Below, in pieces: positions 1 to 33,917 of a DNA stretch of 33,917 nucleotides (the stretch's first letter is position 1; the number at the start of each line of letters is the position of its first letter). The stretch covers positions 1-33,917 of the IMG/VR virus record IMGVR_UViG_3300032893_000206, one strand, 5' to 3'. Under the pieces are notes generated by a model, which did no database searches, was not told where the DNA came from, and saw nothing but the letters and a program-made list of their open reading frames with translations. A program made the translations under genes and the position numbers. This stretch comes from a virus.

Positions 1-1368
1 AGATACTCCTGTCCAGCTCGCGCTCAAAACAAAGTTCACATTGGGGGCGTTCACCTGGACCGTAGGGAGATTGCCCGTCTGCATGAAAGGGAGCGTATTG
101 CCGCTATAGGCGCAAGCAGGGGCGGTGGATGACCATGTAGAGAGCGTGTTGACGGTTGAGGCCAGGACGCTAGAGCTGGCCTCATCATTGGACGTATAGA
201 GTGCGCAGTTGACGTTATTGTTCGTGCAGTAATATGTCCAGCTACTTACGTTATCGCAATACCCAGTCTTTCCGGCATTTGTGACAATAGACGTACTCCA
301 ATTTACGGTTTTCCATCCCCCATAGCTGCCGATCATATAGAACGGGTCTTTCCTGCCAAAGTTGGGGGATGAGTTGTAATCACCTACCCCGTAAGTCGCT
401 CCGTAAGCCGTACCATCCAAGAGCTTCTGATATTCGACAGATGGGTAGTCCTGGGTGGAAGCGGGTTGATCGCCTATCGGTACAAGGTGATGGCGGTGCA
501 GGAAAGCATAGGTATGGAGTGCGCTTGTTAGATACGGGTCTGAGAAATAGCTTGCAGGGAAACGGACCCCGTTTAAGCGCATGGACAAATCCGAAAGCCC
601 CAGGTAGGAAATCACCGTCACCGTATCCACCGAGGGCATCTGGAAGTTATAGACAAGGAGTTGAACGGGGATCTGCGTTGAGACTGTCACCCCGTTCTCG
701 TAGACCGTAATCAGGCCGTTATAGGTTCCGGCTGGCAACGCTGTAGAGATATAGATTTCGCCGCCAATGGCTTGCGAAGAGGAAGCGTAGACTGTAAAGC
801 TCGATATGGAAAATTCTTCTATCGGTACCGCGGGGTCGGGGTAGAACTTGTTGGCATCTGGTCTGTTCGTCCAATGCCATGTCCCCCCGTTTGCTACGCA
901 GTTGTTATTGCCATTGACCGTACATGGCACACGAAATCTTACAGGCTCTTGCCTTATTTCGTACTCCGACGGATCCCAGGGTCCGTTGTTATTCAGCCCC
1001 ACTTGCTGTAGGTAGCTGTAGCGGTAAAGCGTAATCGGGCGACCTGTGTAATCCCATACGCTATTGCTTGATACGACCACAGATGAGATACTTCCTCCGG
1101 CTGATCCGGTAAAGCTCGAAATCTTGACCATGACGTTAGAAGCGTCGGAAGCCCCGCCCAAGAGGTATGTGACCCAGGTTACAAGCTCTCCCTTGCCGCC
1201 AAAGAGCTTCAAAGTCGTTCCGTCCCAGGCGCGGTTAGGCGAGAAGGACGAGCAATCCGTGTCCTGTCGGGCCATCTTGTAGCCCCCGTCCTCCGAGCAA
1301 GTGCCTTTAAGATTCACCACGGCCCAGGAAGGAGAAGCCAGTAAAAGTAGGAGTGCCCATCGCCTCAT
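1..1368 (-). CDS. Secreted protein, possible GH123/DUF4091-like glycoside hydrolase, 3' end off window
   Basis: The frame is open from an ATG at 1368 to the left edge, at least 456 codons with no stop. It starts with a clear signal peptide (MRRWALLLLLASPSWA, cleavage about residue 16). Around residues 210-245 it has a beta-strand pattern AGTYNGLITV...VPVQLLVYNFQMP. This resembles the linker between the N-terminal beta-sandwich and the catalytic barrel of DUF4091/GH123-like glycosidases, where a 'GxYxGxxxV...VxVxVxxFxLP' string is typical. The next part (YLTSALHTYAFLHRHHL) would be the first barrel helix. The catalytic acids would lie further on and cannot be checked here. The start overlaps the upstream gene's stop as ATGA (1365-1368), so the two are translationally coupled. 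Sec export is visible; the hydrolase assignment is by pattern memory only. It could instead be a receptor-binding or depolymerase protein. Confidence 0.7.
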   Translation of the reverse strand, partial: MRRWALLLLLASPSWAVVNLKGTCSEDGGYKMARQDTDCSSFSPNRAWDGTTLKLFGGKGELVTWVTYLLGGASDASNVMVKISSFTGSAGGSISSVVVSSNSVWDYTGRPITLYRYSYLQQVGLNNNGPWDPSEYEIRQEPVRFRVPCTVNGNNNCVANGGTWHWTNRPDANKFYPDPAVPIEEFSISSFTVYASSSQAIGGEIYISTALPAGTYNGLITVYENGVTVSTQIPVQLLVYNFQMPSVDTVTVISYLGLSDLSMRLNGVRFPASYFSDPYLTSALHTYAFLHRHHLVPIGDQPASTQDYPSVEYQKLLDGTAYGATYGVGDYNSSPNFGRKDPFYMIGSYGGWKTVNWSTSIVTNAGKTGYCDNVSSWTYYCTNNNVNCALYTSNDEASSSVLASTVNTLSTWSSTAPACAYSGNTLPFMQTGNLPTVQVNAPNVNFVLSASWTGVS

Positions 1369-2108
1369 GGATGCGTGAAAGCCGCCTGAACGGAGAGCCA
1401 CGTATAATAAGAACTTTCCGTCCAAGTTGAGGTATAAGCCCCAGCGGAAGCGACGTTAGCGTCCTGGGCATACCAGGAGATCGATGCTTGGTCGTTTTTA
1501 TATCTTGCCGTTCCGTTTTGCCCCGTTACTGCACCTCCAGCTTGTGAGAATAAGAAGTTGAACATCGTTTCATTCGTTCCAGAAGTCGTTGCCGAAAGAC
1601 TTGTGATGGGAATAGAGGAAGCAACTGCGGGGGCACTTCCGCTAAAGACATCAAATGGCGAAGAAGTATTCTGGCCACTGTATTCTGCGGCCACACAATA
1701 ATTCTGCCCATTGCATCCATTGGTAGCGGCAGTAATAATTGTCGCTCCTGAATTACAGCTTTTCACATACCAAATGCCTGCGTAATAGCCTGCCGATCCT
1801 GTCACAGTTCCGGCATTTAGCCAAGAGTTAGAATTATTATCAGACACAGTAATTCCTGAAGCATTATTGTTTGTGCCGCATCCTACAACTAATAAATTTC
1901 CTGCCGATGGCGTAATATTCAATGTCGAACCGCATCCCCCATCCGTTGTAGCGGTTGAGACAATCTGCACAAATGTCAGGGGGTTTGAACTGCTCCCCCC
2001 ACTCGCCGCCGCCGATGACAGCGTGACGGTCATTAAAGAGCCGTAAGTGGAGATCGTTCCTGCCATGACAGGAGAAGTGAGCAGAAGTAGTACGAGTAGT
2101 TTTTTCAT
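1365..2108 (-). CDS. Secreted beta-sandwich protein, 247 aa
   Basis: The start chosen is the ATG at 2108, which overlaps the upstream stop as TAATG; the frame is open further upstream but only inside the fibre gene. The N-terminus is a textbook signal peptide (MKKLLVLLLLTSPVMAG). The mature part is rich in Ser, Thr, Gly and Asn, with strands such as SAGNLLVVGCG, TVSDNNSNSW and CVAAEYSGQ. This 'GNLLVV...VSDNxxNxW...AEYSG' layout is seen in many bacterial and phage secreted proteins of unknown function and suggests an Ig-like or jelly-roll fold. Several cysteines (GGCGS, GCG, KSCN, GCNGQNYC) could form disulfides after export. It lies between the fibre-like gene and the hydrolase-like gene, so a surface or fibre-associated role is inferred. 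The function is unknown. Confidence 0.8.
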   Translation of the reverse strand: MKKLLVLLLLTSPVMAGTISTYGSLMTVTLSSAAASGGSSSNPLTFVQIVSTATTDGGCGSTLNITPSAGNLLVVGCGTNNNASGITVSDNNSNSWLNAGTVTGSAGYYAGIWYVKSCNSGATIITAATNGCNGQNYCVAAEYSGQNTSSPFDVFSGSAPAVASSIPITSLSATTSGTNETMFNFLFSQAGGAVTGQNGTARYKNDQASISWYAQDANVASAGAYTSTWTESSYYTWLSVQAAFTHP

Positions 2109-5100
2109 TAGTTCGACGACCCTCCTGAAATCAGAAAGCCAAAGACAGGAATGGATATATTGCTTATCGTTGGCGAGGTTAATGTGATTGGATTTGGAAG
2201 CGGAAAAGCCGCCGCCGCAATCTTCATGCAAAGTGGAGATCCAGCGCGAGTGGTATCCCTATAGACTCCAGCCGTGGATGAAACATCAATGGCCAGATAA
2301 TACGGACCAGGCGGAATAAAGGTCGGAGGCGAAAGGGACTTCTTGGCATCTTGGGATGTAGAGGGCGTAAAACTACCGGTATGGTAAATGAGATTTCCTC
2401 CCAAATCATAGATGCCGTAATCGACGTTACAGGCTGTTGCCGCCCATCCATAATGAAGGCCAGTAATGAACACCGGAGCATTGATATAGGTTGAACATAG
2501 GATCACATCGCTTGATGTCGCTACGCTTGAGGTATCGCCAGATCCAGTATTTACCCTGTTGGTCCCATAAACTCCGTCGGGCGTGTATTGAATCCCTCCA
2601 AAGCCGCCCACCCATTCGTTGCCCGTAGAGTAGAGCGAAGCATGCTGAGTGTAGGCATTGAGCGTAATGGTCCCTGTTCCTTCAATGAGATCCGTTCCGG
2701 CGCCAGAGATCTTGACCGCATCGGTGGTTTTGTCCACTTTGTAGATCATGATTGAAAGGCCAGGATAAGAAGCCGCCGCAGGGAGCGTCAGCGTGATCCA
2801 GGCCGTGTTGGCGGGAGCCGAAGCAAGGACAACGCTCATGGTCGAGGTGAGCGTGCTGGTTGTCGCCACAACAGCCGTCGGAGTGCTGATGACCACCTGG
2901 GAAGAAATCTTTATGCCACTGACTGTCGTTGATCCTGTAAAGTTGGTGTAGGACTGGAAGATGTTTCCGCCCGTCCAGGTTTGAGTAGAAGAAAGAGCCG
3001 CGCTCGTCAGAGTCGTCCAGCTCACAGCGGCTCCTTGGCCGCCCGATTGAAGCACCTGGCCGCTTGTTCCTGGGCTTCCGCTTATTATAATGGAGGTCGA
3101 TATGACAAGGGCTCCCGAGGCCGTAATGCTCGATACAAAGGTTTGACCCGCTGTCCAGGTCTGGGTTGAAGAAAGAGAGACGGTTCCTCCGCAAGTCCCC
3201 GTCACGACCTTGCCTGTTGAATCTGTACCGATACAACTTTGGCTTATGAGGGATTTGAAGGTCGCCGTAGTGAAGGTGACGCTCGAAATAGTCAATGTCG
3301 ATCCCGTATAGTCAAACCAGACCCCCGTCGCCGTTTGGCTTGAGACATTCGTGACGGTCATCGTGGCGATGTTCGATATGATCGTGGTCGTCGAATTGAT
3401 CGTGACGGTTGAGCCGTTGTTGGTGAAGTTATTAAAGCCCAGGAACGCTGATTGCGTAGGGCTTGAGACTTGAACGGAGTAATCAGGTGCGCCAGGAGTG
3501 CCGCTAGAGCCTGCCGCCGCTATCGTGACGGTAGTCGTGCCGCCTGAGACAGAAGGCGTGAGCGTTATATTCGTGCCACCAATGAGGCTCATGGTAGGAG
3601 TCGGGCTGGATTGATGGACGGAGTTCACCATCAACTCCCAGTTGTTGCCCGAAACGCCTGAGCCAGATCCTGTCCCGCAAGCGGCCCCAGAGTCCCCGAC
3701 CTGTCCCGCAGCCGTCCAGTACGTACAATGTCCTGCCGAATTGGTCGTGGTCGTGATCGCCACAATCCCTGCGGTTCCTGCGTTGTTAATGGCGGTCAAC
3801 GCATGATTGCTTGAATCTGCGTATAAAATGTCCGAGCCTGATACACCGGAGGGAGCGGAGCCTTCGGTCAGAGTGAGCGCCCCGGCGCCTGTTCCTTGCA
3901 CCGTGATACTGCCGACATAAACTGGCCCTGTCACTGTCATCGATGAGAACGTCTGCGTAGAAAGAAGCGACACGAAGTTCGTCGCTGATCCCGTAAGCTG
4001 TGAGCTAAACTGCGTCCCGTTCAGATTGATGCCTGACGTCGGAGTGGAGGCAATCCAGCTAAAGGCCGACACCGTTCCTGTTCCGACGGCAAGGGCTGAG
4101 GAGCCACCAGTAGCAGAGATGGCCTGACAACCAAAGGAGCCGCCCGCCCAACTTAGGGCGTGGGTGCTATCGCCGCAAGTGGCAAGGGATCCGCCTTGGT
4201 AGGTTCCGGCCCGGAATTGGTTAGTGACAGTTCCGCTTGATACTGTAAACGTTGACATGAGCACTGTAACTGCATCGCTTGTTCCAACGGCGCCGATCAT
4301 GGCCGTATTAGAAGTTCCGACAATAACGTTATAGCCTATAGCGATAGCCTTATTGACCGCTCCGCCGGTCCCGTAGAATCCGTTTCCGTATCCGATGCCA
4401 GTATTACCAGAAGCGGCATTGTCCATAGTCGGATCGCCAGTATTACCAACAATCGTATTGCTGGAACCTGTAATGATGTTCTCGCAGGTCTGATGGCCCT
4501 TATTGTCTGGACCGCCTATGCAAACATTTGAAATTCCAGTCGTAATATCGGGAGCGACTCCCTCTCCTATTCCTGTATTGTAATCGCCTGTTGTTATGTG
4601 ATCGAAAATTTGAGAGCCAATTCCAGTGTTTGCTGTACCATTTGATAAGACAGGCCCGGCGGCATATCCAATCATAACGTTGTCTTGTCCGCCATCTGCT
4701 ACGTAGCCAGAGCCATAGCCGATATAAGTGCTTTGTTTGTCATTTGTTGCCGTATATCCAGCGTTATAGCCGATGTAAGTGTCATAAGAAGCCGAAGTCC
4801 CTGCATGATAACCGGCGTTAAACCCTATCGCCGTAAAGCCGCTTCCCCCGTCAGACGTATAGCAGGCGTTTCCCCCTATGCAAGTTGAGGTGTCATACCA
4901 ATTCGGCACATGGTTATCAGGCCCAATAAAAACACCGCCGTTGGTCGTCAGATAAAGCCCGTTACTTGTCCCGACGTTCATACCATTAGAGGTAAGAATC
5001 CCACCGTTCCCGCTAAAGGAATTGACGGAAGATGCCGCTATAAGATAGCCCGTGAAGGAACCCGTCGTCCCCGAAAGAAGGCCCGTAACGTTTTCAGTGA

Positions 5101-5677
5101 CGGCATTGAGCGTATTAGTGACAGACGCATTGACGAGCGTCGCGCTCGAATAGGAAATTGTTGAACCTGAAACATACGTCAGAGTTCCCGTCGATGCCAC
5201 AATCGTGCTGACGTTGATACCGTAAGGGTTGGTCCAGGTAAACGTCCCAGGGGAAACGATGCCGGAGCCGCCCGTAGGAGCCGGAGTCCAATAGGGAGGG
5301 CCAGCGGAGCCTTGAGTGGCTAAGAGATAGCCCGAAGTGCCTGGGGAGAGGCCGGAAAGAGTGTTGGAGGAGCCAGAAGCAGAGTAGTAAGTAGCTGAAT
5401 ACTGGTTGGCGACGTTAGTTAGATTCCCTCCACTGCCGCCACCGCCTGATCCGCAAGGCGATCCCGTACAGGTCAAGCTCTTCACCGTGACATTTCCATT
5501 GGTAGTAAAAGCATCGGGATTGTTATTGGTGTCATTCTGATTGATCGTAATCCCCACTACATTCCCATTCTGCGGAACAGTCACGGTCATAGGAGTCCGG
5601 GCTTCCGGCTGCAAAGTCGCCCCGTAAGCTAAGGTTCCGAGTAATACTAGAGCTAATGATCTGAGTTTATTGGCCAT
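2108..5677 (-). CDS. Tail-fibre-like protein with signal peptide, 1189 aa
   Basis: This is the largest gene in the window. The N-terminus (MANKLRSLALVLLGTLAYGA) reads as a signal peptide. A Gly linker follows near residues 75-85 and then Ser/Thr-rich beta-repeats. Residues about 280-460 hold a run of GFNAGY / GYNAGY / GYGSGY / GYAAG units like the beta-rolls of YadA-type adhesins and phage fibres. Around 605-640 there is a TLTEGSAP...DILYADSS...LTAINN repeat typical of phage fibres. Two SSTQTWT(A/G)G repeats lie near 830 and 893. The last about 160 residues look like a globular tip (TSSDVILCSTY..., GPYYLAIDVSSTAG). Its start overlaps the upstream 77-residue gene by 11 bases. It is probably a receptor-binding fibre. 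The signal peptide is odd for a phage fibre, which normally assembles in the cytoplasm; a surface adhesin carried by the phage is the alternative. Confidence 0.85.
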   Translation of the reverse strand: MANKLRSLALVLLGTLAYGATLQPEARTPMTVTVPQNGNVVGITINQNDTNNNPDAFTTNGNVTVKSLTCTGSPCGSGGGGSGGNLTNVANQYSATYYSASGSSNTLSGLSPGTSGYLLATQGSAGPPYWTPAPTGGSGIVSPGTFTWTNPYGINVSTIVASTGTLTYVSGSTISYSSATLVNASVTNTLNAVTENVTGLLSGTTGSFTGYLIAASSVNSFSGNGGILTSNGMNVGTSNGLYLTTNGGVFIGPDNHVPNWYDTSTCIGGNACYTSDGGSGFTAIGFNAGYHAGTSASYDTYIGYNAGYTATNDKQSTYIGYGSGYVADGGQDNVMIGYAAGPVLSNGTANTGIGSQIFDHITTGDYNTGIGEGVAPDITTGISNVCIGGPDNKGHQTCENIITGSSNTIVGNTGDPTMDNAASGNTGIGYGNGFYGTGGAVNKAIAIGYNVIVGTSNTAMIGAVGTSDAVTVLMSTFTVSSGTVTNQFRAGTYQGGSLATCGDSTHALSWAGGSFGCQAISATGGSSALAVGTGTVSAFSWIASTPTSGINLNGTQFSSQLTGSATNFVSLLSTQTFSSMTVTGPVYVGSITVQGTGAGALTLTEGSAPSGVSGSDILYADSSNHALTAINNAGTAGIVAITTTTNSAGHCTYWTAAGQVGDSGAACGTGSGSGVSGNNWELMVNSVHQSSPTPTMSLIGGTNITLTPSVSGGTTTVTIAAAGSSGTPGAPDYSVQVSSPTQSAFLGFNNFTNNGSTVTINSTTTIISNIATMTVTNVSSQTATGVWFDYTGSTLTISSVTFTTATFKSLISQSCIGTDSTGKVVTGTCGGTVSLSSTQTWTAGQTFVSSITASGALVISTSIIISGSPGTSGQVLQSGGQGAAVSWTTLTSAALSSTQTWTGGNIFQSYTNFTGSTTVSGIKISSQVVISTPTAVVATTSTLTSTMSVVLASAPANTAWITLTLPAAASYPGLSIMIYKVDKTTDAVKISGAGTDLIEGTGTITLNAYTQHASLYSTGNEWVGGFGGIQYTPDGVYGTNRVNTGSGDTSSVATSSDVILCSTYINAPVFITGLHYGWAATACNVDYGIYDLGGNLIYHTGSFTPSTSQDAKKSLSPPTFIPPGPYYLAIDVSSTAGVYRDTTRAGSPLCMKIAAAAFPLPNPITLTSPTISNISIPVFGFLISGGSSN

Positions 5678-5900
5678 TGATGAAAGTGTTAGTAAGCGCT
5701 CCCAAAGTTGGGTCTAAAATAGGTTGATTATTAGCGACTTGCTGCAAGTAAGCAATGATGGTTGCAGCCGGCGTTCCTACCATGAAAGTAGGCCGAATGG
5801 GAGGGAAAGCATGTAAACCATCAAAGATCTCGGCCTCAATGTAGATATTCGTGCCATCCGTAGACACGCTCTTGACCAAGACCCGGTAGGGATTAGCCAT
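5667..5900 (-). CDS. Small protein preceding fibre gene, 77 aa (paralogue of 18224-18457)
   Basis: The protein starts MANPYRVLVKSVSTDGTN and ends NTFINGQ. It aligns end to end, without gaps by eye, with the 77-residue product at 18224-18457, sharing MANPY, DGTNxY, DG, P, GTxA, NQP, a leucine pair and the final GQ. The start overlaps the upstream stop as TAATG (5900-5902), and the stop overlaps the fibre start by 11 bases. In both places this small gene sits directly before a gene for a signal-peptide protein. That suggests a partner role such as chaperone, attachment or fold-nucleation for the downstream product, but this is inference only. No known family was recognised with certainty. Confidence 0.8.
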   Translation of the reverse strand: MANPYRVLVKSVSTDGTNIYIEAEIFDGLHAFPPIRPTFMVGTPAATIIAYLQQVANNQPILDPTLGALTNTFINGQ

Positions 5901-6088
5901 TAAGAAGCCCTTGAATCCTTGACCGTAATGCCCTTGCGCTTAAAGCCCTCGGCCGCTTGGACCGCGTTCTGCTCTAAGACAGAACCAAACTGATTGACTT
6001 TCTGCTTGGTCACGTCCCCTGCGGCCGGCGCCGGGCTATGCTGCGGAATAATCAAGACTTCTGAATTTTGAATGTTTATATCGTCCAT
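5900..6088 (-). CDS. Small KRKG-motif protein, 62 aa
   Basis: The C-terminal half (VNQFGSVLEQNAVQAAEGF then KRKGITVKDSRAS) matches the C-terminal half of the next gene upstream (6088-6315), so the two are tandem duplicates. The N-terminal third is short and hydrophobic (EVLIIPQ) with a Pro/Ala linker. The start overlaps the upstream stop by one base (TAATG at 6088-6090), and its own stop overlaps the next start in the same way. It has no signal peptide or membrane segment. The function is unknown; its position between ejection-type and fibre genes suggests a minor virion or assembly role. Confidence 0.75.
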   Translation of the reverse strand: MDDINIQNSEVLIIPQHSPAPAAGDVTKQKVNQFGSVLEQNAVQAAEGFKRKGITVKDSRAS

Positions 6089-6315
6089 TAGGATGACCTA
6101 CTGTCTTTCACCATGATTCCTTTGCGTTTAAAGGCCATAACAGCGTTTACAGCGTCCTTTTCAAGCTCAGAGCCAAATCGCTTGACCTTAGAGGCCGTAG
6201 CATCGCCTACAGCCTTCACAGGAGAGGCTTTCTGAGGCACCACCATGACTTTAGGGGTCTCAGGCTTGGCGATCTTGATGGATATTTCTATTGTTTCGTC
6301 GGGTTCATTCGACAT
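6088..6315 (-). CDS. Small KRKG-motif protein, 75 aa
   Basis: The start is placed at the ATG at 6315 (MSNEPDETIEIS), with AGGGG about 8 bases upstream and an 11-base overlap with the previous gene. The frame is open to 6459 but only across that gene. The product has an acidic N-terminus, a Lys/Val/Pro segment (KVMVVPQKASPVKAVGD) and the C-terminal block VKRFGSELEKDAVNAVMAF then KRKGIMVKDSRSS. This block is shared with the downstream gene, which marks a tandem duplication. The function is unknown. Confidence 0.75.
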   Translation of the reverse strand: MSNEPDETIEISIKIAKPETPKVMVVPQKASPVKAVGDATASKVKRFGSELEKDAVNAVMAFKRKGIMVKDSRSS

Positions 6316-6487
6316 GGGTAAACCCCTTGCGCTTGGGCTGATATTCTTTATGGCCTTCCTGGGCCTTGCGCTTCTCTGAGAGCATGATTGCGACTGCCTG
6401 TTTAGGATTGCTGACTTCTGGTCCCTTTTTAGAGCCTGAATGGAGCTTTCCTTCTTCAAACTTCGGCATTACTTTATTCCAGGGCAT
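6305..6487 (-). CDS. DUF6496-like small protein, 60 aa
   Basis: The product contains MPKFEEGKLHSGS and NPKQAVAIMLSEKRKAQ, the pattern I associate with the DUF6496 family of small proteins found in phage and bacterial genomes ('GKLHSGS...KQAIAIALSEARKA'). It has a strong Shine-Dalgarno (AGGAGG, then ATAT, then ATG). The C-terminus reads PKRKGFTHVE, bringing the KRKG motif of the neighbouring genes into a different protein context. The function of the family is unknown to me; the basic helix suggests nucleic-acid contact. Confidence 0.8.
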   Translation of the reverse strand: MPWNKVMPKFEEGKLHSGSKKGPEVSNPKQAVAIMLSEKRKAQEGHKEYQPKRKGFTHVE

Positions 6488-6495
6488 ATATCCTC

Positions 6496-6672
6496 CTATC
6501 TCGTATTCCCATCTCGATTGTGATCGGGAAGCTCGCCCATGATGGAGGGGCGGCCGATGCGGTCTGCAACGTTATCCTGGTATTGTCCTCCTGGAGTGTT
6601 CATGTTTACAGCTTTCCTTCGCTTCAAAGCTTTCTCGTCTAATTCCTGCTGTCTTGTCTTTTTAGGTTCCAT
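6496..6672 (-). CDS. Small basic protein, 58 aa
   Basis: The gene is read from an ATG at 6672 to a TAG at 6496-6498. The ribosome-binding site AGGAGG lies 5 bases before the ATG and overlaps the previous gene's stop. The protein starts MEPKKTRQQELDEKALKRR, an amphipathic basic helix, and later has DNVADRIGRPSIMGELPD. The RIGR tetrapeptide is also in the previous gene (NRIGRYTDVN), and KRR is a variant of the local KRKG motif. The spacing to both neighbours is only a few bases. The function is unknown. Confidence 0.75.
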   Translation of the reverse strand: MEPKKTRQQELDEKALKRRKAVNMNTPGGQYQDNVADRIGRPSIMGELPDHNRDGNTR

Positions 6673-6680
6673 AAGTCCTC

Positions 6681-6884
6681 CTATGTCAAATCCTGTGGAT
6701 TAACGTCTGTGTAGCGCCCGATCCTGTTTTGAGGCATCGCTGATCCCATGACGGGATCATTCTTAATCGCCGCTTGCGCGGCATCGTTCATTTGCTGGCT
6801 AGGCGTTCTAGTGCCTATAGCCTTCGCCGCCACCCTTACCCCTTTCCTCTTGAACATTTGCTCCGGTAAATCGCTAGGATTCAT
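6681..6884 (-). CDS. Small KRKG-motif protein, 67 aa
   Basis: The start at 6884 has a good ribosome-binding site (AGGAG 6 bases upstream) and overlaps the preceding tiny gene by 11 bases. The N-terminus MNPSDLPEQMFKRKGVRVAA carries the same FKRKG(I/V)xV motif found at the C-termini of two genes further along. Then come a helical Ala-rich segment (MNDAAQAAIKNDPVMGSAMP) and NRIGRYTDVNPQDLT. It has no membrane segment. The function is unknown, but the motif links it to the rest of the array. Confidence 0.75.
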   Translation of the reverse strand: MNPSDLPEQMFKRKGVRVAAKAIGTRTPSQQMNDAAQAAIKNDPVMGSAMPQNRIGRYTDVNPQDLT

Positions 6885-6978
6885 ATAGGACTCCTTTTGG
6901 GCCTTGACCTAGCAATCCGCTAGGGGTAAGATGGGGGTGGAGAGATCCTATGACTTGGACAATGGCCATCGTTGTCAT
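6874..6978 (-). CDS. Tiny protein, 34 aa
   Basis: The gene runs from an ATG at 6978 to a TAG at 6874-6876. It has GAGGAG just upstream, an ATGA overlap with the preceding tiny gene (6975-6978), and an 11-base overlap with the following one. The product, MTTMAIVQVIGSLHPHLTP..., has a short hydrophobic start and a Gly/Pro-rich end (SGLLGQGPKG). The ideal coupling at both ends is the main evidence; the protein itself is not recognised. Confidence 0.55.
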   Translation of the reverse strand: MTTMAIVQVIGSLHPHLTPSGLLGQGPKGVLYES

Positions 6979-7082
6979 CGTTCTCCTCGAAATCCTTCAT
7001 ACTTTGAATCGAATTGATTCAAAAGATCAAAGACATCCCTCAGATTGTTCTTGCCAAAGTTGTGTAGGCTATTAATTGCCAT
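6975..7082 (-). CDS. Tiny protein, 35 aa
   Basis: The ATG at 7082 lies inside the end of the ejection-type gene (11-base overlap), and the stop at 6975-6977 forms ATGA with the next start. The product, MAINSLHNFGKNNLRDVF..., is hydrophilic and helical, with acidic and basic residues alternating (LLNQFDSKYEGFRGER). With its neighbour it fills what would otherwise be a 190-base gap in a gene-dense operon. The function is unknown. Confidence 0.55.
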   Translation of the reverse strand: MAINSLHNFGKNNLRDVFDLLNQFDSKYEGFRGER

Positions 7083-8403
7083 TTTGTTGTAAGTACCTTG
7101 CCACCAAAGCTTGAGCTTGTGGGCTAGTTCCCATCTTTTCAAGAGCTGATAAAAGCGGGTTCATTGCTTTATTTGCAATCGATCCGGCTGCGGTTTGTAA
7201 TCCAGCGACAAATGGGGCGTGATATAACCCACCGACCATCTTTCCGCCTTCATAACCTATCGCTGCTCCTCCTGGACCACCCAATACTCCACCAATAGAT
7301 GCGCCAGCAGCCGCCGGCACTTGTTTAGCGAGCATCGCTAATTTAGAAGGCTTTCCCCCCTTATTGACGGCTTCCATAGAAGAAAAGGATTCCCCTAGTT
7401 TCTCTCTCGCATAAACTTGATTTGCCGCTTTCACATCGGGCGCTGCTTTTCCAAGCTCTTCATTGATATGAGTTTTGATCGCTGACCATTGTCGAAATAC
7501 GTCACGATTATTTTGAACTGATGGCTGAGCCATAATACTGTTGATCGAATCCAAGGCATTTTGAGCCTCTTGAGGCGTGGCCGTTTGCCCTTGCGTAATC
7601 TTTCCTAGAACCGTATTTATGTCATCCATCTTTATTGCTTTTGTCGGATTGATCCGTTCTACATTCTCAGGAGTCAAAGAACTTACGTCATTGGTTACGC
7701 CTTGATTTATCCCGGCTGCTTGTTTTGCTGCTCCTATCTGTTCTCCAGCTTTGTCAACGTTACCGCCAGCCAAAATAGCCCCAGGATCGTTATAAAGCCT
7801 TTGGAAGTTTCTAGCTGGAACCCCTGTCCTAGCTTCTCTTGCCTGTGCAACATCCAAGGGCAATTCATCTGGGTGATTGGCAGATAAACCAGATGCAGGT
7901 ACATAAGATCGCGGATCAACGGCTGCACCCGCCAACATCCCGGCCGCCGCGGAAGCGTAGGGATTTGCTTTCATTTCCCCAAGCTTACCAGCGACATATT
8001 CAGATACAGGCTGTGAAGCTTGCCCTAAAGTCGCGGAGAATCGAAGTGGCAAAGAAGCGATCTGGCCTGCTGTATCCAAAGTCTGTTGAACTGGCCCACC
8101 TTGAGGCTTTGTAAATGGATTGATCCCTTTGAACGGCTGAACCTCTGGACGCGATAAAGCTTGCTGAGCATAAGGAGCTATGGCATTCCCTACGTCACGG
8201 ATGGGCTGTGCAATAGCTTCCATGGTCGCATTAGCCGGTTGACCTTGTGTCTGGCTCGGAACTTTAGCCTGGGCCTGAGATCCGTAGCCATTTTCATAGC
8301 CATAAGAAGTATCAGTAGAGCCAGAATCGGCAGGCGCACCGCTTCCATAGCCGTTTAAGTACCCGTAATCTTCTTTAGGTTTATCTGCCATTGGCTTGAC
8401 CAT
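7072..8403 (-). CDS. Probable internal virion / ejection protein, 443 aa
   Basis: The N-terminal about 60 residues are low-complexity with repeated Y(L/E)NGYGS units. The middle is Ala/Gln-rich and mostly helical. Residues about 345-440 include a glycine-zipper-like stretch (AAGASIGGVLGGPGG, AAIGYEGGKMVGG), common in phage proteins thought to cross membranes. Its place after two other Gln-rich proteins mirrors the run of ejection proteins (gp7, gp20, gp16) in P22-like phages, so delivery into the host at infection is inferred. Two starts are possible, ATG 8403 (MVKPMADK) or ATG 8391 (MADKPK); neither has a convincing ribosome-binding site, and 8403 overlaps the upstream gene by 23 bases. Confidence 0.75.
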   Translation of the reverse strand: MVKPMADKPKEDYGYLNGYGSGAPADSGSTDTSYGYENGYGSQAQAKVPSQTQGQPANATMEAIAQPIRDVGNAIAPYAQQALSRPEVQPFKGINPFTKPQGGPVQQTLDTAGQIASLPLRFSATLGQASQPVSEYVAGKLGEMKANPYASAAAGMLAGAAVDPRSYVPASGLSANHPDELPLDVAQAREARTGVPARNFQRLYNDPGAILAGGNVDKAGEQIGAAKQAAGINQGVTNDVSSLTPENVERINPTKAIKMDDINTVLGKITQGQTATPQEAQNALDSINSIMAQPSVQNNRDVFRQWSAIKTHINEELGKAAPDVKAANQVYAREKLGESFSSMEAVNKGGKPSKLAMLAKQVPAAAGASIGGVLGGPGGAAIGYEGGKMVGGLYHAPFVAGLQTAAGSIANKAMNPLLSALEKMGTSPQAQALVARYLQQNGN

Positions 8404-9493
8404 TCAAAGTCTCTATGAAGTTCGCTATTTGTTCCTTATTGGCCGAATCAAGAATATTAATGACCGAATGTATCTTGCTCATCTTACTGGCAGCACTATC
8501 GGGGGTTTCATTCGGTGAAACTTTGTAAGACTCACTCAAGAGCGATTGACCGGCTAAACCAAAACGGCTTGTAAGCGCTTTATTCAGATTGGAAACAAGT
8601 GCTTCGCTATCTTCAATGACCGATTTACCTGCCTTTGATCCGATATGACCGCCTGTGGCTTTAGCTAGATTTCCGCTCCCAGGGATTGCCGGTCCGCTGT
8701 AATATTTTTGAAGGCTGCTATCGAGATCTTTGAAGCTTTTTTGTAAAAGGTCTACTTGGATTTGTGCTGGCTTCTGTTCGGCTCCTTTATTCGCAATCGC
8801 TTCTGCTCTTTTCTGTCCTTGTCCTCTTTGAAAGCGTGATTCTTCTGCGTTTTGACTTTGTTCAAATTGATTCTGTTGTCTGGCTTGGCTTTGCTGAAAC
8901 TGCTCTTGCCCCATCAACGCTTGTTCTGCCGATAGTTGATCTTTAAGTCCGACATTTAATGTCTGACCATATTTTCCCATCTGAGCATTCTGGCCCATCT
9001 GTTGTTGAAGAGCTTGGATCTTGGCTGCATGGATTCCCCCTATGTCGGGATTGCCTAGGCTATTGACGCTCGTATGAATCGTCCCGCCAGGAGCATGAGG
9101 GTCGATAGAAGGCTGGCCCTGTCCCTGTCCCGGCATCGTCTGAGCTGTCCCTTGAGGGGATTGCATCCCATTAGTCGGAGTGCCGCCACCTACGCCTGGT
9201 TGCTGTGTGGGATTCTGGTTGCTATCTCCCGTCTGCGGCAAAGGCGCTACGGGTTGCTTGCCATTGCCGTATAACTGGTTCATGAGATAGGGGCCACCGG
9301 CTTCAAAAGCCGCTGCTTTAAGTTGTTGTTGTTTATAGTAATTCTCCAAAGCTGAATTTACGCCCTGGCCCATTAACTGAGCGCCAAGTTCAGCAGGTTT
9401 TGGACGGTTATAGATTGCCGCAATCCCGCTTAGATCGGGTTGCTGAAAGCTGTAGTTTGGAACTGTTCGCTGTGGAATTTGAATGTCTGCCAT
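8381..9493 (-). CDS. Probable internal virion / ejection protein, 370 aa, Gln-rich
   Basis: The start at 9493 has a good Shine-Dalgarno (AGGAG about 6 bases upstream). The protein is very rich in Gln, Gly and Pro between residues 75 and 160. A long Gln/Glu helical segment follows (EQFQQSQARQQNQFEQSQ), then a helical C-terminal domain with a Leu/Ser pattern (SLLSESYKV, IHSVINILDSANKEQIANF). It has no signal peptide and no clear homologue. Composition and position between two similar genes suggest an ejection or internal head protein. Confidence 0.75.
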   Translation of the reverse strand: MADIQIPQRTVPNYSFQQPDLSGIAAIYNRPKPAELGAQLMGQGVNSALENYYKQQQLKAAAFEAGGPYLMNQLYGNGKQPVAPLPQTGDSNQNPTQQPGVGGGTPTNGMQSPQGTAQTMPGQGQGQPSIDPHAPGGTIHTSVNSLGNPDIGGIHAAKIQALQQQMGQNAQMGKYGQTLNVGLKDQLSAEQALMGQEQFQQSQARQQNQFEQSQNAEESRFQRGQGQKRAEAIANKGAEQKPAQIQVDLLQKSFKDLDSSLQKYYSGPAIPGSGNLAKATGGHIGSKAGKSVIEDSEALVSNLNKALTSRFGLAGQSLLSESYKVSPNETPDSAASKMSKIHSVINILDSANKEQIANFIETLNGQANGR

Positions 9494-9502
9494 ATTGATC
9501 TC

Positions 9503-10510
9503 CTATAAAAGCGATCCGATACTTCCGCCTGCTCCACTTCCTATCTGATAACCGGCTAAAGCTCCTTTAGGTCCACCCGCATAAGCTCCTATCCCTGCTC
9601 CTGCCAATCCACCCGCCAGACTTCCTATGCCTTGCAATCCATTTCGCTTGCCGTATTGATTCAAGTAGTTTGAGTACGATTGTTGCTGGAGCTGATATAG
9701 GTTTAATTGCTGATTGTAGGCTTGATTGTTGTATTGATTAGATAGAGCATTACTAACATTTGCACCCTGAAGTCCGTATTGCTGATTCATTAATTGGTTA
9801 TATTGATTCGTCGCATTCGCCGTTGAGTTCTGATAGTTCTGCGCCGTCACGCCAGCCAGGAAGTTTTGAAGTCCTTGGTTCTGTTGGAGAGCCGCATTAG
9901 CCAACTGAGAAGATAAGGCAGATGATCCCGGCGCTTGACCGCTCATGGCATTCTGCGCTTGCAAGCTTGGGGCGATGTATTGATTGAAATAAGTCGAGTT
10001 GGACTGTTGAAGCTGTCCCTGTAATTGATTCTGGAACTTCGTATTGGCTGTATTTTGATATTCCTGGGTCTGCTGAAGGGCTTGCTGGACCTGGTATTGA
10101 TCTTGCCCGGAAGCCATGAGCGCCCCGAAGTGAGAAAGCTCGTCCTGAGTAGCATCTCTGCCTAGTGTCGATTGAAAGGCCCCGTTGACCTGATCCTTGA
10201 AATTGCCAGCTTGCGAGAGATATTGCTGCTGCTGTTGGTTGTAGATATTGCTTGGGCTTTGGGAGAGCTGGGTGTAATAGGCCGAAACATTAGCCTTGCC
10301 ACCTGAAAGATTAGCAATATTGGGATCGCTTGAAAGATAGGCGGGCGCCAGTTGGTTAAGCTCTGATTGCGTAGGATTGCGGCCGAATTGAGCTACAAAG
10401 TCGCGGGCGGCATAGTATTCAGCAGCCTGCTGGCCTCCTCCTCTTCCCCCATATTGCGGAAGTTCTGCTAGTGGTGTTTCGCCTGTCGGTGGGTCATAAG
10501 GTGTAGCCAT
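9503..10510 (-). CDS. Probable internal virion / ejection protein, 335 aa, Gln/Asn-rich
   Basis: AGGAG lies 6 bases before the ATG at 10510. Residues about 110-150 read as a DUF4214-like unit (FQSTLGRDATQDELSHFG, then ASGQDQYQVQQ). The Gln/Asn-rich centre (about 150-280) is predicted helical. The C-terminus is a glycine zipper (LAGGLAGAGIGAYAGGPKG, YQIGSGAGGSIGSLL) of the kind proposed to insert in membranes. It is the first of three consecutive Gln-rich genes after the tail genes, matching the place of ejection proteins in short-tailed phages. DNA-delivery function is inferred, not shown. Confidence 0.75.
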   Translation of the reverse strand: MATPYDPPTGETPLAELPQYGGRGGGQQAAEYYAARDFVAQFGRNPTQSELNQLAPAYLSSDPNIANLSGGKANVSAYYTQLSQSPSNIYNQQQQQYLSQAGNFKDQVNGAFQSTLGRDATQDELSHFGALMASGQDQYQVQQALQQTQEYQNTANTKFQNQLQGQLQQSNSTYFNQYIAPSLQAQNAMSGQAPGSSALSSQLANAALQQNQGLQNFLAGVTAQNYQNSTANATNQYNQLMNQQYGLQGANVSNALSNQYNNQAYNQQLNLYQLQQQSYSNYLNQYGKRNGLQGIGSLAGGLAGAGIGAYAGGPKGALAGYQIGSGAGGSIGSLL

Positions 10511-10518
10511 ATATTCTC

Positions 10519-11091
10519 CTATCTAATCCTTCGTGCTGAAATTCTCCCGGCACTTGTAGGCTGTACGCTCCAATTCGATTCCTGTTTAGCGTAAACCGTC
10601 GTAGTTGACGTTAATGACATTCGATAATTTGCTATCGTCATAGGGCCATATACAATGATGTTCCCTGAACTGGCTCCCAATTCCAAAAAATTATCTCCAT
10701 AAACTAATCCTGCTGAATTATTCCCTGAATTAACGCTGATACCGCATCTAAAATCCGAGGAAGTGCCTAACGTATATACAGACCAACTCATCATTACATC
10801 CCAATCGCCAGCCGTTAAAGTGATGCTCGTTGCATCTCCCCATTGGAGAGACGTGGGAAGATTGACGTTTGACCAGTCCTGAGAGATGTATTCTCCGAGA
10901 CATCCGGTGCAGGCATTACTCCCATCAACCACGCCGTTAATCGTCCCACGTACAATATAGGGATATTTGATGTCGTGATAGATGTTGTTCATTTCATCAT
11001 CCAATCCACGCACATCGGGATAGGTGTACTTGGGACCGGCAGCCAGGACCAATGTGGGTAGTATTACTAGGATAATAGGCCAATGTCTCAT
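10519..11091 (-). CDS. Secreted virion-associated protein with signal peptide, 190 aa
   Basis: The N-terminus MRHWPIILVILPTLVLAAG is a signal peptide. The mature start PKYTYPDVRGLDDEMNNIYH is a short helix often seen at the base of trimeric fibres. The remainder is a compact beta-rich domain (DATSITLTAGDWDVMMSW, TSSDFRCGISVN, VYAKQESNW) typical of small phage fibre tips of the TNF/C1q-like class. The start overlaps the 929-residue gene's stop as ATGA (11088-11091). A small fibre or spike role is plausible. As with its paralogous themes elsewhere, the export signal is unexpected. Confidence 0.8.
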   Translation of the reverse strand: MRHWPIILVILPTLVLAAGPKYTYPDVRGLDDEMNNIYHDIKYPYIVRGTINGVVDGSNACTGCLGEYISQDWSNVNLPTSLQWGDATSITLTAGDWDVMMSWSVYTLGTSSDFRCGISVNSGNNSAGLVYGDNFLELGASSGNIIVYGPMTIANYRMSLTSTTTVYAKQESNWSVQPTSAGRISARRIR

Positions 11092-13877
11092 TGCGTCACC
11101 GGCCGCCAGTTGAGATCGTTATAAATTACCCTGTGCCCCATCACCTTCCACGAAGCCGCGGATGAATTGTCCCCCACTTTAAAGTCGTAATACTTGCCAA
11201 TCTTCCCCACAGGAAGTAAGAAATTGCGTTGAATGAGCGAAGCCTTGGAGTCATAGGCTGTCATGGTAAAAGCCGTAGAGACATTAGAATCAAGCGTGTA
11301 GGTATAAGTGAGAGAGGTTGAAGATTCCCCCAAGACGAAATCGGCCTGGATGAATTCCTTCTGAACGAATAAATCATCTGGATTGGGAGTCGTTTCTGAT
11401 CCTAAGAAGGCCTTAGATCGCCAGTAGGAATTGATGTTATTCCCATTATCAGTCGTGACTCCGCCATACTTGTAGACATAGGCCCCATTAGGACTGCCGA
11501 AGTAGAGATTGTTGTTTTCGATTAAGAAGCCATTGGCCGGGATGTCATAAATGCTCCAGGCGCCATTTAAGAGATCCCAATAGAAGATGCGGTTATTCGT
11601 GGATGAGCTTGAGCTAGAAGAGACAGCAAACCAGATCGCATCATTGAAATAGGTGATATAGGCTTTGTCGGCTGCGGAGCCTTCAAACCAGTTGAAAGAA
11701 AAGTCATTCAAAGTAGGCGTTTCTGTTGCGGCTGACAAGTAAAAATCAGCCCTCATCTGCATGTAAGTACCCGTTGAGGCTGCTACAGTTCCATTCTTAG
11801 CTTGCAAGACCCAGGAAGGCGTTGAGGACTGAATGGTAAATGAGCTAGTAGATGCGCGGGTGTAGTAGGTGATTGAACTGATCCCAGTATTTGTGTCATC
11901 CACTCCGAAAGTGCCCCAAGATGTGAAGTTAGGAGCATTGTTAACTGCTGAATAATAAGTCCCAGTTGATCTTGAAAGCATTGTTATGGAAGTTAGATAA
12001 GGCAGCGTAATATCCGCTCCAGTAATCGAGATCGTGGATGCATATTTGGCGTATTGATTTCCGATAGCATTTGTTCCTGTACTTGTTAAAGTGGTCGCCC
12101 AGGGTCCGTTAATACTAGTCGAAGTGTAGAGCGCAAAAGTGGGACTGCTGGCGCTGGTTGACCAACTAGCCTGGAGTTGATAGGTCGAAGAAGAAAATCC
12201 CGAATTGTAAGAAGTGGAATTGTAATATCCGGTCGTAATCGTGCTAGAACCGCTCGTAATATTATCAATACCTACTTGCCAAATGGGTAGACTGTGGAAG
12301 GCCGTGGCATTGTAGACCGAGTTGTAATAGAAACTAATCGACCCCCCCCAAATATAAGAGTCAGATGTCGTAAAATAATAATCTGTTCCCCCTGTTTGCC
12401 CGTGAAGCCTGAATTTGACTCTTTTGCCAATAGTCGGGGTTGTAGGAGCAAAACTTGTTGATCTCCAGGTATTGTCATTGAATATTGTCAAAGCATCTGT
12501 ACTGAGCTGATTTCCTAATGTGTCCGTAATATCAAATGAAAAAGCTGTAATCGAGGTTCCACTAAAATATTGGGCTTCGCTAATCAATGCCATGTAACTT
12601 CCATGTTCTGGAGACATGCCATATCCAACACTGCCTGTGCAGGACCATAGACTTGATCCGTCAGTCCAATTTCCAGAGCAAGAGGACTCAAAATCAGGAT
12701 TCGTCACAGTTCCAGAATTATTCGTATTAAGTGTTATTGAGCTTGGATTGACTGTAAGATTGGAAACAGTCCCATTTGTCCATTGAGTCGAAGAGTTTTC
12801 AATGGCCTGAAAGCTAGAAACAATCACATCTCCAGGGCTGATCGTATAACTCAAATTCGGAATGGGAGTACTTACGCCATTCTGAAAATCCCCTTGGGTC
12901 GTTTGAGTCCAGGCATTCGCCTTCTTCCGGCTGGCAGTTGCTACCGTAGGCGTAATAGGGCGACTAATACGGGTTAAATAGTACCCGTCATAAACATACA
13001 TATGATTGTCCTGGCCACGAAAGAATATCCCCCCTGGGCTTGTATAGGCATTAGCCTGTGCGGTTCCTGAAAACATCGTCCCAGAATCAAAACCCGAAGA
13101 ATTCCAGAAAGCGTCTGAGTTGTCTAGAGTGCCGATTTGGTTAGAGACAATAGTCAATTGCCAATCGTTCTGGCCTGTGAAAGTGGCATACCCGAATGAC
13201 TGATCCTTCCACCAAAAGAGCTTGCCAAAGTAATAGGCAAGGTGAGTAATGCGACTCCCTGGGGAAGCTATTGGCTCTATGAAGGGGCTGGACGGGAGAA
13301 TTCCCGGGGTGAATTGGTTGAAGGCGAGCTGGGCTGAGATGTAGATGGTGTTTTGATTGGTTGCGACACCGGCGACGACAAGCTGTAATGGGGTAAACGT
13401 TGCCATCGTACCTGACGGAGCGCTTGAGAAGTAGATCGTGTTCGCTGACGTGCCATCCGTCTGAACTGGCGTGTCGTTTGAGCTGGAGAAGCAGTAGGCC
13501 TTCCCTTGGGAGTCTGTGCATTGCCAAGTGGCTCCAACCGTTCCTGTTGCAATGGCCACAGGCGGGGAGGCATCATTAACAATCCCATAAAGAGTGCCGC
13601 TAGAAGCCCATATTTGTACATCGTTTCCCCCCGCTTGTTGGAAGTGATAGCCCCCATGGACTCCCATGGTCGAATAAGTGCTGTTTAGGGTCTGAAATAG
13701 CCCGTAACCATCCCTTTTGTAGATCATCCCCCCACCAGGCTGAATATTGACATTTAGGATGTCCTGGGCGAAGCTAGAAGGGATAGCGGCGGGCGAATCT
13801 AGGGTATCTAGACCGCCTCCAAAGTTAGAAACGATAATCTGGTTGGCAAATCCCCATTTAGGCCCTAAAAAGGCCAT
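11088..13877 (-). CDS. Large virion (tail/stabilisation-like) protein, 929 aa
   Basis: The N-terminus contains NFGGGLDTLDSPAAIP and NIQPGGGMIYKRDGYGLF. This pattern is familiar from phage virion proteins that sit after the adaptor and form beta-propeller tail hubs or stabilisation rings (P22 gp10 position). Repeated blade-like strands continue to about residue 320 (IFFRGQDNHMYVYDGYY). Then comes a long insertion of Ser/Thr-rich beta-sandwich repeats (about 350-720). A final part (AYITYFNDAIWFAVSS, RIFYWDLLNGAWSIYD, YVYKYGG) again looks like propeller blades. P22 gp10 is about half this length, so the insertion may be a host-contact domain. The start at 13877 has GGGG about 7 bases upstream. 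It has no signal peptide, unlike its neighbours. Confidence 0.75.
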   Translation of the reverse strand: MAFLGPKWGFANQIIVSNFGGGLDTLDSPAAIPSSFAQDILNVNIQPGGGMIYKRDGYGLFQTLNSTYSTMGVHGGYHFQQAGGNDVQIWASSGTLYGIVNDASPPVAIATGTVGATWQCTDSQGKAYCFSSSNDTPVQTDGTSANTIYFSSAPSGTMATFTPLQLVVAGVATNQNTIYISAQLAFNQFTPGILPSSPFIEPIASPGSRITHLAYYFGKLFWWKDQSFGYATFTGQNDWQLTIVSNQIGTLDNSDAFWNSSGFDSGTMFSGTAQANAYTSPGGIFFRGQDNHMYVYDGYYLTRISRPITPTVATASRKKANAWTQTTQGDFQNGVSTPIPNLSYTISPGDVIVSSFQAIENSSTQWTNGTVSNLTVNPSSITLNTNNSGTVTNPDFESSCSGNWTDGSSLWSCTGSVGYGMSPEHGSYMALISEAQYFSGTSITAFSFDITDTLGNQLSTDALTIFNDNTWRSTSFAPTTPTIGKRVKFRLHGQTGGTDYYFTTSDSYIWGGSISFYYNSVYNATAFHSLPIWQVGIDNITSGSSTITTGYYNSTSYNSGFSSSTYQLQASWSTSASSPTFALYTSTSINGPWATTLTSTGTNAIGNQYAKYASTISITGADITLPYLTSITMLSRSTGTYYSAVNNAPNFTSWGTFGVDDTNTGISSITYYTRASTSSFTIQSSTPSWVLQAKNGTVAASTGTYMQMRADFYLSAATETPTLNDFSFNWFEGSAADKAYITYFNDAIWFAVSSSSSSSTNNRIFYWDLLNGAWSIYDIPANGFLIENNNLYFGSPNGAYVYKYGGVTTDNGNNINSYWRSKAFLGSETTPNPDDLFVQKEFIQADFVLGESSTSLTYTYTLDSNVSTAFTMTAYDSKASLIQRNFLLPVGKIGKYYDFKVGDNSSAASWKVMGHRVIYNDLNWRPVTQ

Positions 13878-13895
13878 TACAGCCCCAAATAGGGC

Positions 13896-13905
13896 TACTC
13901 TAGTA
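13896..13905. repeat. Copy of the 10-base repeat TACTCTAGTA
   Basis: This is an exact copy of TACTCTAGTA in the short gap between the adaptor gene and the 929-residue gene. Other exact copies are at 27941-27950 (opposite strand) and 30965-30974. Near copies with one mismatch lie at 14878 and 30537. It is nearly palindromic around CTAG. The role is unknown. Confidence 0.4.
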
Positions 13906-13912
13906 AGGTTCT

Positions 13913-14689
13913 TTAAGATGCGATCCCGGTAGGACGAATAGTCCTGCCGCCTCCAAAGCGCATAGGGATATCTTGCTCCAAACCAACGTACATCTGTGTG
14001 ACTAAGCTCAAATAGGCATTGGCCTGGGCTCTAAAGAGCCTTGCCTTGGCTACGGTCTCTTGAGTTGGATCTGGCTCTAAGATAGAAGCCGCCACATCCA
14101 GGCCCAAACCCGCTAAATAGGGCAAAATCGCTGTATTCGTAAAGACCGAATTAACCGTAAAAGGCTGATCGGAAGCGTTTACCATGGTCGTATGGGGGCA
14201 AAGGTACTCGACCCCCAATGGATTCTGATTGGAGATCCCTACCGCATTCGTATAGGCCGTCACATCCCCGGCCTGGGGAGTCGGATGCAAGATCAAAGAA
14301 GGACCGGTCTGCGATAAGCCCGTATTATTGGAATTGAGGTCAATCATCACTTCCTGGGGAGTGCCAATCGTGGTAGTCCAATCAATCTGGCTGTATTTGT
14401 CCATGTAATCCTTGGACCGGATGATGAGGGGAATGCCCTTTAAAGTGACCCGCAAGAGCTGAATCGGCATCAGGGTTAAATTTGTTGAGAGCTGATAGCG
14501 ATAGACATTAGCCGTCAAGGCCACATAATCAGTCAGCCGGCAGATCTTGGCTTCGTTGTTCCACCTGTGTTGGGCAAGATCTAAAAAGCTATTGATCTGA
14601 GTTAATGGGTAACGGGTATTAGTCGGATCATTGATAAGCTGTGAAATATAGGCCTGTAAGTCAGCAAGCGTTGTCGGGTAATAACTCAT
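13913..14689 (-). CDS. Probable head-tail adaptor protein, 258 aa
   Basis: The protein opens with LADLQAYISQLINDPTNT, QINSFLDLAQHRWNNEAK, the helical start typical of phage adaptor proteins (DUF6682-type / P22 gp4-like position) that bind below the portal. It then has beta-strands (RYQLSTNLTLMPIQLLRVTL) and a C-terminal helical part with a conserved-looking repeat (LYVGLEQDIPMRF-like: MYVGLEQDIPMRFGGGRT). It overlaps the last glycosyltransferase gene as ATGA (14686-14689) and is followed by the tail-hub-like gene. This places it as the connector gene from which a sugar cassette separates the coat gene. Confidence 0.7.
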   Translation of the reverse strand: MSYYPTTLADLQAYISQLINDPTNTRYPLTQINSFLDLAQHRWNNEAKICRLTDYVALTANVYRYQLSTNLTLMPIQLLRVTLKGIPLIIRSKDYMDKYSQIDWTTTIGTPQEVMIDLNSNNTGLSQTGPSLILHPTPQAGDVTAYTNAVGISNQNPLGVEYLCPHTTMVNASDQPFTVNSVFTNTAILPYLAGLGLDVAASILEPDPTQETVAKARLFRAQANAYLSLVTQMYVGLEQDIPMRFGGGRTIRPTGIAS

Positions 14690-15804
14690 TGAGCCACCTC
14701 ACGAAGCACTCTTAAATAGGTTCTGGCAGTCTTAGCGACATTGAAATCACTCTTAATCTGCGCGTGTGCCCGTTGCCCTATATCCCGGCGCAGCCCTTCG
14801 GCCTCAATTAAGAGCGACAAATAATCCTTCCAATCCTTCAAATCCCTGGCAATAAAGCCCGTTTCGCCATGGCGTATTACTCTAGTGAAATCGGGAAGCG
14901 GTGAAGCGACTGTGGGGATCTTTAGTGCCGAGTATTCAAGCCAGCGCAAATTAGACTTTCCGCGATTGAAATTGTTGTCCTCCAGAGGAGCAATCCCGAT
15001 ATCAAACTTGAAGGAAGCCACAAACTTAGGGTAAAGGTTGATAGGAGCCCACCGGTGAGTCCAATAAGTCTTTTTCCAGGTCTTAAAGCTATTGGGTACG
15101 CCATGGATGCAGTAGAACCAGGCATCTTTGTATTTAGCTAAGACTTCCTGTAAAGCCGGGGCGATCATCTCAAGATCTGAGGAATGGGTAGCTCCACCAA
15201 CCCACCCAATCCTAAAGCGATCATGCTTTCTACCACCTAAGTGCTTCCATTCCTGAAAGTCAATGGAGTTAGGAATGACAAAGATATTGGGATTTTCGTC
15301 TTTGTACATGCCGGCTAGATACGGTGTCGAGACAATTAGTCCATCCGCTTGCCGGATCTGCGAAAGCGCGACTTTCCTAATGCTTGACCCCGGTCTCCAG
15401 GTGTCATAAGCGATATTGGTTGAAGGAATATCAAAGAGATAATCATCAGTTTCAACCAGGAACGGCTTTTGATGCTTGAGCCGCATTTCTTCAAATAGCT
15501 CCAGCGTGTACTGATAGTGAAGCGTCTGCCATACCACCACATCCGACTTCTCGCAAATATCATTGATGTGCCTGTAGACTAGCTCCGTCTTGTTAATGTA
15601 ATCGCGTTCCCAGGGATTCTCTTCCAGGTGGTCAAAGGCAAAAGGGCTACATACCGCCTCTACTCTCGGATGTTGGCGCATGTGCCAGCAGAAGGCCGCC
15701 ATCCGGTAATAGGATTGCCCTGAGACCATGGTAGGGATCATTCCGACCTTGAAAGTCTTAGATCCTAGCCGTGATTCTTTCTTCGATAGTTGCAAGATAG
15801 GCAT
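14686..15804 (-). CDS. Glycosyltransferase, GT4-like (GT-B fold), 372 aa
   Basis: The product has the two-domain pattern of GT-B enzymes. The N-terminal Rossmann part includes FKVGMIPTMVSG and SDVVVWQTLHY. The hinge has IFVIPNSIDFQEW and RIGWVGGATHSSD. The C-terminal nucleotide-sugar domain has KSNLRWLEYSALKIPTVAS then PDFTRVIRHGETGF, where the E-x7-type region and RHGETGF match GT4 enzymes. It should transfer a sugar from an activated donor in the cytoplasm. The acceptor is unknown; virion Ser/Thr-rich proteins or host surface glycans are both possible. The start at 15804 overlaps the GT2 gene by 47 bases, longer than other overlaps here, so a later start such as ATG 15741 is possible. Confidence 0.9.
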   Translation of the reverse strand: MPILQLSKKESRLGSKTFKVGMIPTMVSGQSYYRMAAFCWHMRQHPRVEAVCSPFAFDHLEENPWERDYINKTELVYRHINDICEKSDVVVWQTLHYQYTLELFEEMRLKHQKPFLVETDDYLFDIPSTNIAYDTWRPGSSIRKVALSQIRQADGLIVSTPYLAGMYKDENPNIFVIPNSIDFQEWKHLGGRKHDRFRIGWVGGATHSSDLEMIAPALQEVLAKYKDAWFYCIHGVPNSFKTWKKTYWTHRWAPINLYPKFVASFKFDIGIAPLEDNNFNRGKSNLRWLEYSALKIPTVASPLPDFTRVIRHGETGFIARDLKDWKDYLSLLIEAEGLRRDIGQRAHAQIKSDFNVAKTARTYLRVLREVAQ

Positions 15805-16477
15805 CTTTTAATTTTTTGACCTCTTCAGGATTTCGCATGTTCTCTGTCGTTCCTAAGTTCCTATACTGCGCCAAGGTCTGCTTAGTCGGGACAAACTTAT
15901 AGCCCTTTAAGAAGGCATCCCATTGGAACTTCCAATCATCCAAGCCAATCTTTGAATACTCGCCCTCGTCATACTGCACGTTAGCCGTTACGCCTTTACG
16001 ATAGGCCATCGTTGAATGGCAGATGTAATTCAGGCGATTCTTGATCGCCAGCTCTTTATTGAAAGGGCCAGCGCCGGTCTTACCTTCCATCTGGCCTAAA
16101 GCATCAATCACCTGAAAGGCCCCGTATACAATGTCAGCCTTCTTTAACTCAAAGGCGGCAATCGTATCCCTGGCTCTATTCGGAAGGGCTATATCGTCAG
16201 CATCAAGCACCAGGATGAAGGGAGCCAAAGCCGACGAATTGCCAATGTTTCTGGCAGCGCTCCGGCCCATATTCACGCCCAGGTCAATCACCTTCACGCG
16301 CTTGTCTTGCTCCGAATGCCAATCAGCCAGCTCTTTCGTTCCGTCGGTTGAGCCATCATTGACCACAATGACCTCTAGCTCTTTGATCGACTGTCCGCGG
16401 CACGAAAGAATGGCCTGGGCTAGGAAGGTCTCGGCATTAAAGGCTGGGATGACGAATGAGACGCGAGGGGGTTTCAT
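15758..16477 (-). CDS. Glycosyltransferase family 2 (GT-A), 239 aa
   Basis: This is a classic GT2 enzyme. It has SFVIPAFNAETFLAQAI at the N-terminus, VNDGSTDGT at residues 39-47 (nucleotide binding), GRSAARNIG at 71-79 and the metal-binding LDADD at 91-95. The length of about 240 residues is a single catalytic domain without membrane segments, so it is a soluble transferase. It overlaps the upstream GT gene as ATGA (16474-16477). It belongs to the cassette placed between the coat and adaptor genes. Donor and acceptor cannot be read from the sequence. Confidence 0.93.
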   Translation of the reverse strand: MKPPRVSFVIPAFNAETFLAQAILSCRGQSIKELEVIVVNDGSTDGTKELADWHSEQDKRVKVIDLGVNMGRSAARNIGNSSALAPFILVLDADDIALPNRARDTIAAFELKKADIVYGAFQVIDALGQMEGKTGAGPFNKELAIKNRLNYICHSTMAYRKGVTANVQYDEGEYSKIGLDDWKFQWDAFLKGYKFVPTKQTLAQYRNLGTTENMRNPEEVKKLKDAYLATIEERITARI

Positions 16478-17961
16478 AGAGCCACCAATTCTGGAGCTTT
16501 AATCAGGCTCCGGAGCTTTGCAATAAAGGCATCAGGATTGACCTCTTTGATGTACATCTCCTGGGCCTCTTTATTGAATTTGAGATAGCGCCCATCCCTG
16601 ATCCGTCTAATCAGCTCTTGCTTGAAGTCTTTGACATCCACTTGAGCATCCATAAACCCGCAATACGGAGCCTGGACGTTTGAGATGACGTTCCGGCCAT
16701 TGATAAGCATCCGGCGAATGGCCTCATCTACCGTCGGGAAGTCTTTGAAGGAAACAAGCATGGAGTAATCTTCGACTTTGCAGATGGGATTGGTCTTAAA
16801 GTCCAGATCGTCTATCTGGATGTAAGGCAAGTCCTGTTTGATGGTCCGAATGATCGGATGCCAGCGCTCGTCAATATCGAGTAATACTCTATATTTCTCA
16901 GGAAGCTTGGTTTCCGCGTCTGTGACCTCAGAAGGTAAAGGAAGGATTTCTGGGTCAGGAAGGCCGACAAAGTTAAAGAACTTCGCCAACCGCTTCTGAG
17001 AAAAGATTTCATTGACGAAATGGTAATCAACTTCCTTCTTGCAATGCTCTAGGCAAGTGACCATCTTAGCGCCTGGGATCTGCTCTAGGGCCTCAATGTC
17101 CCAGGGCATCCAATACTGGACCTTGACGCAATCAGTCGGAGCATTGGCGAAGCGGATATTCTCCCCAAAACCTAAGTTAAAGGCTAGTTTGTAGTCATTG
17201 TGCCGAAAGTCAAAAAATTGGTTAAAGTCGGCATCCATCAAACGGGCAATATGTTGGCCCTTGAGCTTATGCATGGAAGAGCCAATCACAATATCCCTTA
17301 CCGGAATGCCATGCTTCTCTTGCACCCGGCGCAGCGTGGCTCTGAAGTTGATGTCATTCCAGGCTTGGCCAGAGATGCTTTCTTTATCCGGAAGCTCCGT
17401 AATAAAGCCGTATCCCTCGATATAAGAGCCCTTGCCGCCCTTTTCTACGACCGTCAGCCATAAATCCCAATCCTGGGCGCCCTGTAAGCTCTCATCGAAC
17501 CCTGGGAAGATTTCGCGCTTCATGGGAAACATCGTGGCTATGTAATTCCCGCAAGTGAGCAAATAAGGGTCAAACATCTGGCCAGCTACCCCCCCCTGGC
17601 CACTGGCAAATTCGTAGCCGGAATACACAAAGTCGGCATCTGTAGTCTCAAATTCCTCAATCCATCTAGCCGCCATTTCTGGCTTGGCATAACAATCCGC
17701 GTCCCAGAACGAGACAAAAGCCCCCTTGGAATGCTTGAAGCCTTCATTCCTGGCCTTGGGCGCTCCCCCATGCTCAATCACCACTTGCTCCGTTTTGTAT
17801 TTCATGGCGATCTTCTCAAGCTCTGGATCGCAACCATCAAAGACGCAGATCACCTCAAAATCCTTGAAGCTCATGTCAAAGAGCGACTTCAAGCACCGTT
17901 CAAAGACATCGGGAGGCTTCTTATAGACCGGGATGATGAACGATAACAGTGGATTCTTCAT
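16474..17961 (-). CDS. Two-domain glycosyltransferase (GT2 N-terminal domain), 495 aa
   Basis: The start is set at ATG 17961 (MKNPLLSFIIPVYKK), which overlaps the upstream stop as ATGA; an open frame runs 66 bases further up but only through the small secreted gene. Residues 1-230 are a GT2 domain with SFIIPVYKK, VFDGCDPEL and the metal site FWDADC (DAD at 87-89). Residues about 231-495 form a second domain (FGENIRFANAPTDCVKVQYW, NGRNVISNVQAPYCGFMD) that looks like a GT-B-type C-terminal half, with motifs too divergent to class. A bifunctional enzyme making a two-sugar unit is possible. It has no membrane helices. Confidence 0.88.
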   Translation of the reverse strand: MKNPLLSFIIPVYKKPPDVFERCLKSLFDMSFKDFEVICVFDGCDPELEKIAMKYKTEQVVIEHGGAPKARNEGFKHSKGAFVSFWDADCYAKPEMAARWIEEFETTDADFVYSGYEFASGQGGVAGQMFDPYLLTCGNYIATMFPMKREIFPGFDESLQGAQDWDLWLTVVEKGGKGSYIEGYGFITELPDKESISGQAWNDINFRATLRRVQEKHGIPVRDIVIGSSMHKLKGQHIARLMDADFNQFFDFRHNDYKLAFNLGFGENIRFANAPTDCVKVQYWMPWDIEALEQIPGAKMVTCLEHCKKEVDYHFVNEIFSQKRLAKFFNFVGLPDPEILPLPSEVTDAETKLPEKYRVLLDIDERWHPIIRTIKQDLPYIQIDDLDFKTNPICKVEDYSMLVSFKDFPTVDEAIRRMLINGRNVISNVQAPYCGFMDAQVDVKDFKQELIRRIRDGRYLKFNKEAQEMYIKEVNPDAFIAKLRSLIKAPELVAL

Positions 17962-18215
17962 TTGCAAACCGTTCCCGTTGAAAGAACAAAACCATTTTGT
18001 GCAGTAGTGGCTTCCGTTGAAACGCAAATAGTCCCTACTCCGCCATTGGCTGTACAGTTATTGCAAACAACCACTTGGCCGGTATAAGTCGGCGTTGATT
18101 GAGCAACCTGCGTTAATGTCAATACTGATATAGCCGATGGAGCAGGTACGTTAACGGTGGCTGCATATAGCGCCCCGCATAATCCCAAAGGTCCGATAAT
18201 GATTAGCTTTTTCAT
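17958..18215 (-). CDS. Small secreted protein with signal peptide, 85 aa
   Basis: The N-terminus MKKLIIIGPLGLCGALYAA is a signal peptide. The mature part has four or more cysteines (VVVCNNCTANGGVGTICVS ... TGTVCK) that could pair outside the cell. A strong Shine-Dalgarno (AGGAGG, 6 bases before ATG) sits over the preceding gene's stop. The preceding gene is a paralogue of the 77-residue protein that precedes the fibre gene, so this pair copies the layout '77-residue gene then secreted gene'. The PTYTGQVVVCNNC segment resembles phage fibre connectors. Function is unknown. Confidence 0.75.
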   Translation of the reverse strand: MKKLIIIGPLGLCGALYAATVNVPAPSAISVLTLTQVAQSTPTYTGQVVVCNNCTANGGVGTICVSTEATTAQNGFVLSTGTVCK

Positions 18216-18223
18216 ATACCCTC

Positions 18224-18457
18224 CTATTGCCCTGCCACAGGGACGTTAATTAACGATTGCAAGGTCGTTGCCACAGTCGGCTGATTGGTAGCGATATTTT
18301 GAATCAACGTCTTGATCGAACTTGCCGATGTCCCAGTAGGGACCATCACCTGAACGGGCTGCATTGTTCGCGTTCCGTCTGTCACCGAAATGAATAGGTA
18401 AGTATTTGTGCCATCGTCTGACGCGCCGACAAGTGTTGCAGAGTATGGATTAGCCAT
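18224..18457 (-). CDS. Small protein, 77 aa (paralogue of 5667-5900)
   Basis: The product starts MANPYSATLVGASDDGTN and ends INVPVAGQ. It has the same length as the product at 5667-5900 and aligns with it along its full length, sharing MANPY, DGTNxY, DG, GTxA, NQP and GQ. It overlaps the upstream glycosyltransferase gene by 8 bases. It lies immediately before a signal-peptide gene, as its paralogue does. The function is unknown. Confidence 0.8.
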   Translation of the reverse strand: MANPYSATLVGASDDGTNTYLFISVTDGTRTMQPVQVMVPTGTSASSIKTLIQNIATNQPTVATTLQSLINVPVAGQ

Positions 18458-19274
18458 TGGGTATTAGCTCCTTTTTGAAGGCATCAAATTCCTTCTTGTA
18501 TTGTTCAAAGACAAAAGGAACTGGCTCCGTTGTCTTTGCAAATTCAAAGCGCCCAAACTCTAGAGAAGTCGGTTCAAGCGTGACTCGTGGATGCTGAATC
18601 GCATTTTCTTCAATAAATTCGTCGGTATATCGTGGATAAAGCGTCTTGAGACATAATTTCATCTTCTCTAAGCGCCGAGAGTAGTCCTTTAACTCGCAGT
18701 AGTGGTTAATTTTTATGCCAGAATCGGCTACTTGGTAGGGATACTTGGAGAATTCTTCTCCATAGTGGCGATAGGAATTGCCGGTAATATCTCGATGATA
18801 AAAGTCCTCGTTCTGTGAACCGTAAGCTCCCGCATAATGGAGACCAAATTTTCTTGCGTGGATGTTTTTCCATCGAGTTGCACGTCCTTTTGTGATTTCA
18901 GTTTGAAAATCTCCCGCAAAGCTCTTAATCGTCGTCCACCAGGCCAAAGGCCCCTGCTCTAATGGCTTAAATTCGGTGATTATCATGTCGGGATGCAAGA
19001 AAATGATCGCATCCCCTGTGGCTTTCTCGATACAAGCGTTAAAAGCCGCGTCATAAGCCGCCGTGTCGGAAGGGTGAAAATTCGGATGACGGAAAGCGAT
19101 CAACTTCTCATGCGCGTAGGTTTTTTTGATGTGGTTTAGGAGTTCTCGCGTTCCATCATCCGACTTCTCATCCAAAGCGTAAATAAATTGGCAGATATAG
19201 GGCAGAGCCGCCATCACGGAGTAGCCAATAAAGTCCACCTCGTTCAATACGGGGGCAATCGCTGTGAGTTTCAA
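18450..19274 (-). CDS. Glycosyltransferase family 2-like, 274 aa
   Basis: The N-terminus AIAPVLNEVDFIGYSV and the segment IYALDEKSDDGTRELL match the GT-A fold, in which the Asp-rich DEKSDDGT binds the nucleotide. IIFLHPDMIITEF is the place of the usual DxD strand, though the motif here is HPD. The C-terminal part (residues about 130-274) is helical and rich in Tyr/Phe/Lys. The start overlaps the methyltransferase stop as ATGA (19271-19274). It is part of the sugar cassette. Glycosyl transfer to an unknown acceptor is likely; the weak DxD lowers confidence in full activity. Confidence 0.8.
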   Translation of the reverse strand: MKLTAIAPVLNEVDFIGYSVMAALPYICQFIYALDEKSDDGTRELLNHIKKTYAHEKLIAFRHPNFHPSDTAAYDAAFNACIEKATGDAIIFLHPDMIITEFKPLEQGPLAWWTTIKSFAGDFQTEITKGRATRWKNIHARKFGLHYAGAYGSQNEDFYHRDITGNSYRHYGEEFSKYPYQVADSGIKINHYCELKDYSRRLEKMKLCLKTLYPRYTDEFIEENAIQHPRVTLEPTSLEFGRFEFAKTTEPVPFVFEQYKKEFDAFKKELIPNG

Positions 19275-19870
19275 GCGGTAGCCTCCATGGTGAGTGAAAT
19301 AGGGTCCTTATTCACCGTATCAACGTTGTGTGAACAGTCTTTGATCCCATACGGCATCCATTTAAGTTTCTTCATGTTTTTGAATCCGGCTTTATGCAGA
19401 AGATTCAGAAGTACAGGGAATGTAAAACCCGTATAGTGAAAAGCTAAATCGTAGCCTTGATCTCCCCAAAGAATATTGCGGATATAATCACCCATTCCTA
19501 ACTTCAAATAGAGCCTTATCGCTGCGTCAAAATCGGGGACAGAAACAAACAACTTTCCTCCAGGCCGCAAAACCCTGTGCCATTCTTCAAGCACATAAAG
19601 CGTCCTTTGATGCGAGAAGTGTTCTAGGCAATGCGAGGCGTAAATCTCTTCTACGGTCTTATCCTTGCAGAACGAAAGGTCTGAAATATCTGAGACATAA
19701 TCGACTGTAGGCCCAGACTTCAAATCAACCGTCTTAAAGCCCGGTATGACCGTATCCCGGCCACCCAGGTTCAACTTGATCGCTTCCCCAGCCTCTAAAC
19801 AGTTCCCGTTTACCCTAGATGCGTCCATCTTGGGTGCTGTTGACTGCTTAGAGGCCAGGGTCGCTTTCAT
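19271..19870 (-). CDS. SAM-dependent methyltransferase, class I, 199 aa
   Basis: Motif I appears as KLNLGGRD (residues 32-39), the acidic SAM-ribose residue as KTVDL (D49), and the later strand as YASHCLEHF (78-85) followed by LRPGGKLFVSVPDF (101-114). This is the Methyltransf_11-like pattern, typical of enzymes found in glycan gene clusters. It has one catalytic domain and no target-recognition domain, so DNA methylation is unlikely. Methylation of a sugar or lipid intermediate is more consistent with the neighbouring glycosyltransferases. It starts 4 bases after the coat gene stop. Confidence 0.88.
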   Translation of the reverse strand: MKATLASKQSTAPKMDASRVNGNCLEAGEAIKLNLGGRDTVIPGFKTVDLKSGPTVDYVSDISDLSFCKDKTVEEIYASHCLEHFSHQRTLYVLEEWHRVLRPGGKLFVSVPDFDAAIRLYLKLGMGDYIRNILWGDQGYDLAFHYTGFTFPVLLNLLHKAGFKNMKKLKWMPYGIKDCSHNVDTVNKDPISLTMEATA

Positions 19871-19874
19871 TTAC

Positions 19875-20918
19875 TTAGAGCTTCTCGTGAACGAACAACA
19901 ATCGACCCGCCGAAGGATTCAAGGCCACGGCCACGCCGTAGATCTTGTAGGTCACATCGACGAATTGATCGAAGGGATCGTTCTTGTCTGGTCCTCGTGC
20001 CACAATCATTTTGACGTTCCCGTCTAGCGACGTGAAGCCAAAGGCTTGCTGGCCGAAGATAAAGACTGCGTTGACGCTATGTGCAGTTACCGCATAGCGT
20101 GGAGCTAGGGCTGACTGAACGAAGCGAACCCCGTTAACCGCCATTCCTACCTCACCTTTGTACATGGTCTCTTTCGAGTTCTGATACTGGTTCCAGTCTT
20201 TCCAGTTCGTGTCTTTCATAAGTGTATGAAGCGCATTGGGATGCGCGTAGCCCACGAAATACCCATCAGCAAAGGGCTTCGCGAATTTGCCGCGAAGCAC
20301 CGTGACGGTTTTACGAATGGAGTAGGTGGAAAGCATCGCCGAGAATGTCGGGGCCGTCTTTGACACCGCCGATAGGCGGGTCACAGATGCTCCGAAGATA
20401 GCAGGGAATTGGAATTGAATGTCATTCGCTTCCGTCCCTGTGGTCGCGCAGAAGGCAGACGCAACGGATGACATGTAAGCAGAAAAGTTAGTTGTGCTAA
20501 CTTGGTTCTTATTGATGTCAGCCTTGTAAATCCCCATCTGGCACATTCTTTCTACGGTTTCAGCCGCCGAGTCCGCTAAGCGTTCCATCGCTCCGTTGAC
20601 GGCATCAAAGATGGTCGTCATGGTGGTGAGGTCGGTCAGTTTCACTCCGCGTCCGTAACCTGCAATCGTGCCCGAGACTTTACGAGAAGAAAGCGCGATC
20701 AGGGAGTTCGCCGTACCTTCTGAGAGGGTAGACGATGCTCCGGTGATGCGGTTCCATCCGTTAAAAGTCGCGGTGGTACCTGTCCGCAGAGGGAGCTCAT
20801 CGCGTTGCGCGAACTCGATCAGCGGAGTTTTAGGGACTAACGTCGCAATAATCTTGCGGCTGAACCAACTCAGCAGCATGTTATTTAACGTAGTCGTGGT
20901 TGTATTAGTATCGGCCAT
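19875..20918 (-). CDS. Major capsid protein, N4-gp56 family, 347 aa
   Basis: The N-terminal helix (LLSWFSRKIIATLVPKTPL), then RDELPLRTGTTATFNGWNR and the segment STLSEGTANSLIALS, KVSGTIAGYGRGVKLTDLTTM, are the hallmark layout of N4-gp56/P22-type HK97-fold coat proteins. The C-terminal region (FIFGQQAFGFTSLDG, NDPFDQFVDVTYKIYGVAV) is the usual final P-domain strand set with an aromatic-rich end. The length of 347 fits the family. It follows the scaffold gene. The start at ATG 20918 has only a weak ribosome-binding site, unusual for the most expressed virion gene; an AGGAG lies about 17 bases upstream. Confidence 0.92.
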   Translation of the reverse strand: MADTNTTTTTLNNMLLSWFSRKIIATLVPKTPLIEFAQRDELPLRTGTTATFNGWNRITGASSTLSEGTANSLIALSSRKVSGTIAGYGRGVKLTDLTTMTTIFDAVNGAMERLADSAAETVERMCQMGIYKADINKNQVSTTNFSAYMSSVASAFCATTGTEANDIQFQFPAIFGASVTRLSAVSKTAPTFSAMLSTYSIRKTVTVLRGKFAKPFADGYFVGYAHPNALHTLMKDTNWKDWNQYQNSKETMYKGEVGMAVNGVRFVQSALAPRYAVTAHSVNAVFIFGQQAFGFTSLDGNVKMIVARGPDKNDPFDQFVDVTYKIYGVAVALNPSAGRLLFVHEKL

Positions 20919-20993
20919 TTGTATCTACTAGGCTCCTGGGCTTCTTACAGCTTGCCTTCCTAGTCCTTGAAAGCACTCATCTATTAGCGGACG

Positions 20994-21971
20994 CTACTGC
21001 TGCCAAAGATGACGAGTCATTTCTCGCAGTTGCTCTTCTAAGGCTTTGCCTTCAGGAGAGTAAGGACTCACCTGTTGCACCTGTTGATAAGCGGTCTGCG
21101 GTGTGACTTGTCCTGGCAACGTCGAGACAGAAGGTGGTGATCCCCGCCCTAACGTCGGCGTGGGAGTGCTGGGCTGTGCTGGAGGTTGATTCACCTCGCC
21201 CAATCGCAACCGTTCCTTGACTTCATTCCAAGCGGCTTTATGAGGGTTCTTTAAGCGCATCATGCCGGGATCTTCATCCAAGATCTGATTGACCATTTGA
21301 TTCAACCTGGGATCTAAGAATCTCGGATCTTGCTGGGCCAGATTCGCTACGTTCTGGCGCATGGCCGCAAGCCGGCGCTGCTCTTCATCTTGCTGAAAAC
21401 GCTCTAAGACCGGAGCGAGCTTCGTGGCAGATATGGCCTCGGACAACTTGATGACCGTATCTACGGGATCTCGCTGGAAGTCTTGATAGATGCGCTGTTG
21501 TAATGCCTGTGGATCTTGAACGGGAGCCTGTTGAACCGGGGGAGGCGGCATCTGGCTTTGGATCTCCGCTTTCTTTTGCCCTAGTTTATGCAGCTTCTTT
21601 TCTCGCTCCTGGTATTCCAAGAGGAGTTCATCCACAGTCTTTTGCTTCTGCTGTAATGCCTCATTAAGTCGCTCGGAAGAAGCCTTGATTTTATCTTCGT
21701 CCGCTGTCCCATCCGGTTTCATGAACTTCTGCGGAACGGTGATTTGGGGCGCTGGTGTCGCTACAGGTTGTCCCTGAGGGGCCTGCGGCAATACGACCTG
21801 TGTCTGCAAATCATCCGATCCCTGAGCGGCCGCTTGCTGAAACATAGCGCGTATCTGAGCCTCTTCGTCCACCGTCGGGGCTTTCGCTTCGGCTCCCGAT
21901 TGTGATGCGACGAAAGGCGGAGGCGTTTGATTCAGTTCTGCCGCCGTCTTGATTTCTGTTACTTCAGCCAT
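20994..21971 (-). CDS. Probable scaffolding protein, 325 aa
   Basis: The gene sits directly before the coat gene, has AAAGGAG 5 bases before the ATG, and encodes a hydrophilic protein rich in Gln, Pro, Glu and Ala. It has a coiled-coil middle (LNEALQQKQKTVDELLLEYQ, LHKLGQKKAEIQSQ at about 105-145) and a helical C-terminus. Scaffolds of P22-like phages have this composition, position and length (P22 gp8 is about 300 residues). Residues 230-245 (LDEDPGMMRLKNPHKAAWNE) may form a helix-turn. It would guide coat assembly and leave the head. Confidence 0.75.
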   Translation of the reverse strand: MAEVTEIKTAAELNQTPPPFVASQSGAEAKAPTVDEEAQIRAMFQQAAAQGSDDLQTQVVLPQAPQGQPVATPAPQITVPQKFMKPDGTADEDKIKASSERLNEALQQKQKTVDELLLEYQEREKKLHKLGQKKAEIQSQMPPPPVQQAPVQDPQALQQRIYQDFQRDPVDTVIKLSEAISATKLAPVLERFQQDEEQRRLAAMRQNVANLAQQDPRFLDPRLNQMVNQILDEDPGMMRLKNPHKAAWNEVKERLRLGEVNQPPAQPSTPTPTLGRGSPPSVSTLPGQVTPQTAYQQVQQVSPYSPEGKALEEQLREMTRHLWQQ

Positions 21972-22001
21972 GATGTCTCCTTTTGTGAGTCCCTCGCGGG
22001 A

Positions 22002-22370
22002 TTATTCACTTTGTCGCAGATCTAGAGGCGCCGCCGTCGCTTGAGCTATTCGCTCGGCACGTCGGTTCTGGCTCTCAAGATCCTCTCTTTCGGATTCGAT
22101 TAACTGCTTCGCTTCCAAAATTTTGTTCAAGACAAACAAAATCGCTCTGCGCCGCATGGCTAGTTGCCGCCATTCGGTATCGGCTGTGTCGTCCATAAGG
22201 CGATCTAGCTTGATGTTTAACTGCCAGATCTCGTCCTCTAAGGACTTCATCCATACATGCCTGACCGTCTGATCGGCTAAAGCCGCCATGACTTCCTCTA
22301 TCTTTCCATCATCAAAGTTAGACTTAGAGGGCTCTAAGACTTTCTTGATCCATGCGGTAAAGGGCTTCAT
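22002..22370 (-). CDS. Small helical virion-region protein, 122 aa
   Basis: The start overlaps the portal stop as ATGA (22367-22370). The product is almost all helix and highly charged (LEDEIWQLNIKLDRLMDD, RRAILFVLNKILEAKQLIES), with a coiled-coil pattern in residues 45-110. A small gene between portal and scaffold is common in P22-like genomes, but I did not recognise a family. A head-assembly role is inferred from position. Confidence 0.75.
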   Translation of the reverse strand: MKPFTAWIKKVLEPSKSNFDDGKIEEVMAALADQTVRHVWMKSLEDEIWQLNIKLDRLMDDTADTEWRQLAMRRRAILFVLNKILEAKQLIESEREDLESQNRRAERIAQATAAPLDLRQSE

Positions 22371-24592
22371 GCGACGGGTTGCCTCCGAATCGGCTTAGGC
22401 AAGAAAGAAGGCTGATTGCCTCTTGGGCCGCCTTTCATCCCAGGCGCCATCATCTTTGAGTTGGGAGTCGCATTCTGAGCTACAGAATGGTTAGGCGAAA
22501 TGGGCCCAGCCCCAGGCCCTAATGGGCCAAGACTCGGAGGCTTTGGAGGTGCTCCATTTTGGGGCGGGGCAGTCTCACCCATCCCCGGCGGAGGCATGGG
22601 CGGCATAAGATTAGGCGCTTGCGGTATTCCCGGCATAAATGGGAATGGCGGGAACCAGCTCTTTGCCTCTGGTATCGTCTGAAGCTTCTCTAAGACAAAC
22701 TGCAAGGCGCTTGAAATGTTCATCTGGCCTGGGGGAAGCATTGTCCCTACTTTGATCGCATCCATGACTTGCGCCGATTTGACGATCTTGTTCTCCATCG
22801 AGAAGATTCCCATGGGTCTAAACCTGTAGCTTTCAGCAACCATTTCCGGTGGAACAAAAACAAAGGCCAGATACCGGGGAACCATGTGGGGTATGGGAGG
22901 CGCTGGGGGTAGTGGCATCTGACCTGGCATTGGAGGCGGTGGAGGCGGGGGCTGAAGCATCCCGATTTGAACAGGTGTATCTCCTAGGATCGCCTTCATG
23001 TCCTCGGGCTGCAGGTTCCCATAAATAAGCGAGTAAATCCGTTCGCAAGCTTCCGTTAGGAACTGCGACTCAATAATCATTCCGTAAGCCGCAAGGCGCT
23101 CATTGAACATCTGCTTCATGAGTTCCATGCCGCCCAGCGTTTGATTGGAGTCTTTAGGGCCTACCGCTGATGCGCTTGCTACCGTGTTAGCGCCCGTCCG
23201 GTCCCTGATCTGACGCTCAATTTCCATCGTTTCTTTGTAGGCGCTAGACGAAACATCTGGGAATTCAAGAGGCGTTAAAACTTTGCGGATATCATCAGAA
23301 ACTTGATCTTTGATTCGGACAATACCACCGGGCTGGGAATTGAGGTCTTTGCGGTTGACAATCGCCTTTTCAAATACGGCGATCATCTTGTTCATAATCA
23401 GATTGACGTTATCGACTCTTTGGTTCCTGATCTCGTTAATCTCGTCTTGCTCATCAAGAATAAGCTCTATTACGCCCTTGCCATACGGCTCACCGGTTCT
23501 TATGTAATCGACTTTGACGATGGAGTTATAGCCCTCTACGTTCTCATTTTCCATCGAGGCCAAGAGCCATGCGCCAGAAGCCACTAAGACGCGGCCGGGA
23601 ACTAGCTCTTCAGCTTGCGGACCATCAGGAATGTCAAAGTTGATCCATTTGCGGGGAATAGGGGCCTCAAGCTCCCAGATGGTATGGCGCTTCTCATAGG
23701 TGGACCAGATGCGGGTTAGGTCGATAAACTTACGATCAGCCTTAGAAGTTCTTAGATCATCGTCGAATCTTTCCCCCTCCACGACTCCGTAAAGATCCTG
23801 TGATACATCAAAGAACTTGCCCGACTTGATCCCGTCCATGATCCAGCCATACGACTTCTTTTCGCGGTGAAGGATCTTATCCCATGTCGTTGTATTGGGT
23901 TCTGGGAAGATATTGCGAATGTGAACGTACTCGGCTCTTAGGCAATTCCTGAGTAAGACTTGTTTGGGAGCCATGCCAAAGCCCTGGAAGGGCGGCGTTC
24001 CCATGGGCGCTTGCCCGGTAAGCTGCGGACCCGTTAAAGACTGAGCGAAGTCTTGCGGATTCTGCGTGATGGGAACTTTGCGCTTCCGGGTATCAATCTT
24101 CTTTTCCCACCAAAGCTTCATAAAGCCCGATCCATACCGGCATCCTTCTTTCATCGCGTCATAGAAGGCCAAGTCAAACTTCGCCTTATGCATCTCGTAT
24201 TCTGTGGCATCTTGGATCAACTCGGCTTGAAGAGAATCGCCATCAGGACCGGGTTGGACCTCTACGACAGGCTTCGGAGCAAACATGATCTTGAATATCG
24301 AGTTGGAAATGATCTCGACATTCTGCACCGCGACTCCCACAAACATATGCGATTGCCACGGCTCTTTACGCCCTAGTAATACTGGGTCATAGAGCGAGTG
24401 GTAGTTGCGGTCAAACTTATCCCATTGGGCGTGATAGCGCGTACTTCGCCAATCCCATGAGGCCCGATAGAAGGACTTTACATAGGCGGTCAACTCCTCT
24501 TTCCGCTGAATCGCAAGCTGGCTATCGCCAGGACGCGCCGATTGAAGCGGGAACGTATTGGCATCGGGTTGATTAGGAAGTCCTTGGACCAT
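22367..24592 (-). CDS. Portal protein, P22-like, 741 aa
   Basis: The length (741) is close to P22 gp1 (725). Typical segments are FYRASWDWRSTRYHAQWDKF, GRKEPWQSHMFVGVAVQNVE, MKEGCRYGSGFMKLWWEKK, YIRTGEPYGKGVIELILDEQ, and the helical part DEINEIRNQRVDNVNLIMNK near 385-405. The C-terminal 190 residues are Pro-rich (PPPPPPMPG near 550 and several more Pro/Gly blocks to the end), an unstructured extension in place of the long barrel helix of P22. It forms the ring at one vertex through which DNA is packaged. The start overlaps the upstream small gene as TAATG. Confidence 0.92.
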   Translation of the reverse strand: MVQGLPNQPDANTFPLQSARPGDSQLAIQRKEELTAYVKSFYRASWDWRSTRYHAQWDKFDRNYHSLYDPVLLGRKEPWQSHMFVGVAVQNVEIISNSIFKIMFAPKPVVEVQPGPDGDSLQAELIQDATEYEMHKAKFDLAFYDAMKEGCRYGSGFMKLWWEKKIDTRKRKVPITQNPQDFAQSLTGPQLTGQAPMGTPPFQGFGMAPKQVLLRNCLRAEYVHIRNIFPEPNTTTWDKILHREKKSYGWIMDGIKSGKFFDVSQDLYGVVEGERFDDDLRTSKADRKFIDLTRIWSTYEKRHTIWELEAPIPRKWINFDIPDGPQAEELVPGRVLVASGAWLLASMENENVEGYNSIVKVDYIRTGEPYGKGVIELILDEQDEINEIRNQRVDNVNLIMNKMIAVFEKAIVNRKDLNSQPGGIVRIKDQVSDDIRKVLTPLEFPDVSSSAYKETMEIERQIRDRTGANTVASASAVGPKDSNQTLGGMELMKQMFNERLAAYGMIIESQFLTEACERIYSLIYGNLQPEDMKAILGDTPVQIGMLQPPPPPPPMPGQMPLPPAPPIPHMVPRYLAFVFVPPEMVAESYRFRPMGIFSMENKIVKSAQVMDAIKVGTMLPPGQMNISSALQFVLEKLQTIPEAKSWFPPFPFMPGIPQAPNLMPPMPPPGMGETAPPQNGAPPKPPSLGPLGPGAGPISPNHSVAQNATPNSKMMAPGMKGGPRGNQPSFLPKPIRRQPVA

Positions 24593-24726
24593 TAGTTTGT
24601 CCTCACATGATCGCTACAGACATACGTCTGACCGGGTTCTTTTAAGTTCATGCACCCCGGAACTACACAATGCTTTTCCGTTTTCTCTTTCCGTTTAACG
24701 AAAAGAGATTTCAGCCAACCCCACAT
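24592..24726 (-). CDS. Small zinc-ribbon-like protein, 44 aa
   Basis: The ATG at 24726 directly follows the preceding stop (TAAATG), and the stop overlaps the portal start as TAATG. The product MWGWLKSLFVKRKEKTEKHC has an amphipathic basic start, then VVPGC and YVCSDH, giving a C-x4-C ... C-x2-H zinc-binding pattern. It is too short for standard gene callers, but the exact join to both neighbours makes it convincing. Its function is unknown. Confidence 0.75.
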   Translation of the reverse strand: MWGWLKSLFVKRKEKTEKHCVVPGCMNLKEPGQTYVCSDHVRTN

Positions 24727-25638
24727 TTATTCCTGGGGCTTCTCTTGTCGGCCATTGCCGGAGAACTTAAAGATCGGCGCTCCGCCGCCATCGACACTTG
24801 TAATGATCGTCTGCGGGAGACCATCCGTATCGGTGTCGCCAGATTCTGCGCCCGGAATATCCTGGACGTTCTGATCCGTCCTGTATGACGTATCGCCCTT
24901 CCCGCCTTGTCTGCCAAACACTCCTGATTCGTCCGGCTCATCAGAAGAAGCGGGACCCGCATCACCCGCGCCAAAGGAATTGCGATGCGTCTGCGGAAGT
25001 CCTTCATCATGCTGGACATACTTCCATGGCGCGTATTCATCACGTGAATCCTGTCCTTGCGGTCGATCAAGACCGGGTGCGCCGGTATCAGCTCCGGTCT
25101 TTTGACTTCCACCGGAGGATTTTTCGCTCCATATCGGCACGTCCTCCGAATATCCTTTTTTCCCTGAAATGTAACTGAATTTCACGGCAGGGCCGGTATC
25201 AGAACCGACAAAACCATCTCCGCCTTCGGAGGGAGTTTGATCGAGCGGAGCTTGATTCGCCTGAAGATTAGGCATCTTGGAATAATTGGGCGGCCGGCGA
25301 GCTGAAAGCGAGCGATAGTAATCGTCCACATCCTCATCGGCTGCGCTTTCTTGATGCTCATCTCCAACACCACCACCCATAGAAGGCGAGCTGTAAAGCC
25401 TTGCTGATCCCGCGTCATCCTGATTGGTATTGCCTTTACCGGCATCAGCGCCGCCCACATAAGGAGCGCGACCCATATTGTCAGTCGTGCGGCCGTTTTT
25501 GCCTTTCAGGCGAGTCGTTTCGCCCGCCCCTCCTCCCGATTCCCTGGGGCCATTGACCGGCGATCCATCTTCGTCACCCTTGTAAATCTCGTCATCCGTC
25601 CCTTTGCTTCGTTCTGAAACTGCATCTTTCTTCGCCAT
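24727..25638 (-). CDS. Disordered acidic Gly-rich protein, 303 aa
   Basis: The ATG at 25638 has an excellent Shine-Dalgarno (AGGAGG, 5 bases upstream). The product is almost free of hydrophobic cores: Gly, Asp, Ser, Gln and Pro dominate, and repeats such as GGxGD, DxTGxxG and DxDxDG recur. Only the last 25 residues (LPQTIITSVDGGGAPIFKF) look ordered. It lies between terminase and portal, where phages can carry head-decoration or internal proteins, so a virion role is plausible. There is no recognisable family. Confidence 0.7.
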   Translation of the reverse strand: MAKKDAVSERSKGTDDEIYKGDEDGSPVNGPRESGGGAGETTRLKGKNGRTTDNMGRAPYVGGADAGKGNTNQDDAGSARLYSSPSMGGGVGDEHQESAADEDVDDYYRSLSARRPPNYSKMPNLQANQAPLDQTPSEGGDGFVGSDTGPAVKFSYISGKKGYSEDVPIWSEKSSGGSQKTGADTGAPGLDRPQGQDSRDEYAPWKYVQHDEGLPQTHRNSFGAGDAGPASSDEPDESGVFGRQGGKGDTSYRTDQNVQDIPGAESGDTDTDGLPQTIITSVDGGGAPIFKFSGNGRQEKPQE

Positions 25639-25646
25639 ATTTCCTC

Positions 25647-25835
25647 CTAGTTATCGATTAGCTGTCGGAACGGATTTCTTGCGTCATAACAGGATCTGCA
25701 ATAGGCCGTTCCTCTGTGCAAGATCTCTGCGGCATGTTTGCCGTAAATACATTCATATCCGGATACCAGCTTTGGCACTTCCACGATTTCCCTTTGGATT
25801 TGGATCTGCGGTTTCTGAATCGTTTGCTGTTTCAT
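25647..25835 (-). CDS. Small degenerate zinc-ribbon protein, 62 aa
   Basis: The start overlaps the large terminase stop as ATGA (25832-25835). The C-terminal half, YECIYGKHAAEILHRGTAYC then RSCYD, has the order of a treble-clef zinc ribbon (CxxC-x-PA...GxxYCxxC) but keeps only one cysteine in the first knuckle. The N-terminal third is Gln-rich (MKQQTIQKPQIQIQREI). The function is unknown. Confidence 0.7.
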   Translation of the reverse strand: MKQQTIQKPQIQIQREIVEVPKLVSGYECIYGKHAAEILHRGTAYCRSCYDARNPFRQLIDN

Positions 25836-27304
25836 GCGGCATCCCCAATTCTTTTATCCATGGCGTATCCCCACCGGGCGCCGTAGTCTCTGGAATTAGA
25901 GGCCCATTCATAGACTTCTTTTGGCTTCCAGGTCTGTCCTTGCCCGACTTGATAACGAGGCTTTCCTTCCATGGAAGCCGCTACAGCATCAAGCGGTACG
26001 TTTTGATGACCGGAATTGGGCTTAACTAAATCAGGCGAGAAGCAATACGCAAGCGCATCGACTAAATCATCATGTTCTTTGGATTTGTCGTCCACTCGGT
26101 AAGCGAAGATCTGAGCCCGTAGAAGGCCCATATCGGGATGAATATGGATTGTGCGTTGCTCCCAGCGGCCGACAAGACCGCCGATTCTTGAATCGGACCA
26201 CTTTGCTTGGCCGCGGTGCTGAAGCTCTACGTACTTGAAATCAAATAACTGATAACGAGCAATCGCTTCCCGGAGGGAATATTCAATGGCTTGGCCTTTG
26301 CGCTTTTCAATCCCCACCACATCCGGCTTCTGGTAGATAATTGTCTTAACAAGCTCATTTACGACATCGCCCGGATCTTCTCGTCTAATGCCTTTGGCCT
26401 CTAAAACCCAGGCTTGATTGCCATGCGTAAAGCCGACAGTAACAATCGCCGTATAATCGCCATCATCCTCCGAGTAAGCGGGATCGCAAACCGTTACTTT
26501 TCTAGCCCATCGCATCCCGTCAGGCAATGACGTATAGAGCGTTTCAAACTGTCTCTTAAACGGCTGAGTAGCCGGGTCAATTCTCTGCAAAAGATATTCC
26601 CTGGCGAAATTGATCGATCCCATTTCTTTTCGCTTGGTATTAAGGGCTTCGGGGCTCCAGAGTTCGGGGAAGAGGGCTTTGCCGTTTGAGAGGGCTGGCT
26701 TTTTCCATTTGGTATAGGCTTCGTTTCCTTCAAGCTTTTCAAGCAAGTCTCCGAAGTTAACGGGCGTTCCAACTGTGACGAGCTTCGTTTTTTCCATCGC
26801 CATGCCGGTGATGACGCCAAAGTACGCCCTTTCTTGATCTTCATCGGTCATGCCTCCCAGGTCTTTCAACGGATCATCGACAATAATGTCATCAGGGTGA
26901 CGACCCCGGCTAGAAGTACCGAAGCCAAGGCCAGAAATAAAAGAGCCATTAAGAAATGAGAGCTGATCGGTTCCCCATATTTCTTTGGTCGTGGGACGGA
27001 GCGGAGCGAGGAATTCATTGTTTTCTACCATCAGCCGCAAATCCCGAATGAGCTTGCGGCATTGGTCCTCCGAATACGAAATGAGCAAGATTTCCCGCTT
27101 GCCGCGGATGACCCGCCAAAGCGGATAAGCAATCGACCAGAAATGGGATTTGCCATGGCCGCGGGGAGCTTGAATAAGTAGGCGGTCATGATTCAGGATC
27201 AGATCTTCCCAATCGGCATAATGGCTCGGCCATTTCATGTTCAGGAATTTGCGCGTGAAGTATTCCATGGACGACTGCGCCAGGAGCCACGGATCAGGAT
27301 TCAT
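25832..27304 (-). CDS. terL: Terminase large subunit, 490 aa
   Basis: ATPase domain: Walker A APRGHGKS at residues 46-53 and Walker B IIVDDP at 140-145 with the preceding DD. Coupling region: TKLVTVGTP at 173-181. Nuclease domain: DPAYSEDDGD at 274-283 gives the first acidic pair, and HDDLVDALAY at 411-420 gives the last, the standard RNase H-like triad layout. The length of 490 fits. The enzyme cuts concatemeric DNA and drives it into the head through the portal. The start overlaps the small-subunit stop as ATGA (27301-27304). Confidence 0.96.
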   Translation of the reverse strand: MNPDPWLLAQSSMEYFTRKFLNMKWPSHYADWEDLILNHDRLLIQAPRGHGKSHFWSIAYPLWRVIRGKREILLISYSEDQCRKLIRDLRLMVENNEFLAPLRPTTKEIWGTDQLSFLNGSFISGLGFGTSSRGRHPDDIIVDDPLKDLGGMTDEDQERAYFGVITGMAMEKTKLVTVGTPVNFGDLLEKLEGNEAYTKWKKPALSNGKALFPELWSPEALNTKRKEMGSINFAREYLLQRIDPATQPFKRQFETLYTSLPDGMRWARKVTVCDPAYSEDDGDYTAIVTVGFTHGNQAWVLEAKGIRREDPGDVVNELVKTIIYQKPDVVGIEKRKGQAIEYSLREAIARYQLFDFKYVELQHRGQAKWSDSRIGGLVGRWEQRTIHIHPDMGLLRAQIFAYRVDDKSKEHDDLVDALAYCFSPDLVKPNSGHQNVPLDAVAASMEGKPRYQVGQGQTWKPKEVYEWASNSRDYGARWGYAMDKRIGDAA

Positions 27305-27840
27305 GCGGCCTCCGTGTCCAGAGCTTCTTTGGCGAGTTGCTTGAATTTGGCTTCTATTTCGGGCGTTAGCTTGGGAAGGTTAAAGACGTTCTGGGTGATA
27401 CTCAAACTGGCAACCGTCTTGTAGGCGCCAGTCATTTTGGCTAGTTCTTTTAAATGATCGCGCTGGCCATCAGAGAAAGAATCGGTATAAAAGCCTTCTA
27501 AATTCTTTGCTGCCACATATTCCGGTGTCGGGATCTTGCAGAGGGCTTGAACCTTTTCATCTTCTTCTTGGAATACGGAAAGCTTTTTAACTAATCGCTC
27601 GGCCATCTCAGGCGTAACGCCGGATTTAGCTGTAGCTTCCGCGATATTCCATCCCGAATCTCGCCAGAGCTTCAGGAAATAAAGCTCGTCGCGATTTAAA
27701 TGCTTCAGGATAACGGCTTGAGGAGTCCGGGCCGGATTTCCGTCTTTATCGAATTTCAGGGGAACGGGGCTCTTGATTCCACGGATGCGGACTTGGCGGG
27801 TTCCGTCATTGACGGAGGATGCGAGTCCTTCTGGGCTCAA
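27301..27840 (-). CDS. terS: Probable terminase small subunit, 179 aa
   Basis: The product contains a helix-turn-helix-like segment (FLKLWRDSGWNIAEATAKSG, VTPEMAERLVKKL at about 55-90), a helical middle and a C-terminal ILKPLL-like tail, as in small terminases that recognise the packaging site. It is joined to terL by a 4-base overlap. No ATG or GTG is available near the start; the most upstream reasonable codon is TTG 27840, without a clear ribosome-binding site, so the true N-terminus is uncertain. Confidence 0.7.
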   Translation of the reverse strand: MSPEGLASSVNDGTRQVRIRGIKSPVPLKFDKDGNPARTPQAVILKHLNRDELYFLKLWRDSGWNIAEATAKSGVTPEMAERLVKKLSVFQEEDEKVQALCKIPTPEYVAAKNLEGFYTDSFSDGQRDHLKELAKMTGAYKTVASLSITQNVFNLPKLTPEIEAKFKQLAKEALDTEAA

Positions 27841-27894
27841 AGCGGCCGCGGGACAAACGAGATCAGGGGGTGACCGGACCTTCCCGCGCCGATT

Positions 27895-27938
27895 CCTCTT
27901 CCGGAGGAAATCGGGAAATCTGAATCACCCGGAAGAGG
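27895..27938. repeat. Perfect 10-base inverted repeat upstream of terminase genes
   Basis: Arms CCTCTTCCGG (27895-27904) and CCGGAAGAGG (27929-27938) are exact complements around a 24-base loop. The loop contains GATTC-type sequence that could pair with bases beside the stem (GAATC), allowing a pseudoknot. It lies in the 116-base non-coding gap between the sugar-enzyme gene and the small terminase gene. Candidate roles are a packaging (pac) site, an mRNA leader structure or a weak attenuator; there is no T-run that would make it a standard terminator. Confidence 0.6.
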
Positions 27939-27940
27939 TT

Positions 27941-27950
27941 TACTAGAGTA
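27941..27950. repeat. Copy of the 10-base repeat (TACTAGAGTA)
   Basis: This is an exact copy of the repeat also at 13896-13905 and 30965-30974, here in the opposite orientation, just beside the inverted repeat that precedes the terminase genes and just downstream of a putative leftward promoter. Confidence 0.4.
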
Positions 27951-27956
27951 TTACTA

Positions 27957-29165
27957 CTATAAATACGCTAAATTCGCCTTTTTGTCAAGGGCTAGGTCGA
28001 AAGATTCATAAATCCAGGCAATATCATCTTCGGTCAAACCCTCATGGCAAGGGATATAAAAGCCCTGTTTATTGATCCTATCCGCCACCGACCAATTCAT
28101 CTGATTCTGTCTTAAAGGCTTGATGAGAAAGTCATAGCAGGGCTGGTTCGTAATGGGCATCATTTCTCTGGTCTCAATGCCTCGGTCCTCAAGTCTAAGG
28201 CATAAATCCGTTTTGGAGATCCCGGCATCTTCTTTGAGTACAATGGGATACATCATCCAGGTATGATTCTTGCGGCAATCCTCTTTGGGAAGCTCTAAAT
28301 CTTCAAAATCTTGCAAGGCGCTTGTAATGGCGGAAGCCACAAACCTTCTCTGCCCCACTTTCTTCGGGAGATCCTCCAGCTGCGCCAAGCCTAAAGCCGC
28401 CTCAAACTCCGTTCCGCGGCATGAATAGCCGATCCGGTTAAACTTAAAACGGCGCTCTAACAAGGCCCTTGAAACCTTCGGAGACTGATAGCCGGGGATA
28501 TAAGCTTGATCTCTCCCATGGTTAGCCAAAGACCTCATAATCCAATTCAGCCGGTCATCATTAGTCAGGGCAAAGCCCCCAACCCCTGTCACTAAGTGAT
28601 GGGCCATGTAAGTCGAATGGCATCCGATTTCTCCCCAAAGAGGGTTCAAGATCGTTTCGCAGCTATCTTCCAAGACTTTCGCGTTATACTTCTTCGCCAG
28701 CTCATAGAGCTTTGAATCGCAATCGGAGCCAAAGAGCTGCACCGGGATTATCGCTTTGACTCGCTTCCAATGATCCGAGAGTTCGGGTTTGGGGCCATTG
28801 GTATGGCCGTAGTTCCAGGGATTCATCGTGTAATCGTACATCCCCACATCCACAAAATAGGGCTTCAATCCGGCTTGCAATACGACATTCACCGTCGCGA
28901 CAAATGTCAAAGAAGGCACTAAAACGAGATCCCCATCCTTCCAGCCATATTTCTCTTTTAACGCCAAAAGCCCGATTCTTAGGGCATCCGTCCCGGAGTT
29001 CACAAAGACGCAATGCTTGGCATGATGAAGCTCCGCGAGCTTTTCCTCAAACTCCTTGACCTTCTTCGCAGGAGAAAATTGACCGGAAGCTAGTACATCC
29101 AAAACAGCCTTCTTAATCTTCGGAGTGATTTCTAACGGAGTGGCAAGTGAGATCCTACGCGACAA
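27957..29165 (-). CDS. DegT/StrS-family PLP enzyme with Lys-to-His change (sugar 3-dehydratase-like), about 402 aa
   Basis: Family motifs are clear: FSPAKKVKEFEEKLAEL, the phosphate-binding NSGTDALRIG, PSLTFVATVN, and the PLP-nitrogen aspartate in KVLEDSCE. Members that act as sugar aminotransferases have a lysine in '(T/S)KxxxxGEGG'. Here the segment reads STYMAHHLVTGVGG, so the lysine position is His (residue 189 from the TTG start; codon 28601-28599). ColD and RfbH/DdhC-type enzymes, which remove a C3 hydroxyl, also have His there, RfbH with an AHH string. This predicts a 3-deoxysugar product, not an amino sugar. The start is ambiguous: TTG 29165 gives the 11-base overlap common here, while ATG 29195 or 29234 lie deeper in the upstream gene. 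It may feed the glycosyltransferases at 14686-19274. Confidence 0.9.
   Translation of the reverse strand: MSRRISLATPLEITPKIKKAVLDVLASGQFSPAKKVKEFEEKLAELHHAKHCVFVNSGTDALRIGLLALKEKYGWKDGDLVLVPSLTFVATVNVVLQAGLKPYFVDVGMYDYTMNPWNYGHTNGPKPELSDHWKRVKAIIPVQLFGSDCDSKLYELAKKYNAKVLEDSCETILNPLWGEIGCHSTYMAHHLVTGVGGFALTNDDRLNWIMRSLANHGRDQAYIPGYQSPKVSRALLERRFKFNRIGYSCRGTEFEAALGLAQLEDLPKKVGQRRFVASAITSALQDFEDLELPKEDCRKNHTWMMYPIVLKEDAGISKTDLCLRLEDRGIETREMMPITNQPCYDFLIKPLRQNQMNWSVADRINKQGFYIPCHEGLTEDDIAWIYESFDLALDKKANLAYL
27960..27988 (-). promoter_or_regulatory. Putative leftward promoter for terminase/late operon
   Basis: On the leftward strand TTGACA (27988-27983) is a perfect -35, followed 17 bases later by TATTTA (27965-27960), a poor -10. 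It overlaps the last codons of the sugar-enzyme gene, so coding constraint could produce it by chance. It would place the inverted repeat in the 5' leader of the terminase mRNA. Confidence 0.35.
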
Positions 29166-29526
29166 ATGTACCGTCCTGATAAAAGCTGTAGCCATCCATG
29201 ACGGAGTTATTCCCCCCGTCCTTCCCGCCGCCATACCGACTGAATACCCTAAACTTGTAAACCTTCCCTACCGTCAGCCCCGTCAATGTCACCGAATGAC
29301 TCGTCACCAGCGGATTCGTATCAGTCTCAGCAGTCGTTAATTGCGTATTGGGATAAACGCCATAAGCCACCCGGCTGCTGGAAGCCGCTGAAGTAGTCCA
29401 AGTGACCGTTGCAGATCCCCCACCCGTCCCACTTACACTCACGGCGCTGATCGTGATCGGAGTCACATTCCCAGGATCATCCGTCAACTTCTTCTTCGGA
29501 TCGTCAAACGTACCGGGAATGGGCAT
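29155..29526 (-). CDS. Fibronectin type III-domain protein, 123 aa
   Basis: The start is ATG 29526, overlapping the upstream stop as TGATG. Residues about 25-115 are one FN3-type beta-sandwich: ITISAVSVSGTGGGSATVTW, then SSSRVAYGVYPNTQL, HSVTLTGLTVGKVYKFRV and FSRYGGG, with the typical W, the L-x-x-L-x-x-G-x-x-Y turn and the final Y/F strand. It has no signal peptide. Phages often add such domains to virion surfaces for weak sugar binding. Here it is a free-standing gene next to a sugar enzyme, so carbohydrate contact is an attractive but untested idea. Confidence 0.82.
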   Translation of the reverse strand: MPIPGTFDDPKKKLTDDPGNVTPITISAVSVSGTGGGSATVTWTTSAASSSRVAYGVYPNTQLTTAETDTNPLVTSHSVTLTGLTVGKVYKFRVFSRYGGGKDGGNNSVMDGYSFYQDGTFVA

Positions 29527-29780
29527 CAGCGTCCACACTCCTGGCAAACTTGCTTGACCTTCTTCTTCGATAACTTCACTAGCTCCTTACAGCATTCGAG
29601 AGAAATCTCAAACATATGGCAAAGAGCATCTTTCTCAAGATCAGGATTGGCCTTGCGCCATTTCGCTAATTTCTTATCCGATGAAAAATATAAATCCCGC
29701 GATCCCATAACAGCCGAACAACCAATCCCCTTAACGACTGGAGGCGTTACGAGATAATAATGCATCAGCTTCACATTCAT
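29526..29780 (-). CDS. Small Cys-containing protein, 84 aa
   Basis: AAGGA lies about 9 bases before ATG 29780. The product MNVKLMHYYLVTPPVVKGIG has a beta start, a basic middle (SSDKKLAKWRKANPDLEKD) and cysteines in CHMF, ECCKEL and the final VCQECGR, which might bind a metal. It overlaps the upstream tiny zinc-ribbon gene by 50 bases in another frame. The function is unknown. Confidence 0.7.
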   Translation of the reverse strand: MNVKLMHYYLVTPPVVKGIGCSAVMGSRDLYFSSDKKLAKWRKANPDLEKDALCHMFEISLECCKELVKLSKKKVKQVCQECGR

Positions 29781-29886
29781 GATTCTTATCCTTCCCCCTC
29801 ACACACCTGAGCAACCCATCCCGCCAATATTCCTCTTCCCATTCCTTCCCACATTCACAATAATTCCTCCGCCTAACCTCCGTCAT
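29731..29886 (-). CDS. Tiny zinc-ribbon-like protein, 51 aa
   Basis: ATG 29886 overlaps the upstream stop as ATGA, and GGAAG-type purines precede it. The product MTEVRRRNYCECGKEWEEEY continues WRDGLLRCVR and KNHECEADA, giving CxC ... C ... C spacing suited to zinc. It is one link in a chain of overlapping small genes. The 50-base overlap at its end is longer than usual, so it may end up shorter or be spurious. Confidence 0.6.
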   Translation of the reverse strand: MTEVRRRNYCECGKEWEEEYWRDGLLRCVRGKDKNHECEADALLSRNASSR

Positions 29887-30008
29887 GGCAACCACCCATT
29901 TCTCATCGCAATAAACAATCCTCTAACGCTGTATTTGCAGCTTCCTGAGCTAATGTAAAACTTAGGCCAACTCCATTGAAAGATAAACCTGAATTTCAAA
30001 AGATTCAT
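29883..30008 (-). CDS. Tiny basic/aromatic protein, 41 aa
   Basis: Both ends are 4-base ATGA overlaps (30005-30008 and 29883-29886). The product MNLLKFRFIFQWSWPKFYIS continues SGSCKYSVRGLFIAMRNGWLP. It is rich in Phe, Trp, Tyr and Arg, perhaps membrane-interacting. The perfect coupling at both ends is the evidence; no family is recognised. Confidence 0.5.
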   Translation of the reverse strand: MNLLKFRFIFQWSWPKFYISSGSCKYSVRGLFIAMRNGWLP

Positions 30009-30136
30009 ACTTCCCACCATTCCCTTAACACCCCACCACATTTGCAAAACACCCGATAGACAGTCTCACCAATCGCATATTTCATTTTTAACTCATCGCT
30101 GGACTTCTCACCAATCCTCCCATCGTAAACCCTCAC
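30005..30136 (-). CDS. Tiny protein with CxCGG motif, 43 aa, GTG start
   Basis: GTG 30136 overlaps the preceding stop as GTGA. The product reads MRVYDGRIGEKSSDELKMKY then AIGETVYRVFCKCGGVLREW. FCKCGG is half of a rubredoxin-like zinc knuckle, suggesting dimerisation or a partner. The stop forms ATGA with the next gene. The function is unknown. Confidence 0.55.
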   Translation of the reverse strand: MRVYDGRIGEKSSDELKMKYAIGETVYRVFCKCGGVLREWWEV

Positions 30137-30396
30137 GCGCCACCCACCGGCTTGTAGCCGCCAAGCCAACTGTCACGCTCATCAAATGCTTGCCAATGAC
30201 CGTCAGACATCTTCGCAAATCGCAAATTTCCATCCATGTCGGGTCTCACTTGCAAACTTTTCAATTTGTCTATGGCTTGGCGAATTTTGCCTATTGTTAA
30301 TTTTTGAGAAAAGTTTTTCGGAGGGCTAGATCTATAATTATCATCATCCGACGATTTACGATTGACTTTTTGCCTTTCGCGATTGCTAACTTTCAA
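30133..30396 (-). CDS. Small hydrophilic protein, 87 aa, TTG start
   Basis: The start is a TTG at 30396 with GGAGG 5 bases upstream; a nearby ATG (30400) is out of frame and meets a stop after four codons. The N-terminal 35 residues are basic and Asp/Ser-rich (RERQKVNRKSSDDDN). The rest has a helix (LTIGKIRQAIDKLKSLQV) and strands (GNLRFAKMSDGHWQAFDERD). A small regulatory or structural role is possible; no family is recognised. Confidence 0.65.
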   Translation of the reverse strand: MKVSNRERQKVNRKSSDDDNYRSSPPKNFSQKLTIGKIRQAIDKLKSLQVRPDMDGNLRFAKMSDGHWQAFDERDSWLGGYKPVGGA

Positions 30397-30562
30397 TCAT
30401 CCCTCCGTCGATAGTTCCTGATAATATGTATTAGATTTCAAGTTATCTCACCACATTCGTTATTAGCCCAAAAGCCGCTAATTAAGAAAAGTGAAATGCG
30501 ATTCATATTGATTTATAGAGCAGGTAGGTTAGTGATACTAGAGTGCTAGTTATCGTCATCAT
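30397..30562 (-). other. Chain of three micro-ORFs between two small genes
   Basis: This gap holds no standard gene. Three micro-frames run leftward: 30503-30562 (19 residues, hydrophobic, MMTITSTLVSLTYLLYKSI), 30438-30506 (22 residues, MNRISLFLISGFWANN...) and 30397-30441 (14 residues, TTG start). Each is joined to the next by a 4-base overlap, and the first is joined in the same way to the gene ending at 30559. The regular joins resemble the rest of the operon, but frames this short arise easily by chance. Confidence 0.25.
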
Positions 30563-30822
30563 TTCACCTGATTATCGACGGAGATTGGCTCTGTTGGCTC
30601 ATTTTGCTCATCTTCTGCTGCGTACCTCATTCTCTCACGAGGCACAATCTGCACAATTTCACAATTGGTCACAATACGGCCTGTAGAAATATTGACATTC
30701 CAATTCAACTGTCTAAATTCTTTACACCGTCTACATTTCTCAATAGAAGTCCAGTTTAGCTTATCCTTGATAATTTTGTTGAGTTGAGACCAGCGGTGTT
30801 TGCAGGTGTCTAAAGTTAAAAT
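30559..30822 (-). CDS. Zinc-finger-like protein, about 87 aa, apparent ATT start
   Basis: The frame TCKHRWSQLNKI ... IEKCRRCKEFRQLNWNVN has a CxH ... CxxC zinc pattern with the spacing of phage zinc ribbons, then strands and an acidic tail (AEDEQNEPTEPISVDNQ). It is closed upstream by TAA at 30828-30826. Between that stop and the cysteines there is no ATG, GTG or TTG. The best candidate is ATT at 30822, 6 bases after AAGGGG, giving a product that begins MLTLDTCKHRW. The first in-frame TTG is beyond the cysteines. ATT starts are rare but known (infC). An assembly error near 30826 is the main alternative. Confidence 0.65.
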   Translation of the reverse strand: MLTLDTCKHRWSQLNKIIKDKLNWTSIEKCRRCKEFRQLNWNVNISTGRIVTNCEIVQIVPRERMRYAAEDEQNEPTEPISVDNQVK

Positions 30823-30964
30823 AAATTACCCCTTTATCCCCTTAGAATTAAGTGAGTGATGGCTTGCCTTTGGATCTTATTAGGTTTAGGCATGTACCTT
30901 GTGGTATTCGATGCCCTCTCTTAATCAGCCTAATGGTCTCAGGGCCGCAAGTGGCCTGTGCCTT

Positions 30965-30974
30965 TACTCTAGTA
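30965..30974. repeat. Copy of the 10-base repeat TACTCTAGTA
   Basis: This exact copy overlaps the -10 region of the putative leftward promoter. The other copies are at 13896-13905 and 27941-27950. In this position it could act as an operator. Confidence 0.4.
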
Positions 30975-30994
30975 CGCGTTTATTTGTTTGTCAA
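30966..30994 (-). promoter_or_regulatory. Putative leftward promoter for small-gene operon
   Basis: On the leftward strand, TTGACA (30994-30989) is a perfect -35 and TAGAGT (30971-30966) lies 17 bases on as a 4-of-6 match to the -10. The -35 overlaps the stop codon of the gene at 30991-31194. A start near 30958 would leave a leader of about 135 bases before the zinc-finger gene. The stretch 30823-30960 otherwise holds only a 19-codon frame (30834-30893). Confidence 0.45.
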
Positions 30995-31194
30995 GCCTTG
31001 GTGAGTTGTTTGTGACGAGAAGATTTCTTTTCAAATAATTGGGGAACAGATTGGTCAAGGATATAGGCTAGCAAGATCATCTCGATCTTCTTTGTTAATC
31101 CCCAAGGCCATTCTTCTTCCTTGAGCTTATCCTGTAATAGCCCATAGACCTTCCCATCAATCCATAGATTCCGAGCGCCGCGTTTGTGAGGCAT
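30991..31194 (-). CDS. Possible ribbon-helix-helix regulator, 67 aa, leaderless
   Basis: The N-terminus is basic (MPHKRGARNLWIDGKVYGLL), then come helices (LQDKLKEEEWPWGLTKKIEM, ILLAYILDQSVPQLF) and a basic tail. A short strand followed by two helices at the start of a 50-70 residue protein is the ribbon-helix-helix layout, but no signature is strong enough to be sure. Its position at the divergent switch supports a repressor role. A TATAAT box (31206-31201) ends only 6 bases before the ATG, so the transcript would start at or next to the start codon, as for lambda cI from PRM. Confidence 0.6.
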   Translation of the reverse strand: MPHKRGARNLWIDGKVYGLLQDKLKEEEWPWGLTKKIEMILLAYILDQSVPQLFEKKSSRHKQLTKA

Positions 31195-31200
31195 ATTTCC

Positions 31201-31206
31201 ATTATA
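31201..31206 (-). promoter_or_regulatory. Leftward -10 box giving a leaderless mRNA
   Basis: TATAAT on the leftward strand is a perfect -10. The best -35 at 17-18 bases is weak (TTAATT-like), typical of an activated or maintenance promoter. The ATG of the 67-residue gene begins 7 bases after the box, so the 5' leader would be zero to one base. Confidence 0.5.
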
Positions 31207-31239
31207 ATCTTTTTTGCTGACGATAATTAAAAATAGTTC

Positions 31240-31268
31240 TTGACAAATTTAGCAAGGGAATCTATATT
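31240..31268 (+). promoter_or_regulatory. Strong rightward sigma70-type early promoter
   Basis: TTGACA (31240-31245) is perfect, the spacer is exactly 17 bases and the -10 TATATT (31263-31268) has one mismatch. The first start codon downstream is ATG 31275, where transcription is expected to begin, so this early mRNA too would be leaderless or nearly so. It would drive all the rightward genes. Confidence 0.75.
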
Positions 31269-31274
31269 TGGCGC

Positions 31275-31670
31275 ATGGTGAGAATGATAGAAAATAAAGC
31301 CAGCCAAGCCGAGTCAAAGCCTGACGCGGCTATTTTCATGCCCAATTTCCCCGGTGGATCGCTGTCATTCTCACCAGAATCCCAGAAGGATCGCCGGGGC
31401 TACAAATATCGCTGTACTCTATGCCAATGCCCCGTCCTTCAAGAAGGCGAGTTCTCCTTATGCCTGGGCTGCGCTAAAGATGGATCATGGGAAATCGCTC
31501 AGAAGGCCTCTGTTACGAGATTTAAGAGGAAATATATGTTATCGGAAGTATTCAGCCCTAAAGGGCTTCATGGCCCCTTAAATCCCCATTTCCATGCGCC
31601 TAGCGAGATCCTAGCCCAATATTGCGTAACAAAACCCGCCTATTCCCCATTTTGGGGGCAATTCCTATGA
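31275..31670 (+). CDS. First early gene: zinc-ribbon protein, 131 aa
   Basis: Residues about 47-70 contain CTLCQCPVLQEGEFSLCLGC, a CxxC ... CxxC zinc ribbon. The N-terminus is hydrophilic and the C-terminus is basic, then Pro/His-rich (LNPHFHAPSEI). Two starts are possible: ATG 31275, which coincides with the predicted transcription start, or ATG 31284. Being the first rightward gene it may act on host transcription or as a regulator; that is inferred from position only. The stop overlaps the next start as ATGA. Confidence 0.75.
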   Translation: MVRMIENKASQAESKPDAAIFMPNFPGGSLSFSPESQKDRRGYKYRCTLCQCPVLQEGEFSLCLGCAKDGSWEIAQKASVTRFKRKYMLSEVFSPKGLHGPLNPHFHAPSEILAQYCVTKPAYSPFWGQFL

Positions 31671-31831
31671 GTTTTATCGTTCCTGGCCTATGTTTGGCGC
31701 TGGTGGGGATCGTGATCTATGTCATATCCCGCCATGACCCCAAAGATATCGATGCTGATTTCCTGGAATACGAAAAGGATTTGATGATTAGGCGCCTAGC
31801 CAAACTTAACGAAAAAAGGAGGCTGCATTGA
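31667..31831 (+). CDS. Small single-pass membrane protein, 54 aa
   Basis: ATG 31667 overlaps the preceding stop as ATGA. Residues 3-21 (FIVPGLCLALVGIVIYVIS) form one membrane helix. The remainder is charged and helical (DPKDIDADFLEYEKDLMIRR, LAKLNEKRR). The layout fits an i-spanin, a small holin-like protein or an early host-membrane modulator. An alternative earlier start at 31622 would lengthen it inside the previous gene. Confidence 0.7.
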   Translation: MSFIVPGLCLALVGIVIYVISRHDPKDIDADFLEYEKDLMIRRLAKLNEKRRLH

Positions 31832-31977
31832 TTAGAAGGATTCAAAGAGTGTTATGGCATTGGGAAGATGATTTGGGACGCGGGATCTTCTTTACCCTGG
31901 GCTGCTTGGTTGCCGTAATCGCTTGCATGGCGCCTTGGCTCATTATGGATTTAGTCGAGTCGTACTTCCGCCGATGA
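31828..31977 (+). CDS. Small single-pass membrane protein, 49 aa, TTG start
   Basis: TTG 31828 overlaps the preceding stop (TTGA), and a perfect AGGAGG lies 5 bases upstream, which decides the start. The product MIRRIQRVLWHWEDDLGRGI has a basic amphipathic start, then a membrane helix (FFTLGCLVAVIACMAPWLIM) and a short charged tail. The stop forms ATGA with the next gene. It may be part of a lysis set with its neighbours. Confidence 0.75.
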   Translation: MIRRIQRVLWHWEDDLGRGIFFTLGCLVAVIACMAPWLIMDLVESYFRR

Positions 31978-32198
31978 AAGAATCTCATCAATTCAGCATG
32001 GTCATAGCGGCCGCCTATTACTACGCCCAATGCCGGCGCTCCACTAGAGAATTCCATGGATTCAATATCTGGAGCTATGAAGGCTTGCGGAAGGATCAAG
32101 CTAGGGCCAGAGCCATATTGGAGCTAGTTTTAGCGCGTTATCGGGTGGCAAGAAGAGAGGCTATTCGTGAAAATCGCCGTCCTACTACTTTTGAGTAG
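31974..32198 (+). CDS. Small basic helical protein, 74 aa
   Basis: The start is ATG 31974 (ATGA overlap). The product MKESHQFSMVIAAAYYYAQC continues with a basic helix rich in Arg (RKDQARARAILELVLARYRV, ARREAIRENRR). It has no membrane segment or clear family. The lipoprotein gene begins inside its last 32 bases. Confidence 0.7.
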   Translation: MKESHQFSMVIAAAYYYAQCRRSTREFHGFNIWSYEGLRKDQARARAILELVLARYRVARREAIRENRRPTTFE

Positions 32199-32286
32199 CT
32201 TACTTTTCTCGGCATGTGCGCGGGATTCAAGCGATAAACCGCAAGAGCCGAGCTTCCTGCGAACTGGTGGGGATGTCAATGGATAA
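32167..32286 (+). CDS. Tiny lipoprotein, 39 aa, possible o-spanin (Rz1-like), GTG start
   Basis: GTG 32167 opens MKIAVLLLLSSLLFSACARD, a signal peptide ending in a clean lipobox (LFSAC, Cys at residue 17), then a short polar tail (SSDKPQEPSFLRTGGDVNG). Mature lipoproteins of about 20-40 residues overlapping an upstream gene in another frame are typical of Rz1-type outer-membrane spanins. Its own partner is not certain: the two small membrane proteins upstream are candidates. It sits in the early operon, unusual for lysis genes. Confidence 0.65.
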   Translation: MKIAVLLLLSSLLFSACARDSSDKPQEPSFLRTGGDVNG

Positions 32287-32422
32287 AGAGCTTTGCGTGA
32301 AATGCAAGGAATGGCTCGCTCCCTGGGAAGAAGTCATATGCCAACTCTGCCAGGACGAAGAGTGGGACGAATGGGATCAAGCGGACCGGGAATGGGACAG
32401 GAGTAAATATGCCCAAGGCTGA
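32279..32422 (+). CDS. Small acidic zinc-ribbon protein, 47 aa
   Basis: ATG 32279 (MDKELCVKCKEWL) has GGTGGGG 6 bases upstream; ATG 32273 is an alternative adding two residues. CVKC ... CQLC at residues 6-9 and 21-24 form a short zinc ribbon. The C-terminal half is a strongly acidic Trp-rich run (DEEWDEWDQADREWDRS). Such acidic zinc proteins can mimic DNA or bind host factors; no family is recognised. It overlaps the nuclease gene by 14 bases. Confidence 0.7.
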   Translation: MDKELCVKCKEWLAPWEEVICQLCQDEEWDEWDQADREWDRSKYAQG

Positions 32423-33224
32423 ATCAAAGCAAATAGGCAAAAAGCGATGGTATCCATGCCCGAAGTGCGGCGATTCTCACCCGTCCATCACGACCATTCT
32501 TGACGTAATAGCATCCCCGGCGCTCATGGGATGGATGGCTAAGAATGGAACGGCCAAGCTCCATGTCATGAGCGCTGTCACGCGAGAAGCGATGGGCGAT
32601 GTCTATTTTGAGGCCATAGCCAAAGCAGCCGAGACCCGCTGGAAGCTCACCGAAGATACGGCCTTCTGGAAATCAGGCAAAGAGACCGGGCAAGACGCAG
32701 CCGACATTGGGACGATGGTCCATGCCTGGGTCGAGGCGCATCTGCAAGGTAAATGGATTGAACTCGCCGCCCTGCCTGAGAAAGCCCAAAACGCCGTCAA
32801 TGCCTACTTGCTTTGGGAAAAGGAGCATAAACTTGAAACATTGCATACGGAAAAGACCTTCTACAACTGCCGACTTAATTACGCCGGAACAGCTGACTGG
32901 CTTGGAAATCTTGACGGCGAACTATCTCTTGGGGATTGGAAGACTAGTACCGGAATTTTTTTCAATTACGTTATCCAGGGATGGGGGTATGCTCTCGCTG
33001 ATGAAACAGAAAATGCGTCAAGACTTTATCGTCAAATATTCATTGGACGCTTCGGAAAAGATGGCCAACCAGAAGTAAAGATCTTCAAGCGCAACGAATT
33101 CCCCTCTATCGAAACCGCTCGCGATGTTCTCATAGCGTGTGGACACATCTTCAAGGCACAGCAAGAATGGGAAGAGCGTTTCCCGTATCAGCGAAAGCCA
33201 AAAGAAAAGGAGAAAATCGCATGA
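32409..33224 (+). CDS. PD-(D/E)XK nuclease, RecB/Cas4-like, 271 aa
   Basis: Motifs in order: a zinc-like CPKC near 17-20, SITTIL at 26-31, the helix GTMVHAWVEAH at 101-111 with its conserved His, LHTEKTFY with Glu148, YAGTADWLG with Asp163, then LGDWKTS with Asp176 and Lys178, and QGWGYA at 190-195. This is the catalytic order of RecB/Cas4/lambda-exonuclease-type enzymes (H ... E ... D ... DxK). The likely role is 5'-3' exonuclease in phage recombination or replication. The next gene looks like an ssDNA-binding protein, which supports this. Confidence 0.9.
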   Translation: MPKAESKQIGKKRWYPCPKCGDSHPSITTILDVIASPALMGWMAKNGTAKLHVMSAVTREAMGDVYFEAIAKAAETRWKLTEDTAFWKSGKETGQDAADIGTMVHAWVEAHLQGKWIELAALPEKAQNAVNAYLLWEKEHKLETLHTEKTFYNCRLNYAGTADWLGNLDGELSLGDWKTSTGIFFNYVIQGWGYALADETENASRLYRQIFIGRFGKDGQPEVKIFKRNEFPSIETARDVLIACGHIFKAQQEWEERFPYQRKPKEKEKIA

Positions 33225-33649
33225 CATCGTATGGAGACATAGAAATAAGGTCCAATAGCAAATTCCTAAAGATCGAATCAGGTGTCCCACATGACATTCG
33301 CCTACTATCCCCGGCGCCCAAGCAGCGCATCTTGCATGGATTTGGCAAGGATGCGGTCGATTGCGCCGGCGAGGGATGCCCGAATTGCGCCGATGGCGCC
33401 GAAGCCAAGCAGCGATTCTCAGCTGAAGTATATGACTGGAAATTGGGACGAACATTGAACTGGGAGTTCGGAACCAGCGTAGCAAAACAATTAAAAGCCA
33501 TCGATACGACGTTGGCTGAAGAAGGCAAAAAGATCACGGAAGTCGATCTGAAGGTAGAGGCCACCGGCTCCAATATGTCCAAGAAATACACCGTGACGCC
33601 CCGAATGACATCCAAGAAGCTACCCGAAGGCGTGGAGATCCCATTCTAA
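33221..33649 (+). CDS. Probable ssDNA-binding protein, 142 aa
   Basis: ATG 33221 overlaps the nuclease stop as ATGA. The segment CAGEGCPNCADGAEAKQRFS with its CxxxxCxxC pattern, followed by beta-strands ending FGTSVAKQLKAI and KYTVTPRM, matches phage zinc-containing OB-fold ssDNA-binding proteins of the gp32 type. The order nuclease-SSB-replication protein is typical for phage replication operons. The acidic C-terminal tail of gp32 is absent; this one ends VEIPF. Confidence 0.75.
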   Translation: MTSYGDIEIRSNSKFLKIESGVPHDIRLLSPAPKQRILHGFGKDAVDCAGEGCPNCADGAEAKQRFSAEVYDWKLGRTLNWEFGTSVAKQLKAIDTTLAEEGKKITEVDLKVEATGSNMSKKYTVTPRMTSKKLPEGVEIPF

Positions 33650-33807
33650 TGGAAATCCAAGGATCAATCACGCAGATCAAATGGCGCATCAATGCGGCCG
33701 GGGATTCCATCAACACATTAACGATTGAGGTACATGGGGATGATGTGCCCAAGTTGCATGAGTATTTGAAGAAACCTATCGAAATCACAATCCAAGAAGC
33801 GAAGTAG
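33649..33807 (+). CDS. Small protein in replication operon, 52 aa
   Basis: ATG 33649 overlaps the SSB stop as TAATG. The product MEIQGSITQIKWRINAAGDS continues INTLTIEVHGDDVPKLHEYL and KKPIEITIQ, alternating strands with one helix, like a tiny accessory subunit. The function is unknown; the position suggests a DNA replication or recombination partner. Confidence 0.65.
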   Translation: MEIQGSITQIKWRINAAGDSINTLTIEVHGDDVPKLHEYLKKPIEITIQEAK

Positions 33808-33815
33808 GGGGGCGC

Positions 33816-33917
33816 GTGGCAGATCAAAAGAAGTGGTTCAAGGTCTGGTCAAGCATTTTGACGGATATGGACTTTATCAACATGAGTCTTGAAGATGTTG
33901 GCAGATGGTGCAGATTG
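33816..33917 (+). CDS. Probable replication initiation protein, N-terminal part, runs off the window
   Basis: GTG 33816 has AGGGGGG 4-5 bases upstream. The visible 34 residues read MADQKKWFKVWSSILTDMDF then INMSLEDVGRWCRL, which resembles the opening of phage replication (O-like/DnaD-like) proteins, 'KWFKxWxxILxDxxFxxLSxxxxGRWxRL'. It fits the preceding nuclease and SSB genes. The rest lies beyond the right edge. Confidence 0.7.
   Translation, partial: MADQKKWFKVWSSILTDMDFINMSLEDVGRWCRL

Follow-up and report, generated by a model that had tools for sequence, protein, structure and literature searches.

According to PMC8987622, which sets out their mechanisms, the well-characterised sugar 3-dehydratases are three only: E1, ColD and SpnQ. 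E1 (the DdhC/RfbH type, CDP-4-keto-6-deoxyglucose 3-dehydrase; 3bcx) and ColD (GDP-4-keto-6-deoxymannose 3-dehydratase; 2gms, 3b8x, 3gr9) have a DegT fold with histidine in place of the catalytic lysine. E1 and SpnQ bind a [2Fe-2S] cluster by four cysteines; ColD has no such cluster and recycles PMP with glutamate (PMC8987622). SpnQ, which is also of the His-type, is able to transaminate without its reductase (PMC8987622). Nucleotide-sugar genes are known in environmental phages generally (PMC10980836). His-type DegT proteins are carried by Synechococcus phages S-H68 and ACG-2014f and by marine virus AG-345-D19, and the S-H68 copy is already annotated as CDP-4-dehydro-6-deoxy-D-glucose 3-dehydratase. 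In the two of these records that are annotated, the His-type gene sits among nucleotide-sugar and glycosyltransferase-type genes. In the literature collection searched, no paper connects 3-dehydratases with phages and DegT proteins, and none connects them with cyanophages.

The DNA analysed here, referred to as the window, is a stretch of 33,917 nucleotides (IMG/VR virus record IMGVR_UViG_3300032893_000206) that contains portal, capsid, terminase and tail-type genes. It encodes a His-type DegT enzyme at 27957-29165, the position given in the initial annotation, which left the strand unstated. The reading frame is on the minus strand, and the plus strand is closed by many stops in this region. 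The translation contains the three motifs first pointed out, NSGTDAL, VLEDSCE and MAHHLVTGVGG, and belongs to the DegT family according to Pfam (PF01041, 223.9 bits against a cut-off of 19.8, model positions 3-358 of 360). The histidine at the PLP-lysine position is termed His212 according to the numbering of the 425-aa ORF, and corresponds to His189 of the initial annotation. The codon at 28599-28601 reads CAT and not a lysine codon, and all 13 family members have histidine at this column. The replacement of lysine by histidine is therefore neither a chance feature nor a single-read error, because the 13 members agree and the site lies within a high-scoring DegT domain; a sequencing error is rejected as its source. 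The TTG start is preferred to the ATG start of the longer ORF, because the starts of the enzyme in relatives coincide with it and because the same short overlap between the enzyme gene and the upstream fn3-like gene is present in records L006 and L012. A promoter and terminator scan of 27.8-32.4 kb gives 11 promoter-like sites, with 6.9 +/- 2.3 expected, and terminator-like sites at chance level; it is not used here. The features of the locus are listed in Table 1.

Table 1. Positions of the enzyme gene, its active-site codon and the neighbouring phage genes in the window
Feature	Position	Strand	Basis or remark
Fn3-like protein, 130 aa	29155..29547	minus	Pfam fn3, 30.4 bits; 3' end overlaps TTG start of enzyme gene
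His-type DegT ORF, longer version (P0001)	27957-29234	minus	ATG start, 425 aa
His-type DegT enzyme	27957..29165	minus	TTG start, 402 aa
His212 codon CAT	28601-28599	minus	PLP-lysine position; kept in 13/13 family members
Probable small terminase subunit (TerS)	27301..27840	minus	Position only: adjoins TerL in relatives; no PHROG match
Large terminase subunit (TerL)	25832..27304	minus	phrog_38, 217.8 bits
Major capsid protein	19875..20918	minus	phrog_1357, 123.5 bits; directly precedes glycosyltransferase cassette
SAM methyltransferase of cassette	19271..19870	minus	Methyltransf_11
GT2-like glycosyltransferase	18450..19274	minus	Weak: Glycos_transf_2, 22.9 bits, slightly below cut-off; conserved in relatives
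GT2 glycosyltransferase, 517 aa	16474..18027	minus	Glycos_transf_2, 72.3 bits
GT2 glycosyltransferase, 239 aa	15758..16477	minus	Glycos_transf_2, 109.6 bits
Group 1-like glycosyltransferase, 372 aa	14686..15804	minus	Glyco_trans_1_2, 42 bits

Close relatives of the window enzyme are found in viral contigs at 58-69% identity, and a wider search extends the family down to 37% identity. A capsid-based search gives three further members (L161, L162 and L170), and a viral scan with the member L013 as the query gives no intermediate. The best cellular matches are about 33% identical, in a search that took one genome per species and was pattern-based, and may therefore have overlooked cellular copies of higher identity. 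A search of 398 Pseudomonadota genomes for a close cellular source at E 1e-60 gives no match, but it had no positive control and its empty answer shows nothing. In the 13 family members, 61 of the 402 positions are invariant, including NSGT, EDSCE with the catalytic Asp190, Ser207, Tyr209, His212 and the TG-x-GG that follows it. The sole invariant lysine, Lys93, is far from the His motif in sequence.

An acidic residue three positions after the catalytic aspartate is present in 10/10 members of the window family, 21/23 other His-type proteins and 5/111 Lys-type proteins, and is a mark of class rather than a significance test, because related sequences are not independent. ColD shares this acid with the window enzyme, as well as the lack of the Fe-S ligand set. 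The two enzymes differ in that the window enzyme has alanine, not serine, before the histidine and is phage-borne, and their identity in the structural alignment is only about 25%. E1 also has alanine at this position, and shares with the window enzyme an A-H-H-x motif followed by GRD and PG residues. However, the [2Fe-2S] ligands of E1 are Cys193, Cys251, Cys253 and Cys261, and the window family keeps only the Cys193 equivalent. In its likely mechanism the window family thus resembles ColD, although it is not a member of the ColD group. All four cysteines are present in RfbH relatives, in S-H68 and in a marine virus. Residues specific to the window family are Ser271, Trp98, Pro360 and His70. 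Ser271 replaces, throughout the family and in contrast to ColD, the otherwise near-universal asparagine of the GYN-x-R loop, which in related enzymes reaches from the second subunit to the phosphate of PLP. Most members have a shortened loop between the acid and the His strand; L013, L162 and L170 are the exceptions.

In a tree of 145 DegT proteins, 33 His-type proteins and one Arg-type protein are separated from all 111 Lys-type proteins (SH-aLRT 100). When the active-site block and long branches are removed and bootstrap is added, 31 His-type proteins, among them the window family, ColD and E1, are still separated from 38 Lys-type proteins at 100/99. This tree is unrooted, and its sample was chosen mostly for resemblance to the query, so that it does not amount to an unbiased survey. 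The window family forms a deep branch on the His side, which agrees with the initial placement of the enzyme among the 3-dehydratases rather than firmly inside the Lys-dependent aminotransferases. AU tests, for which the groups were named after the tree had been seen, reject grouping of the family with ColD (p-AU 0.008) and with E1 (p-AU 0.007), and tolerate grouping with an 'AHN' group from phages (L014, L016), Omnitrophota (L028) and Nanoarchaeia (L032) (p-AU 0.38). This last group is of the His class as well, but has a YIAHN motif and extra cysteines near the E1 cluster-ligand region. By sequence, the window gene belongs to a distinct phage-only lineage of His-type DegT enzymes, and the initial comparison with ColD and RfbH/DdhC does not extend to membership of either group. 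The presence of such an enzyme in a phage is less unusual than first stated, because a His-type DegT is also found elsewhere among phages, in several groups that include the cyanophages. The S-H68, ACG-2014f and AG-345-D19 proteins belong to other subfamilies, either E1-like with four cysteines or ColD-like, and nucleotide-sugar epimerase/dehydratase genes lie near them in the two annotated records, whereas the window's group is without these.

The sampling also gave further DegT genes. The His-type proteins at L143:5869-7164 and L149 near 6001-7116 (S-H68 and AG-345-D19) have all four Fe-S cysteines of E1 and are apparently phage-borne E1-type 3-dehydratases. Members of the 'AHN' group at L028:7935-9131 (Omnitrophota) and L032:7983-9215 (a Nanoarchaeia MAG), as well as those of L014 and L016, have their cysteines clustered near the E1 ligand sites. 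A phage DegT at L017:9956-11092 has arginine at the PLP-lysine position (YVSRIITTGSGG), and a Lys-type DegT gene (L017 from 7283) lies near it on the same strand. The 2570-bp record L147 (OR851175.1), which bears the name 'Salmonella phage S.Kent 1-2-1', has a gene whose product shares 88.8% identity with E1 over the aligned part; this is perhaps not phage DNA but an O-antigen gene of a host.

The AlphaFold2 model of the window enzyme, built from 47 alignment rows, has a pLDDT of 94.6 and a pTM of 0.93. In a Foldseek search with this model, the top ranks go to sugar aminotransferases and GDP-perosamine synthase, while ColD is at rank 18 and E1 at rank 31; all of them align over nearly the entire length. 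The predicted fold alone cannot tell a dehydratase from an aminotransferase. The best structural neighbours, GDP-perosamine synthase and related Lys-type sugar aminotransferases (3bn1, 3dr4, 7b0m), and the highest NCBIfam score of the protein, that for the aminotransferase PseC (TIGR03588), would fit an ordinary aminotransferase that uses a different lysine. This reading is very improbable, since these neighbours have the catalytic lysine and fall on the opposite side of the 100/99 split, which sets the enzyme apart from all Lys-types, and no invariant lysine lies near the histidine. Identity with PseC is rejected by a score of 178.2 bits, far below the cut-off of 423.5, and by the lack of lysine at the site. 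It is scarcely credible that the enzyme is an E1/RfbH-type 3-dehydratase that depends on an Fe-S cluster and E3, even if E1 (3bcx) is the closest single PDB sequence by phmmer (E 2.5e-36). Three of the four ligands are missing, the score for NCBIfam RfbH (NF011936) is 158.8 bits against a cut-off of 423, and the AU test rejects membership. In addition, a search for the E3-type domain PF00970 (FAD_binding_6) gives no match in nine long records; the host could supply an E3, and the window is a fragment.

Two further readings differ from dehydration of the expected substrate. The protein could be a pseudoenzyme, namely a PLP- or nucleotide-sugar-binding protein or a structural or regulatory partner, perhaps for a Lys-type DegT encoded next to it. 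The loss of the lysine, the Asn-to-Ser change in the conserved loop and the adjoining Lys-type paralogue in G004 and G008 point in this direction; however, the catalytic aspartate, the acid at the third position after it, NSGT, Ser207 and the histidine are all among the invariant positions, and most family members show no Lys-type DegT in their record, so that this reading is quite unlikely. It is less improbable, but still unlikely, that a PMP-dependent His-type enzyme has another outcome, such as epimerisation or isomerisation, an amino transfer that is not catalytic, or a dehydration in which the substrate is not an NDP-4-keto-6-deoxyhexose. The deep separate branch, the four family-specific residues, the shortened loop and the transamination by SpnQ are consistent with such an outcome, but the histidine, the acid and the fold are common to enzymes whose known shared reaction is C3 deoxygenation. 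Since the family branches apart from ColD and from E1, the two characterised groups, its chemistry may have drifted.

Downstream of the enzyme gene and on the same strand, the genes for the probable TerS, TerL, portal, scaffold-like protein, capsid protein, methyltransferase, four glycosyltransferases and tail proteins follow. The glycosyltransferase cassette proposed initially is thus present in the same phage, and the four glycosyltransferases and the methyltransferase are found downstream of the capsid gene in every long relative. The homologue of the fn3-like protein in L006 also has a Laminin_G_3 lectin-like domain. PF01370, PF16363, PF00483 and PF04321, which represent 4,6-dehydratase, ketoreductase and nucleotidyltransferase families, have no match in the long records of the group. 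A complete sugar pathway within the phage is therefore rejected, also in view of the missing PF00970, and the phage would depend on host nucleotide sugars.

The enzyme is present in eight of the nine long records of the group. It is missing from G174, which carries the cassette, so that the presence of the cassette does not depend on that of the enzyme. The enzyme is not seen in G186, and the shorter G184 has a different gene at its site, FkbM-like by eye and without a Pfam match. A 245-aa protein of this kind, with no Pfam match at E 0.001, lies at this site in a relative without the enzyme (L173:2503-3237). In the G004 and G008 lineages, a Lys-type DegT lies immediately 5' of the His-type gene (L005:8797-9858 and L009:8932-9975; 67% identical to each other), and an extra PF13712 glycosyltransferase is present at the capsid locus, about 9 kb off, only in these lineages among the relatives examined. 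This co-occurrence, in two lineages only, is no more than suggestive. Between the window and G007, the capsid protein and TerL are 96% and 90% identical, but the enzyme and TerS are 55% and 52% identical. Comparison of the enzyme-TerS stretch (27301-29165) with G007 and G011 gives 49-55% identity, against 85-96% for the capsid protein and TerL. These discordant identities indicate that this stretch is exchanged or diversifies fast, and suggest, at the sequence level, cassette exchange at the enzyme-TerS site. G004 carries an integrase, so that some members of the group may be temperate.

We infer the reaction, the substrate and the use of the enzyme from its sequence, conservation, class, predicted fold and gene context. 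The window enzyme probably performs C3-deoxygenation chemistry, and the biochemical prediction made initially is reasonable to this extent. On balance we lean towards a PMP-dependent, Fe-S-free 3-dehydratase, ColD-like in mechanism, that acts on a host-made NDP-4-keto-6-deoxysugar and feeds the glycosyltransferase cassette. The separate branch, the Asn-to-Ser change in the GYN loop of the entire family, the lack of matches to sugar-pathway families in the long records of the group and the occurrence of the cassette without the enzyme in G174 count against this ColD-like reading. According to it, a PMP/PLP-dependent DegT-fold dehydratase, in which His212 replaces the Schiff-base lysine and serves as the acid/base, would remove the C3 hydroxyl of the sugar nucleotide. 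It would need neither an Fe-S cluster nor an E3 reductase, and PMP would be regenerated from an amino donor, as in ColD. A host enzyme would then reduce the NDP-4-keto-3,6-dideoxysugar; in the two related phages, the adjacent Lys-type DegT would perhaps aminate it instead. That the product is delivered to the phage's own glycosyltransferases is plausible, but slightly more doubtful than the reaction. These glycosyltransferases, co-oriented with the virion genes, would probably attach the sugar, with either the virion or a polysaccharide of the host as the acceptor. Virion glycosylation is a reasonable guess, because the glycosyltransferases are linked to the capsid gene, and glycans on the major capsid proteins of mycobacteriophages Che8 and Rita are reported in work cited in PMC11256854; a host polysaccharide may be the target instead.

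A broader and rather unlikely proposal is that this phage-only, Fe-S-free lineage acts together with the capsid-linked cassette to place a 3,6-dideoxysugar on the virion, or a 3-deoxy-4-amino sugar in the two relatives that have the adjacent Lys-type DegT, and that the lineage passes from phage to phage as a sugar-type module. A further phage-borne 3-dehydratase branch that lacks the Fe-S ligands would broaden what is known of the chemistry. If the ColD-like reading is true, phages edit host nucleotide sugars with one enzyme, and probably alter their own or host surface glycans in this way.
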